Below, one piece after another: positions 1 to 64,000 of a DNA stretch of 64,000 bases (position 1 is the stretch's first letter; each line of letters begins with the position of its first letter). The notes under the pieces were generated by a model. The model saw only the letters and a program-made list of their open reading frames with translations. It did no database searches and had not been told where the DNA came from. The stretch is from NCBI RefSeq assembly GCF_000187245.1, contig NC_027860.1, positions 558,001 through 622,000 on the forward strand, written 5' to 3'. Source of the stretch: Ogataea parapolymorpha DL-1. Taxonomy: Eukaryota > Ascomycota > Pichiomycetes > Pichiales > Pichiaceae. The position numbers and the translations under genes are program-made.

Positions 1-856
1 CGGTGGTAACACCAGCTGGGGCGAAAGTAACAACCATACCAGCCTTGATGACACCAGTCTCAACTCTACCGACTGGAACAGTACCAATACCACCAATCTT
101 GTAGACATCTTGCAATGGCAATCTCAATGGCTTGTCAGATGGTCTGGCAGGTGGCTCAATGGCGTCAATGGCCTCAAGAAGAGTCTTACCCTTGACGACA
201 CCGGACTTGGTCTCCTTTTGCCATCCCTTGTACCATGGACAGTTAGAAGAAGGCTCAATCATGTTGTCACCGTTCCAACCAGAGATTGGAACGAATGGAA
301 CAGTCTTAGGGTTGTAACCAACCTTCTTGATGAAGTTAGAGGTTTCCTTGACAATTTCCTCGAATCTGGCCTCAGACCATTGGACAGAGTCCATCTTGTT
401 GACAGCAACAATCAGTTGTCTAACACCAAGGGTGAAAGCCAACAAAGCGTGCTCTCTGGTTTGACCGTCCTTGGAGATACCAGCCTCGAACTCACCGGTA
501 CCACCAGCAATGATCAAAATAGCACAGTCAGCCTGGGAAGTACCAGTGATCATGTTCTTGATGAAATCTCTGTGACCTGGAGCATCAATAACAGTGACGT
601 GGTACTTTGGAGTCTCGAACTTCCACAAAGCGATATCGATAGTGATACCTCTTTCTCTCTCAGCCTTCAACTTGTCCAAAACCCAAGCGTACTTGAAGGA
701 ACCCTTACCAAGCTCGGCAGCTTCCTTTTCAAACTTCTCGATGGTTCTCTTGTCAATACCACCACACTTGTAGATCAAGTGACCGGTAGTGGTAGATTTA
801 CCAGAGTCGACGTGACCAATAACAACGACGTTAACGTGAGTCTTTTCTTTACCCAT
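1..856 (-). CDS. TEF1: Translation elongation factor EF-1alpha, 5' part (runs off window edge)
   Basis: This is the GTPase that carries aminoacyl-tRNA to the cytosolic ribosome. Translation from the ATG at 854-856 gives 285 residues of an expected protein of about 460, so the C-terminal part lies beyond base 1. Visible G-domain motifs are the P-loop GHVDSGKS (residues 14-21), DAPGH (about 91-95) and NKMD (about 153-156), followed by the start of the second beta-barrel domain. Codon use is strongly biased (ACC, GTC, TTG, AAG), as expected for a very highly expressed gene. Whether this is the only EF-1alpha gene or one of two copies cannot be told from the window. The complement carries a long open frame (110-877), a by-product of the codon bias and not a gene. 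Confidence 0.97.
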
Positions 857-1194
857 TTTATAGTATTCAGTCTTTGAAAAACCTGCTGAAGAAAATTTTT
901 CAAGTCAATTCCCACCTTATTCAGTTCGCCTCAACGCAAAAATTTTCGGCCTTATAAGTTTGGTTACCCGGAACGTTAATGCCGGGTAATAAGATGTAAC
1001 TTAATTGTTCACCTTTGATATAGACTGCTAAATGGTCTATTAGTTTTCATTCTGTTGCGCGTCCAGTGCATCAATCAACTCGTTTTCATCTCCTGAAAAT
1101 GAGCTGAAAAAGCTATTGAATTCTGGCACATTATCACGGTATCGATTGTGCATAAATTCCCTCTATAGCCGATTGAGTCGATATTAGTATCTCG
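857..1194 (-). promoter_or_regulatory. TEF1 promoter with a Reb1-like inverted dyad
   Basis: This 338-bp gap is upstream of TEF1 and downstream of the MRH-protein stop, so it holds the TEF1 promoter. Two copies of TTACCCGG face each other at 964-971 and 982-989 with a 10-bp spacer, about 110-135 bp upstream of the ATG. TTACCCG is the consensus of the general regulatory factor Reb1. The dyad is seen directly; binding by Reb1 is inferred. The leader immediately before the ATG is A/T-rich, with runs of A and T at about 890-900 and 937-945. Confidence 0.6.
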
Positions 1195-2088
1195 TTATTT
1201 GTAAATCTCTTCACGTTGACTTACCTGAGCAAGGCTTTTCACTCCAGCTGTGAAGGAATTGCGTTTCCAGTGAGAAACTGATTGACGGCCCTGGTTATAT
1301 TTGAAAAGCGAATAAACGAAACCTCCCCCGAAAAACACCGCAACTGCACACAAGCAAATGAAAAGGAAAATCCAGATTATTGCCTTGTCGTCTTTCTTTG
1401 CGGCTGTTGGACACCCATGAATAGTTCTCACCTCAAAAAAGTATGAACAGTCATGTAGGGAACCTACGTAAGAGATCGATGCTTTAGTCATAATCTCCCG
1501 ATCACAAACAAACGATAAAATGGTTGACTTTTTGAGCGAGCCGTCACTTTTGGAGCCTTCACAAACACTACCGTCTGTGTATTCAAGAACGAGCTTCCGT
1601 CCTCTAAATTTTGGAGTCGTTGATATCTGTCCTATGGATTTTTTGTGACCTGTTGTATCAGTATAATAGCCACCAACCTCACTTTTATTTGTGACACCTT
1701 CGAAATCTGACTCTGGAAGACTTTGAGGCTGTTTTAATGGGGTCGAACAAATCCCTATGGAAAAGTTTCGACCATAATCGTAGCCGCGTGCGTTCCATGC
1801 TTGTACGAGCCCATCGTTTCCCAACGCACCCAAAGGTCGAAGATCAAAAAATTGATTGGTCAGGGGATTTACCACAGTACACGGTTCAAGTGCAACGTCA
1901 CTTGTATCATTTTGCTTGTGAACAAACTTGGAAGTCTTTTCGAGAGTTTCCCATTGATAAAGCAAATGGTTTGCCTCCTCTTGTATCTCTGCTTTTAAAT
2001 TCTCATTTCGAGAGCTTACGATTCCAAAGACCACAAGAGTGCAGACCACGGAAGCAAGTAAAATGGTTGGTTTTCGGAGACTGATCAT
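1195..2088 (-). CDS. Membrane protein with mannose-6-phosphate receptor homology domain (Mrl1-like)
   Basis: The 297-residue product has a hydrophobic N-terminal segment (about residues 8-27, signal peptide or anchor), a lumenal Cys-containing domain (about 65-220) and a C-terminal transmembrane segment (about 236-262) followed by a short cytosolic tail. The lumenal part has features of the MRH fold: an NPLTNQFFDL stretch, a GRKLVLEY strand containing the Arg and Glu expected in the sugar pocket, and paired cysteines. Fungal proteins of this kind include Mrl1, a Golgi-endosome sorting receptor, and Atg27. I favour Mrl1 from the topology and domain text, but the protein is shorter than S. cerevisiae Mrl1 (about 380 residues), so Atg27 is not excluded. 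The ATG at 2086-2088 is used; the frame opens two codons earlier but without an ATG. Confidence 0.7.
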   Translation of the reverse strand: MISLRKPTILLASVVCTLVVFGIVSSRNENLKAEIQEEANHLLYQWETLEKTSKFVHKQNDTSDVALEPCTVVNPLTNQFFDLRPLGALGNDGLVQAWNARGYDYGRNFSIGICSTPLKQPQSLPESDFEGVTNKSEVGGYYTDTTGHKKSIGQISTTPKFRGRKLVLEYTDGSVCEGSKSDGSLKKSTILSFVCDREIMTKASISYVGSLHDCSYFFEVRTIHGCPTAAKKDDKAIIWIFLFICLCAVAVFFGGGFVYSLFKYNQGRQSVSHWKRNSFTAGVKSLAQVSQREEIYK

Positions 2089-4175
2089 TTTCAAAGTTCA
2101 GGAAGTCTAAATTCTCTAGGTATTGAAGACACGCTTTTTGATGCAAGACAAATGATTTCTTTATTCAAATAAATATAATAGGAGCCAAGGATTCTTACCT
2201 TGATTTTTTCTTTGAAGTAGACAATCAAGTCTTGGTGCGGAAAACTTATGCGTGCAAGCTTGGTCTTCTAAGTTCAGGTTAAAGGATGCCAAAAGATATC
2301 AAAATCGAAATTTCTTTTTGGTATATACACTATCAATTTTGATAAAGCTTCGACCGCAGATACTCACTACTCTTTTGAATCCACATATCGAAAACAAAAG
2401 ATGAACATGTTTTCTTCTCAGCGGCCATCTCATAAAAGGGTGCTGAATGAATTCCTTCGTGGGCTTTCAGCTGTTGATTTACCTCTTTTGCTGAGGAATT
2501 AATTACTTTACCATATGTTGCGTTTCATTAGTTCACGTATACTCAAGGACATGAATCGTGTTAGTGACAGCATTTTTAACAGTTACCTTGCAATTATTAC
2601 CTGTCATGAAAGCTTACGTTCAGGTTCAAATTTTGCACCCATTTTATGAGCACGGAGTCCTACATGCAAATCACAACGAAACAAAAATATAACACCGGTT
2701 TTACGAGATACCCCCGCACAGTTGTGAATATGATCAAGTGTGCAACTCTTTGGCGTTCATAGGGCCCTATGTGCCGACATCTTTTACTGATACACCTATT
2801 AGGGGGTCCTTTATAACAGCAGCCTATAGCGTCTAAAAAAACGCCGATTAATGACATCAACCTCGAGAACTCAATCTCATTACTGACTTATTCTCAATTG
2901 TTGGTTTTCTCTTTTGCGTGTTTTCATCTGATGAATCAATCAGTTAAAGGGTCAGTAGGACTTTCCCACTTCGCGAGTGCAGCTCTTTTACACATTTCAG
3001 CGTGTGTGTGTAATTTTTGTTGGACATATCTTTGAACTTGATAAGCTTTTTGCTTTCACCGAATGGTTCGCATTGTCTCTGGAAAATAGAACTATGTTTG
3101 TCTGGGGACATGGGATCTAGATCATCAATCAAGAGATAGCCCTTATATTCACGTGACCTGTGTCACATCTGGCCTGTTTTTCGAATTTGAGATTTGGCTA
3201 CATCTTTTTGTAAATTCATCTCAAGAGGAAACGATAGCAACAGCATCAGCTGTCATATACCGGCATATTAATCTTGGCCTCATTCGGGACGCTACTTTTT
3301 TATACCACGGTGGAATACTCATGTTATCAAGACAATTGAGATTGTGACAAACCGGTCTTCTAACTTCGCAGTCGAGTATTAGGATTAAAATTCAGGATGG
3401 CCTACGGCAATGACACACATTTGTCATGCTAAACCTAGCCAATATTCTGGTTCTGGAATATATTCTTGGTGGTGGAATCTTTTACAAAACATTATTGACC
3501 GAAAGCGTCAACTCCCTGAGATGATGGGAATTTGTCGTTCGGTTCAAGCATTCTCCAGCTTACAAGCCCATAGCTAAGACCATTTCGTTTGATTTACAAC
3601 TGGACAAGGCGTATAAAAAATTAGAATGACTGATTTTTAATTTTGCTCAAAACACATTTGCCATTTTCCGGGACGCCAAGGGAGAATAAAATTGAGCCAA
3701 AACGAAAATGTTCTTGTTGAAGTTGACTTATGATAGAAACGCTTCAAGTAGCCCCCAGAGAAATTGGGGTAGGAAGTGAAATCATACTCCTCCCTTTGTG
3801 AGATCACTTATACGTTCTATCCTGGATTGAAAGTTATGCGTTTCCGATTTTGGTGTGCTCAGAAAGCACAACAGAAAACGACGCAAACGCTCCTTCATAA
3901 AACGATCTAAATTTTGGAAGTGTGCACAGACAGGGATTTCAAGTTCTTAAACAGTTCCGAACATAGAAGCAGAGATTGGATAATGATACGTCAAAAGCCA
4001 TCGAGTCAGGTATAAGCACTTGAACTGCTGAAGACAGATATTTTACAGGTCAACTATTACAAGCTACGAGCCCCGTTGGGTAATTCAACTAGGAAATGAA
4101 TTCCGCTGCAGATGCCAAATAAACTCCAAAGTGCTGGCAACCATCTACCAGGGAAAAGTAAATTAGACCGATGCT

Positions 4176-5349
4176 TGACTAAAGCCCAAATTAAAGTCCT
4201 TGAGTTTTTTCAGAAAGGTGCCATCTTCGTTTTCTTGGCACTGCGAAAAAGGTGATGGAAAGGTTAAATACAATCTGAAAGCCCTTAATGCTATATTCCA
4301 CCACAACTTGTCCAAAAGACTGCTAAGAACTCTGCCACTTCCTGATCATGGAAGAGATTTGTTGAACTATCTTGAACACACTTATGTCAATGTCGCCCTC
4401 TTCGAATTCATTTGCAATGGACCAAGATCAGTTCCATAGGATCTCCAGTGACGACAATAGAGGATTATATTGGTTTTACTGGGAACACACCTCCTCCATA
4501 TCTAGACCATGGAATATGATTTGATACGACTCCACTAATTTACATGAACAATGAACAGGTGGCTGCATAATTATTGGAATTGCTTCGTAGCCCATCAACG
4601 TGTTGCCAGTTTTGAACCTTGTCCAAAAGATGATAAAAGTGGATGTGCTTGAAAAAGATTTCATTGGTACTGGATACTTAAACGTAAACAGCAAGCTCTG
4701 AGGAAACACAAGATCAGAATATCAATTGCCTTACAAGCCAAAAGGAAGGTCACAAATATTTGATTGCAGAGTTCCCTTCCCGGTAAAAGGAAACTTGCCA
4801 AGTTTGTAACACCTCCTTCGACTTCGATGGCAATACTCATTGTGGAGCTCGCACATCTACATTGAACGTCGCTTCGAACAGTTTGCTATCTTGCTAGTTT
4901 GTTAGATCTAGACTCATACAACCTGAACTTTGGTCTCACTGTAAAATTCCAATCAACAAAATCACCTCTTGAAAAGTGAGCCACATACGGTGTATTTATT
5001 TGAGGACTAGGTGCTAATTATATTGTAAGAGCTCAAAAAGTTATCGTGCTAAAACGGACTGAAGGTAAGATTTTTCTACAGGTTGCTGACTACATGTCAA
5101 AAGTTGCAAATGAATTTGTCCTCAACGAAAGCGATAATGACCAGCGGAATCACTCTCCACTTCCATGACAAAGGAGCTCACCTCATTAGTTATAATTATT
5201 CGGCCAATATGTTTTTCCAGGGTATGTTAAATTCAACCGAATCTTCTTCTTATGTTCCGGAAGCTTCTTTGGCCCCATTTTATAACAGAAGTCAGCATGT
5301 ATCCATCTGTGCCAATGTCAAAGAATTTAGATATCATATATCCAATTGA
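4176..5349 (+). pseudogene. Eroded coding-like tract of unknown family
   Basis: Consecutive plus-strand stretches read like protein but switch frame and contain stops: 4179-4439 (open to TAG), 4552-4809 (interrupted by TAG 4588 and TGA 4699), 4866-5168 (interrupted by TGA 4977 and TGA 5001) and 5083-5349. Short pieces such as LPYKPKGRSQIFDCRVPFP and EGKIFLQVADYMSKVANEF look like real protein, which is the main reason to suspect a decayed gene. I do not recognise the family. A minus-strand open stretch at 4476-4709 (77 codons) competes, so strand and extent are uncertain, and AT-rich sequence can yield protein-like text by chance. Confidence 0.3.
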
Positions 5350-6295
5350 CCAACCATGAGATGCTTGCGTGCTTGAGAAGTCTGTATGTGGCATCCCTGA
5401 AAAAGCTAGAACCAAAGTCCACAACCACTAGAACTCCTACATGCTGTTGTCTGGACTTTTCCCATTCAGGATCTTAGCATGAATGGTTTATTTTTTTGGC
5501 TGTTGTGAACGGATCAACTCGCATGTGTTTCACCAAGCAATGAGCGTTTAAATATGAGACCAGTGCCATCATCATTAATCATATTCACGCATAAGATAGA
5601 AATGTGGCACATAAAATGTTTAATGGTATTTTTGTGCACAAAAATGGCACAGAATCTGACAATCATACCTTGAAAACGTTCGAAATGTTTCTTGGTTCCA
5701 AGAGAATCGGCATGAACTCGCTACGATTTGTGGTTGTCACCAGATTAATGTTGCCGAACATATGATTTGCACTCTTACCGCCCGTCCTCGTGGTCTTGCT
5801 ACCGCTGCGCCTCTGAAATAATTCTAACTGATTGTTTCATTTATTCAATAAGGGCTTTCGTCAACTACTAGAAAATGAATTATAGCCGCTTTCTAGTTTT
5901 GATAAATTAATTGGTTGCCAATTCAAACTAATTTTTTTGTGGATGCAAAGCTTATGCACCTATGCCTGAGAATTAAAATTCATCTCAACTATCTCCTGTA
6001 ACTAAGCCGGCAGATGATATTGGCTCTAGTACCCAACACAAAGCATCCCCCTCCATGATATGTCTTCAATGACCTTCTACGACGATTCGCATGTCCATTT
6101 GGTGCCAATTGATTCCTTTTCCATGTGAACCACAAAACTCAATAGGTTGCTATGTTAAAACCAGCAAGATCCACCAGTAGTATGTGGACAGTTTGCCACA
6201 ATCGGCATTAGTTCCTCATCTTTTGGCAATGTCTGTTGATCTTTATTTGTATTAATATTTAAGTTTTGATTTTTATAATCAGTATTAATATTTAA

Positions 6296-6661
6296 ATCTT
6301 CTATTATTCTATCTGTAGTAGAACTAATATTAATAGAATTCAATACACACTTCCCGGTCCGTTCGTTCCTCTGTTTGATCAGCACCACGAAATTTGAGAT
6401 CCAACTCAGACAAGCCTAGTACTACACCGTTTCTGGAACCGGAATCTGCTGTGCTCTAGCGGCAACAAACATTTGCGAAACGCTTTTGAAAGCTTTCTAT
6501 ACGAGCCTTATTCGTCGACATCTGACTTTTCTTCGGACTCTCGCAGCCCACCACCATCTCCTGATGATTTCCTGAGCGACTCACATTTTTTCCGGAACCT
6601 GACTCCAGTTCAGTTCGGTTTAACAACAACTCCATCCACCTCACATTCCATTTCCCGATAG
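6296..6661 (+). pseudogene. Open coding-like tract with one internal TGA
   Basis: One frame stays open for 122 codons from the TAA at 6293 to the TAG at 6659, broken only by TGA at 6395-6397. It has no ATG that would give a plausible complete protein. The second half is rich in Ser, Pro, Asp and Phe, as in disordered fungal regions. The family is not recognised. It may be the remnant of a gene or a chance open stretch. Confidence 0.22.
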
Positions 6662-7360
6662 GTTTCGAGCTCTTGCTCCGGCAATGGAGTCTGATTGTGA
6701 GGAAAAACTCCCCATGCCAATCATCTGTCCAAAACTAGCTGGCCTCTCAACATTTCGAGCGATCCACTGACGCATGAGCTCTTTTGTGCATGACTCGGAA
6801 AACTAAAATTAATTCAGTCCATGTATCTCGAGGATTCAGAAAACTCACAACCGGTAGAGCATCTGCCGAGCCTCTAATCTTCTAATCTTTGTATTAACCT
6901 CCATGATGATTTTCCCTTGCTACTCGATTGCCCCTTGTACTGCAATCAGATGTGTGCAACATCTTCAGTGCTTACACGTTGAGATAGAAGACCTTTACGA
7001 ATTTTGCATTTTTTTGCTTTTGGAATGAACCTAGGTTTACGTAATCCTCTATTTCTCTCGACCTCTTCACCTATATATGCTCCATGTTGGATTATGGACT
7101 TCAGCCTTACAATAATTTGACTACCCTATGTTCTCTCGACCGCTGAACTGTATATTTCGCAGACCATCACAATCAGAGTACGCCGGTAGAAAAATGTTGT
7201 TTGGTCCTGGATTGTTCGGATTGACATTGCATTCGTCGTTTCCAACTCGAGGAGATAGTTTCAGAAGCCAAGCAACTTGCTATTAGCCAGAGTCAAACTT
7301 TCGCTCAAGTATCTGAAAGACATACCTGATGATTGTTCTCTTAAGACTGAAGCCCCCAAG

Positions 7361-7640
7361 TGTTGAGATATGATAGTCATAGATTATATCATGGCTGTGC
7401 GGCTTTCCTGATATGAAGGTTTGTGGGCCTTAGCGCATGCATGGTATGTGCATCAGATTCAGATGATACAAATCTGAATCACATATGAGATTAACCAAAT
7501 AATATATAAGAGTGTATCATATCCCACTTATAAGTGAGGGACTTAGGTATAAAAAGATATTAACTATCTGATACATAGTCACACTATTTGAGGAAGAACA
7601 ACGACTGTAAACATTACACTTATCAAAACAAATCTCAACA
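7361..7640 (+). mobile_element. Solo LTR, copy 1 (280 bp)
   Basis: The sequence starts TGTTGAGATA and ends TCTCAACA, the TG...CA termini of a retrotransposon LTR. No internal retrotransposon region is attached on either side. Bases 7377-7632 are identical over all 256 positions to the reverse complement of 11811-12066 in copy 4. The left flank is CCAAG and the right flank AAACT, so this copy lacks a matching 5-bp target duplication; CCAAG reappears next to copy 4. The interior contains a 12-bp palindrome (CACTTATAAGTG) and a 9-bp inverted repeat (GATTCAGAT/ATCTGAATC). Strand is assigned relative to copy 2; the direction of transcription is unknown. Confidence 0.88.
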
Positions 7641-8049
7641 AAACTGAACCAGCTATTTTGAGCCGTAGGTAAAAATTTCAATTACATACATGTATCTTTC
7701 AAACTGCTGGATTCTTGCCATACATGGATTGGAGGTACACAAAAGAAATATAGAAGAAAACATAGTGTGAATAATTCGAAGATCGTATACATCTTGAGAA
7801 AAACAAAAGGGAGCATCCCACTCTTTTCATATCTATTAGAGTAACAAAGCGCAGAATGTTGTGAGACCACTTATCTCACAATGGAATAGATGAGCAACTT
7901 CCGATAACTCGTAGAGATTGTTCTATCAAACTCCGAGATCTTATCTTTGGCGCTTGCACGACCATCTGAACTCAATCAACAAAGCAAAGTTTTAGACAAA
8001 TCTGATTGCTTCTTCCCTGTGGCTTGTGCCTCAAATAGAAAGCTAATCA

Positions 8050-8316
8050 TGTTGAAACTTTGTTCTGATAAGTGTAGTGTCTACAGTCATTATTCTTCCT
8101 TCAATAATGTGACTATGTATCAGATAGTTAATATCTTTTTATACCTAAGTCCCTCACTTATAAGTGGGATATGATACACTCTTATATATTATTTGGTTAG
8201 TCTCATATGCGTATCTGAGAATGGGCTCACATTATGCATGTGTTAAGACCGATAAACCATCATAACACGATAAGTCGCACAGCCATGATATAATCTATGA
8301 CTATCATATTTCAACA
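8050..8316 (-). mobile_element. Solo LTR, copy 3 (267 bp) with target-site duplication
   Basis: This is an inverted copy of the same LTR, bounded by TGTTGAAACT on the left and TTTCAACA on the right. Both flanks are AATCA (8045-8049 and 8317-8321), a perfect 5-bp target-site duplication, so it is a genuine independent insertion reduced to a solo LTR. It has diverged in the middle: the region matching the GATTCAGAT inverted repeat of copy 1 is partly deleted or substituted. Confidence 0.9.
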
Positions 8317-9859
8317 AATCAAACGAACCTTCATATCAGGATAAGCAAAACATTTTTTGGTAGAGTATATCAACCTTATCTTAATTGCGCGATATGTGTA
8401 GGAACAGAAAAAATCTTGGTACTTGAGATACTTCCGATGAATGGATTGGCACTTTGTTGATGTTAAGTCTTTTTAACTAGTTCAGGCCTGTTGACATACT
8501 ACGACAATTGGCACTACTGAGATTCTTGGATCTTATAAATGGGTATCTTGCAACTGGATTGTAGTATTTCTGAGATTCGAGCCGTTCATATCTGTGGTGA
8601 AGTTGGTTCGGCAAAACTTCATTTTATTTCTTGTTTCAGATCTGCTAACCGAAATGCAATATGGGAGTAACCTCCAGCTTAGTTGGCGTGGCATGGCTGG
8701 CTACCTTGATTAGCTAATGCGTCATCATTTTAAAATAAAGCTTAGTTGTTGAACTAATAATAGCTCATATCTTTATTCAACACGGAGTTGCCCGAAAATC
8801 TTAGTAGATGATTGAGATCAGCCAATTTAGATATGCATGTTGCTCTCAATCAAAGCCAAGTGAATGAAAAGGAAAAAGCCCCTTAACTTATCTTTCAGAC
8901 AACCATTCTCGTACGCTGTTTGTCGTATTTGTCCAAGAGGCATGGATTGGAAGCTGTCATTTTTAGCCAAAATAATCTATCAACATGTTTAATCACTGAG
9001 ACAATACTTTTTTTTTTCATAGAGTATTCGCCTCAGATTGTAATATCTGTTGATAGATAAAAACCAACACATTTCTGGCCCCTAAAAATTCTTACAATTA
9101 CTTTTGGAAAATTTTAAACCTGGCTGATTGACTATTAGGTTCGTAAGTAGGGAGGTCTTCGATCTTATGAACAAGGAAATTTTGATGTAAATAATATATG
9201 AACGAGATTGTAGGAACCTCTTTTTATAGAGAAATTCCGGCATAGTAATCCAGTATCAAAATATTCATGTATTCATGTTGTCCCTGAGCCGCATACCCTT
9301 GAGCTCAGGATAAGAAACATTAATGCATTATCGCAACTGCTACCTTCTTACGCAAAAAATAATAACTTCGAACGTCAATATTTATGGTCTCCTGACGGGC
9401 AAAAGCAGCTACATGCTTTTTTTTGATCACCATACCATTTCGATGATCTCATCAAAGCTTGTGGCCATGCTCCCAAGTCAAGGTCCATTTGCTTTAACAA
9501 CTATTCTAGCCATAAAGGTTTCTTAGCAGCTTCAGCCCTAAAAAAGTCTCAAGTTCTGGGGCAAATCGGGTCATACTAATCTATTTCTTTGAATTCTAAC
9601 TAAAAATAGAGTTCTCAACCCATAATATTATCACAGACTGAGCGCCGTCCAGCATCTCTTGCACTTTCAGCATTACAAAATATTTAGTCCATTAACTGAG
9701 AATCAGGTGATCCTCACTAATTTTAGCCGTCGTCAACTGTATGTAAAAAGATTATACTGAACATATTTTTCATCCGCTGAATGCCCCTTTGTTGGCTTCG
9801 TCTGAGAACGATAGAAACGTCACGAGCTATCATTGTATTCATAGCAAAGAGAAACCTCT

Positions 9860-10561
9860 ATGGTGTTGCGATACGGGGTAAGACCACAAAGAACAGATAC
9901 TGAAAAGCACACAGACAAAGAGGATGTCAACGGGGTCTCAAACTCTAACCTATATCCAGCCAAAAAGTTGAAGGAGTTGCAAATCCACTGTGACAATCAT
10001 GGCGAGATCAAACACATCAACTTCGAGGGCCGAAAGCGATCAATCTTGACCAAGTTTCTTTATCTGAAAATAAGTTCGCAAAACCTCCTGTGTCAGGTGG
10101 ATTTAGATCGAAAGATGATACTATGAGAAGAATACAAAGATAGAGAGAGGGTTCTACAACTGTGGCACTTGTGGGAAGATTTCAATACCAGGTTTACTAG
10201 AGGCGTCTTGAATCTGTGAGCTTGAATATGTAGTCAGCATCTATGTTCCAACGAGGAGGAGTTACTGAATTGGATTAGCAAAAAAAATGAGAACATTTTT
10301 CTCCATGTTGGGCATCTTGTATTTGATAGATATCTCTCGAACAATAGACGGATTTTGAAACGAGTCGTATATAATTTTGTTTCAGAGTCAAAATCCCACG
10401 ATGGCAAGGGTACCGTGATTGGCAAGTACATTTGGAAGGTATCAGATCTTGGCATTTATCTGGGATTGAGAATTTATTCCACAACCAAATTCCCTCCCGG
10501 AATGGAGGTCGTGGTAAAGAAATCTAGAGAAACTTTCAAGGATATGGCAACACTTAGATAA
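9860..10561 (+). pseudogene. Decayed gene of about 234 codons with three in-frame TGA codons
   Basis: A single reading frame runs from ATG 9860 to TAA 10559 with just three interruptions, all TGA (10124, 10217 and 10223). The text reads like protein throughout, for example KKLKELQIHCDNHGEIKHI early, VLQLWHLWEDFNTRF between the stops, and VSDLGIYLGLRIYSTTKFPP near the end. The last segment (10226-10561) is open for 111 codons but has no ATG. I do not recognise the family. Most likely it is a pseudogene with recent point nonsense changes (CGA or TGG to TGA). A frame that is still translated in pieces, or an origin in a system reading TGA as Trp, cannot be excluded from the sequence. Confidence 0.45.
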
Positions 10562-11801
10562 TAATTATGTTGAGACAAATTAAAATCAACATCAGGATGG
10601 CTTGACCTGAGCATTTGTGAGTGAGGATTCGTCCGTCAAAGAAGTGAACTCTAAGCGAATAGGTTACGTGTGGGTGATAAACTTCTCAGAAGGAGTTCCG
10701 TCAGGGAGTTCCCCCTCCAGTGGACGTATCACTTGATGAGGTGCAAGGACGGGAATCGTTAACCACTCCACCATATGATCTGAAGAGCTAGCTTATTTGG
10801 ACAAACTTTTTACAGAGAGAAATCAACTTCAAAAGAATGATAATCGGATAATAATAATCAATATATAAAACCTTGATAATACTCAGGACAGCGAGAAGTA
10901 TCATTTATCCAGGAAGGGATCGAAGCAACGTTCACAGGCCTATATGGAGATTGCATGAAGGCAAGTCAGGTATCGAATGGTTCACCTTCGGGCGCAACAG
11001 ACAATCTCATAGAGCCAAACATAAAAGTTACCGCAGCGAAAATAGAAACAATGTTCAAACTGGGCTCCACCCAATCATTGCTGGATCAAGGGATGCTGAG
11101 CCGGTAACTATGAATCGGTTTCTGCTTGCGACAAGGAACTCCTGCTCATTGAAAGAACCTGTAGGCACTCAACCAACCGCCCCAAAGACATGTCAAGTAG
11201 TAGATAACCTTAGATGCTGGCTGTAATCTAAGAAAATAGCTGATGCTGTATTAGGAGACAGTTTGGGGTGTCGCAACTGGGATGGTAATGAAAAATGAAG
11301 CTCGACAACTAAATGACAACGAACTAACGCTGTATTGAAACAGGACAAAGCAAGGATAATGGACAGATTATAATTTAAGTAGCGAGGGCCGCTTCCCTGT
11401 CAATGAGAAAAGTATCCAGAAGTACTACAAAGCAGTCAATGTTGGCCAAGAAATCCTGCTTCTGTCAGAGAACACCGTCACGAGAGGTGAGAGTCCGAGG
11501 CACGCGTTTAGTGAAAGCGTTGTGATAACTAGAGTAAGGCGAGGTCACCTCTCAGTTTAATGACCTTGGAAGTGGAAATTTCAGTTGATACCAAAGCCTT
11601 GCGAGCCATACAAGCTCCTCCATTACACCTCCATTGCTAAGTATTTGGCATTAGTGGATGGTAAGGTCACTATGGCTTGTTTGTTTGACCTCCATGTAAT
11701 ACGAACAACTGCAAGTATCCATACGTACCCAAGTGGTAGCTCATGACTATTTTCATCTCTCCGGTCTCTATCGCCTGCCGTACCCTATAATGCACACTTG
11801 G

Positions 11802-12082
11802 TGTTGAAACTTTGTTTTGATAAGTGTAATGTTTACAGTCGTTGTTCTTCCTCAAATAGTGTGACTATGTATCAGATAGTTAATATCTTTTTATACCTAA
11901 GTCCCTCACTTATAAGTGGGATATGATACACTCTTATATATTATTTGGTTAATCTCATATGTGATTCAGATTTGTATCATCTGAATCTGATGCACATACC
12001 ATGCATGCGCTAAGGCCCACAAACCTTCATATCAGGAAAGCCGCACAGCCATGATATAATCTATGAATACCTTATCTCAACA
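11802..12082 (-). mobile_element. Solo LTR, copy 4 (281 bp)
   Basis: An inverted copy bounded by TGTTGAAAC (left) and TCTCAACA (right). Its core 11811-12066 is a perfect 256-bp inverted repeat of copy 1. The flanks are CTTGG (left) and AGATT (right), which do not match each other. The left flank is exactly the reverse complement of the CCAAG beside copy 1, and the right flank matches the reverse complement of the other copy-1 flank at 4 of 5 bases. This points to an exchange between copies 1 and 4. Confidence 0.88.
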
Positions 12083-13363
12083 AGATTGTTGCGCAGGCCG
12101 TCGGTTTGTAAGTGAATCTGACATGCATATAACAGCGCAAGAGTTTCTGTAACAAGCTATTGGAACTAGCCACACATGTTATTTTTGGCCGGCCTATCTT
12201 TCAATTCAAGATGAAACGCATACTACGATATCACAACTAGCTGAGTGGTATCTAATAGAGAATCCACAGTAGATAAATTCAAAGGTAACTCTGGCAATGC
12301 ATGAACACTCCTCTTCAAGTATTGAGTAAATTTAGTGTCATCTATGACAAGAATAGAAGAGAGTAAAGTCAGTCCTTCAGTCCAATCTTTCGGTATATAG
12401 AGAAAATCCTAGTTGGAATACCGAATAATAGATTTGTCGTCAACCGTAAAAATTAATACCACATCAGCTACCACATCAACTTCGCGCATGCTGATACCTG
12501 CGACATTAACATCTACAACTTCCACTTCCGATCCGAGTTTACATCATTGCATCTTTGATATTGTTAAAAAAAAATACACTAAGAGCTCTAATCTTGTTGG
12601 AATCATACATGGATATGTCTCTTTGAGATATCATGCATCCTATTTTGGTCTGTAGGGTGTGATTAACCTAAAGTTTAATATGTAGAAAAATATTCACCAT
12701 GAGGTGTGAAACATAGCTTAGCACAAATCTTAACGTGCTCATAATCTTTAATAGGCACACAAGAAAGTAATCACATAAGTTATCTCTAACACCAGCTCAG
12801 AAGTTTAGAGGCACACCTTGAAAACAATTGATGAAAAATCAACCCTCAATTGCGATTCCTGATATCAAAAAAATCAGCTACAACAAACCAAAACGTGATT
12901 TAGTTGATGAGGGCTGTTTCCAATTAAAATAATCATGAAGAGAAAAAAAATCAGCAAGTTTCTGCACTGCATCGCGGATGCCTCCCAGCATAAGCCAGCT
13001 CGAATACTTGTTGATACAATAAATATAGAAGAGTGAGTGTGAGGTGTTATGAAATGTATTTGGACACGGGTTCTTCATACTGCTCTGCTAGGCAGTACAA
13101 GGAATTATCGACTAACCTAAAAATTTGTGTATTATGGGGTATTCAACGATGGGGGCTTGAATTCTCAAACAAGAATCTACCGCATTGCATGGTACATCAA
13201 GTGCAATGGCAGTTCTCTTGTTGAACTGCCAACAAAAGCAATTCATGCTGGAGGGTTCGTGTTTGGCTAATTAACTAGTAGATTTGACTTGACGACTGTG
13301 TTTTTATCCATGTCACACAAGTTCAAAGAGTGGCTTCCTTATACAGTTTTTTTTACAAATCAT

Positions 13364-13430
13364 CCTGAGCCGCAGACCTTTCAACTCGGGACTGAACGCG
13401 TTATCAGAACAACTATCTTAGTCGTGTATC
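13364..13430 (+). repeat. Diverged short interspersed repeat
   Basis: This segment shares the exact 11-mer CCTGAGCCGCA with 9283-9293, and the next 17 bases match at about 12 positions. A third segment near 12190-12255 is similar over about 23 bases around CTTTCAA...GAAACGC. All three lie in the gene desert. It could be an old LTR fragment of another family or coincidental similarity; the match was judged by eye. Confidence 0.3.
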
Positions 13431-13866
13431 TGTCATAGGTTTTTGAGTCATCTTTAATCAGCAAAAGATAGGCGTAGCTTCTAGAAGGGTGTTTATCAAC
13501 AGTAGGTCTAACAATGCTTGGCCGGAGTTTGCTTAAGAATCAAGTGACCTTTCTGAATGTGGTCCCTAATCCGACGATAATATGTTGAATGCTTATTTAA
13601 TTTCATAGTACTGGCTGGTGTTATCCACTAGTGAAATTGGGGCTCTGTCATATACACCTTAGACATCAGGATAATGGTCATATGGATGAGTTCCTGATGA
13701 CTTTTCCTCCGGCTTTTCAATAGCGCAGAGCTACGAATTGCACCAAAGTGTTGTTTCCTCGGATTCCGGTCAATCAAACTAATATGTATGGCTGTAGATC
13801 TTTCATGAGCAGTCAATGGCTCACTTTATAGCATTGTATCATTCTTCAATGTCGAAATCAACCAAT

Positions 13867-14150
13867 TGTTGAGATAAGATAGTCATAGATTATATCATGG
13901 CTGTGCGGCTTATCCTGATATGAAGGTTTATGGGTCTTAGCACATGCATAAGTATGTGCATCAGATTCAGATGAAACAAATCTGAATCACATATGAGACT
14001 AACCAAATAATATATAAGGGTGTGTCATATCCCACTTATGAGTGAGGGACTAAGGTATATCAAAGATATTAACTATCTGATACATAGTCACACTATTGAA
14101 GGAAGAGCAATGACTGTAGACATTTCACTTATCAGAACAAAGTTTCAACA
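13867..14150 (+). mobile_element. Solo LTR, copy 2 (284 bp) with target-site duplication
   Basis: The copy starts TGTTGAGATA and ends GTTTCAACA, with a perfect 5-bp target-site duplication CCAAT at 13862-13866 and 14151-14155. It differs from copy 1 at roughly twenty positions, including a base change inside the central palindrome (CACTTATGAGTG). It serves as the reference for the end structure of the family, because both its ends and its duplication are intact. Confidence 0.92.
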
Positions 14151-15870
14151 CCAATCTGAATAATTGGCAATTACAAAGTGACTTAACAGGGGCTCCAGAC
14201 GTTGCATGCCTATCTTGATTTTATCAAATGTTTTTTTTTTAAGTATCGTATTCCTTGAGCACTTTTGTCTTTGGTTAATTAGCGAATGCATCACTACCTC
14301 ATCTGTGCACTATATGCTTCAGTGTTTTCAGACGGCTGAGTCAAGGTATGTACTGAATATTACAACATTAGATAGAAGGAATTGTATCAATGAACTATGA
14401 CAGGTATCAAATTTAAAATTCGAGATATTTAAATAGCAGAATTTTTTTAATCGCTCATTTATATCTTTAGTCTGCTGCCATTAAACTGTTGAGTTGCATC
14501 CAATCAGGCTTAGTCTAAGGAAGCAGTGCTCTTAAGTAGTCTAAATAACTTCTGTCGTCTCTTTCACCCTAAGCCTTTACTAAGCAAAGAGGCCCAGTCC
14601 CCCAATGACTAGCCTAGATATAGTAAGAATATTTTCCGTCAGATGCTCAATAGCCGAAAATTTGAAGGATATATTATTTTGATGTAACGTTGCGCAAAAT
14701 TATTATCATAGAAAAGACTAGGTCGCATACCTTGTGGTTCTCACATTTCAATGAAGCACAAGAAACACTCACTATCTATTACCAACTACGGTTATGAATA
14801 TTGTGACTTGGAGAGGACGACTAGTACAATACTTTTTTTGGCATAATAGCTAAATCAATAGTGATAATTATGCATCGAATTCAACGTGCCTCGTGAAGTC
14901 AAAAGTACTGACACATTTAACGAGTGCTCCTTGAAAAAGGTAAACTTCACGATTACGGTATGCCAGATAGCTAAGTCCTGGGCGCCTTTTAGTGGAGGGA
15001 AGAGGTAGGTAATCAGAGAACTGAGGATAGCAAGAGCCTTGAAGGAATTTATGGAAGTAGATATAGGTTGTCATGTTTGATTAACCAAGCATTCTATCCT
15101 TGGGTGAAGGCATGCTGCTGAAGATTAGGATGTGTGTTGGGATAATGCCATCATGAAACTCTTCTAAGCAGATACCATTATAAGTACTGCAAAGGAGAAT
15201 GCCTCTTTATAACCCCGTTATGGGATTATCTACATCGAAATTCCACAACATCAGATCTAACTTTTCATCAAGCAGACCCATTGGTCACTTATTCGGTTAG
15301 TCAAAGATGGTCACACGACCAGGCGATCCCTGCTCTTTGTGAAACAAGTTCGAGACAAGTTTATGCATTGGTGACAATAATCTGTCACGACAGGTATCGT
15401 ATAGGCGGGGTGAAGAATAAAGAATTATATGCCTCTCGACAAAAAGGTTTACATTGATGAGAAGTATATTGCATATCATATCGACTGCTTCTTCTTTTGA
15501 ATTTTGCAATGATCCTTTTCAACTGCCAGCTCATTATGAAACTAGTCTAACTCTTTAACTGGCTCCTGAAAGATTGTTTTAATTTTCTGCAACCGTGTAT
15601 ATTACGTAAACTCGAACCCCATTTTTTTTTAAATATATAAGCTAATCAGAACTTAAAATATCGAAAAGAAAAAAAGTCCACGCGTGACCGTAATCAGATT
15701 TTGCTACATAGTCTACGCAACATGACAAATCCAACGTTACTATGCGATCAGTACTGAAATAAGACATACGATGCTGATACGCTGATTGGTGATTAAACAT
15801 GGCGTACATTAGAAATGAGCAATTTCTTCTGCCGCGATCATATTTGATTACCGCTTCCAATATCTGCAAT

Positions 15871-17685
15871 TCAGTTCTTTCTTCGACTCCTTGAGGTTTG
15901 GAGGTCTAAAACCTGAATCTCAGTTATTTTCTTTGAGGTCCCAGAATCAGAATGCGCACCTTGATGTTCTTGCTGTAGGGTTGACAATGTGTTCAATCGC
16001 GACTCAGAAGCCATTCCTGCCAATCTAATGGATTTGAGTTGTTTTCTGGATATTATATGTTGATCCATTTTGGGAGTTGGGTGTTCTTTATTTACGCCAG
16101 ACCCAAAAGAGCCATCCTGTGAGAATAATCCGTTGCTCCCTAATGTAGTACTCTCAACAATGCTCTTCAATTCAGTGTCAATCATCTCTGCTTGGTGAGA
16201 TAGTCGCCCCTTTGTCCTCGTCTCTATAGGATTTGGAGCAAAGATGCAGAAAGAACCATCTTTAAGAGCAGGTAAGTCTCCTATATCGGTCACCTTCCAG
16301 ATATATGCAAAAGACACCACAGGAATTCCCCAAGATTTGGCGGCTAATACCTTATTCATAGTTTTAGATAATTGAGTCTCGAGTTCCGTTGGACAGGGAA
16401 CTGATAATATACTTTTATAGTCATTATCAAAAAATGTTGGGAAGCGTTGTTCCGTGAGACCTATGCTTGTTATATTGATGACCAAGAGATCATTGGTCTG
16501 GTCAAAAGTTCGAGTGGGGAAACAACCAAGAGATTTGAGCACCTTCTCTACGTGTAAAAGCTCTATGCCCCCAAATCCTGAGAATGCAATTTTTAAACTC
16601 AATTTGAGAGTGGTGTGAATCCTGGGCACCGACCACTGATCAAAGCATAATTTTGAATAGTGTAAACTTCTTTCGATAAACCACTCATTGACAATTTTTA
16701 TCCCCTTCAAGTCTGCAAGATTCTTGAGTTTTGCGGGGACATCGGAATAAGAGTAGTAAGATGGTACAACTATGACATTTGCACTAGTGTCAGACACGAT
16801 ATCGCCACCTTCATCCGATATCACGGACTTCAACTTCAAAAATTCGTTTTTAGAGAAACCACAAAGGTAAAATCCAACTTTCTTGAAAATGTGACTACCA
16901 CTATGAGGCAAAACGGTGGAGAATTTGGCCCGATGAGCGGCATTGGGAGGAATAGAAGGACTGTGTTGTGCTTGGACGACAAGTTCAGAATTTTTATCGC
17001 GAAATATTGTATCATTCTCTGGCCTTACGCACACTTGTTGGAACTGTGATCTATCCAACTTATTCCAAACTAGACAGCTGCCCTGACCAATCCTCTCGGG
17101 GTTGACTGTGGCAATATCGTAATACTTCCATTGTAGTGCAGCTCCTCGTTCGGCGCTATCAATAACCCATTTGGGATGGACAACTGGAATTCCCCATTCG
17201 ATGGCCTTTTCATATCTTTTGCCTGACTTTTCAATGCTGACGACAACCTTGTGAGAGGGTGTTAAAGATTCAGTGGGGTTACCTCCTAAATCAACGATAA
17301 TCTTGGCAATAACGTCTCGATGGAATTGCGGTGAAGTTATATTAGACAGCCTGGAGAGACATATTGACATTCCATGGAATGGGCTCAAGAGATAATTATC
17401 GATAATAGATGGATCTATTTCTTTGTTCTGGGTCCAAAGGTCATAGATAGTGTTAACTGTATCAGGTAAAACAAATTTAATATCAAAGCGTCTCTGGGCA
17501 CAAAAATGGTATTTTGGGGTATCAATGCTTCCAACTAACAGGACATTTATATCAGCGAGAAGATCATTATGGAAAGTGCCACCCAGCATTTCAATCTTCC
17601 ACGCCAAAGTGGATCTTTGAGCAGTATTGATAGAGGTGCTGCAGAATTTGAGCCCGTGAAAAGGTAGGCCGTTATAAGTTTCCAT
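15871..17685 (-). CDS. DPB11: Multi-BRCT replication initiation and checkpoint protein (Dpb11/Rad4/TopBP1)
   Basis: The 604-residue product contains two BRCT pairs, at about residues 8-190 and 265-475, recognisable from GG turns and aromatic positions (HPKWVIDS, VNEWFIERS, VVSFAYIW). Dpb11/TopBP1 proteins bind phosphorylated Sld2 and Sld3 through these domains to start DNA replication, and activate the Mec1/ATR checkpoint through the C-terminal tail, which here is a polar, disordered stretch from about 490 onward. The length fits fission-yeast Rad4 (about 650) better than S. cerevisiae Dpb11 (764). It is divergent from PAF1 across a 272-bp promoter, and its 3' end faces the gene desert. Confidence 0.88.
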   Translation of the reverse strand: METYNGLPFHGLKFCSTSINTAQRSTLAWKIEMLGGTFHNDLLADINVLLVGSIDTPKYHFCAQRRFDIKFVLPDTVNTIYDLWTQNKEIDPSIIDNYLLSPFHGMSICLSRLSNITSPQFHRDVIAKIIVDLGGNPTESLTPSHKVVVSIEKSGKRYEKAIEWGIPVVHPKWVIDSAERGAALQWKYYDIATVNPERIGQGSCLVWNKLDRSQFQQVCVRPENDTIFRDKNSELVVQAQHSPSIPPNAAHRAKFSTVLPHSGSHIFKKVGFYLCGFSKNEFLKLKSVISDEGGDIVSDTSANVIVVPSYYSYSDVPAKLKNLADLKGIKIVNEWFIERSLHYSKLCFDQWSVPRIHTTLKLSLKIAFSGFGGIELLHVEKVLKSLGCFPTRTFDQTNDLLVINITSIGLTEQRFPTFFDNDYKSILSVPCPTELETQLSKTMNKVLAAKSWGIPVVSFAYIWKVTDIGDLPALKDGSFCIFAPNPIETRTKGRLSHQAEMIDTELKSIVESTTLGSNGLFSQDGSFGSGVNKEHPTPKMDQHIISRKQLKSIRLAGMASESRLNTLSTLQQEHQGAHSDSGTSKKITEIQVLDLQTSRSRRKN

Positions 17686-17957
17686 CTTTTACCAGCTTCT
17701 CAGAAACATCTTATATTCAATGTGATGTGACAAACTTGATTGAAAGATTTAATTTAAAAGATCAAGTTTTTGAAGTGCAATCTCACACAACATTTTGGAA
17801 ATACTGTAATTATTACGATCTAACGAAATTTGGCTTGTACGAATACAACATTGTGGCTAGTGTAAAAATGTGTTTTTTTTTTTTTGAGCAGTCAGTCTTT
17901 CGACGAATCATACTTACTGCGAAAAACCATCTCTCAAAATAGGGCCTATAATCAATA
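17686..17957. promoter_or_regulatory. Divergent promoter region DPB11/PAF1
   Basis: This 272-bp interval separates the two start codons and must hold both promoters. It is AT-rich, with a T run at 17873-17885 that could act as a nucleosome-excluding tract. No clear factor site was recognised. Confidence 0.55.
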
Positions 17958-19208
17958 ATGCCACAATCTGCATTTCCAACTTCACGGCAGGATTTTGTCG
18001 CCAAAGTCAGGTATTTGAATGATCTTCCTCCACCGCCCTGCCCTCCGAAAATGGTAGAGCTAGAGTCATCATTGGAAGGTGACCCTCTAACGGTCTCCTC
18101 GCTTCTTTCCTCAGTTTTCCGCAAAGATCACTTTAGTAATTTAGTGACTCTGGACGACGATTTGGGATTACATTTGAGTTTGCTAGACAACCCCAAATGT
18201 ATTGAAGAAAATACACTGTCACCAATATCTGCACTATCACCAGAGTTTGGAAATAGCTCCATGCTTCATCCTGAAGACAGGATTTTATTGACAGATCCAA
18301 CAAAAACCGTTGCATCTAAAGAGGACAGCGTTAGTTTTTTACGCAGGACGCAATACATTTCTTCCGACAGGACATCCGCACATATGCCCTCATATTCGGA
18401 TTCTTCCTTGTCCAAGTTCCGCATGAGAAAGCGGGAGGATTTTGATGCTAAATCTGAGCTTCGAAGAGTTGAAAGGATGTTCGCTGATAGTGACAAACCT
18501 GAGAACCTTCGAGAATTGTTACATCCATCAAAAAAGAGCCTAAAAGCCAAAAAAGTCTGGAGTTTACTGCCAGACACATCCATGCTAGACCAGAACTTTT
18601 ATGATATAAAGTTTTCGAGCTCATCTTCTCTTAAGAAAGAGAGAACGAACAAACGGAAAGCTGAAGAGCCGTCGGATATCAAAGCACCGCTTTTCAAATT
18701 AATTTCTCTCAGTGACACCACAAATTTTATGACCTTGTACACTGCTAATGACAACGATTGTGACCTTGTGAACGCCTTGCTCAGTGACACTACAGAAAAT
18801 GCCCCAGTTTCGTCTCCAGAGGAAGCCAAACCATCAAGTGATAAAATTTTCACATATCAGAAATTAAGGGATTACGATAGCAATTCAAGAATGTCTAGCA
18901 ATGCTGGATTATTCCGCCAACTAGCCATCACTTTTGATGAAAAAACTTCTACTGCTCTATTTGTTCCAATAAAGGGGAAGATTGAACTCAAAAAGCGCCG
19001 CATCGACAACTTTATAGAACCAAAGCTCAGGGCTCTCAGTTACGATGTGATCAATCTCAATATCAGAGAGCCAACTAGAACAGAAATTAATGAGCGTGAT
19101 ATACGCAGAAGTAATTTCGACCCCATGGAATTTGGCGCTGACGAAGAGGAAGCAAATGAGGAAGTTGCAAAGGAGGAAGTTACAGTCGGTGATACACACC
19201 TTGCTTGA
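17958..19208 (+). CDS. PAF1: RNA polymerase II-associated factor 1 (Paf1 complex subunit)
   Basis: The 416-residue protein belongs to the Paf1 family. Its N-terminus has the characteristic QDFVAKVRYLNDLPPPPCPPK segment, followed by the conserved region in which Phe/Leu-rich motifs alternate with charged stretches, including SFLRRTQYIS (about 125-134) and a KVWSLLPD segment near 198. The C-terminus is acidic and Glu-rich, as in fungal Paf1. The Paf1 complex travels with elongating Pol II and promotes H2B ubiquitination, H3K4/K36 methylation and transcript 3'-end formation. The start ATG lies directly at the conserved N-terminus. It converges on the Yip-domain gene with 70 bp between stops. Confidence 0.92.
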   Translation: MPQSAFPTSRQDFVAKVRYLNDLPPPPCPPKMVELESSLEGDPLTVSSLLSSVFRKDHFSNLVTLDDDLGLHLSLLDNPKCIEENTLSPISALSPEFGNSSMLHPEDRILLTDPTKTVASKEDSVSFLRRTQYISSDRTSAHMPSYSDSSLSKFRMRKREDFDAKSELRRVERMFADSDKPENLRELLHPSKKSLKAKKVWSLLPDTSMLDQNFYDIKFSSSSSLKKERTNKRKAEEPSDIKAPLFKLISLSDTTNFMTLYTANDNDCDLVNALLSDTTENAPVSSPEEAKPSSDKIFTYQKLRDYDSNSRMSSNAGLFRQLAITFDEKTSTALFVPIKGKIELKKRRIDNFIEPKLRALSYDVINLNIREPTRTEINERDIRRSNFDPMEFGADEEEANEEVAKEEVTVGDTHLA

Positions 19209-19278
19209 CGTGCTACAGATAAATAGTATCTGGATCAGCTTGACGTAAACTTCTTGGTTGGGAGCTAATACAAATGAC

Positions 19279-20364
19279 TCACACAATAACACATAACCAG
19301 GATAGAAGACCAAAGACTAATACAATCGGATAGATCATGAGTAGAATTCGCTTCTCACCATCATTATGATCAAAAGACGATTCTCCTGCCATACCATAGA
19401 TTAATGATGCTGTACCAATCTTTCGACAGTTATTGACAATGGCGAGTATCAACCATGAACACAGAATAGACCATAGAAACATAACGGAATTTATAACAAG
19501 CCTCAGCAATTTCCATGAGATGAAAATAGAGCTCAACCCACCAAGTACAATTGGAAATAGTGTATATGAAAGGATGCTCATACATTGAAAAAATGATAGG
19601 CCTATAACACCGGATGTTAGTTGGCCATTATCAGTCATTTGCGAGACGGGAGACACTAGCTGTATGTTGAGCGAAAGCACAGCGAGTACTATCCAAATAA
19701 GGGAAAAAGACGCGCTGAATATTTGGGAAGTTTCGGAAGAATTAGCCCCGCCAGAGCTCAATGTTTTACTCTGCAAATAAGTTATTATCAGGCTGAATGA
19801 AAGAACGAATACCAGCGGACCCCATAGATCCCAGTCAAGTATTTTTTGTATGGTCTCCTTTGAATATTCATTGAATGTTTCCGTAGTTGTGCTTTCTTCG
19901 AGATTGCTGTCTTGATTCAAGGAATCTGTGTGCCCCATCATACTTCCTGTTGAGGAAAAATGCTCACTGACTCTGCGAACGAGCATGAGTTTCTGCCGCA
20001 ATCTTAGCGGCCATAGAATCGAAAGTAGCTTATCTCCAATACTAGAGAAGTCTCTGCCTAACGTGGTAAGCACCGACTCATCTAATGTATTTCCACCACT
20101 AAACTGATTCTCTCTAATTTTGATGTTGTTGTTCTCCAAAATTGGATCTAAGTAACTTTGAGGGTTGACAAAGCTAGTAAACGTGGAAAAACTGGCAGTG
20201 TTAGTCAACTGAGGCTGTGCGGTCTCCAGGGAACCTGACGGCGCATTGCGGTGGGAGCTAGGTTTTGGGTTTCCCAAAATTTCCATTTGAGGGATATCAG
20301 GTTTGATTGATATATCAGACTCGTCCTGATCCAACGTATTGTCTAAAGTCCAATTGCCAGACAT
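19279..20364 (-). CDS. Yip1-domain Golgi membrane protein (Yip4/Yip5 type)
   Basis: The 361-residue protein has a long polar N-terminal half (with Asn/Ser-rich stretches) and a C-terminal half with five hydrophobic segments (about residues 178-361). The entry to the first segment, DWDLWGPLVF, is the signature of the YIPF6/Yip4/Yip5 branch of the Yip1 family, which bind prenylated Rab GTPases and act in ER-Golgi and intra-Golgi trafficking. I chose the ATG at 20362-20364 (MSGNWTLDN); the frame extends 16 codons upstream but with no ATG. Yip4 and Yip5 cannot be separated confidently here, so no symbol is given. Confidence 0.8.
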   Translation of the reverse strand: MSGNWTLDNTLDQDESDISIKPDIPQMEILGNPKPSSHRNAPSGSLETAQPQLTNTASFSTFTSFVNPQSYLDPILENNNIKIRENQFSGGNTLDESVLTTLGRDFSSIGDKLLSILWPLRLRQKLMLVRRVSEHFSSTGSMMGHTDSLNQDSNLEESTTTETFNEYSKETIQKILDWDLWGPLVFVLSFSLIITYLQSKTLSSGGANSSETSQIFSASFSLIWIVLAVLSLNIQLVSPVSQMTDNGQLTSGVIGLSFFQCMSILSYTLFPIVLGGLSSIFISWKLLRLVINSVMFLWSILCSWLILAIVNNCRKIGTASLIYGMAGESSFDHNDGEKRILLMIYPIVLVFGLLSWLCVIV

Positions 20365-20905
20365 TGTGAAATTCAGCTTGGAAACAACGAATCTTACGAT
20401 GGTATTTTTCAAAGTCGTAAATATTCAAAGTTAAAGACAGCTTGGCCGCATTTTTTTCCTCATAATTTTTGAGTTCTGCAGATTATAGGGGGTGACAAAG
20501 TCTCTTATCAAAGTTTGAAGCAAGATATCGAATTATGATTTTACAAGCAGAATGTTTCAGATGGATCTATCCAGGATGATCTCGGAAGACAAAACTCGAC
20601 ATACGTGAGATGATGAACTGGCCCAAAAAGACTCCTTATTAGATAGCGCGGAATCAAGATGTTTCATTATTAAATAGACATCATTCTGTAACATTGTAGA
20701 TACATCAATTGAGTATATACTTTCACGTTGATTGCGCCGTACAATAGCAACTCAACGTAAAATACTTCTTTTACTGAATTCTCAAGCGAAAACGTACGTT
20801 GCATTACAGCACATGTCAATAGCAGAAGTAAATACACTTGATGCCTTTTCAAATATATGGAAACCCAATCTACTCTGAACTCTCAAAATCCACCCTAAAG
20901 TTATG
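20365..20905. other. Intergenic region upstream of the Yip-domain gene
   Basis: This 541-bp stretch lies between the start of the Yip-domain gene and the stop of REG1, both on the minus strand, so it holds the Yip-gene promoter and the REG1 3' UTR. Only short chance open frames are seen. A GATGATGA sequence near 20610 resembles a snoRNA C box but no partner D box was found. Confidence 0.5.
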
Positions 20906-23236
20906 TCAAGGTGACAACGAAGTTGGCCGTCTAGGTGGATTTATCTCCATTTCCTCATCTGAGCAGGACGAATCGTCTGACTCAGAACTGAAGACAAACT
21001 TTTTGCGGTCAAGACTCATCGAGGCCGAAGAACCAGGTATAGAAAACTGGGAGCCTCCAGACTGCTCAGACATTTGATATAGTTGTGGTTTGGACCCGGA
21101 ACCGAGACTTTTCCTGAGCCCAGTATGCCCAAGATCTAAACCGCTCAAACCGACTTTGATTGTTGAAAGACTAGCTGATGAATTTGAATTTGAGGAACCA
21201 TGTCCAACGCTCGTATTGCGTTTGATCTGGGAGCATGATACTGGGCTATTTTCGGGCTGTTGCGGCTTCTCATATCGCAAGGGCTGATCTGATAATTCGC
21301 TTGGTATGAATTTTTGCAAATGGGAAGGGATATCCTCATGTACTAGCTGTGATGATGTAGAAGGTGCATTTTCAATTTCAGGTCGTGTACCAACAGGTGA
21401 GATAATCAGGTTTTCAGGATGTCCATTGGCATCGACATCCATCACGTCCTCAATTTGACAACTTTCTGGTACATCAAACAACTGGACATTTTGTTGGCTA
21501 TTAATGACAGAATACAAAGGATTTGTTGAGTCGTCGTAAACAGTGTTGTAATCATAATAATAATCGTACCCTCGGTTGGTTTTTGTGTTATGTGATACAG
21601 TATAGGGATCAGATTCATCATCGTCCGAGCAGGTCTTCAGTGTTGTGGCAGGAAGTGGTGCTATAGTTGCAATGGGTTTCATGTTTCCAGATGATGGAGA
21701 TTCATCTCTAGTGTTAGCACTTGAGGAGTTACGCGACCAGTTAGGTGGTCTGTGAGATATGTTCGGGGAGGTCACTCTTGTATGTAGCATGAAGCCTCCT
21801 TCATCATCACCATCATCGTCGTCTTCCTCATCATAACCCATATCCTCATCATCATCATCATAGTCATTTTTTGAGCGTAATATTGTCCGAGGAGGTCCTC
21901 CATCATCGGAGTCATTTTGATAGCCTGTATCTGCATCCGACTCTATGTCATCAATTGCAATACATTGATCAACTCTCATGTTGAAATGAATCTTCCTCTC
22001 TTTTTTATTCGCAGCAGGATTTTGCTGTGCTTGACCGTCCACTTTATGAACATCCTCAGTTGTCTGGTTAGCCGAAAGGGTAAATGGAGAAGCATCGTCA
22101 TTGTTCGTATGGTTTGCGGAACTATTAGCAGGAGAAGAAGAATCGTTCAATGAATTCGAAAATGGTTCCAAAACAGGACTTCCTTTGAATTTATGGTCAT
22201 GCTCTTCGAGCAGACTTTGGAGTCTTGAATACGAAGCATCGCTGATCATTTTTTCAACATTGGAACGCTTTTTCAGTATTGGTTTCAAATGATCAGAATG
22301 TTTATCTTTCTCATTATTGTCCCTGTCATCATTATCATTTTTCATTGTACTGGTATCTTTGGTAGGAGTTTCCATGTCAACGTTACCCTGAGAACTTCCA
22401 CCAGATGACTCTTGTCTTTTCTTATGTTGTTGTTTTTTGAAGTCCACTATATCAAAACCGTACTTCTCCTCTTTGTAAAGTGGCCCATACAACCAAGTAA
22501 CATCACTTTCTTTACTCCAGTTCAGTTCTGCAGGTGAGATCGTTTTCAAACCATTCCGGGCCTGAGCCCATGTTCTCCATGATGCATTCTCAAGTCTTGC
22601 AGAATTTGCAAAATCATTTCTCTTCAAAGTTACGTATCTCCAAGATTTGGATATTTCCAATTCATCCCAGTTGTGGGATAGATAATCGACGTGCTGTTCA
22701 GGAGAATGTTGTACGTCAATGTCATCGTGTAAGTGCTGTTGAGAAGTTAGCGTCGGAGCAAGCGTCTCGTTTTGCTTGCCATGTTGATATTTCTTTAACT
22801 GATGTTTTGGTATGAGACTAACAGAATTCCCCGATCCTGTAGAACTCAGGGAGTCTTCAGAAAAGCAATTTTCGTCAGAGGTCTCCTCACTTTGAAAACT
22901 CTGGGGAGAGTAGGAAGGAATTGTTTTCTTGTTCTTCGAAGCAGACGGCACGACACTTGTATAGAATCGAGGCACATTCTCTGTCTCATCGAGTGTTGAA
23001 TTCATATTCAATTTGTGCAAAGTCTCATCTGAAACAAAGTCTTTTGAACTTAATTTTGCTTCTTTATCTGGAATAGAATCAGTATCTAAAGAGTGGGTCT
23101 GAGTAATAAAATCATCAAGCAGACCCATCGATCTGGTCCTCTTCAACTTGAACGTTGTTTTGTTGAAATGATCGTCATCCTCAGCTTCAATGTGTTGCGA
23201 AGTCGTTGGACCTTCATTGAAAACCTCCTGAGACAT
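20906..23236 (-). CDS. REG1: Protein phosphatase 1 regulatory subunit for glucose repression (Reg1)
   Basis: The 776-residue, mostly disordered protein carries the hallmark block of the Reg1/Reg2 family: a Trp-rich segment (NWDELEISKSWRYVTLK and LENASWRTW, about residues 190-225). It also has a PP1-docking motif KIHF with the following RVDQC (about 415-425), equivalent to the RHIHF/RVEQC site of Reg1. Reg1 targets the Glc7 phosphatase to Snf1 and so maintains glucose repression, which is relevant to the ACS gene in this window. An Asp/Glu-rich run (about 460-490) is encoded by a GAT/GAA-rich tract near 21800-21870 that may vary in length between strains. The start is the only ATG compatible with the frame. 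Confidence 0.88.
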   Translation of the reverse strand: MSQEVFNEGPTTSQHIEAEDDDHFNKTTFKLKRTRSMGLLDDFITQTHSLDTDSIPDKEAKLSSKDFVSDETLHKLNMNSTLDETENVPRFYTSVVPSASKNKKTIPSYSPQSFQSEETSDENCFSEDSLSSTGSGNSVSLIPKHQLKKYQHGKQNETLAPTLTSQQHLHDDIDVQHSPEQHVDYLSHNWDELEISKSWRYVTLKRNDFANSARLENASWRTWAQARNGLKTISPAELNWSKESDVTWLYGPLYKEEKYGFDIVDFKKQQHKKRQESSGGSSQGNVDMETPTKDTSTMKNDNDDRDNNEKDKHSDHLKPILKKRSNVEKMISDASYSRLQSLLEEHDHKFKGSPVLEPFSNSLNDSSSPANSSANHTNNDDASPFTLSANQTTEDVHKVDGQAQQNPAANKKERKIHFNMRVDQCIAIDDIESDADTGYQNDSDDGGPPRTILRSKNDYDDDDEDMGYDEEDDDDGDDEGGFMLHTRVTSPNISHRPPNWSRNSSSANTRDESPSSGNMKPIATIAPLPATTLKTCSDDDESDPYTVSHNTKTNRGYDYYYDYNTVYDDSTNPLYSVINSQQNVQLFDVPESCQIEDVMDVDANGHPENLIISPVGTRPEIENAPSTSSQLVHEDIPSHLQKFIPSELSDQPLRYEKPQQPENSPVSCSQIKRNTSVGHGSSNSNSSASLSTIKVGLSGLDLGHTGLRKSLGSGSKPQLYQMSEQSGGSQFSIPGSSASMSLDRKKFVFSSESDDSSCSDEEMEINPPRRPTSLSP

Positions 23237-25342
23237 ACTTCGAAAGATACTTTACCGCAATCTCTGAGCTTATGTGATTCTTGCTTGTAATTGGCTTACA
23301 CGAAAGATAAGCTTTTGATCTCACACCTGCTAAACATAAACTGTAATCTTCCGAAAACAGATAGTAGCAGAGTCAAACGAATTTACCGAATATGAATTCA
23401 GGTCGAGTGTCGTATATCGCTTTAATTTTATGGAAACAAAACTTCAAATTAAATTTTGAAAACCCACGCCCAACCATTTCTTTTGTTTTTTTAAATTGGG
23501 GGAACTCGGAAAATAATTTGGAGTAATTCCGCTACACCCATGCACCAGTAACTCCCGTGCAAATACTAGAGGCATACAGGATACCAACAAGTCATTTTGA
23601 AGCAATCACTATGTACAACCAGCAAAGTGTGAGAAAGAAATGCGAGCCTCGTTCATAAGTTGTGGACACTTAGCATTATTAGCCCATTCCCGAGGCTCAA
23701 TTTATTCGTTGAAGTCCAGCCTAGAGTTACAAAAGATACTTTATCTTAACTTCGACAACTGCCTTCTATCTAATCTTTGCAAATTTTGATATCCTACTAC
23801 GGATCTATCGAAACTCAGTCATAATAAAGAAAAAGGTGTTTCCACAAATTTTGACTGAGCTACTGAAATATTGCCTCCAAAATCTGGGCATTAAATTTTC
23901 GATCTCTTGTCTGCAGACAAACAAGTCTAATTTGACCAGTTTGCTGAGAAAGTCAACAGGTTGGAGATTATACAGAGTGACAGAGATTACTCCGATCTGA
24001 CTGTCAACATACATTGTGCTGGTCCTAAGTTGAGCTTTTTTAGCGTTTTCAACTTAAGTTATCAGCGACCCGCATATTTAAAATTTGGAAACAATCTCAA
24101 CTACTGCTATCTACTCAATAGCTCAAAGTGCATGTCAAGCTTTTCAAATTGTTTATTATTTACTTAGCTCCAACCAGATTTATATCGTGCAGAAAGTAGG
24201 AGGCTTGCTATTACCAATTATACGGAGTGCTTGGTTGTTTTTTATCCGAAAATGTTTGGGGCTATTGTGTGCGTGGAAATTTTCGGAAAACATAATTCTA
24301 CATCAGGAAACCGCAAATTCAAAATAGGTCTCATGCAAAGCATGTGGCGAAGCTGCGTGGTTTAATTTGTCTAAAATTCAGCGCACTTTAAAACAGGTTG
24401 AAATCCTATATTTATATTTACAAGTTCGAAATTTCTCTCCTTTAAACAATTAAGAGCTATTAAGATTACACGGTCATTTTTCCAACTACTTACATTCCTT
24501 ATCTTGCTGTTATTGTGCCCGTTTGAAAACCTAAAGGATATCCAATAGTTTGTTCTTCAGTTCATTTGAAAATCGTAAGGTAAGTTGAATACCAAACAAA
24601 GAGAGAATTCATGGGTTGAGAAGCGAAAGAGCATTCAAAGGCAGTATCATCAGTCACAACGTGTCATTCAATTGCATTGGGCATTTGCATTGGATTTTTT
24701 CATGTCACTGACCTGTTTCGCAAGACAATCGTCAACTGTCAACTGGATTAATAAATGCTAGACGCGTTTGCAACGTTTTGTATTTCCTAGGCGAGAGCTT
24801 TCAGAGAACTCTCCGAGGAAACACATGATTTCAATTGAATTTCAGCTTATTGCCGAAATGCTGCGGTACTATCGTGCACAAATTACTAGTCACATGAGCG
24901 AGTGATGATTGATTAGTTTTTCATACCAAGATGGCTTGTCGCTTCAAAATGTCTTGTTTTGGAGTCGTGCAGGTTAACGGAATGAAAGAAAAACAAACAG
25001 TCACACACCGGCCACCTCGATTACCTAATCTTAAATTCATGCGCCACAATCCTTCCGCAATAGGCTGAATTCCGCGTATCAATAGGCCGCAGCAAAATCG
25101 AAGGAACGTTTTATTGCGCGCGACAATGCATCTTTCCACGAAACAAGGTTCAAACATAAACAACAAAATTAAGACGCGACTCAAGCAAAAGTACCCCTGC
25201 CTGCACATCGTTGTCGCTTAGCTGCTATAATTTAAACAAGCCGAATTCCTTTTCCTGTCCAGCACCTCCCTTCTCTTCTCACGAACCTCTTGCTTTGGCC
25301 CCCCTTAATGAAACTAACATTATTTTCTAGCTAAGTTCCAAA
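23237..25342 (+). promoter_or_regulatory. 2.1-kb intergenic region upstream of the SUN-family gene
   Basis: This region separates the divergent REG1 and SUN-family starts and is the longest gap outside the desert. No gene is recognised. Near the right end a branch-point-like AACTAAC (25312-25318) precedes TTTTCTAG (ending 25330), 12 bp before the ATG; the only matching donor I see is AAG/GTAAGT at 24580, which would give a 751-nt intron in the 5' UTR. A TATAAT-like sequence at 25225-25230 could instead be a TATA element for a short leader. The two readings compete. Long upstream regions are common for regulated yeast cell-wall genes. Confidence 0.45.
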
Positions 25343-26569
25343 ATGAAAATCACTACTTCAACATTGTTAGCCATAAGTGCCACGCTGATAAATTCAGCTC
25401 ATGCTGCTCCAGCACCAAAAGCTGGAGATGTTGCCAATACAGAGGATTGCACCACGACTGCTAAAAGCTATCATGCTCATCATCAGCACAAACGTGCTGT
25501 CGCGTATGATTACGTTTACGTGACTGTCACTGTTGACTCAGCTGGGAACACCGTGTCTCCAACAGTTGAAGCATCGCTTGAAAGCAAAACTATTGACCTA
25601 GCGACCTCTGCCTCATCTTCTTCCAGCTCTTCGTCATCTCATTCCACAACCACTGGTGGTTCTGTCAGCACTGGCTCGTCCTCTACCTCGAGCACCAGCT
25701 CGTCTTCAAGTACTTCGAGCTCGTCTTCCGGATCCTCTAGTGGCATAAGTGGTGATCTATCTGCCTTCTCAGATCCAACTCAGAAATTTGAGGATGGAAC
25801 TATCTCTTGCTCTAGTTTCCCATCTGGTCAAGGTGTGATCGCATTGGATTGGCTTGGATTTGGTGGATGGTCTGGTATTTATCATCCATCTGACACTTCC
25901 ACAGGTGGTTCATGTACTGAAGGCTCCTATTGCTCGTATGCATGCCAACCAGGTATGTCTAAAACCCAATGGCCTTCTGATCAACCATCTGACGGAAAAT
26001 CTGTTGGTGGTCTTTACTGTAAGGGAGGTAAACTTTACAGAAGCAATCAAGATTCAGACTACCTATGTGAATGGGGTGAAAACTCTGCTAGAGTCGTTTC
26101 CAAACTTGACAAGTCTGTTGCTATTTGCAGAACTGATTATCCGGGAACTGAAAACATGGTAATTCCAACTGTGGTCGAAGCAGGCGGTGAGAACATTTTG
26201 ACGGTGGTTGACCAAGATACATACTATCAATGGCAGGGCAAAAAGACGTCTGCTCAATACTATGTTAACAATGCTGGAGTGTCGTACCAAGACGGTTGTA
26301 TCTGGAGCGAAGCTGGCACCACTGTCGGAAACTGGGCACCTTTGAACTTTGGTGCAGGATACACAAATGGTATATCTTACTTGTCATTGATTCCTAATCC
26401 GAACAACCGCGAGGCTGCCAATTTCAACGTGAAAATTGTTGCTTACGATGACGACAGTGTGGTTTCTGGAGAATGTTATTATGAAAATGGTTCCTATAAT
26501 GGAGATGGAAGTGACGGATGCACAGCTTCCGTTACCAAGGGTAAAGCCAAGTTTGTCCTTTACAACTAA
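25343..26569 (+). CDS. SUN-family secreted cell-wall protein (Sun4/Sim1/Uth1/Nca3; GH132)
   Basis: The 408-residue precursor starts with a signal peptide (about residues 1-21, cleavage after SAHA), followed by a Kex2-type Lys-Arg site at 50-51, a Ser/Thr-rich low-complexity linker (about 88-135) and the conserved Cys-rich SUN domain to the C-terminus (about 145-408, including [15 protein letters not shown] and a run of Cys/Trp/Gly motifs). SUN proteins are cell-wall glucan-modifying proteins with roles in septation, and are strongly expressed and secreted in yeasts. The domain is full-length and the Ser-rich linker probably O-mannosylated. I cannot tell which of the four S. cerevisiae paralogues is the closest. 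Confidence 0.92.
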
Positions 26570-26806
26570 CTTGAATGCCCTTGCCTTCAATTCATGAAGG
26601 AGCTCGCTTAGCTGTTTTGTTGAATAGCAAGGCGCTAGACCTTCAAATCTCCTCAGATGTGTGTTTACGTTTCTTAGAATATAAAAATTGTAATATTGAA
26701 ATGTTTTATATGTGAACCTTTATGTAGATTATTTTTTTTTGATCATTATGTAACTTTCAAAAATTTTTTTTTATAAAATAGGTCTGCAAGAAGTACTACT
26801 CGAGCC

Positions 26807-29800
26807 ATGGACACACAGCAAAGTAATAAGCCTCACAGGTCCAATTCGAAGAGGACAACAGCAAGAATGAAGTTGAGCTCGCAGGGACAAAATGCAAAAG
26901 CTTTCGCGGTTTCAAGGCCCGGTAAATTACAGAAACAGGCCAAAAGATCAAGCGATCTTAATGAAAAAAAATTACATGTTCCTATGATTGACAGGAGTCC
27001 GGATGATGACCCGCCACCTGTGATTGTTGCTGTGGTCGGTCCAAAGGGGACGGGAAAAACCACTTTGATTAGATCTCTAATACGAAGATTAACGAAGACT
27101 ACATTAACAGATATAAAGGGTCCTATTACTGTCGTGAGTGGCAAAAGAAGAAGGCTCACTTTTATCGAATGTGCTAATGATCTTAACTCAATGATAGATA
27201 TTGCGAAAGTTGCAGATCTGGTCTTGCTCATGATCGATGGCAATTTTGGATTTGAGATGGAAACAATGGAATTTTTGAATATTGCACAACATCACGGTAT
27301 GCCTAAGATTCTTGGAGTGACAACTCATCTTGATCTTTTCAAAAAGCCGGCGACTTTGCGGGCCTCGAAAAAGAGATTAAAACACCGCTTTTGGACCGAA
27401 GTTTATCAAGGCGCAAAACTTTTCTATTTATCGGGGGTGATTAATGGCCGCTACCCTGATAGAGAAATTCTGAATCTTACACGTTTTATTTCCGTGATGA
27501 AATTCAGACCTCTGAGATGGAGAAATGAACATCCATATCTGTTAGTCGATAGAATCATAGATCTGACGCATCCTTCTTTGATAGAAAAAAATCAAAAAGT
27601 CGATCGAAAGGTCGCTGTTTATGGATATGTTCATGGCACTGCATTGAAAGCAGAGAATCAACGAGTCCATATTGCCGGTGTAGGGGATTATACGATTTCT
27701 CATGTGGAGAAATTACCAGACCCTTGTCCTACGCCCTACTACGAGCAGAGATTAGAAGAAATTGAACGGGAACAAAGGAAGGATACAGAGCAAAGTGGGC
27801 AAAAGAGTGTTTCAAGGCGTGGAAGAAGAAAGCGATTGGAAGATAAGCAAAAAATTATCTACGGGCCAATGTCAGATGTTCAAGGGGTTTTAATAGATAA
27901 AGATGCAGTCTATATTGACGTTGGAAGTGAATCATTCAAAGAGGGAGCTGAGCATGGTCTTGGTGAGAAAATGGTGACCAGCCTACAGAAGGCCAGTGAG
28001 AGACTGGATGCAAGATCATTCGGTGAGGTCCAGTTGTTTAGTGATGCCCCTGAATCAGTTGCAGACCACGTGCAAAATGTCGAAGATGAGGTTCTCAGGC
28101 AAGAAAGTGGAAGAAAAGAGCTTAGACAGGCTCGTCCTTATAAGTTTGACGAGTCAGAGGTCTCTGATGACGCAGAAGTTTCTTCTAGTGATGCAGAATC
28201 CCAAGACGAACGCGACAATCGAGAAAATCTCAACTTTTTGAACGATATCCGGAAGTCATTTCAAACACCAATGGAAATTGAACAAGCAAACCTCGAATCT
28301 GATTCTGATTTTGACTTATCGGATGATGAGTCATTGGAGGCTAAATCTTACTGGCAAAAAATTGGCTCGAAGCTGAATAGCAATGAAGGGAAAACGACAT
28401 GGGATATTAACAAGTTGTTGTATATGGATAACATTGACCCCATTGATGCAATATCCAGATGGAAGAAAGAAGAAGAAGAACTGGAATATTCGAGCTCCAT
28501 TGAAGATGGAGATGCTGACGACAAAGAAATTCATGACACGGAAGATCAGGATTCAGACGAAGATGAGAATTTCTTTGTAAAAAAGGTCATTTCCAATAAC
28601 TTTATTCAGAGGGATAGTCCTCATAATGGAAACGTCACTCCCGCCAGCAAATTACATGACAAATGGCTTGTAAATCATTCCGCTATGGGCAGGTTGAAAA
28701 GTCGGTTTTTTGTTTCTCCAAAGCAAAGGTTGAAAGAGTTAGATGCCGACGACGAGATTGACCCAGAAGAGGAATACGGAGATTTTGAAAATTTGGAAAG
28801 TGAGGAGGAAGATTCAGGCACTACTTCCGAGGAATCTTCCGGAAACGATGCGGGGGATGATTTTTTCAATTTTAATGCTGAAGCCACTGACATCCAAGAC
28901 ACAATAGATGTTGGTTCAGCTAGTGGAGACCAATCTAGCGATATGAGTTTTGAGCGGCAGAGGGAGCGCAACGCGAAGAGAAAAGAGAAACTGAGACAAC
29001 AGTTTGAAGAGGAGGAAGATTTAACAAACAACAATGATATATTTGATGAAACTGATACATGGTATGACTACCAGAAGGCAAAGATGGCTAAACAACTTGA
29101 GATTAACAAATCTGAGCTTACCGACATGTCAGAAGACGTCAGGGCACATATAGAGGGTTTCACCGCAGGGTCATATGTCAAATTGACATTCAATAATCTA
29201 CCAATGGAAGTAATAGAAAATTTTGATCCAAAATATCCTTTGGTTATTGGTGGCCTTTTACAAACTGAAGATAGATTTGGATTTCTAAACGCAAGAATCA
29301 GAAGACACAGGTGGCACAAAAAGGTTTTGAAGACTAACGACCCGCTGATCTTATCTTTAGGATGGAGGAGATTTCAAACGCTTCCAATTTACACAACATC
29401 TGACTCAAGAACTAGGAATAGACTGCTGAAGTATACCCCCGAACACACATATTGCTTTGCTACTTTCTATGGACCTTTGGTTGCACCGAATACTACTTTT
29501 TGTGGTGTACAAGCAGTTTCAAAGGAGCTCACAACCGGCTCTTTTAGAATAGCTGCTACTGGTATTGTTGAGGACTTGAATGCTGATGTCGAGATTGTGA
29601 AGAAACTGAAGCTTGTTGGCCACCCCTACAAAGTTTTCAAGAACACAGCATTCATCAAAGATATGTTTTCTTCTGCTTTGGAAGTCGCAAAATTCGAAGG
29701 AGCCACTATCCGAACAGTATCCGGACTTCGGGGAGAGATCAAGAGAGCTCTTTCCAAACCGGAGGGACATTTTAGAGCCACTTTTGAGGATAAAATCTTG

Positions 29801-30373
29801 ATGAGTGATATCGTTTTCTTGAAGACGTGGTACCCAATCAAGCCAAAAAGGTTTTATAACCCCGTGACATCTCTGCTCCTATCTGACAAGGAGAATTGGA
29901 GAGGTATGAAGCTTACAGGGACTTTGAAGGCAGAAAATAACATATCAGCGGCGTCAGATCCTGATTCAGAATACAAGAAGATTGAACGAAAAGAACGAAA
30001 GTTCAATCCACTCAAAATTCCTCGCTCCATTCAAGCGACCCTGCCTTATAAATCTCAGTTGCACCAAATGAGAAAACAGAAGAGACAAGGATACTTGCAA
30101 AAGAGAGCAGTCGTTGTGGGAGGTGAAGAACGAAAAGCAAGAAGCATTGTTCAAACCGTTCAAACTATCAAAAAGGATAAAGACCAGAAACGTTCAATGA
30201 AGAAGCAAGAAAAAAATGCTGAAAGACTTAGAAAGCTGGCAAAGCTCGAGGAAGCTAAAAGAGATAAGGAGAAGCAACGAAAAAAGGAGTTTTTTTCTCA
30301 AAGTAAGAAGCGAAAATTGGCAGGAGCCAGCCCTGCCTCTAGTGATGCATTCGGTAAGAAAAGGAAAAGCTAA
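26807..30373 (+). CDS. BMS1: Ribosome biogenesis GTPase Bms1
   Basis: The 1188-residue protein matches the size of yeast Bms1 (about 1180). A basic N-terminus precedes the GTPase domain with P-loop GPKGTGKT (78-85); this is followed by an AARP2CN-type region (about 230-330), long acidic stretches in the middle (about 440-770), the conserved C-terminal domain with [13 protein letters not shown] (about 835-850) and FYGPLVAP, and a Lys/Arg-rich coiled tail. Bms1 acts with Rcl1 in the nucleolar SSU processome to mature the 40S subunit. The ATG lies in a good context (CCATGG). It converges with SAR1, with 96 bp between stops. Confidence 0.97.
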
Positions 30374-30469
30374 TGTAAGAATAAAGAGTATCCATGCAAT
30401 TGTATAAAAGCCTATCTCGAACAGGTCGTCGAAATTGCAATACCGACTATATTAGAGTGATTACTTAGT

Positions 30470-31134
30470 TTAAATGTATTGTGATAACCATCTGAATCCT
30501 TCGCCGTAACCTTGTCTCATGACGATTGAGCACATGAAAACCTCAACCGGTCTTGTGTCGGTAAGTTGGACTCTGTCTTTACCGGTTGTGTTGTACAAAC
30601 CCAAGAAATGTCTCAATTCATTTTCACTGACAGCTTTTGGAGAGTCAATCTTATTGCCGAGAATCAAAAATGGCACTTTGGCCAACTCTTCGATGGCAAA
30701 CAAAGCATCCAATTCAGCCTTTGATTCTTCAAATCTTTCGGAATCAGCAGCATCAACTAAATAGACAATGCCATTGACTTCAGGAAAATAATCTTTCCAT
30801 AATCTTCTAGCCTGTTGGTGACCCCCAAGATCGAATGTAGTGAAACGGACATTACCGATAGAAAGCTCTTCGGATGTGGGATGTAAAGTCGGTTGCAAAG
30901 TGGCCATACGATCATTTTTTAGCATATGGAGCAATGTCGTTTTGCCTGCATTATCCAAACCCAAAAATAGCAGCTTGGCATGTTTGTTCCATAATCCTAA
31001 AGAAGCTAAAACATCTTGAACTGTAAATGCTCGATATACAAATAAGCACTATTCTGTGCTTATTTGTACAAGGACCCGTTAGTACTTATCTTGGATGATT
31101 GTTTTTCCAACTTACACCACTCAAGAATCCACAT
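30470..31134 (-). CDS. SAR1: COPII small GTPase Sar1 (two exons)
   Basis: The gene is join(30470..31020, 31116..31134) on the minus strand. Exon 1 is 19 nt and encodes MWILEW plus the first base of a Phe codon; exon 2 continues with [18 protein letters not shown]. The product is 189 residues, the standard Sar1 length, and the spliced length is divisible by three. GTPase motifs are GLDNAGKT (27-34), DLGGHQ (70-75) and NKID. The N-terminal amphipathic helix (MWILEWFQDVL), needed to bend ER membrane, is supplied only by splicing. Sar1 starts COPII coat assembly at ER exit sites. Without exon 1 the first in-frame ATG would fall in the P-loop region and give a nonfunctional product, so the intron model is compelling. 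Confidence 0.95.
31021..31115 (-). other. SAR1 intron with a strong hairpin between branch point and 3' splice site
   Basis: A 95-nt intron with donor GTAAGT (31115-31110), perfect branch point TACTAAC (31084-31078) and acceptor CAG (31023-31021). Bases 31037-31068 form a perfect 13-bp inverted repeat with a 6-nt loop, placed between the branch point and the acceptor. The hairpin contains or borders a CAG and a TAG that lie closer to the branch point than the real acceptor. Confidence 0.93.
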
Positions 31135-31436
31135 TTCGCTTGATATATACTATCTTATAACTTTAGCTATCAAATGACGAGATTAATGCTCAATAAAAAA
31201 CAAGAATCAATCAATTAATGTCTTCGTTCAATCTTTCTGAATCCGACAGGGGTTATGAGCGTTCACTATGAAGTTCCCACTCACCTGTATGTGCGGCTTA
31301 CATAATCACCACCAACGAAACAGAAATTTAATGAACACGAAAACAACAAACTATTTGTTGCTCGTAATAGCTCTCTTTCATAAGCTATTTTCATTCACTT
31401 TATCTCTTGTTGGTTTTTGAATTACTGAGAACTGCT
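31135..31436. promoter_or_regulatory. Shared divergent promoter of SAR1 and SEC27
   Basis: 302 bp separate the two start codons, so the COPII gene and the COPI gene share this region. It is AT-rich, with a mixed GC-richer patch near 31244-31300. No CACGTG or other recognised unfolded-protein-response element was found by eye. Confidence 0.6.
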
Positions 31437-33930
31437 ATGAAGCTGGATATTAAGGTACGTTCAATTTAATGTCGCTCTATTACTGACAACCTGAAAGAAA
31501 CTTTCAAGTACCAGGTCAGATCGAGTGAAGGGCATCGATTTTCATCCTACAGAGCCTTGGGTTTTGACAACTCTTTACAGCGGAAAAATAGAAATCTGGT
31601 CCTATGAAACCGGATCTGTCGTCAAAGCAATTGATGTTACCAATGTCCCCGTTAGAGCAGGTAAATTCGTCGCCCGCAAAAATTGGGTTGTCGTTGGATC
31701 TGACGATTTTCAGATTAGAGTTTACAACTATAATACTGGTGAACGCGTTGCTCAATTCGAAGCTCATCCTGACTACATTAGGTCCATTGCAATCCACCCC
31801 ACTAGATCGTACGTTTTGACTTCATCGGACGATTACACTGTCAAGCTCTGGAACTGGGACAATAATTGGAAATTGGAGCAAATTTTTGAAGGACACCAGC
31901 ATTATGTGATGTCTGTCGCTTTCAATCCAAAAGATTCTAACACTTTTGCGTCTGCTTGTCTGGATAAAACTGTGAAAATCTGGTCTCTTGGATCTAGGGT
32001 TCCAAATTTTACACTTCTTGCGCCCGAATCAAAAGGTTTCAACTATGTTGATTACTATCCACATGGAGACAAGCCTTATTTGATCACTTCTTCTGATGAT
32101 AAGTCGGTTAAGGTTTGGGATTACCAAACAAAGTCCTGTGTTGCAACATTGGAGGGGCACTCTTCTAATGTGTCGTTTGCAGTTTTTCATTCCGAATTGC
32201 CTTTGATCATCTCTGGATCCGAAGATGCTTCTATCAAAATCTGGAATTCAAATACCTATAAATTAGAAAAGTCGCTGAATTATTCGATGGAGAGAGCATG
32301 GTGTGTGGCAACAAAGAAAGGTTCAAGTCTGATGGCTGTAGGTTTCGACACTGGACACGTTGTCGTCAAATTGGGGGATGATAAGCCTTTATTATCCATG
32401 GACCCTATGGGCAAAATCGTTTACTCGAAACATACTGATATATACAATTCGGTGATCAAGGCTTCTGATGCGCAATTAGGAGATGGAGAAATTTTGCCCT
32501 TGACTCACAAAGAGCTAGGAAGTATTGAAATATTTCCAAGTACATTGAAACATTCTCCAAATGGAAGGTTTGTCACGGTTACTGGGGACAACGAGTACAT
32601 TATTTACACTGCACTGGCATGGAGGAATAAGATGTATGGTCCAGCTTTAGATTTCGTTTGGGCGCAGGATTCTAATTATTATGCTATCAGAGAATCGGCA
32701 TCCTCAGTCAAAATATACAAAAACTTCAAAGAGAAAACAAGTGGCCAAATCGATTTGATCTATGCCGCTGATAAGCTCTTTGGTGGAACTTTATTGACTG
32801 TTAAATCCGATGGGTTCGTGTCGCTGTACAATTGGGACACGGGTGACTTGGTTAGAAGAATTGATGTTGAAGCGGAAGATGTTGTCTGGTCAGAAAATGG
32901 TGAATTGATGCTTATTGTCTCGAGCGAAACTGCTTATGCACTTAGGTTCGACAAAGACGTCTTTCAAGAACACTTGAATAACGGAACAATTGATCCACAG
33001 GAGGGATGCGAGGATTGCTTTGAGGTTCTTTACGATGTTCAGGATCAAATAGTGAGCGGTCAATGGGTGGGTGATGTGTTCATTTACACCTCATCTTCGA
33101 ATAGGCTGAACTATCTTGTTGGAGGTTCGATCAACAACTTGGCTCACTTTGATAAAACAATGTATTTGTTGGGATATTTACCGAGAGACAATAAGGTTTA
33201 TGTTGCTGACAAAGACATCAACATCTTATCTTATTATTTGTCACTGTCTGTCTTAGAATTCCAGACAGTTGTTTTGCGCGGCGACCTTGATCAGGCAGAT
33301 GAGTTGATGGCGAATATCGACCCTAAAGACATCCCAAAGATTGCCAGATTTTTAGAACAACAGGGTTTCAAAGAAAAAGCACTAGAACTTACAAATGATT
33401 CTGAGCAGAAATTTGAGCTAGCGATTGAAACACTGAATCTCACTCTTGCGCAAGAAATTGCGGAGCAAGACAACAGTCCTCACAAGTGGAAAAAGCTGGG
33501 GGATATTGCCATGGCGAATTGGAATCTCAAGTTAGCTAAAGAAGCTTTCATCAGATGTAATGACTATGCATCACTTTTACTTCTTTACACCTCAGTCAAT
33601 GATGTTGCTGGCCTGAAGAAATTGAGCGACGAGTGTGTTATCGCTGGGAAATTCAACTTAGCATTTTCTTCTGCATGGGCTGCATCGGACCTGTCCACTT
33701 GTTCTGAGATTCTTCTCAAGACGGACAGGCCTGCAGAGGCTGCTTTGTTGAGCAAAGCCTATGAAAAAAATAATACGACTATTGATGATAAACTATCTCA
33801 ATGGAAACTCTATTTGAATGGAATAGGGAAAGAGAGACTTAGCTCAAGACTGCTTGATATGAAGCAGAACAAAAGTGAAGCAGCGGCTGAAAAAACAGAG
33901 GAAACCCTCATTGATTTAGAAGAAGAGTAA
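31437..33930 (+). CDS. SEC27: Coatomer beta'-subunit Sec27 (two exons)
   Basis: The gene is join(31437..31454, 31498..33930). Exon 1 encodes MKLDIK, the invariant N-terminus of beta'-COP, and exon 2 resumes KLSSTRSDRVKGIDFHPTEP in frame. Without splicing the frame ends at a TAA a few codons later. The N-terminal 300 residues form WD40 repeats (for example KLWNWD, VKIWSLG, VKVWDYQ), followed by the second propeller and the alpha-solenoid (about 560-790) and an acidic C-terminus. Sec27 is part of the COPI coat for Golgi-to-ER retrograde transport and binds dilysine signals. The exon-2 acceptor is AAG, which is unusual; the reading frame and protein conservation support it. Confidence 0.93.
31455..31497 (+). 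other. SEC27 intron, 43 nt
   Basis: Donor GTACGT (31455-31460), branch-point-like TACTGAC (31481-31487) and acceptor AAG (ending 31497), 11 nt after the branch A. The nearby CAG at 31512-31514 would shift the frame relative to the conserved protein. This is the shortest intron in the window and has a non-canonical AAG end. Confidence 0.7.
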
Positions 33931-34122
33931 AGTGGTGAATCAGTCGGTGTTTAAAGAAATGAGTGCATTTGAGGAATAATATACATGACAATAAATTAGG
34001 TAGTATAGTGCGATGTTCGATGCCTCGTCTCTTGAGCATATGCGTAGCCGACAACCAACCGTTCGTTGATTGGAGTTATTTGAATGTGTAAATTTGAAGG
34101 TTGATCAAAACGGAGCCTATTA

Positions 34123-35115
34123 TTATGCGGCTCGAAAAACTTGTTTTTTATCGACGAAATTGTCAACCTTATCCAAGCAAACAAAATAGCATTCCTTGGA
34201 TTCTGGCCTGCATGCCTTTGGTTTAAAACGGATGACTTTGCGGAAGACATGCGTAAGCCTTTTTTCAAGGAATTTATCGTCTTTACCAGTAAAAAACTTA
34301 AACACAGAATTGCCACCCTTTTTCAATAAATCTATGGATGTTATAAGGGCAGCGTCACATAAGTCCATTGACATGGCATGGTCTCTGAACGATAAACCTG
34401 AAGTATTAGCCATCCTTATATATGGCATGTTAGTAGTCTGATTTGCAAATCCTCCTATTTGAGGAAAGGGAACGTACATATCACTTAAAATCACATCCAC
34501 AGGTCTGTATAACTCATCGTAGTAGACATTTTGCAATGAGTGCTCCTGTTCGGTTTTTTCAAGTTTGCTTAATTCAGACTCTGAATCTATGACTGACGTA
34601 GCTTGTATTTCGAAGGCCGTTTGATTACTGATCACCTCAATTGGCTGAAATTTCTGTTTCAATTTCTCCATCTCAACAACTTTGAAGTGTTCCTTTATGT
34701 TTTCATGGGTCTTCTTACTCAAAATATTTGCTTGCATAGAAGACGATCCATTAGGAGGTTGATATACGAGCAGATCCACCCCAAGAATGTTTGAACCTTT
34801 CCGACAGCGCTCCAGGGCAACTTGACTCCATGCTCCTGGAGCCGCACCGAGATCGAGTATGTTGGAAATCCGTTCTTGGGAAAATATTCCAAATTTCTCA
34901 TCAATTTGAAGTAGCTTAAACGCGGCTCTTGACTTGTAATCGTAATGTTTTGCGTCGCGCGTGTACAAATCGGTCCGTTGTCTTTGAATCCATCTGTGAG
35001 AAGAACCTGATTTCTTTGAGTACCTTCTCGTCAGCCAAATAAACAGCATTGATTCCTTATGAGTATACATCCTGTGGGTGACTTTGGTGCCCACCGAAGG
35101 CAGCACCATAATCAT
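34123..35115 (-). CDS. MRM2: Mitochondrial 21S rRNA 2'-O-methyltransferase (FtsJ/RrmJ family)
   Basis: The frame encodes 330 residues from the first ATG; the ATG at 35047-35049 (MLFIWLTRRYSKK, giving 308 residues) produces a better mitochondrial presequence and may be the true start. The RrmJ fold is clear: SRAAFKL (first catalytic Lys), ILDLGAAPGAW (SAM binding), VILSDMY (catalytic Asp), SVFKFFTG (second Lys) and KECYFVC (Glu), so the K-D-K-E tetrad is complete. Mrm2 methylates a uridine in the peptidyl-transferase centre of the mitochondrial large-subunit rRNA. An insertion of about 50 residues before VILSDMY, rich in Glu/Ser, is longer than in bacterial RrmJ. It is divergent from RPL1 across 210 bp. 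Confidence 0.92.
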   Translation of the reverse strand: MIMVLPSVGTKVTHRMYTHKESMLFIWLTRRYSKKSGSSHRWIQRQRTDLYTRDAKHYDYKSRAAFKLLQIDEKFGIFSQERISNILDLGAAPGAWSQVALERCRKGSNILGVDLLVYQPPNGSSSMQANILSKKTHENIKEHFKVVEMEKLKQKFQPIEVISNQTAFEIQATSVIDSESELSKLEKTEQEHSLQNVYYDELYRPVDVILSDMYVPFPQIGGFANQTTNMPYIRMANTSGLSFRDHAMSMDLCDAALITSIDLLKKGGNSVFKFFTGKDDKFLEKRLTHVFRKVIRFKPKACRPESKECYFVCLDKVDNFVDKKQVFRAA

Positions 35116-35181
35116 ATTTCATATAAATTACTTCAAACCACCGAAACATACACAGCCTTGACAATCATAAAGGCTTTTACA

Positions 35182-35193
35182 TATCACGTGATA
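35182..35193. promoter_or_regulatory. Cbf1-type palindrome TATCACGTGATA in the MRM2/RPL1 promoter
   Basis: This perfect 12-bp palindrome contains the E-box CACGTG in the RTCACGTG context preferred by Cbf1. It lies 133 bp upstream of RPL1 and 67 bp upstream of the first MRM2 ATG. Binding is inferred. Confidence 0.5.
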
Positions 35194-35325
35194 AAAGCAA
35201 AAGTTTGTAACCCTCAAGATGAAAGAAAAAAAAATTGAGCTAGAATAAATTTTCATCTTACTATTGTCGATCAGACCGAAGCAGAACGGTATTACCTATT
35301 AGTAGGGAGACAGTAAATAAGCAAG

Positions 35326-35979
35326 ATGTCTAAAGTCAGCGCTACCCAAGTGAGAGAGAATGTCAAGGAGATCCTTAAGTTCTCCAACGAGACCAAGAAG
35401 AGAAACTTTTTGGAGACTGTTGAGTTACAGGTTGGTCTCAAAAATTATGACCCGCAGAGAGACAAGCGTTTCTCTGGTACTTTGAAACTACCACAAGTGC
35501 CAAGACCAAACATGACCATTTGTATATTTGGTGATGCTTTCGATGTTGACAGAGCTAAGTCGCTTGGTGTTGATGCTATGTCTGTTGATGACTTGAAGAA
35601 GTTGAACAAGAACAAGAAGTTGATCAAGAAGCTGGCCAAAAAGTACAATGCTTTCATTGCTTCTGAAGTTTTGATCAAACAAGTGCCAAGACTGTTGGGT
35701 CCTCAGCTGTCCAAGGCTGGTAAGTTCCCAACTCCAGTCTCCCACAACGACGACTTGTATTCCAAGGTTACTGATGTGAAGTCCACTATCAAATTCCAGT
35801 TGAAGAAGGTTTTGTGCCTGGCTGTTGCTGTTGGTCACGTTGAGATGGAGGAGGATGTTCTTGTTACTCAAATCATGATGGCCATCAATTTCTTGGTCTC
35901 CTTATTGAAGAAGAACTGGCAAAACGTTGGCTCACTTGTCATCAAGTCCTCTATGGGTCCTTCTTTCAGACTTTATTAA
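35326..35979 (+). CDS. RPL1: 60S ribosomal protein uL1 (L10a)
   Basis: The 217-residue product is a full-length eukaryotic uL1, with the N-terminal motif [19 protein letters not shown], the [18 protein letters not shown] segment and the C-terminal [11 protein letters not shown] end. uL1 forms the mobile L1 stalk that moves deacylated tRNA out of the E site. Codon bias is strong, as expected, and CTG codons fall on conserved leucines (for example [11 protein letters not shown]), showing that CTG is read as Leu. No intron is needed for a complete protein. Confidence 0.97.
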
Positions 35980-36149
35980 CTCTAGTATAATTTTAATAAA
36001 GTAACTCTCAAGGCTCGAGAAAGATCATGTTCGAACTGCTCTAAATCAAATTTTTGTAGAAAAGTCAGCTCAGCTTTGATTTAAATTTACATCGACCTCT
36101 GCAAGCTTTCAAATTGCGCTGTATAAGCAGCCAAAGGCACTATAATATA

Positions 36150-37901
36150 ATGTCAGAATCCGAAACAGACATTTCTGTTGAGTTTCTTGAGGAGAAAACC
36201 GTGAGCAATGAGCATCATGTTATCAGTCTAGACAGTGATGAGGATTCTGCTGAGGTAAAAGCCAAACATGAGACATTCAGATTGAAGCAAAATACCTCAA
36301 AACGCGGATTGGAGGAAATTCCTATTGATGCAGAAGAACATGGACTGAAGAAACCGACATTGCGCTCTTCGACTGAAGGTGGGCAAGATATACCGAGATT
36401 TCAGTCTCCGATCAGACTCATCTCCAACGATCCATACTGCAGGGTGTTTCCACCATCATCTGACAGGCATACTGTTACTTTGTTTGATTTGGTGGGATCC
36501 AGAATACTCGAACACAGTTACCAATTTAATATGCTCATAGACTGTGAATTTTTGCTACCTTTCTTCAAAGCGGATCCCTTGAATTTTGAGCTTACTCTCA
36601 TTGGGGTGCAATCCAATATTGCAGTTGAAGAGATTCACCGTCTTCAATATCGAATAAAAACAGTTGATGTGTCTACCAAATTGCCCAAATGGGGAACTCA
36701 TCATTCGAAAGTGATGATCAACTTTTTTCATGATGATACATGTCAAATCGTCATCCATACCATGAATCTTACTCACACGGATTATCTAGCTCAAACTCAA
36801 ATGTGCTGGATATCTCCAAGATTAAGGAAGTTAAATTCTCGTGCTGACACACATGATAAAAAAGAGACTCTTGATCCAATCTACGATGTTGGCATTATTT
36901 TCAAAAGAGACTTTTTACAATACCTCTACACATACGAAAACTCTGTGGTGTCTTCATTAGCTGTAAAGTTGAAAGCATTTGATTTCTCTCCCATTGACGT
37001 AGCCTTTGTTGGTTCAAGCCCGGGACGTTATGAATTCAACTTGAACGACCGCACAAAAACAAATTTAGATTCCGTACGTGACAGACCGCTGTATGGTTAT
37101 GGGAGGTTACGCCAAGTCCTGGACCGATATAAGCTGACTACCCCAAATGACGCAAAACTTATAATGCAAGTATCGTCGATAAGTGCACCGCTAGATAACA
37201 AGCATACAAACATTGGCACACACGTTTTGTCAAGTATTGTGGAAGGATCGCAGGTAATCGTCAAGCAGCCAAACCATAAATTTGGAGGCGAAACTGGGGT
37301 TGAAATAAATATTATCTGGCCAACAGAGAAGGAGATTATGAATGCACATTATGGCCACATATCAGGACATGCAGTGATGTTCAAGTCAAAAGCAAGCAAC
37401 GGTTGGTACGCTTATGAGAATCAAGCTAAATTCCTTAGATCATTCTTTTACAGATGGTCTTCCAAATCAGCTTCTCAATCTATTGCCGGAAGGAGTAATT
37501 TATCGCCGCATGTCAAATCTTACTGTGTGACCAAAAATGACTTTGAGACATTAGAGTGGTTCCTTTTAACGTCAGCTAATCTTTCGAAACAAGCATGGGG
37601 GGCACCTGACCGTGGATATGGAGCGACTTTTCAAAGTAAATCGCAGACCAAACATGTCTACACAGTGAAATCTTTTGAGGCAGGTGTTCTTATCGTCCCT
37701 GCATGCATAAAGACAAAATACAAGATAAAGAAACCTTTTGCGCTGACCCCGGTACAAGGAACAGACTTCTATGAAGGTGTGAATGATGGCAATGTACACT
37801 ATCCGATCAGACTACCTTATGACACTCCTTTAAAAAAGTACTCTGACAATGATCGTCCATGGACGACAGAAAAATTGGAGGAGATTTACAACACAAGCTA
37901 G
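36150..37901 (+). CDS. TDP1: Tyrosyl-DNA phosphodiesterase 1
   Basis: The 583-residue protein (ATG at 36150; the frame is open 12 codons further upstream without an ATG) carries the two HxK motifs of the phospholipase-D superfamily branch: HHSKVMINFFHDD (about 184-196) and SPHVKSYC (about 452-459), followed by SANLSKQAWG. The two active-site His/Lys pairs are present. Tdp1 removes topoisomerase I peptides from DNA 3' ends and other 3' blocks. The N-terminal 90 residues are acidic and probably disordered, with HVISLDSDEDSAEV resembling a SUMO-interacting motif. It converges on the next gene with 50 bp between stops. Confidence 0.93.
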   Translation: MSESETDISVEFLEEKTVSNEHHVISLDSDEDSAEVKAKHETFRLKQNTSKRGLEEIPIDAEEHGLKKPTLRSSTEGGQDIPRFQSPIRLISNDPYCRVFPPSSDRHTVTLFDLVGSRILEHSYQFNMLIDCEFLLPFFKADPLNFELTLIGVQSNIAVEEIHRLQYRIKTVDVSTKLPKWGTHHSKVMINFFHDDTCQIVIHTMNLTHTDYLAQTQMCWISPRLRKLNSRADTHDKKETLDPIYDVGIIFKRDFLQYLYTYENSVVSSLAVKLKAFDFSPIDVAFVGSSPGRYEFNLNDRTKTNLDSVRDRPLYGYGRLRQVLDRYKLTTPNDAKLIMQVSSISAPLDNKHTNIGTHVLSSIVEGSQVIVKQPNHKFGGETGVEINIIWPTEKEIMNAHYGHISGHAVMFKSKASNGWYAYENQAKFLRSFFYRWSSKSASQSIAGRSNLSPHVKSYCVTKNDFETLEWFLLTSANLSKQAWGAPDRGYGATFQSKSQTKHVYTVKSFEAGVLIVPACIKTKYKIKKPFALTPVQGTDFYEGVNDGNVHYPIRLPYDTPLKKYSDNDRPWTTEKLEEIYNTS

Positions 37902-37951
37902 GTAATCAATCGTTTATTGGTCTATATCAGAATCTATCATGATTCGAGCCT

Positions 37952-38521
37952 TTAAATTTTTGTGGCCGCTGTGGTACAAAGACCGAGGATTGACGACATG
38001 CAACAGCTGAGACAGGTCGTAAAAATATTTCCCGAGCTGAGATCTAGATCGCAGCAATATATGGAAAAATAATACTCATGGCACTCGCTCTCTTCTCGTT
38101 GATATCCTGGTTTCTTGGGTGAGGTAGAATTAACGAAAGCTGTTGTAGGCTCTTCAGTAGATTGAGGTTGCACGTTATGAACCAATCGGTCGCTGTTATT
38201 CTTGGTAGGCTGAGAAGTCTCTCTCTGCTCTTCATTTTGAGTTACCGTAGTGTCCACCTCTGGTTCTGAGGTCGTTTCACGATCTTGCAAATCAGCTACA
38301 TCAGTGATTGTTGCCTGAGGTGAAATATCAAGTTCATTACGTTTTTCATCATCATATTGAACAGTCGCAGCGTTATTTTTGCCTGATCTATCTTTCAGAG
38401 AATTTGGCGAGGTTGACTCACTCAAGTGGGACCTTGCATCAGCAAAGTACGCCGATTCAGAATCTGTGATTATAGAAGCTGATGATGCTGCTATGGGTAT
38501 AGAATTTGCAGGTGCAGACAT
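37952..38521 (-). CDS. Unrecognised Ser/Thr/Glu-rich protein with a Cys-rich C-terminus
   Basis: The 189-residue product is not recognised. Residues 1-145 are polar, low-complexity and probably disordered (rich in Ser, Thr, Glu, Asn and Gln). The last 45 residues differ: YYFSIYCCDLDL followed by a moderately hydrophobic run with six cysteines in total, including the pairs CC and SCC, ending AATKI. The tail could be a palmitoylated membrane anchor or a small Cys-rich module. No intron is obvious, but a splice near the tail cannot be excluded. It is convergent with TDP1 and divergent from LSG1 across 207 bp. Confidence 0.6.
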   Translation of the reverse strand: MSAPANSIPIAASSASIITDSESAYFADARSHLSESTSPNSLKDRSGKNNAATVQYDDEKRNELDISPQATITDVADLQDRETTSEPEVDTTVTQNEEQRETSQPTKNNSDRLVHNVQPQSTEEPTTAFVNSTSPKKPGYQREESECHEYYFSIYCCDLDLSSGNIFTTCLSCCMSSILGLCTTAATKI

Positions 38522-38728
38522 AGCAAAAAGTACTTACTGTCGAAATGCCTAATTTTGTCAACTCGAGACACCGAAGTACGAAGATCATTTTTAGCTATTC
38601 ATATTGCAGGGTACGCCTCAAATATGTAACCAGCCACGATGGTGGCTAGTTCACAAAATTTTTTTTAATTTTTTTATGGCAAAGCAGCTGCTACCTTTGA
38701 CTGTTATTAAGAATCAAATTGTTCTGCG

Positions 38729-40801
38729 ATGCCACCGAAGACGGAACCAAGAAAATGGAAGCCTCCCAAGGGCCCAAAAAATACACCTCACAAAAACAAG
38801 AATACCATTGGTTTGGGAAGAAGCATCAAGAATTTCAAAAACCAGGAAAATAAAGTGTACTATCTGCCTGACGGAGAAATGCGGTTCACCACAGACAAAC
38901 ATGAAGATGACTGGGTCAAACTACGTTCGGTCACACAAGAAAATGCTCTTGATGAATTCTTGAATACAGCAGCTTTGGCAGACAAAGACTTTTCTGCTGA
39001 GAGATCTACAGGAATCAAAATTGTAAGTGTCAATAATCAGACTGTGGATAGTGGCAACTACAATCCTTATTTGCTTACTACCGAGGAAGAAATTAAAAAG
39101 TTTCATGTTCAAAGAGAGCATATTTCCGAGTTGCGGGTGCCGAGACGTCCTAGATGGGATAAATCGATGACCAAGCATGAGCTCGAAAGATTGGAAAGCG
39201 AAGCTTTTCTTGAGTGGCGGCGTAACCTTGCCCTGTTGCAGCAAAATCATGATCTATTGCTTACGCCATTCGAGAGAAATATCTTGGTTTGGAAACAACT
39301 GTGGAGAGTGGTAGAAAGGTCCGATTTGGTTGTTCAGATCGTGGATGCAAGAAATCCCCTGCTTTTCCGTTCTGAAGACCTGGAAAATTACGTTAAGGAA
39401 ACTAATCCTTTAAAACGAAATTTGTTGTTGGTCAACAAAGCTGATCTACTAACTTATGGCCAAAGGTTGGAGTGGGCTCGTTATTTCAAAGCACATAATA
39501 TCAAGTACACATTTTTCAGTGCATACCTCGCAAACGAGGATCTTCAGAGAGAAAAGGAAAAACTTGAGCAACGACAAATAGAAATAGAGCAGGAAATTGA
39601 GGTTCGCGATAATGTGCTTTCTGAAGAATTGGATTCGGACCTGTCCGGTGAATCCGATTTGGATGACGAAGAAAAACAAGAAATGGAGACACTCAAACAA
39701 GAATTGAAATCGATGGAGGAAAAATTACAAGGATACAGCTTACAAAACTCCACAGAGGCTGGAGATGAGGAAGATACAAACGAGATGACACGAATCATAA
39801 CGGTACAGGAGTTGGAAGATCTGTGTCTCAGAGTTGCTCCGGAACCATTGACTGAGCCGCCTGAAGGTCAACCTAGACGCCTTCAAATTGGGTTAGTTGG
39901 GTACCCTAACGTAGGTAAGTCGTCGACTATCAATGCTTTGGTAGGCTCTAAACGAGTGTCGGTGTCTTCGACCCCCGGGAAAACAAAGCATTTCCAAACG
40001 ATTTTGCTTTCTGACAAAGTAATCCTATGTGATTGTCCAGGTTTAGTTTTCCCTAACTTTGCATACACCAATGCAGATCTGGTTTGCAATGGTATACTTC
40101 CTATAGATCAACTTCGTGAGTACACAGGGCCTATGCAGCTGGTTGCCAAACGAATTCCGAAGTATTTCCTAGAAGCTGTTTACGGTATCACCATTGACAC
40201 CCTACCTATTGAGGAGGGAGGAACGGGAATACCAAATGCTCATGAGGTCCTGAATGCTTTTGCCAGAGCGAGGGGATTCATGACGCAAGGATATGGTTCA
40301 GCTGATGAAAGTCGCGCAGCAAGATATATTCTTAAAGATTATGCCTCAGGGAAGCTCTTATTTGTTGAGCCTCCCCCAAATGAAGATGGTTCGAGAAAGG
40401 ACGATGAAAGTTCACGAAAATTCAATGAAGGCTTATACACTGTTTACAATTTACCCGAGCAAAGAAGACAACAAATCCTGAATGCCATGAAAGATAAGAA
40501 CATTGATTTCCAAGATTTTAATTTGGCCACAGATTTGCACAAATTAACGTTCTCTTCACACCTCTCTGCTAATGATGCAATAACTGGAAACAAGCATGCT
40601 CGTACTCATGGCGGTAAGCAAGCTGCTTTGGTCAGCTCTGCTGCCGAACTCGACAATGAATTTTTCAAAATGAATGAGGTGAAAGGAAGTTTTCAGTCAC
40701 CATTTCACACCAAGGACGGAAGTCTCAGAGGTGATAAGAAACACAACAAGGCTAACAAAAAAAAGGCTAAGAAACTTCGAAAAGCGACAGTCGCTGCGTA
40801 A
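38729..40801 (+). CDS. LSG1: Large-subunit GTPase Lsg1 (circularly permuted GTPase)
   Basis: The 690-residue protein has GTPase motifs in the permuted order typical of the YlqF/Lsg1 family: DARNP (206-210) and NKAD (236-239) come before the P-loop GYPNVGKSS (about 391-399) and DCPG (about 434-437). Lsg1 is cytoplasmic and releases the export adapter Nmd3 from pre-60S subunits. An acidic coiled-coil insertion (about 270-340) separates the motif blocks, and the C-terminus is Lys-rich. The start lies at a conserved N-terminal basic segment. It converges on PEP7 with 46 bp between stops. Confidence 0.96.
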   Translation: MPPKTEPRKWKPPKGPKNTPHKNKNTIGLGRSIKNFKNQENKVYYLPDGEMRFTTDKHEDDWVKLRSVTQENALDEFLNTAALADKDFSAERSTGIKIVSVNNQTVDSGNYNPYLLTTEEEIKKFHVQREHISELRVPRRPRWDKSMTKHELERLESEAFLEWRRNLALLQQNHDLLLTPFERNILVWKQLWRVVERSDLVVQIVDARNPLLFRSEDLENYVKETNPLKRNLLLVNKADLLTYGQRLEWARYFKAHNIKYTFFSAYLANEDLQREKEKLEQRQIEIEQEIEVRDNVLSEELDSDLSGESDLDDEEKQEMETLKQELKSMEEKLQGYSLQNSTEAGDEEDTNEMTRIITVQELEDLCLRVAPEPLTEPPEGQPRRLQIGLVGYPNVGKSSTINALVGSKRVSVSSTPGKTKHFQTILLSDKVILCDCPGLVFPNFAYTNADLVCNGILPIDQLREYTGPMQLVAKRIPKYFLEAVYGITIDTLPIEEGGTGIPNAHEVLNAFARARGFMTQGYGSADESRAARYILKDYASGKLLFVEPPPNEDGSRKDDESSRKFNEGLYTVYNLPEQRRQQILNAMKDKNIDFQDFNLATDLHKLTFSSHLSANDAITGNKHARTHGGKQAALVSSAAELDNEFFKMNEVKGSFQSPFHTKDGSLRGDKKHNKANKKKAKKLRKATVAA

Positions 40802-40847
40802 CATCGTCTCTATCAATACTTAGAAAATTATTCTACAGAGAAGTAAT

Positions 40848-42578
40848 TTATTGAAATGCATTGTCGCCCAGCTTTTCTTCGATAATATCAATCTCGTGTT
40901 GCAAATCCTCCAAATTAGCTTCGAGCGATATGAGATCATCGAATTTTTTTCGTTTTTTATAGTCGTTGTACAGGTTTTGCACCATGAACTTTTGCTCATT
41001 TAGTACCATCAATTTTTCTCTGTATTCCCTGATTTCTTTCTTCAGCAACCTAGGTCTGTAATTGTTGGCGCCGGTTTGCTGTTCGAGTTCACTTTGCTCT
41101 TTTTTCAATTTCTCTTGTTGTGCTCTGCGCAACCCCGGAAGATTGTCTTGTAAAAACATCACAATATGAAGTTTCAAGGCTTTGTATAGCTTCAGTTCAT
41201 CAGGCTTGACCGACACCGATCCTGGCTTTGATTGATTTTGCTCCAGGACGTATTCCAAAGAATTTATTTTATTGGACACGAGCTTTCCAATCTTCTCCAT
41301 GCGTCCCAATAAATCAATATTTTTTAGCTCAACTGCCTTATCCGAAGACTGTATACTCTTTTCAAATTTGTCTTCTAGAGCCTTTACCTGTCTATAGTAT
41401 TGCAATAGTTCAGCTTGTGTGTCAGAGTACGCATTTCTGAAGTACAGCCTTTTGTTAAACAACTTTTGTTTGCAATTCAAACACATGCGAATTGACCAAT
41501 ATGAGTCTTGAAGCTTTTCCAGCTTGACTTCTTGATCGATATTCATAATGTCAACAACTATATTTGCGGGTACGTCCATAGAGCAGCCTCGAAAAAAGTC
41601 TCCACAAACAACTTGTCCACAAATCCTGCAATGATGTTTGCGATTCCAAAAATTGAATTCTGTTTTGCAAATGTTGCAATTGTCAACCCCGGCATCATCC
41701 ACCCAATCAGCGAGATTACGTTCGATTGATCGCAAAGACCGTGCTGGAATGTTGCTTTTCTCAATATCTTTCAGAACACCCACTAATTTGATGCATCTAT
41801 TTTCTAAAGCCACGGTCTGTAACTTCACAGAATTGAGCTTTTTCGAACGAATGTTTTTCAGGTTTGAAGTTTTATCTGTGAAAAAAGCGCAGTTCTCCGT
41901 CTTCGCCAAGTCCCATCCTGCCTTGTAGCTGAAGAAACATTCTTGACAGCACCGACTCCAATAACCATTTAAGGGATCTGATTGTAGACTAGAGTCAAGC
42001 TTAATGTGAAATCTAGAATGATAACCGCAAAACAGTCGTCCACACCTTCGACAGTTCACCATACCATTTCTTCCATTCAGCCTTTTAGTGCACGAGCTAT
42101 AGCAGCATATATCAGACCCAGAAGGCTTTTGCCAATGATTTCGTGTTATAACTGAGGAGTTTTCAAAAGCTAATTTTTGTGTCTCATCCTCACTGGTACC
42201 GTCAATGAGAGAAGAATCCTGCGTAGCAGCACGCAACTGCTTAGGAGAATTTTGGTATAAGGATTTTCCTACAACATCATCAGCTTTTGTTGCCAGTGTT
42301 CTTTTGAACCATTGTTTAAAATCCAATTCGATCTGTAGATTTGTTTCTGAAGAGCCAAATGAGGAAACTGCATGCTCATCGTCAAGATGTCTATTCAACT
42401 GATTAAGCGTAACCATAGAATCTGTGCAAATGGGACACATCAGGATATCACGGTCAGCCAAAGACGAAGAATGTAAAGAGGATTGAGAAGAGGACAAGGA
42501 CGGCGTGTTTGGCTCATCCATAGAAGCGTCCAAAATCAGCCCTGTATCGGGAGCACCTAAAATTCGTCTTTTAGACAT
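40848..42578 (-). CDS. PEP7: Endosomal tethering protein Pep7/Vac1 with C2H2 and two FYVE-type fingers
   Basis: The 576-residue protein has a C2H2 finger (CPICTDSMVTLNQLNRH, about 48-68), a first FYVE-like Cys cluster (about 156-218, ending GYHSRF) and a canonical FYVE domain (about 288-360) with WVDDAGVDNC, RKHHCRICG and the zinc-binding Cys pairs, then coiled coils (about 380-570). This is the arrangement of Pep7/Vac1, a PI(3)P and Rab5/Vps21 effector that with Vps45 drives Golgi-to-endosome vesicle fusion. The first FYVE-like region lacks the full basic R-HHCR motif and probably does not bind PI(3)P. Confidence 0.92.
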   Translation of the reverse strand: MSKRRILGAPDTGLILDASMDEPNTPSLSSSQSSLHSSSLADRDILMCPICTDSMVTLNQLNRHLDDEHAVSSFGSSETNLQIELDFKQWFKRTLATKADDVVGKSLYQNSPKQLRAATQDSSLIDGTSEDETQKLAFENSSVITRNHWQKPSGSDICCYSSCTKRLNGRNGMVNCRRCGRLFCGYHSRFHIKLDSSLQSDPLNGYWSRCCQECFFSYKAGWDLAKTENCAFFTDKTSNLKNIRSKKLNSVKLQTVALENRCIKLVGVLKDIEKSNIPARSLRSIERNLADWVDDAGVDNCNICKTEFNFWNRKHHCRICGQVVCGDFFRGCSMDVPANIVVDIMNIDQEVKLEKLQDSYWSIRMCLNCKQKLFNKRLYFRNAYSDTQAELLQYYRQVKALEDKFEKSIQSSDKAVELKNIDLLGRMEKIGKLVSNKINSLEYVLEQNQSKPGSVSVKPDELKLYKALKLHIVMFLQDNLPGLRRAQQEKLKKEQSELEQQTGANNYRPRLLKKEIREYREKLMVLNEQKFMVQNLYNDYKKRKKFDDLISLEANLEDLQHEIDIIEEKLGDNAFQ

Positions 42579-42876
42579 TTCACGCTGTTATGAAAACAGA
42601 CTTGATATCATCCTTCACGAATTCGGGGACAGAGATTATTTTCGATCGAATTTTAGTTTTTTTTATTTTAAAATGCAGGCAAAATAATAAAATAAGAGGT
42701 CTTGACAGGCGGCACAAAGCGCTTGGTCCCAGTCAATGTCCTTTACAACCAGTGTATTTAATTTGGCATTTAATACAATCAATCATCAAGAAGTGAACAA
42801 ATAAGTAAGTGATGGCAAATAACAGTCGTAATCATTCAGCTTTATTATAGTTTGAGCGCGTTCAAAGACGAGACAT

Positions 42877-44052
42877 TTAGTTAATGGCTGGGTCCAAGAG
42901 CTCTTCAGCCGAATATGGCACAAAAGAGTCGAGATCAAAATCTAGCTGATCCCTTTTCCATGCAGGTACCAAAGCGTCAATCAAAGCAGGATTGACACTC
43001 AGTTCTCTCTTTGAGAAGTCAAAAAGATCAGGAATTAACAGCTCACGATCCAGTTTGTAGTTCCTGAAATTGGGGAATTTGATTTCTGGTTGTGCTCTGA
43101 ACTCGTCAAAAAATTTGCAGGTCAGCGCTTCAGCAGCTCCAATTCTCAAAACTGGAGAGTAATTCAACACCAATTGCAACAACTCTAAACATTCCGGTTC
43201 CACGTTTTTGAATATTTTCTGTAATGGTATAGGTTTTATCGATGGGAATTTATGGTCCATGTAGTTAGGATTCATGGATTTAATCTCATCCTTAGTGGGG
43301 GTGCCTAGAATTTTGATAATTTCGACAAGCTGATCAATTCCGGACTCTCCTGGAAACAATGGCTGTCCCAAAATAAGTTCCGCTATCACACAGCCTGCAG
43401 ACCATAAGTCAATTTTGGTGGTGTAATTCCGGGCTCCAAAAATAAGCTCTGGGGCTCTATAATATCTGGAACAGATATAGGAAACGTTGGGTTCTGCAGG
43501 ATTCAAGACCTTCGCTGAACCAAAGTCACACAATTTAAGTATTCCGTTGAGTGGGTCAATTAACAAATTTTGAGGTTTGATATCCCTATGACAAATTCCT
43601 AATGAGTGGATGTATAACAAAGAGCGGAAAAGTTGGTAAGAGTATAATTTCACCTCAAGCATTGGCATGGTCCTTTGTCTGGAAGTATACCAGTGACATG
43701 ATTTGTACAACGTCTCCGGAATGTACTCCAGGATCAAATGAAGGTATTGCTCGTCTTTATCATTGGTCTTGTAGAAAAAGGAAAGCAACTTGACGATATT
43801 CTTGTGATTTATGAGCCTCATTATTTCAAGTTCTCTGTTTTTGTAACGTTTATCTTGCAGAACTCGCTTGATTGCTGCCTTACTGTTGTCATGTAATAGT
43901 GTTATCTGGTAAACGTAACCAAAAGATCCGTGTCCCACCATAGATTTTTGAGCATATTCGATATTTGACAAGGCCCCCGTATGTCCATCTCTCACCTCTA
44001 CAGCGATCACCTGCTGTCCAGCGGTTTTGTTAGAAGGATTTAAGTCGTTCAT
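42877..44052 (-). CDS. GSK-3 family Ser/Thr protein kinase (Rim11/Mrk1/Mck1 type)
   Basis: A 391-residue kinase with the features of GSK-3: Gly-rich loop GHGSFG (40-45), the VAIK-equivalent Lys 62, HRDIKPQN (156-163), DFG (176-178) and the activation-loop tyrosine in VSYICSRYYRAPE (Tyr 192), the autophosphorylated position of the family. Short N- and C-terminal extensions fit Rim11 (370 residues) better than Mrk1. Roles in yeasts include control of meiosis, stress responses and protein degradation. Paralogue assignment would need a tree, so no symbol is given. Confidence 0.93.
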   Translation of the reverse strand: MNDLNPSNKTAGQQVIAVEVRDGHTGALSNIEYAQKSMVGHGSFGYVYQITLLHDNSKAAIKRVLQDKRYKNRELEIMRLINHKNIVKLLSFFYKTNDKDEQYLHLILEYIPETLYKSCHWYTSRQRTMPMLEVKLYSYQLFRSLLYIHSLGICHRDIKPQNLLIDPLNGILKLCDFGSAKVLNPAEPNVSYICSRYYRAPELIFGARNYTTKIDLWSAGCVIAELILGQPLFPGESGIDQLVEIIKILGTPTKDEIKSMNPNYMDHKFPSIKPIPLQKIFKNVEPECLELLQLVLNYSPVLRIGAAEALTCKFFDEFRAQPEIKFPNFRNYKLDRELLIPDLFDFSKRELSVNPALIDALVPAWKRDQLDFDLDSFVPYSAEELLDPAIN

Positions 44053-44663
44053 TGTACTACAAACGATGTCTCATCCACCTAAGATTTTCCCAAAGTCACT
44101 AATCTGTAGATTAAGGGCTTTCCGCGACAACAAACAAATTGTACAAGCGTCGAATTTAAAAACAAAAAAGTGTTCGTTTTAACAAAATCGTACCGAATTA
44201 TTATTTCTGAGAAAAAAATGGGGAAAATCCGAATTTGTATCCTGGAAAAAGAAATACACCTCACACCACGAAAGAGAGCAACGTACTCAAAGGTAATGGA
44301 TAACCAGTGTAATTGCGTAAGCTGGGGAGGCTGAGAAGCTGGAATCCCTCATTTACTTCTCCCACCAGCTCATTAGAAGGCTTTCAATTGGTATGCTGAA
44401 CAGTAAATTAAGACATGAACTTTATAGATTCTTCACGATGACATAAGCAACATTCTTCCCGCTGAATAATTTCTTTATGGAGAAGAAAGTGGGGATAATA
44501 AGATAGCTGCAAAAATCCTTGCCGGGTAACCATGACCGAAAATGAGTTTTAGCTGTGCAGAGATGCTTTAAAATAAAATTTTCAAACTAGAATTTTTAGG
44601 ACTTACCAATTTTTCATAAAGGCGAGCTTATCACGACCACGTTGCAAGGAACCTTTATATAAC
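44053..44663. promoter_or_regulatory. Divergent promoter region of the GSK-3 gene and SNU13, with a Reb1-like site
   Basis: This 611-bp stretch contains no gene. A CCGGGTAA at 44522-44529, 135 bp upstream of the SNU13 ATG, is the reverse complement of the TTACCCGG seen twice upstream of TEF1. The rest is AT-rich, with poly-A/T tracts around 44155-44220 and 44570-44610. Confidence 0.5.
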
Positions 44664-45047
44664 ATGTCTACTACTCCAAACCCCAAAGCATTTCCATTAG
44701 CTGATTCTGGTCTCACTCAACAAATTCTTGATGTGGTACAACAAGCTCAAAATCTCAGACAGCTGAAGAAGGGAGCTAACGAGACAACCAAGACTTTGAA
44801 CAGAGGTATTTCGGAATTTATCATCATGGCCGCAGATACTGAGCCTATTGAGATTCTGTTGCATTTGCCACTTCTTTGCGAGGATAAGAATGTTCCATAC
44901 GTTTTTGTTCCCTCAAAAACTGCTCTTGGTAGGGCCTGCGGTGTTTCTAGACCAGTCATTGCTGCTTCGATTACAACCAATGATGCTTCTGCTATCAAAA
45001 ACCAAATCTATGCCATCAAGGATAAGATTGAAACCTTGTTAATCTGA
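44664..45047 (+). CDS. SNU13: U4/U6.U5 snRNP and box C/D snoRNP protein Snu13 (15.5K)
   Basis: The 127-residue product is a full-length L7Ae-family kink-turn binder. Recognition rests on [18 protein letters not shown] (about 33-50), the RNA-contact segment of 15.5K proteins, and on the family core [17 protein letters not shown] (about 78-94). Snu13 nucleates assembly of the U4 snRNP with Prp31 and of box C/D snoRNPs with Nop56/Nop58. Codon use is moderately biased. It converges on the FLC gene with 106 bp between stops. Confidence 0.97.
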
Positions 45048-45153
45048 GTCTTTAATAGATCTATTTTTTTACTGAAATATTAATTTTCAATTATAAAATG
45101 AAAACAAGTAAGTTGGTATTGTACACGGTATCGACAACAAAGACCCTGCAATG

Positions 45154-47598
45154 TCATAAGTATGAATATTTAGAACTCTTTTGATTCCCTTCAACATAGT
45201 TTTCAGTAGAATCAAACGGTTGAGTCAAAACATCATTACCGGAATCAGAACCGATGTCTGACATACTTTTGAAACTTTCATCACGCATGAATGTCGAAAC
45301 GGGAGTTTGGAAGCCTTGATTTTCCGACTGCATCATCGGAGTATTTGATTCCGATCTAGCATGTGTTGGAATTTGCTGATCCACAGTGGATTTTGGTAAT
45401 GGATGATCAAAAACTTCTGGCAATTCTGTATTTTGATCACTAGTTTTCTGAGATTTGTTGCGACGAAGGAGGGACTTACCACCAGTGAGCTTGTGCATAA
45501 GTTTAGCACCGAACGAAGCTTCTTCTTCCTGTGTGAGTTCTAGTGGCTTGTCTAGATCACTCTGCGACTTCCTGTCAGAAGACTGACCCATGTCAGAGGA
45601 ATCCACCATGGCCTTTAGCTTGTACATTTCGTTAGCCCAATTCTCTTGATGATCTTTAGCCACCTGTCCAAGCTCAAACAGCTCCTGTGCACCATCAGGA
45701 ACATCATCACTAATCTGCTTCTTTTGGAAAGATGTTCTGTCATCTTTAGCTGGAGAGAATCGAGCATCTGGATTTTTGGAGAAGATCGCGATGCATGAAT
45801 AGACAATAATCAAAACCAGGAGCAAAAATGAGAAAACTGCGTTCAGCACGAAAAAAATCAATCCCATGATTGATCCAACAGCACTTGGTTGACCAAACAA
45901 CTCTGAAAAGAACAAGAAAAAGAACGAGTTAATGGTGTTAACAACGCTCATCAGAATGTTGACGATATTGGTGGCTTTGTCCAGAAATGGCCTCACTTTA
46001 ATCAAAGCGATGGTATAGGCCAAATCTAACAAAAACACAACAAGAGCTTGTGTTTTACCAGACTTCTGAGCAAGGGAAACAAATAATGCTTTCACAAAAA
46101 GGTAGGTCAAAAACACAGCACCCCAGTAAAACTTTTTCGCGTCGAACATTGTGTAGAAGAACCCATACCTGTTGAGAACATCCGGATTTCCATAGAGAAT
46201 GGCAGCAGCATTATTGTGAGTTTCAACAGAGACAGCTCCAAACATTAATGTTCTGTAACAGACCCACCCCATGATTCCCAAGCATAAAAGCAAAAAGATG
46301 ACGGCAAGGACGACCACTGCGGCCGAGTCGACAACGGTGAATTCCCATAAGGATAGAATGACAAGTTGAGGAAATCCGATATAGATATATCTTTGCAAAA
46401 TACCTTTCAAAATAACCTTCCAGTTTCTGCTCAGATCAATGGTTCTGGACCAGCCTCTTTTCCTTCCAAATGACATTATTGTTTTCCCAATCATAAACAA
46501 TCCAATCAGTACATATAGGAATAGAACAAAAAATGTGAATCCCGTGCAAACAATAGAAGTGGGCTCGATGTTTGCCTTGTAACCAACTCTTTCCACGCCT
46601 CTCAATATCTTTAGGTACTGATCACCTTGCAGATTGTACAGATCGTTTGATCTCGCTTCCAAATCCTGGTAGTAGTCCGTTGGGCTTGGTGCCAATGAAG
46701 GCATAAAATAGGACACAAGCGAATAAAATGGAATGAGCTTGGTTGCAATTTTCTTACTTTCGTTCAGGGATCTCTGGACAAGGACTGAAATTGAAGACGA
46801 AGTCAAATATTGCGTGGGAGTTCCACCCGTTGCCTGAACATACCATCTGAATATTTGCTGCATAAAGGTCACTCTGATCAAGCCCATCGACCATGCGATG
46901 TTTTCTGCCCATGCACTGACAATTGGTGGAACCTCTTGAACGTGCAACATGCAAAGGATGACTGTGCTTTGAAAAAAGGAGAACAAAGACACAGCATTTG
47001 CAGAGATAATGGAAGCAGAAGCAGAGTTTCCGAAAACTGATAGAACTGCTGAGACAAGGAGGCCGATTCCGGATATAATAGCGGTAGCCCATTTGGCACC
47101 CACGTGAGCGACGGTCTTCTTATTCGAGAAGCTAGCTTGGATACATCCAACTTGGGTATCATTACTGTCGAGAATAATCACCCTGACAAGAGCGTCGATA
47201 TCAGGAAATGTGTAGGCAATTTTCGGAACCATATTGGTGAAATCACTGGAAAGATATTGAATCGAGTTAACTTCCAACGAACCGGGATACATTGGGCAAA
47301 ATTGTTTCCATCCAATAGAGCAAAAATCGACATTCTTTTCAACGACCTCGATGCCGTAGGCATACGCCATAACCTTGGCATAGACTTGACCAGATATTTC
47401 GGAGGTTAAGGATATATCGTACTTCACAGATCCTCCGTCATCATCTGCGGTGAAAACCACATTGAAATAAGTTGGCTCTATTTGTGAGTTTTCCATACAT
47501 GTGACCAGAGAATTTGCAAAAAGCTCACGTTTACCCTCGGCTAACAGAGGGAATGTAAGCCAAAATCCTAAAAGTAGGGCTTTTTCAATAAACAACAT
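45154..47598 (-). CDS. FLC-type TRP-like membrane protein, copy A
   Basis: The 814-residue protein (ATG at 47596-47598) has a signal peptide (about 1-20), a lumenal ML-like lipid-binding domain with paired cysteines (about 30-165), and about nine hydrophobic segments (about 170-640) matching the fungal TRP-like/flavin carrier family (Flc1-3). The long cytosolic tail (about 640-814) is polar, with Ser-rich stretches and DxG motifs. FLC proteins are ER/vacuolar membrane proteins linked to FAD transport, calcium homeostasis and cell-wall integrity. A paralogue (copy B, 50895-53120) lies on the far side of the ACS gene and is transcribed the other way. Confidence 0.9.
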   Translation of the reverse strand: MLFIEKALLLGFWLTFPLLAEGKRELFANSLVTCMENSQIEPTYFNVVFTADDDGGSVKYDISLTSEISGQVYAKVMAYAYGIEVVEKNVDFCSIGWKQFCPMYPGSLEVNSIQYLSSDFTNMVPKIAYTFPDIDALVRVIILDSNDTQVGCIQASFSNKKTVAHVGAKWATAIISGIGLLVSAVLSVFGNSASASIISANAVSLFSFFQSTVILCMLHVQEVPPIVSAWAENIAWSMGLIRVTFMQQIFRWYVQATGGTPTQYLTSSSISVLVQRSLNESKKIATKLIPFYSLVSYFMPSLAPSPTDYYQDLEARSNDLYNLQGDQYLKILRGVERVGYKANIEPTSIVCTGFTFFVLFLYVLIGLFMIGKTIMSFGRKRGWSRTIDLSRNWKVILKGILQRYIYIGFPQLVILSLWEFTVVDSAAVVVLAVIFLLLCLGIMGWVCYRTLMFGAVSVETHNNAAAILYGNPDVLNRYGFFYTMFDAKKFYWGAVFLTYLFVKALFVSLAQKSGKTQALVVFLLDLAYTIALIKVRPFLDKATNIVNILMSVVNTINSFFFLFFSELFGQPSAVGSIMGLIFFVLNAVFSFLLLVLIIVYSCIAIFSKNPDARFSPAKDDRTSFQKKQISDDVPDGAQELFELGQVAKDHQENWANEMYKLKAMVDSSDMGQSSDRKSQSDLDKPLELTQEEEASFGAKLMHKLTGGKSLLRRNKSQKTSDQNTELPEVFDHPLPKSTVDQQIPTHARSESNTPMMQSENQGFQTPVSTFMRDESFKSMSDIGSDSGNDVLTQPFDSTENYVEGNQKSSKYSYL

Positions 47599-48161
47599 AC
47601 TGATCAAGAAATAATACCTTGTTATTTCAAGGAATGATAGTTGCTGAAATGCGTAGAAAAGTTGGTGGACTAGTTGGTAAGTGCAGCAGTTAATGGAAAT
47701 ATAATGAATCTATAGTCGCAAGTAAAGATCGTTCCTTTGTCTAAATCAGGTTCCGTGTGTTTATTTGCTGAGATAAGAACCAACTTAGAAAATTGTGCGA
47801 TATCCCACTGAGTCAGGAGTATATAATGAAGCAATAAAAAGATTCGTGGTACCCACTTCTTTCAAATAAACTCGAGAAGTGAAAGATCAAGAGCGAAAAC
47901 AAGCTATTGATTCAAATAGCCAGGGTACAGAATTTTTGGCTTATTGAAAAAACTTATGTGGCTAGTGAAAACGACAAGAATTATAGAACACGCTTAGGCG
48001 ACGCAAGCGCGTTTTTTTTTATTTAGATGCCTATCGTGGCGCAGTACCATGATCAAGCATATATAATTTAAGTAGCCAAGAAGCATGACCTAGATCAAAC
48101 ATTTTACAGCATACAACAAAGACAGCTATGAGATAAATATAACGTTGATGAACTTACCGGC
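47599..48161. other. Intergenic region between FLC copy A and ACS
   Basis: 563 bp containing the FLC-A promoter and the ACS 3' UTR (both genes are on the minus strand). A T run of 10 lies at 48012-48021. No gene or clear factor site was recognised. Confidence 0.5.
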
Positions 48162-50174
48162 TTATTTTGCCTTGACAACTTCAATAAGATGTGAAACAAC
48201 TTGTGGATTGCTTAAGGTAGAAGTGTCTCCGAGTTGATCTTCCTCACCGGACAGGATTTTCCTCAGGATTCTTCTCATAATCTTGCCTGACCTTGTTTTC
48301 GGTAGGTCATTAACCAGGAGAATTAATTTTGGAGCCGCAAATGGACCAATTTCCTTTCTCACTGTTAAGATGAGTTCCTTCTTAATTGCCGATGGATCCT
48401 CGATGGATCTGTTCTTTAGAGAGACAAAAGCAGCAACCGCGGATCCGGTTAGTTCGTCCGGGAACCCGACCACCGCAGATTCTGCAACCATTGAATGCTC
48501 AATTAAAGCAGCCTCAATTTCTGCAGTAGACAGTCTGTGACCAGACACATTAACGACATCGTCAACACGACCTAAAATCCAGTAGAAGCCGTCTTTGTCT
48601 CTGGCTGCTCCGTCGCCTGAGAAGTAATACCCATGGTAAGGACGTAAATAAGTATCCAAAAATCGGCTATAGTCCCTCCAGATGGTTCTTGCCATCGATG
48701 GCCAGGATGACCTGATTGCTAGCACACCCTCAACCTCGTTTCCTTCAAGCTCCTTTCCACTCACAGGATCTATGATCGCTGGATCAATTCCGAAGAATGG
48801 GAGCGAAGCAGATCCTGGCTTGGTTGGCGTGACCCCGGCTAAAGGAGTAATCAAGTGAGAGCCAGATTCGGTCTGCCAATAAGTGTCACAAATGTGGGCC
48901 TTGCCACGTCCTATGTGCGCATTATACCACTCCCAAACATCTTTTGCAATTGGCTCTCCAACAGAGCCTAAAACTCTCAAGGATTGGAGTGAGTAAGGCT
49001 CAATGTAGGATTCACCAGCCCTTTTGAGGAGTCTCAAAGCAGTGGGAGCGACATAGAACTGGGTAACTTTGTACTTGTCGACAATCTCCCAGTACCTTGA
49101 ATAGTTTGGGTAAGCTGGGGTACCCTCAAACACAACCGTGGTAGCACCATTCAAGAGAGGACCGTAAACGACATAGCTGTGACCTGTAATCCATCCAACA
49201 TCACCAGCTGTAAATAATATGTCTTCTGGGTGGACATCAAACACATACTTAGTGGTAAGCAGTGCGCCAAGAAGATAGCCGGCCGTCGAGTGCTGGATGC
49301 CTTTAGGCTTGCCAGTAGAGCCTGAAGTATAGAGAAGAAATAGAGTGTCCTCTGCAGAGACTGGGGTAGCAGGGTAATATGATGGGTATTTCTTAACTTC
49401 TTCGTGCCACCATAGATCCCTTCCTTCAGTCCAAGGGATGTGGGAATTACCCGTACGCTTGTAAACAAGAACGTTCGTCACTTGGGGACAAGCGAGAAGG
49501 GCATCGTCAACTATTTTTTTCGTTTCAATAATTTTTCCCCCTCTCTTGGACTCGTCGGTAGTTATGACGACTTTGGAGTTTGCGTCATTAATTCTGTCTC
49601 TAAGGGATCCAGAACTGAAACCAGCAAAGACAACAGAATGAATAGCCCCAATTCTAACGATAGCCATCAAAGTAACGATCGCTTCAGGAATCATGGGCAA
49701 ATACACAGCCACAGTATCCCCTTTCTTGACACCTAGGTTCAGCAGCACCTGAGAAACCTTACAGACTTGTTTCAGTAGCTCGCCGTAAGTAATAATTTCT
49801 CCTTGATCAGGCTCATCTGCTTCATAGATGATAGCAGGCTTGTCTGGGTTTTTGATGGCCCACCGGTCAACGCAATTGTAACAGGCATTCAGTTCTCCGT
49901 CGACAAACCATGCCGATGGTTCTCCATTGTTGTCTTTCAAAAACGGAGCATTGGGAACCTTCGGAACAGTGAAGGGTTTAAACCAGGACAGATGTTGTTC
50001 AGCCATTCCACCGAAGAAAGAGCCGGGGTCACGAATCGATTCTTCATACATTTTTTTGTATTCATCCAACGAGCTCAAATATGGCTTCGATGGATGTCTC
50101 TCCAAGAATCCTGCTGGAGGCTCAAGAGCTCTTTCTCTCATCAAGTGTTCGTTTTCTAAATGCTTTTCCGGCAT
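48162..50174 (-). CDS. ACS1: Acetyl-CoA synthetase (AMP-forming)
   Basis: The 670-residue enzyme converts acetate, CoA and ATP to acetyl-CoA. All family motifs are intact: [12 protein letters not shown] (281-292), [14 protein letters not shown] (about 374-387), YWQTESGSH (432-440), [10 protein letters not shown] (517-526) and the catalytic Lys in RSGKIMRR (Lys 631), which in this family is controlled by acetylation. There is no peroxisomal SKL at the end (VKAK), so a cytosolic or nuclear site is expected. Whether it corresponds to Acs1 or Acs2 of S. cerevisiae is a guess; the symbol follows my recollection of K. phaffii usage. REG1 in the same window encodes a likely indirect regulator through Snf1. 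Confidence 0.93.
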
Positions 50175-50894
50175 TTTGTTAAAATCAGTCAGAGAATTGT
50201 AAAATGCTATTCGTTATATATATAATCCAAGATATTGAAGTGGGAAACACAATGCTGCAGAATCTGACCCCGTATGCTAACATAGAAAATGCCCTTTTTG
50301 CGAACCCTGTCACCGTCCACGCGAAATTTGCACCCTCCCCCGAAAAGGAGGGGACACTGAGGGGAAGAAAAATACCAAATGTGTTACTAAAATGTCCCCG
50401 CAATTGCAGTGATTAGGCACAATTTGCCTAATTGAGGGGACGCGGCTGGAGGGAGTTTTGGGACGCTGGTCCGAGTGCAAGCCCGTTTTCCCACTTATCT
50501 ACAGCAATTGTGGGGTTTGCGCACATCTATGAAAAACATCCTTACATTCAAGTTTTTGATGAATTTCCTGATTACGTAATAAGAGACAAAATTTCAAGGC
50601 ACAGTTAAATTGTATTCGGTACATCGTGTTTACAGTTGTAATTTTTGAGGCAGCATATTTTTAGAAACACCGAATAACCCTGGATCAGAAAATATTGTCT
50701 TTGATCTTAAAATTAAAATAGTGTTCCTGCGCTGGTATCATTATTTTAGCTTGCTGAAGTCAAGTCGCTGATTACATAAAGGACTCACAGCTGCTGAGTG
50801 CTCGCTTCCGTGCTCATCAAAAAACTCATCTTTATTGCTTCTCAAGGTGCTTCATAGCCTCGTTTGTGCCGAGTAGGCAAATTTATTAAATACC
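50175..50894. promoter_or_regulatory. Divergent ACS/FLC-B promoter with GC-rich AGGGG cluster
   Basis: This 720-bp stretch lies between two divergent starts. Nearer ACS it is unusually GC-rich and contains three AGGGG elements (50349-50353, 50360-50364 and 50435-50439) and a CCCTCC/GGAGGG inverted repeat (50333-50338 and 50347-50352). AGGGG is the stress-response element bound by Msn2/4-type zinc-finger proteins; C-rich cores are also bound by Mig1 and by Mxr1 of methylotrophic yeasts. A TATA-like TATATATA lies at 50216-50223, about 45 bp upstream of the ACS start. Confidence 0.55.
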
Positions 50895-53120
50895 ATGAAA
50901 CTCACTCCTTACTTCACCTTCTCAATATGGTTTCTCATCCAAGGCCTTATAGTTGAGGCCGGAAACAATGATATGAAAAAAAAGTACATTAAATCGTCAT
51001 CGTTGCTGACATGTATGGAAAATTCAGAATTCAGTTCCAGCTATTTTGATGTCACCTTTTATCCTGACAACAGCACCGTTGTGATTGACATCGATGGAAA
51101 TTCCCTTATTAGTGGTTACGTTACCGCAGACTTGTCGCTTGTTGTTTACGGTTTGAACGTCTACTCTACCACGGTTGACTTATGTTCTTTGGACTACGCA
51201 ACACTGTGTCCGATATCCTCAGGAAGACTTAGTATCAGTGGATACAGTTACAAAATTACAAGTGACATGATCAACAAGATTCCGAGTATTGCTTACACCA
51301 TTCCGGACTTGGACGCTTACGTCAAAGTTGTGGCGTACTCCACTAACGACACTTCCAAGGCCTCACCGTTGGCATGTGTGAAGGCCGTTTTGAGTAACGG
51401 AAAAACCGTGCAAACCAGATACGCCGGATGGCCCATAGCTATCATTTCTGGGTTTGGTCTGGTTGTGTCCTCATTTGTTTCGATTCTTGGACACTCCGCT
51501 ACGGCTGCACACATTGCTTCTAATGCAGCTTCTTTATTCATTTACTTCCAAAACCTTGCTATCATGTCCATGATGGGTGTGGCTTTAGTGCCCCCTATCG
51601 CTGCCTCTTGGGCTCAAAACTTCATGTGGTCTTTGGGTATCATAAAAGTTAAATTCATGCAAAGCATTATCTTCTGGTATGTGCAAGCAACTGGTGGAAG
51701 TGTTACATCGATTTTGCGCAGCAAATCAGTTATTTCGATCTCTGTCCAGAAAATGCTCAAACAACTCAAACTTGTCAAGCGACTGAGTGTTGAAAGCTCG
51801 GATTCCATGGCCGACGTCTTGGACGACTCTGACCTTTACACGACAGACGAATCGGACGTGGGTTCCAAGACGCTGATTTTGAGGGGAGTTCAAAGAGTGG
51901 CATATTTGTCAGGAATTGAAATATCGAACTTCTTCATGACTGGTGTGATCTTTTTCCTTTTTGTTGGATTCGTGTTACTTGTTCTTACATCTCTGTTTAA
52001 GGGAGTTTGCGAACTCATGGCAAGGACCGGCGTTATCAAGGGCAACAAGCTGATAGGTTTCAGAAAGAATTACAGATCAGTCATCAAGGGATGTCTGTAC
52101 CGACTTTACAACATCACGTTCCCAGCATTGACATTGCTGTGTATTTGGGAGTTCACTAGAGTTGATTCTGCTGGCTGCGTCGTTTTTGCTGTCGCAATCT
52201 TAGCCATATCCTTGATTTTGATGGTATATGCAGCTGTTATGATATTGATATCTGGCTCAAGATCTACAAGAAAGTTCAAAAATCCGGCGTATTTGCTGTT
52301 CGGAGACGAAAAGATTCTGCACAAATTTGGATTTTTGTACGCTCAGTACAAGGCTAACAATTATTACTGGGTTACCGTCCATCTAGTTTATCTGTTTGTG
52401 AGGGCTTTATTCATTGCGGTTTTACAGAACCATGGGAAAGCCGTTGCTGTCATCGTCTTTGCGATGGAGCTTTTCTACTGCATTGGCTTGATAGTCAAGA
52501 GGCCATTTATGGACAAAAGAACCAATATTTTCAACATTTTCATTGCCGTGATCAACGTGGTCAATTCTATTTTCTACCTGTTCTTTTCGAACATTTTCAA
52601 ACAACCGGCTGCCGTTTCCTCTGTCGCTGCTGTTGTTTATTTCATTTTGAATGCTATTTTCGCTGCAATTCTTCTGATTTTCACAATTGTCACATGCACA
52701 TTGGCTCTCATTAGGAAGAATCCAGATACTAGGTATGAGCCTATCAAGGATGACAGGCTTGCTTTCATACCAAATGAAAGAGGCGAAGGAGGCAAAGTCG
52801 AATATGAGTTGGCTGCCCTTGGAGCCACAGCCATGAGAGGCCATGATAGAAACTCGTACCTTATTGAGAACCAATCAGGGAGCAACGCGGGGCTAGCACC
52901 AAGCCCAGAGCAGAAAATGAGCGACAGCACCAGTGGTAGCAGCGTGAATCCATTTTCGAACGCAAATGAAGACGAACATAGCAGAAACTCTTTTATATTT
53001 AAAGCGGCCGCTAACAACTCTGCCCACTCCTCTATGGCCCAAACGAAAAACGAAGGAGGCAACTTCAACATGGATGCTGGGCAAGGTTATACCAACTATC
53101 GCCGAAGGGATCTTCTTTAG
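50895..53120 (+). CDS. FLC-type TRP-like membrane protein, copy B
   Basis: A 741-residue paralogue of copy A with the same plan: signal peptide (about 1-22), ML-like lumenal domain with SLLTCMENSEF near residue 37 and paired cysteines, and a multi-pass TRP-like region (about 170-620) with stretches shared almost word for word with copy A (WYVQATGG, IWEFTRVDSA, KNPDTRYEP). The C-terminal tail is shorter than that of copy A and has different Ser/Asn-rich text. Two FLC genes separated only by ACS, on opposite strands, suggest a local duplication followed by rearrangement. Confidence 0.9.
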   Translation: MKLTPYFTFSIWFLIQGLIVEAGNNDMKKKYIKSSSLLTCMENSEFSSSYFDVTFYPDNSTVVIDIDGNSLISGYVTADLSLVVYGLNVYSTTVDLCSLDYATLCPISSGRLSISGYSYKITSDMINKIPSIAYTIPDLDAYVKVVAYSTNDTSKASPLACVKAVLSNGKTVQTRYAGWPIAIISGFGLVVSSFVSILGHSATAAHIASNAASLFIYFQNLAIMSMMGVALVPPIAASWAQNFMWSLGIIKVKFMQSIIFWYVQATGGSVTSILRSKSVISISVQKMLKQLKLVKRLSVESSDSMADVLDDSDLYTTDESDVGSKTLILRGVQRVAYLSGIEISNFFMTGVIFFLFVGFVLLVLTSLFKGVCELMARTGVIKGNKLIGFRKNYRSVIKGCLYRLYNITFPALTLLCIWEFTRVDSAGCVVFAVAILAISLILMVYAAVMILISGSRSTRKFKNPAYLLFGDEKILHKFGFLYAQYKANNYYWVTVHLVYLFVRALFIAVLQNHGKAVAVIVFAMELFYCIGLIVKRPFMDKRTNIFNIFIAVINVVNSIFYLFFSNIFKQPAAVSSVAAVVYFILNAIFAAILLIFTIVTCTLALIRKNPDTRYEPIKDDRLAFIPNERGEGGKVEYELAALGATAMRGHDRNSYLIENQSGSNAGLAPSPEQKMSDSTSGSSVNPFSNANEDEHSRNSFIFKAAANNSAHSSMAQTKNEGGNFNMDAGQGYTNYRRRDLL

Positions 53121-53159
53121 ATATTTTTTTTGTAACTATATAAAAATCAGATTAGCTAG

Positions 53160-53936
53160 CTAATTCTTGACGTACTCTGGCTCTAGAGATTTGAACCAGT
53201 ACGATTGGTCCAAAACAGACTTCTCCACAGCATATTTGACAACAGGGTCAGAAAGATCACCTCTGATACTGAAGCCGTGAGAAGTACCACTGTAAATATC
53301 AATCTGATGTCTAATATTATTCTTGCGCAAAATCTCGGCAGCCTTGTTTCTCATTTCATCGGAAAACAGCTCGTCTCTTTCTGCCAGACTGAGGAGCAAA
53401 GGCCTTGCGAGATTTTCTAGGTCAGACTCCTCAGTAAAGCTAGGGTGAGCCATGGCACAGACGTTTGGAATACTGTCCTTGGTTGCATTTTGGAAAACTA
53501 GCTTAGCACCATAACAGTAGCCAATGGTACACAGGTAGGCTGGGTCATATGTTTTTTTCACGTACTCCAGAAAGGCTTTGGCAATTGGACCCGTCTGAAC
53601 AGGAGAGTGTCTACCTAGCCACTCACCTAGGTTAGTTTGGTTAGGAACAACTGGATCCTCATCAAAAAGGTCTGGAATCAGGACTTGGTAACCCAGATTA
53701 TCTGCAAACTTGTCGGCAATCAAATCAACATTGTTGGTCTTGTAGCCATAAATGTCGGTAAAGATTACCAGGATTCTCTTGGTGTCGTTTCCAGATTTGT
53801 AGACACTGAAGTCACCTAATTTCACGAACTCTCCCTTCGTTTCACCCTCTAGAAGTGTTAGTTAATGGCAATAGGACTAATTGAGAAACTTACCATGAAA
53901 TGAGGTTTTAAGACAGCACGGACTCAACCCAGACAT
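53160..53936 (-). CDS. Dienelactone-hydrolase family protein (Aim2-like), two exons
   Basis: The gene is join(53160..53848, 53894..53936). Exon 1 (43 nt) gives MSGLSPCCLKTSFH plus the first base of a Glu codon; exon 2 continues GETKGEFVKLGDFSVY. The spliced length is exactly 244 codons including the stop (243 residues), normal for the family. Catalytic features of the alpha/beta hydrolase are visible: IGYCYGAKLVF (nucleophile Cys), LAERDELF (Asp) and GTSHGFS (His). The N-terminal CC...HxGxxxG motif typical of fungal DLH proteins is restored only by splicing. The physiological substrate is unknown; S. cerevisiae Aim2 is the closest known type. Confidence 0.88.
53849..53893 (-). other. Intron of the Aim2-like gene, 45 nt
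   Basis: Donor GTAAGT (53893-53888), branch point AACTAAC (53863-53857) and acceptor TAG (ending 53849), only 9 nt after the branch A. It shows how short and compact an ordinary intron can be in this genome. Confidence 0.88.
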
Positions 53937-54069
53937 TTTGACAAGCTAATTATAAAGCAAACGCACAAAAAACAAATTTCCGAATTTGCATCCCTGGCCG
54001 TTGATTTATATGAATTGCGGAATTGATCCGCTCCAGAATTTTCTTTAACTCCGGGAATCGCACGGAGCT

Positions 54070-56952
54070 ATGGATTCGTCAGCAGTGACAGAATGGGGGT
54101 CGGTTGGTGATTCTGAGATAGATCTGCTGCTTAAAGAACACGAAAATAGGCAGAACTCGGGGCTGAATGCCAATACAGAGAATAAAGTCCAGATCGCCTC
54201 TTCTCAGCCAGAATCAGTGGATGCAACTCAACAAGACGTGAAGCTCGAGTCTGCGTCACAAGACTGGGGGTCTATGGACGACTCGGAGTTTATTTCATTT
54301 GTGAACAAACTTAGTCAAAACTACGGGCTCCATCAGCCGGTTATTACTTCCCAGACTTCGTCTGATCAAGCGACAAACGCGGAGAAGGACGAGAACGTTG
54401 ATGGCGACAAAAATGAGGACAAACCTGGTGATCTGTTTATCAATGAAATAAACTCTTTAGACCCAGAGGAAGTTGATCCAGGAAGTCAGGAATTAGAATT
54501 TGGCGATTACGAAAGGTATTTTCGTCACAAAACTTTAAAGCAGCAGCAACAAGACCAAGAATACGTTGAGTTCACGAAAAAAGCACGGAATTTGGATTAC
54601 CCTCCTATTTTTCAAAACTGTGTTATATACGTGAACGGGAAGACGGACCCTGACATACAGCAGTTGCACAAACTTATAATTCTTCACGGTGGAAAGTTCA
54701 TTCACATGCTTGGGGCAAAAGGTAATGCTACTCACATAATAGCTGAAAACCTGACACCACAGAAGAAATTGGAGTTTAGGAACTATAAGGTGGTGACTCC
54801 AAAATGGATAGTCGACAGTGTGGAAGCTGAAAAGCTGCAGCCGTGGGGAGACTATATGCTTATTCACAACGACTACGGTCAACGCAGACTGGATTTCAAG
54901 ATCGAGACCACCAAGGAGCAGGATGATACGGAGATTTCTCAATTATCGCAAGTGACAGAGCCAGATGATAACCTACATAAAAGAGAAGATCTTGACATGC
55001 CTGACCATATGAATTGCAAGCATCCGAATTTCTTGCCGAATTTTTTTGCAAATTCCAGGCTGCACCATTTGAGTTCATGGAAAGCAGATCTGAAGTCACG
55101 TTTCTTGCAGCGCGCTATTGGCACACTTCAAAGCCGCGGCCATAATTCCCGACCAGCAGACAAGAACGTCATTTTGCATGTCGATTTCGATTGTTTCTTT
55201 GCAACCGTTTCCGCCTTGACTTGCAACCCCCCAATAGATATTAACGAGGTCCCCGTTTGCGTCACTCATGGAGGAAACACCTCAGACATTGCATCTTGTA
55301 ACTATGTTGCCCGAAAATATGGCTGCAAGAACGGTATGTGGTTGCGTTCTGCGAGAAGGCTGTGTCCAAACCTCGTATGTCTCGACTACAATTTTGATGA
55401 GTATGAACGGATTTCCAACATTTTCTATGAAATTCTGCTTTCTTACGACATTGATTCGGTTTTGCCGGTTTCGGTAGACGAGGCTCTAGTTGACATATCG
55501 AGTATGAGTGCTTCACAGCATCCACTGGAGATAATGAAAGATATCAAGAAGAAAGTCTACAACGCTACCAAATGCTCTGTGAGTTGTGGTAGTGGATCTA
55601 ATGTTTTGCTAGCCAAACTAGCTCTCAGGAGAGCTAAACCGGATGGCACATTTTACGTCGAAGAAGGTCATGTCACCGACTTTTTAGATACTATCAAATT
55701 CTCTGAATTGCCGGGTATAGGACCTCAAATTTGCTCAAAGCTGGAAAATGAGATGCAAAAAACTGTATTGGTGGTAAAGGACATTCGCGAAATACCCAAG
55801 GATAAACTGATTTCTATATTTGGGCCCAAGACTGGTGCCACGATCTACAACTATGCTCGAGGATTAGATGATACTTGCATTGATATTCTCAAAAACCCAG
55901 AAGCTTTTCAAAGAAAATCGATCTCAATTGACGTCAATTGGGGAATCAGGTTTGACAAAGACGTGGAGGTGGAGAAATTTCTCAGCGATCTAGCAAAGGA
56001 ATTGAGTAAGAGACTGGCAAATGCTAAAATGGTGGGCTCCTCGGTCACCCTAAAATTGGCTACTCGACACCCTGACGCTCCTATTGATCCACCGAAATAC
56101 CTCGGAATGGGTGAATGCGAGTTTGTGTCTAAGACTTCAAGACTTGGACATTTTACGCGTGAAGCTGGCATTTTGGGAAACGAGTTACGTTATCTATACC
56201 GAATGCTTAATGTTGCGGTGAAGGAGTTGCGAGGAATCTCAATTTCAATGAATAGACTGTCTTTCGAGACCAAGAAAAACGTCCATGGGCTGGATGCCGA
56301 TCAAAGGTTGCTGCCTCTTAATCCGACTGCCAAAAATTCCGAAACGATTCCTGCTGCAAAATCACTGCGTGCTGAGAGCACTCCCAAAAGGAAAGCCAAT
56401 ACGAAGGAATACAGAATCCCAGAAAATGAAATCAACTGGGAAGTTTTCAATGAGCTACCAACCGAAATACAGAACGAACTGAGACATGAGCTGGGAAGAA
56501 GACATTTGTCAATCACCGGTTCCTTATACCGCTCTCCAAAGAAAGGGAAGAAAGATTTTTTTAATGACGTTAAATCCCCAACCAAGAGAAAGCTTGTCAT
56601 GGACAAGATTCTGGTTGATACAAATTATGTGGAAGCCAAATCACGACTCTCCTTTCAGAAAATACCCATCACCCGATTTCAGGAAGTTTTGGACAAACTG
56701 AAATTGTGGTTCGACTACACGATACGAAGCGATGGTCCTCACGAGATGGATCTTAATTTATTTAATGAGTTTATGTTTAACTTGTTCGAGATTGGAGAAA
56801 TGACAAAATACGATTCCATTGTGCGCCTGTTCGAAGAAAAACTCATTTTCTCCAAATCTCATCCGGCATACGAACAGTGGAAACGCGTTACCACTGAACT
56901 ACGAACAATGCTTAATGAAGTTAAGTATGATGATTTAGAATTTAATTACTAG
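54070..56952 (+). CDS. REV1: Translesion DNA polymerase Rev1
   Basis: The 960-residue protein has a BRCT domain (about 177-265, KWIVDSVEAEKL), a Y-family polymerase core (from about 365) with HVDFDCFFATV and the catalytic SVDEALVD (about 466-473), little-finger and C-terminal regions, and a UBM-like FNELPTEIQNEL motif (about 795-806). Rev1 inserts dCMP opposite abasic sites and scaffolds other translesion polymerases. Near the N-terminus the motif [TQ][ED]WGSxxDSE occurs twice (residues 7-16 and 64-73). The gene diverges from the DLH-like gene across 133 bp, and its stop codon overlaps that of TUM1. Confidence 0.95.
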   Translation: MDSSAVTEWGSVGDSEIDLLLKEHENRQNSGLNANTENKVQIASSQPESVDATQQDVKLESASQDWGSMDDSEFISFVNKLSQNYGLHQPVITSQTSSDQATNAEKDENVDGDKNEDKPGDLFINEINSLDPEEVDPGSQELEFGDYERYFRHKTLKQQQQDQEYVEFTKKARNLDYPPIFQNCVIYVNGKTDPDIQQLHKLIILHGGKFIHMLGAKGNATHIIAENLTPQKKLEFRNYKVVTPKWIVDSVEAEKLQPWGDYMLIHNDYGQRRLDFKIETTKEQDDTEISQLSQVTEPDDNLHKREDLDMPDHMNCKHPNFLPNFFANSRLHHLSSWKADLKSRFLQRAIGTLQSRGHNSRPADKNVILHVDFDCFFATVSALTCNPPIDINEVPVCVTHGGNTSDIASCNYVARKYGCKNGMWLRSARRLCPNLVCLDYNFDEYERISNIFYEILLSYDIDSVLPVSVDEALVDISSMSASQHPLEIMKDIKKKVYNATKCSVSCGSGSNVLLAKLALRRAKPDGTFYVEEGHVTDFLDTIKFSELPGIGPQICSKLENEMQKTVLVVKDIREIPKDKLISIFGPKTGATIYNYARGLDDTCIDILKNPEAFQRKSISIDVNWGIRFDKDVEVEKFLSDLAKELSKRLANAKMVGSSVTLKLATRHPDAPIDPPKYLGMGECEFVSKTSRLGHFTREAGILGNELRYLYRMLNVAVKELRGISISMNRLSFETKKNVHGLDADQRLLPLNPTAKNSETIPAAKSLRAESTPKRKANTKEYRIPENEINWEVFNELPTEIQNELRHELGRRHLSITGSLYRSPKKGKKDFFNDVKSPTKRKLVMDKILVDTNYVEAKSRLSFQKIPITRFQEVLDKLKLWFDYTIRSDGPHEMDLNLFNEFMFNLFEIGEMTKYDSIVRLFEEKLIFSKSHPAYEQWKRVTTELRTMLNEVKYDDLEFNY

Positions 56953-57848
56953 CTCTTCACAATCAATTCCGGAGCCCTAGTAGCCCATTCGGTCCAGGAA
57001 CCATCGTAAACGGCCATTTTTGCCGCATCAAAACCAGCAAAGATCAATCCACATCTGACAACGCAGGCTGTAACTCCAGAGCCACACATAACAATAATAG
57101 GTTTCGACTGGTCAAGCCCTGCGGCCCTAGCGCGTTCCAAAATTTCGCTGGCGGATTTAAATTTCTTATCAGGGGTCAAAAAATCTGTGAAAGGAATATT
57201 GATTGCATTTTTGATGTGTCCCGACGATAAGCCTGGTCGGATTTCTGGAGCTTCGCCTTTGAACCTTGGACCAGATCTTGCATCGACAACGTTGTAGTCC
57301 TTTCCTATCTTGTCTGACAAGACAAGCTCCTTCAGCTCCTCGAATAAAATTACCTTAGATTTATCAAACGTAGCCTTGTATTCTGATTCCGGCAATTGGG
57401 ATGCAGAATCAATTGGTCGATCTGTGGAGATATCAGATTGGGCAAAGGTGTCAAGCAAGTGAATTTTTTCCAAATTGTGGCCAAAAACCTCAAACATCCA
57501 CGAGGCTCTGCACGAGCTATAAACGTCACTCCTATCATAAATCAACAACGGAGAATCATTTCGGATGCCCAATTTGCTGACCTGGGACTCAAACTGCGAT
57601 TGCGAAGGAAGCATGTGGGGGAAAGGGATTGAGTGGTCGCTGATGTCGTCGATATCGAAAAAAACCGTCTTGTTGGTGAGGCGATGCTTTGTGAACTCCC
57701 CAAATGCATTTCTGGGATCATTGGGGAAATACCAAGTGGAATCGATAGTGACTGTTGACGGATTGGATTTCAGAAATTGCCCAGCAGAATTGCCCGCGAC
57801 GGTACTCAGCCTTCGGTAGTTGTGCTTGAAAAACAAGAATCTCTTCAT
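56949..57848 (-). CDS. TUM1: Tandem rhodanese sulfurtransferase Tum1
   Basis: The 299-residue protein (ATG at 57846-57848) begins with a basic, Ser-containing presequence (MKRFLFFKHNYRRLSTV) compatible with mitochondrial import. Two rhodanese domains follow: an inactive N-terminal one (about 30-140) and a C-terminal one with the active-site loop CGSGVTAC (about 256-263). Tum1-type proteins transfer persulfide sulfur from the cysteine desulfurase to Uba4 for tRNA thiolation (mcm5s2U) and resemble 3-mercaptopyruvate sulfurtransferases. The stop codon overlaps that of REV1 on the opposite strand. Confidence 0.92.
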   Translation of the reverse strand: MKRFLFFKHNYRRLSTVAGNSAGQFLKSNPSTVTIDSTWYFPNDPRNAFGEFTKHRLTNKTVFFDIDDISDHSIPFPHMLPSQSQFESQVSKLGIRNDSPLLIYDRSDVYSSCRASWMFEVFGHNLEKIHLLDTFAQSDISTDRPIDSASQLPESEYKATFDKSKVILFEELKELVLSDKIGKDYNVVDARSGPRFKGEAPEIRPGLSSGHIKNAINIPFTDFLTPDKKFKSASEILERARAAGLDQSKPIIVMCGSGVTACVVRCGLIFAGFDAAKMAVYDGSWTEWATRAPELIVKS

Positions 57849-57937
57849 TGGCAATATAAGACAAGTTATTTTTCAAAAATAAGCCTGAGGAAAAAAAAAT
57901 ACTAATTCATTTATAAACAAATCTTCGATGGATTGAA
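57849..57937. promoter_or_regulatory. 89-bp divergent promoter of TUM1 and TAF1
   Basis: Only 89 bp separate two start codons that point away from each other. The interval is AT-rich, with A/T runs near 57869-57878 and 57890-57899. There is scarcely room for two core promoters and leaders, so the transcription start sites or the 5' UTRs must be very short or overlap. Confidence 0.55.
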
Positions 57938-60900
57938 ATGCCGCAAGCTGACGACGAAGATTTTGACACAGCTCTGACCGGCCAGATTGGTCTTGGGAAT
58001 CTGGACAACCTGTTCGACGGTTCTACCGAACACGCTGCGGACGCTGTTGATTTCGAGGACGAGGATGAGCTGGCCGAAGAAGAGGAAGAGTTGTCTAAAG
58101 AGGGGGCAGAAGAAGAGCCGGAGGAGGAAGAAGAACCAGACGAAGATGATGATTTTATGAAAGAGCTCCAGGAGGAGGCGATGGAGGGCGTTGAGGACGA
58201 TGATGGAGAGAATCATGGAGGGACAATATTTGACAACAATGTGGCAAACATTGGACTAACAGATCTCGATTATGAACACACGCAAGGTCTAGACGAACAT
58301 GATGGGATGGGTTTTGCACACGGATCAGAAGATGAATACGACGCCGAGACCAGAAGGGCCTTATCTGAGAAAAAACGTCTTGAGGCGAGACAAAAATTGC
58401 TGAGGTTGTATTATCCAACGTTCAAACGCGGCAAACCAATACGAATGCAAACCCTTTTTCCGATCATTCCGTTGCGATACAGTTACCAAGTTCCTCCGCC
58501 AATCAAGCGTCCATTGCTACCCACAAAGCTGACTTTTGAATTCCAAACAGACACCAGAAAAGCATTCAAGAACGCCACAAAAATATCCACTGCACAAGAG
58601 TCCAAAACACAGCAACGAATAATCGAGATTTCCGAAACAGACCTACAGAGCGTACAAGTAGAGCCTGAGAAACACGAGGTGGCCAAACAATCAATACAAG
58701 ATTTTGGCGAGGACATTGCAATTGCCACAGCTGACTGGGACGACGATCAGATCATTGAAGGGTACGAAATTGATATACCTGCCACCAAGCGACTCAAGCT
58801 TGATTGGGTGGATTCCGATGGGTGGGATGATGAAGAAGATGAGCTCATTTTTGAAGGATCACTGAATACGGAATTGTTGAACCTTAAGCTAGATCAGAAC
58901 GATCCACATATGCTGTTCGCCAAGGAAAGAAGCGAAAAAGAAGAAGTAGCCGCTAGAAAAGCCATTCTGGCCAAGATTCCGTCCAACGAAAAGACTCTGG
59001 AATTGCGCTTCAAGATTTCCAACGACAAAGAATACGATCAACTAAGAAAGAGCTACCGGACCAAGGTGAGAGCCACAATCGGTAATATGAATATTGACCA
59101 CTCGGTGCCCGCGCTTAAGTTGCAGTTTCCATATTATAAAGTCAGACTATCCGAGAAAGAGATGCGGTTCCCTCATAGACCGCAATTCACTGTTCGTCCG
59201 AACACAATCATGGTGTTTTCTAAGGTGAAAACCAGAAAGAAAAAGAGAGATAAAGGGAAGGAACCACGCGAGATATTTAGAGAGTCTTCTGATTTGACAT
59301 TAGGAGACTCTGCAAATTTCTTCATGTTGGAGTACAGCGAGGAAAATCCTATCGTGCTTAATAATTTCGGTATGTGTTCTAAGCTGATCAACTACTACCG
59401 GAAACTCAATGATGACGACACAATGCGTCCTAAACTCCCTGTGGGAGAAACACACGTATTAGGCTTGCAAGATAGGTCTCCGTTCTGGAACTTTGGATAC
59501 GTGGAACCAGGACATATCGTGCCGACACTGTACAACAGAATGATCAGAGCACCTATTTTCAAGCACGAACCACTAAGCACCGATTTCCTACTGATAAGAA
59601 GTTCAGGAGGAGGGTCTTCACAAAGATTTTTCCTTCGTCCAGTCAACTACGTCTTTACAGTTGGCCAGACGTTACCGGTGATGGAGGTTCCTGGACCTCA
59701 CTCAAGAAAAGTGACGGCCACTTCCAAGAATAGACTCAAGATGGTTGTCTATCGTGTTTTGAATCGAAACGAGGAGCGCAGATTGCTGGTCAGAGATATC
59801 GCAGACCACTTCCCCGACCAAAACGACATGCAGAATCGTCAACGATTAAAAGAATTTATGGAATATCAGAGGAGTGGAAATGACCAAGGTTATTGGAAGG
59901 TCAAGCTTACAGATACCCTTCCCAATTACGAGGAAATTAGAAACATTGTTTCACCCGAGGACATTGCTTTGCTGGATGCCATGCAGGCCGGTAATCAAAG
60001 ATTAGAGGACCTAGAGTCCTATAAACGAGAGAGGCTGGAGGAGGGGACTCCAAATGCTAGTCTCACCGTTCAATCTCCTGCTAATGAGGCAGGATCGAAA
60101 AAGGAACGCGATCTCATGGCAAACGATGGTCCTCTGTCCGTGCAGCTCGCACCGTGGAATATCACACGCAATTTTGTTGCTGCCACTCATGGCAAGGCCA
60201 TGCTTCAGATTTACGGTGAGGGAGACCCTTCAGGAAGAGGAGAGGCATTCTCATTTTTGAGAACTTCCATGAAAGGAGGTTTCATCAAGAATGCGGCAAA
60301 TCTGAGTGAAGAGATTGTTCTTCCTCCAAAGAACCCTGATAAAGAAGAGAAAAAGAGCAGTATCACGCACACATATAACGTGGCTATTCAGCAAAAAATA
60401 TACGAGAAAGAAATTGCCAAGGTCTGGTTCAAACAATGGAAAGCTCTCAGCAAAACTAGAAATAGCGATAAACCTCGCCCAGTTGATCCAAGTGAGCTGG
60501 ACGACACACGAAACTTGAACCTAGCAAATGAAACTCTTAACCGAGAAGTGGGAGGAACAGAAAAGCCACGGTATCTCAAAATTGTGAGAATGGTCAAGGA
60601 CTCATACGGAATCTTGCAGAGGCGCGTGGAAATTGTCAAGGATCCGAAAGTGGTGGAACTGTATGTCAAAAGACGACAACGAAAGCTTCTGGAGGATCCA
60701 ATGGAACTTGACACCGACAACATCGTCCTGACCAATGATGCAGAGGAAAATAAGAAAGTCAAAAAGAAGTTGGAGGAAGAGCTTGCTAAACTTCAAAGAA
60801 TGCAAGAAAAGAGAAAGAAAAAGGGTCTCAATACTATCAATATCGATAGCGAGGGCCGCATTAGCGGCAAGGGTATCGGAAAAGGCAAGTCTACTAGCAG

Positions 60901-61075
60901 AAGATGCGCTACATGTGGTGCTTTGGGCCACATCAGAACCAACAAGACTTGTCCGTTGTATTATACTGTCCACAACAAATCGAATCCTAACTACATTCCT
61001 GGAACGGAAGGAGCTGTTGATTTGTTGCAGAATGAAAACGAAGCTACTCTGCAAAATGAAACGCAACCTATATAA
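57938..61075 (+). CDS. TAF1: TFIID subunit Taf1
   Basis: The 1045-residue protein matches fungal Taf1 (about 1060). The N-terminal 25 residues (FDTALTGQIGLGNLDNLFDG) resemble the TAND region that binds TBP; a long acidic stretch (about 45-90) follows. The central DUF3591/HAT-like region (about 400-700) and a zinc knuckle (CATCGALGHIRTNKTCP, about 989-1005) complete the fungal form, which lacks bromodomains. Taf1 is the scaffold of TFIID. The gene starts 89 bp from TUM1 on the other strand. Confidence 0.93.
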   Translation: MPQADDEDFDTALTGQIGLGNLDNLFDGSTEHAADAVDFEDEDELAEEEEELSKEGAEEEPEEEEEPDEDDDFMKELQEEAMEGVEDDDGENHGGTIFDNNVANIGLTDLDYEHTQGLDEHDGMGFAHGSEDEYDAETRRALSEKKRLEARQKLLRLYYPTFKRGKPIRMQTLFPIIPLRYSYQVPPPIKRPLLPTKLTFEFQTDTRKAFKNATKISTAQESKTQQRIIEISETDLQSVQVEPEKHEVAKQSIQDFGEDIAIATADWDDDQIIEGYEIDIPATKRLKLDWVDSDGWDDEEDELIFEGSLNTELLNLKLDQNDPHMLFAKERSEKEEVAARKAILAKIPSNEKTLELRFKISNDKEYDQLRKSYRTKVRATIGNMNIDHSVPALKLQFPYYKVRLSEKEMRFPHRPQFTVRPNTIMVFSKVKTRKKKRDKGKEPREIFRESSDLTLGDSANFFMLEYSEENPIVLNNFGMCSKLINYYRKLNDDDTMRPKLPVGETHVLGLQDRSPFWNFGYVEPGHIVPTLYNRMIRAPIFKHEPLSTDFLLIRSSGGGSSQRFFLRPVNYVFTVGQTLPVMEVPGPHSRKVTATSKNRLKMVVYRVLNRNEERRLLVRDIADHFPDQNDMQNRQRLKEFMEYQRSGNDQGYWKVKLTDTLPNYEEIRNIVSPEDIALLDAMQAGNQRLEDLESYKRERLEEGTPNASLTVQSPANEAGSKKERDLMANDGPLSVQLAPWNITRNFVAATHGKAMLQIYGEGDPSGRGEAFSFLRTSMKGGFIKNAANLSEEIVLPPKNPDKEEKKSSITHTYNVAIQQKIYEKEIAKVWFKQWKALSKTRNSDKPRPVDPSELDDTRNLNLANETLNREVGGTEKPRYLKIVRMVKDSYGILQRRVEIVKDPKVVELYVKRRQRKLLEDPMELDTDNIVLTNDAEENKKVKKKLEEELAKLQRMQEKRKKKGLNTINIDSEGRISGKGIGKGKSTSRRCATCGALGHIRTNKTCPLYYTVHNKSNPNYIPGTEGAVDLLQNENEATLQNETQPI

Positions 61076-61237
61076 TTACAGTCTTGCGGATGTTTATAGT
61101 AATTAGAATGCTGTGCATTAAAGTGTAAACCTGGACGTTAAGTTCCAGTGCTACCTAATGGCTTGTGTTTGAAAAGCAAAACCTTGCACATGCCCAACCT
61201 GTATAATACCCACGTGAATCTCATTGTATCCCAGTAA

Positions 61238-62746
61238 TCAATATGATAGCACTTGCTCGGTCATCTCGATAATCCGCAGCAAGGTGAGCTTTGTTCTTTC
61301 AATAAGAAAATAGCTCGAATTTATTAACAGCTTCCCTAAAGCATCCAAATCGGTCTTGATAAATTCCCAGCTCTCTATAGAGCCTTTTATGACGGAATCG
61401 CACAACGAGCTCACCGAAAATGTTATAGTATGTGGATTGAGCTTGCCTCTGCTGCATTCCGAGTGCATCACATCTTTGGAGTTTACAACAAAATGGTGAA
61501 TTCGAGTGGAGCTTTCCAGTTTGTTGGTATCTGCATTGGAAGCCAGTTCTTTCCATATCATTAATACAGCAAGGCTCACCATTCCCACAGTCAATCCCAA
61601 GAATAGTCCGTGTCGGTGGAGCTTTGGATATGACTTCTTTTTCTCTGGGTCACCCGCCTCTTTGTGTATGGATCTGCTTCCTAGCTGCTTTGCTGAGTTA
61701 TCAAGCAGAATTGAATTGACCTTATCCATGGAGAGATGCTGATTTGTCATGGAATAGTGCGCAATAGAAAGTTCGAGCACTTTGCTAAAGTCGCATCCAG
61801 ACACTTGCAAATTCGTCAAAAATTCAATAAATGGCATCAAATCATCCGTAATCGACTGTAACTGGATTGGTTCGCAAATCATCAAGTTCTTCGGAAACGA
61901 CTTTTTGAATAATGCTAAGTCAACATTGATCCCCGTTAGCAACGGTACGAACGGCTTGTCCACGACATCGGAAAGCAAATAGTTATCGTCCTTCACGACC
62001 ACAATCATTATCGATGGATTTGAGTCAGTGAAGACAATTCGGTTAAGCGTTTTGCGGTACTTGCTTAGACGTGACAAGAGCACTTCTTTTTGATATCCGA
62101 CAACCTGGATCCTTACTTTGCCATGGAAAACTAGCTCGTTTCCACTCAAGCCAGAAACAGAGACCCGCGGCATGACAAAGGAGGGCGCCGCCGTGGACAG
62201 CTCGATTGTATCCTGCTCCTCGTCCGAAGACTCGGAAAATGACTCTGAGTCGAAAACCAGTACTTGATGAGTTGGATTCTGCACGCTTGTATCCTCTAGA
62301 TTGCGCTCTTCGTTATCGGAGCTAGAGAGAATTGAACCTATGTTTGGACTGTTGAGCTTGGCTGTACTGCACAATACCCTATTTGCGGGTGAAGCATTTG
62401 CATCAGCAAGCCCAAAGCTGGAGGGTATCGATTGCCATGACGTTATAGAAAAATCTTCGTTTCTATAGGAACTGTTGTAAGCATGGATTTCGGAGTTTAA
62501 ATTAAGTGGCGTGGAAATTCGTTGTACAGGGCCATTTTCCAGAGCCGAGAGATCGAGTTCCAACTCCGGATTGTGAAGAGCCTGGAAGATTGACAAATGC
62601 GGCGACAGGATGCTCTCAGATTTCCTTATCACTCCACAAGACGAATTGGTGCCCTCAGAAGCAATTTCCCTGCTCACTCCTGGAGTTGACTCGTGTTGCT
62701 GCTTTTTGACCTTATTAAGCTTTTGTTTCTTTGATTGAAGTAGCAT
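61238..62746 (-). CDS. ATG32: Mitophagy receptor Atg32
   Basis: The 502-residue protein shows the key features of Atg32: a cytosolic N-terminal region with the Atg8-interacting motif SWQSI (core WQSI, 104-107), the conserved serine cluster in GSILSSSDNEE (about 140-150; near the Atg11-binding, CK2-phosphorylated site), SFVMPRVSVS (about 190-200), a pseudo-receiver domain (about 205-330), and a single C-terminal outer-membrane anchor (GLFLGLTVGMVSLAVLMIW, about 380-400) with an intermembrane-space tail. The frame opens 15 codons upstream of the chosen ATG (62744-62746) with no ATG, immediately after a stop, so a short upstream exon is possible but not needed. Confidence 0.88.
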   Translation of the reverse strand: MLLQSKKQKLNKVKKQQHESTPGVSREIASEGTNSSCGVIRKSESILSPHLSIFQALHNPELELDLSALENGPVQRISTPLNLNSEIHAYNSSYRNEDFSITSWQSIPSSFGLADANASPANRVLCSTAKLNSPNIGSILSSSDNEERNLEDTSVQNPTHQVLVFDSESFSESSDEEQDTIELSTAAPSFVMPRVSVSGLSGNELVFHGKVRIQVVGYQKEVLLSRLSKYRKTLNRIVFTDSNPSIMIVVVKDDNYLLSDVVDKPFVPLLTGINVDLALFKKSFPKNLMICEPIQLQSITDDLMPFIEFLTNLQVSGCDFSKVLELSIAHYSMTNQHLSMDKVNSILLDNSAKQLGSRSIHKEAGDPEKKKSYPKLHRHGLFLGLTVGMVSLAVLMIWKELASNADTNKLESSTRIHHFVVNSKDVMHSECSRGKLNPHTITFSVSSLCDSVIKGSIESWEFIKTDLDALGKLLINSSYFLIERTKLTLLRIIEMTEQVLSY

Positions 62747-63765
62747 GGTGTTCGAAGATATCGGATCACCTGGAAGGAGGTCTGAATTCACTCACTTGGG
62801 ATATACGCTGAATGGGGGTCGTGACTATGATAGTGAAGACGCTAGAGAGCCAATAATCTGTACTTGTTAATAACCGTAAGGCAACTAGAGCAAACTGATA
62901 GACTGCAAAAGTGCCTCAATGAAATGATGACAGATGTTCGGAGAACAAAGAAGAGAAGTTAACAATTACAAATCTTTAGGCTTCTTAGTGCTCTGCCAAA
63001 GAGGGATCGTGTACAGAGATATATTTATCCGATTTCGAAGCTACTAAATTATCCTTTAGGGGGGGACTCAGCCGAAAAAAACGATCTCCCAAAACAACTG
63101 CCCAACAACGCTCAACAATTGATCTAGCAGTCTCACCTGATTACTCCAACCGAGCTTTCGCCAGCAATGTTTCAAATTTTGCCACACATCTTTGCACCAG
63201 AACAACGTCAAAAAAAATATCTTATCTAAGGTAAAACCCCGCTTATTGGTAGCATCAACAAAATGGTCACGAAGTCCGTGAGCCAGTGTATTCTTATAAG
63301 AGACGTGCAGGACACGTTAATTCAATTTAGGCGATTACCTTCTTGAGCGATATGTAATGGGACTCGAAGCGCGTTTCATGGTGCAGAGATGTACATGCAC
63401 GAGGGCGATTTCGCTTTGTTTACGATATGTTGCTGTTGCTTGATACGCCACATAGATAAGAAATTTGTGGCAGTGTTTTGAACACCAAAGGACTCATGAG
63501 ACCCGCTGGCCATCACTGGAGGATACAAACCGTCCACTTCTATTCGCAAGAGTATGCGCGCTTACATCTGTCATTTTTGCCCCCCCAAAAATGACGCTAG
63601 AGAACATTTTTGGGTATCCGCTCGATGTGGCGAGTGCGTCAGATTTCCCCATATACAAGCAGCATGCTAGCCATTTTTTTGTTTTCCTTAATTATCTGCC
63701 CTGCTGACAAGCACAAGCCCTAGTCGGTTAGCTTGATCAAAACACACGCTCTTTGCCATTCAAAT
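62747..63765. other. 1.0-kb intergenic region upstream of ATG32 and the right-edge gene
   Basis: This region separates the divergent starts of ATG32 and the partial gene at the right edge. Only chance open frames are seen (for example 63465-63707, without an ATG). A G run of seven (63060-63066) and a C run of seven (63580-63586) are the most marked compositional features. A GATGATGA-like sequence near 62923 has no D-box partner. Confidence 0.5.
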
Positions 63766-64000
63766 ATGTTTATGTTCGACAAGCCCGTTGCTTCCGAAGC
63801 CGACACGTCCTTGGAACCGCAAGTGATTGATTTAAACACGTTCGAGTACCGTGACGTGTCTGCCCAAGCACCGACAGCCAGGAAGACTCGATTCTGGTTC
63901 TGGCCATTTGGCGGCAACAGAAGCGCCAAAGAATCAATTGCTGTGTCGGGTCCCGAAACTGTCGCCACCAAGGAAAAGCAACTCAAGAAAATCAGTGACT
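63766..64000 (+). CDS. Start of an unidentified gene (5' end only)
   Basis: An open frame begins with ATG 63766 (a second ATG at 63772) and runs off the right edge after 78 codons. The text is polar with an aromatic stretch (RFWFWPFGG, about 49-57) followed by Lys-rich and Ser-rich residues, as in the cytosolic N-terminus of a membrane protein. Codon use resembles that of neighbouring genes. The family cannot be told from this fragment. Confidence 0.6.
   Translation, partial: MFMFDKPVASEADTSLEPQVIDLNTFEYRDVSAQAPTARKTRFWFWPFGGNRSAKESIAVSGPETVATKEKQLKKISD

Follow-up and report, generated by a model that had tools for sequence, protein, structure and literature searches.

How did two LTRs in opposite orientation within one cluster come to carry halves of each other's target-site duplications? 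The LTRs in question, copies 1 and 4, are found on contig C7 in the window, i.e., the whole stretch of 64,000 nucleotides that was analysed. The initial annotation ascribed this DNA to Komagataella; it comes from Ogataea parapolymorpha DL-1, formerly Hansenula polymorpha DL-1, of which centromeric LTR clusters have been described (Ravin 2013, PMC3866509). The portion of that publication available to us mentions neither an inversion in the clusters nor swapped duplications or conversion among the copies.

The 31 scored LTR matches of the genome form one cluster on each of seven contigs, and one LTR cluster per chromosome has been published as the likely centromere (PMC3866509; PMC8496258). These publications make the C7 cluster the probable centromere of chromosome 7. 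Gene content was assessed for the C7 cluster only, where the stretch given in Table 1 is bordered by a mannose-6-phosphate-receptor-like ORF and a BRCT-domain ORF. The G+C content in 1-kb steps is 36-42% in the C7 cluster and 36-46% in its neighbours with no sharp trough, and the published genome value of approximately 47.8% is above all of these. An Rfam scan and a tRNA scan (bacterial setting) returned no matches. The LTRs end in TGTTG...CAACA, and 15 of the 27 insertion units have perfect 5-bp duplications, as for a Ty5-like (Ty1/copia) LTR. Full-length elements are also present in the C1, C2, C3 and C5 regions. In the C1 and C3 full-length copies the 5' LTR is followed by TTATGAGCCC, which may be an initiator-Met tRNA half primer site. 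Such a site after the 5' LTR has been named diagnostic for Ty5-like elements (PMC12711049).

Copies 1 and 4 had been described in the initial annotation as inverted LTRs with an identical 256-bp core and unlike ends, and the LTR alignment bears this out: their longest common exact run is 256 columns, and they differ at 3 columns toward one end and at 7, including one gap, toward the other. Highly similar inverted repeats are thus located at both breakpoints of the proposed inversion. Copy 2 has a 92-bp exact run in common with each of them. The claimed swap of the 5-bp flanks across the two copies also holds, as CCAAG is matched at 5/5 and AGTTT/AGATT at 4/5 positions (9/10 cross-matches in all), and so do the perfect duplications of copy 2 (AATCA) and copy 3 (CCAAT). 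Among the 29 LTRs, as aligned, private columns are present in copy 4 (columns 13 and 16) and in copy 1 (four in its CTCAACA end), and these odd ends would fall together if the inversion were undone.

In our opinion, the 4161-bp interval was very probably inverted by a crossover between inverted solo LTRs in the centromeric cluster, accompanied by gene conversion. At the start, the likely centromere of chromosome 7 would have contained two Ty5-like (Ty1/copia) solo LTRs in opposite orientations, separated by approximately 4.2 kb. One of them, LTR A, would have had a CCAAG duplication, and the other, the apparently older LTR B, an AGTTT/AGATT duplication. Gene conversion may then have made the cores identical, since 256 identical bases stand between unlike ends. 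A crossover somewhere inside these cores, either within one chromatid or between sister chromatids, would have inverted 7641-11801 and swapped the distal LTR halves together with the attached duplications.

Table 1. Features of the C7 LTR cluster, in positions of the window.
Feature	Position	Strand	Remark
LTR-cluster stretch	2089..15870		No complete ATG-started ORF of at least 120 codons
Block P	6348..7360	+	Related to C2; its part 6850-7360 is related to C4 as well
CCAAG	7356..7360	+	LTR A target-site duplication, left half
LTR copy 1	7361..7640	+	Hybrid of the LTR A left end and the LTR B right end
AAACT	7641..7645	+	AGTTT in reverse complement; LTR B duplication, one half
Interval, probably inverted	7641..11801		4161 bp; from the C2/C4 comparison
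Block S	7719..7972	-	Related to C2 and C4
LTR copy 2	8050..8316	-	AATCA duplication intact; within the interval
Block Q	11566..11801	-	Related to C2 and C4
CTTGG	11797..11801	+	CCAAG in reverse complement; LTR A duplication, right half, displaced
LTR copy 4	11802..12082	-	Hybrid of the LTR B left end and the LTR A right end (LTR orientation)
AGATT	12083..12087	+	Other half of the LTR B duplication, 4/5 match
Block R	12170..13642	-	Related to C2/C4; placed otherwise in the C7 cluster
LTR copy 3	13867..14150	+	CCAAT duplication intact; outside the interval

The site of LTR A is found undisturbed on two other contigs, C2 and C4. In their LTR-free related segments, the left flank of copy 1 continues via a single CCAAG into the reversed left flank of copy 4. 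With the inversion undone, and LTR A and one CCAAG removed, a 391-base span of 395 aligns across the join to C2 and C4 (387 columns, 91.5% identical), while both joins as assembled align to them as far as the junction and neither aligns beyond it. The two segments are 95% alike around this site and may therefore count as one witness instead of two. The empty site of LTR B was sought and not found; its joined flanks align to C2 with one side only and to C4 with only the opposite side. The inversion put forward in the initial annotation is thus upheld at LTR A by the restored junction, and its LTR B half is read from the flanks (4/5) and the odd ends.

A second exchanged pair is located on C6, where the LTRs at 1001497 (+) and 1002573 (-) are flanked by ATATC|ATAGT and ATAGT|ATATC, respectively (exchanged duplications 10/10). 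The same kind of trace on a second chromosome makes the event look real and repeatable rather than unique. One of the two C6 LTRs has an internal deletion of approximately 35 bases. For an empty site of this pair, C6:994001-1006000 was compared by blastn with the retrieved regions; of the five non-LTR hits obtained, none was located at an LTR junction. The exact runs of the C7 and C6 pairs (256 and 212, respectively), both same-contig and both inverted, are longer than those of any other of the 406 LTR pairs. In general, exact runs are longer within than between contigs, also without these two pairs, and the observed mean was reached in 0 of 5000 label shuffles; the longer within-contig runs suggest gene conversion.

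An assembler could leave the same trace. If the 454/Newbler assembly had flipped a contig between the near-identical LTR cores, the true chromosome would have the ancestral order. The affected pairs share longer exact runs than all other LTR pairs, and these are also the places at which an assembler would go wrong. The assembly is based on 454 shotgun reads averaging 326 bp and on 8-kb mate pairs, with gaps closed by PCR, and a long-read paper of 2025 reported other errors in it (an expansion on chromosome 7 and gaps on chromosomes 1 and 4), giving the cause of the chromosome 4 and 7 misassembly as not clear. We nevertheless regard such a flip as unlikely. From the published read numbers, with read-length spreads assumed, 8-12 bridging reads are estimated per C7 core and 14-16 per C6 core, and approximately 66 (C7) and 13 (C6) mate-pair ends would fall inside the intervals if the 142,896 reads represent 71,448 pairs. 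In addition, the C2 and C5 elements, 99.98% identical over 4652 bp, each have their own matching duplication (ACTCA and CTTCT, respectively), which indicates that longer repeats were resolved there. In the 2025 paper, the long-read assembly was aligned to the DL-1 assembly and Inspector was used with the long reads; the alignment breakpoints coincide with the chromosome 1 and 4 gaps, besides which only the expansion at chr7:1,067,235-1,068,147 is named, and no inversion is reported. The words "centromere", "LTR" and "invert(ed)" are absent from this publication, and "inversion" is used a single time, where the tool is described in general terms, so that the paper offers silence on the C7 locus and not a direct statement. 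Together, the estimated bridging, the flanks of the 4.65-kb repeats and a long-read paper without an inversion disfavour a flip, and we infer that the assembly is correct at the C7 locus.

The same final sequence would result if replication-template switching or single-strand annealing, instead of a crossover, had acted on the inverted LTRs, and template switching at inverted repeats has been described (PMC10766183). However, neither process is required by the sequence, and in the C2/C4 comparison the LTR A junction shows neither gain nor loss of bases. Such an origin of the inversion seems improbable to us, and we infer a homologous crossover instead of template switching.

As a further alternative, copies 1 and 4 could be unrelated insertions with decayed or lost duplications, cross-matching by chance. 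The 27 insertion units were derived from 29 LTR places, two full-length elements being counted once each and two 67-bp partial genome matches being assigned to composite LTRs. Curation of the flanks was manual; before they were read, the LTR end was shifted at C2:351629, C3:919746, C5:450717, C1:314115, C4:444577 and C6:1001497 due to a missing, mutated, duplicated or deleted end, and at C5:448888, where the start is damaged, the flank was taken at the matched edge. In addition to the 15 units with a perfect own duplication, one has 4/5 and four are in the exchanged pairs. The remaining seven comprise C6:998372, which looks off by one base, and six units with unmatched flanks and no partner, as insertions with decayed duplications might appear. 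Among the 11 units with fewer than 4/5 own matches, the C7 pair has 9/10 cross-matches and a C6 pair 10/10; when random flanks of the same base composition were drawn, for these 11 units only, the best pair had at least 9 matches in 0.26% of 20,000 draws and 10 in none. Together with the undisturbed LTR A site of C2 and C4, these draws rule out chance for all practical purposes.

A composite mobile unit bounded by copies 1 and 4 and moved as one piece has just as negligible a probability: the inverted arms of the two copies (272 nt, 99% complementary) would fit it, but the differing outer flanks, CCAAG and AGATT, make no duplication and rule it out, and the undisturbed site puts the sequence inward of copy 4 beside the left flank of copy 1.

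Two further candidates for exchange were rejected. C6:997460 and C6:998372 match in GTTTC at 5/5 on one side and at only 3/5 on the other; the pair was not counted because GTTTC coincides with an end of the LTR itself and because the best 25 of the 406 exact runs do not include it. Exchange between chromosomes was also considered; among the 351 pairs of the 27 units there was no exact left/right match across contigs, and for the units without a perfect own duplication the cross-contig matches were only one-sided, at 4/5.

The mechanism as such is already known, and no description of it was found for O. parapolymorpha DL-1 centromeres. In the available parts of the respective reports, a crossover between inverted repeats is described to flip the central region between the repeats of fission yeast centromeres; those repeats are built into the centromere, whereas in O. 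parapolymorpha they are 280-bp solo LTRs (PMC10813616). Within the same species complex, inverted-repeat recombination also inverts the O. polymorpha MAT locus (flip/flop), but there the repeats are 2 kb, the interval is 19 kb and the inversion belongs to mating-type switching (PMC8496258; PMC9019687). The centromeres of another methylotrophic yeast, Komagataella phaffii, similarly have inverted repeats around a middle region (PMC6894112; PMC12711049). In the DL-1 window, however, the listed inverted repeats of at least 60 nt are all LTRs, and kilobase-long ones of the K. phaffii type are absent, the longest among the matches listed being 272 nt. The centromeres of O. polymorpha are described, in the part of the source at hand, as clusters of Ty5-like elements and LTRs without inverted repeats (PMC12711049).

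The surroundings of yeast centromeres are described, again in sources available in part, as poor in meiotic crossovers; despite this, two of the seven clusters in one genome appear to bear traces of crossing-over at inverted LTRs. Breakpoints can be tested within one genome sequence by way of exchanged duplications, and the ancestral order can be read from related segments of its other clusters, with no need for another genome. The centromeric crossover rate could be measured if long reads show both orientations. The finding also bears on a possible interconversion of LTR-cluster and inverted-repeat centromeres. It is a speculative and rather doubtful extension that inverted LTRs act as recombination switches repeatedly flipping short stretches of Ogataea centromeres, that both orientations coexist in one culture and in populations, and that LTR clusters are a step toward Komagataella-like inverted-repeat centromeres.

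The cluster has seen further change. On C2 and C4 the block order is P -Q -R -S, with block P directly adjoining the reversed block Q. With the inversion undone, the order on C7 would be P -Q (7973-11565) -S, followed by R, and 7973-11565 has only short matches of 39-54 bp. As blocks R and S are outside the C2/C4 order even then, more than one rearrangement has taken place in the region. A match to a decayed Ty5-like polyprotein is located at 11632-11778, inside block Q.

The window covers 558001-622000 of C7, one of seven contigs (C1-C7) that comprise the 8,874,589 bases of the Ogataea (Hansenula) parapolymorpha DL-1 genome; the genus Komagataella, named in the initial annotation, was wrong. 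All four solo LTRs of the Ty5-like family in the window (copies 1-4) lie within approximately 13.8 kb (2089-15870) devoid of any complete ATG-started ORF of at least 120 codons, flanked by a mannose-6-phosphate-receptor-like ORF and a BRCT-domain ORF. When copy 1 was used as a genome query, at least 31 scored matches were obtained, and these form one cluster per contig, seven in total. Following the available text of publications, the clusters are putative centromeres; about half of the Ty/Copia sequences are reported from these regions, the remaining elements being elsewhere (PMC3866509), and a later paper gives 282 bp as the LTR length in DL-1. The G+C percentage in 1-kb windows is 36-42% in the C7 cluster versus 36-46% around it, with no sharp trough.

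Copies 1 and 4 had been proposed to be hybrids of two ancestral insertions, LTR A and LTR B, produced by a 4.2-kb inversion of 7641-11801. The observations behind the proposal held on re-examination: the exact run common to the two copies is 256 bases, with differences near the ends only, their flanks do not match within a copy while CCAAG matches across the copies, and copies 2 and 3 each have a perfect target-site duplication of their own.

Coordinates of the exchanged LTRs and of the related segments common to three clusters (window positions unless a contig is named)
Feature	Position	Strand	Flanks or remark
LTR copy 1	7361-7640	+	CCAAG and AAACT
LTR copy 4	11802-12082	-	AATCT and CCAAG, in LTR orientation
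LTR, C6 pair	C6:1001497-1001744	+	left ATATC; right ATAGT after shortened end
LTR, C6 pair	C6:1002573-1002853	-	ATAGT and ATATC, in LTR orientation
Related segment without these LTRs	C2 341927-345301		354 bases at one point absent from C7
Related segment without these LTRs	C4 441845-444383		
Related segment, window	6348-7363 / 7719-7972 / 11566-13642		

The other LTR clusters of the same genome served as comparison material. On C4, 441845-442366 matches 6850-7363 of the window on the plus strand and 442359-442599 matches 11801-11566 in reverse, and the two matches overlap by 8 bases, duplication included. In base-by-base alignment C2 and C4 both run without a break across ...GAAGCCCCCAAGTGTGAATTG...; CCAAG closes the left flank of copy 1, and the left flank of copy 4, reverse-complemented, starts with CCAAGTGTGCATT. 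A test sequence of 395 bases was joined from both left flanks (that of copy 4 reverse-complemented) and a single CCAAG. Against C2 as well as C4, 391 of its bases span the join (387 aligned columns, 91.5% identical); with the as-assembled flanks of either copy, the alignment stops at the junction. By this result, CCAAG was the insertion site of LTR A, and the two sides of the insertion now lie 4.4 kb apart in opposite orientation in the assembly. Because C2 and C4 share 95% identity over 2.5 kb, they may stem from a single copy and represent a single witness; C7 is 85-91% identical to either. Window positions 11632-11778 hold a decayed Ty5-like polyprotein piece.

The odd ends also appear to belong together, in LTR B. 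As aligned among 29 LTRs, private columns (columns 13 and 16 of copy 4 and four in the CTCAACA end of copy 1) unite once the inversion is undone. The LTR B duplication would be AGTTT plus AGATT, a 4/5 match. Neither C2 nor C4 yielded an empty site for LTR B, its joined flanks aligning on one side only to C2 and on the other only to C4.

Checking LTR flanks across all seven clusters revealed a second exchanged pair, on C6. Across the copies both of its duplications match 5/5, within either copy neither does, and both are therefore restored when the intervening 828 bp are turned back; comparison of the region with the fetched cluster regions yielded no empty site. Ranked by longest exact run, the C7 pair (256 bases) and the C6 pair (212 bases) come first and second of all 406 LTR pairs. 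A perfect own duplication was found in 15/27 insertion units, and among the 11 units with fewer than 4/5 own matches the best pairs score 10/10 (C6) and 9/10 (C7). Of 20,000 draws of random flanks, 0.26% reached at least 9 and none reached 10. Six units have unmatched flanks and no partner, possibly owing to direct-LTR deletions or decay.

An assembler flipping the contig between identical repeats, the true order being uninverted, would leave an identical trace, and a 2025 long-read paper states that the reason for misassembly on chromosomes 4 and 7 is not clear. Assuming spreads of read length around the 326-bp mean of the 454 reads, however, we estimate 8-12 bridging reads per core on C7 and 14-16 on C6. 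Moreover, two Ty5-like elements (C2:345829-350477 and C5:453862-458510), 99.98% identical over 4652 bp, keep their own matching duplications (ACTCA and CTTCT). The 2025 paper compared its assembly with this 454 assembly and ran Inspector; its available text notes a chr7 expansion (1,067,235-1,068,147) and alignment breakpoints coinciding with chr1 and chr4 gaps, and reports no inversion near chr7:565-570 kb. Since it is silent on this locus, we still allow an assembly error a small chance, and a genuine inversion is preferred.

The mechanism itself is already known: inversion via inverted-repeat recombination has been described at fission yeast centromeres (PMC10813616) as well as in this species complex, at its MAT region (PMC8496258, PMC9019687). 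In the accessible literature searched on Ogataea and yeast centromeres, LTRs and inversion, we found no description of inversions inside Ogataea centromeres. Gene conversion between LTRs of the same contig is supported by their shared exact runs. The mean exact run is 66.5 within contigs (60.0 minus the two exchanged pairs) versus approximately 41 between contigs, and 0/5000 label shuffles reached either within-contig mean; such runs are support and not proof, because shared insertion history could contribute. Four columns are common to copies 1 and 4 only, being absent from every other LTR, and two further columns to copies 1, 2 and 4.

Judged from the alignments, more than one rearrangement has affected the C7 cluster. 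Even with the single inversion undone, blocks R (12170-13642) and S (7719-7972), related to C2 and C4, remain outside the C2/C4 order, and their order and orientation require at least one rearrangement more than this inversion. LTRs apart, 7973-11565 has matches of only 39-54 bp in the fetched clusters.

The C2/C5 element pair was possibly active recently; in the C2 element a single open frame extends over 1394 codons (stop to stop, minus strand), and its LTRs, 264 bp long, belong to another family. The elements at C1:318406-322987 and C3:920303-924866 are full-length members of the 282-bp LTR family, 96.9% alike over 4354 bp, neither with matching duplications. A composite LTR (67 bp plus LTR) forms the end of the C1 element; this composite also occurs on its own, as a solo LTR, at C3:912573-912912, where its duplication is AACCC. 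Three LTRs (C1:314115, C4:444577 and C6:997460) carry an extra GTTTCAAC(A)-type 3'-end copy.
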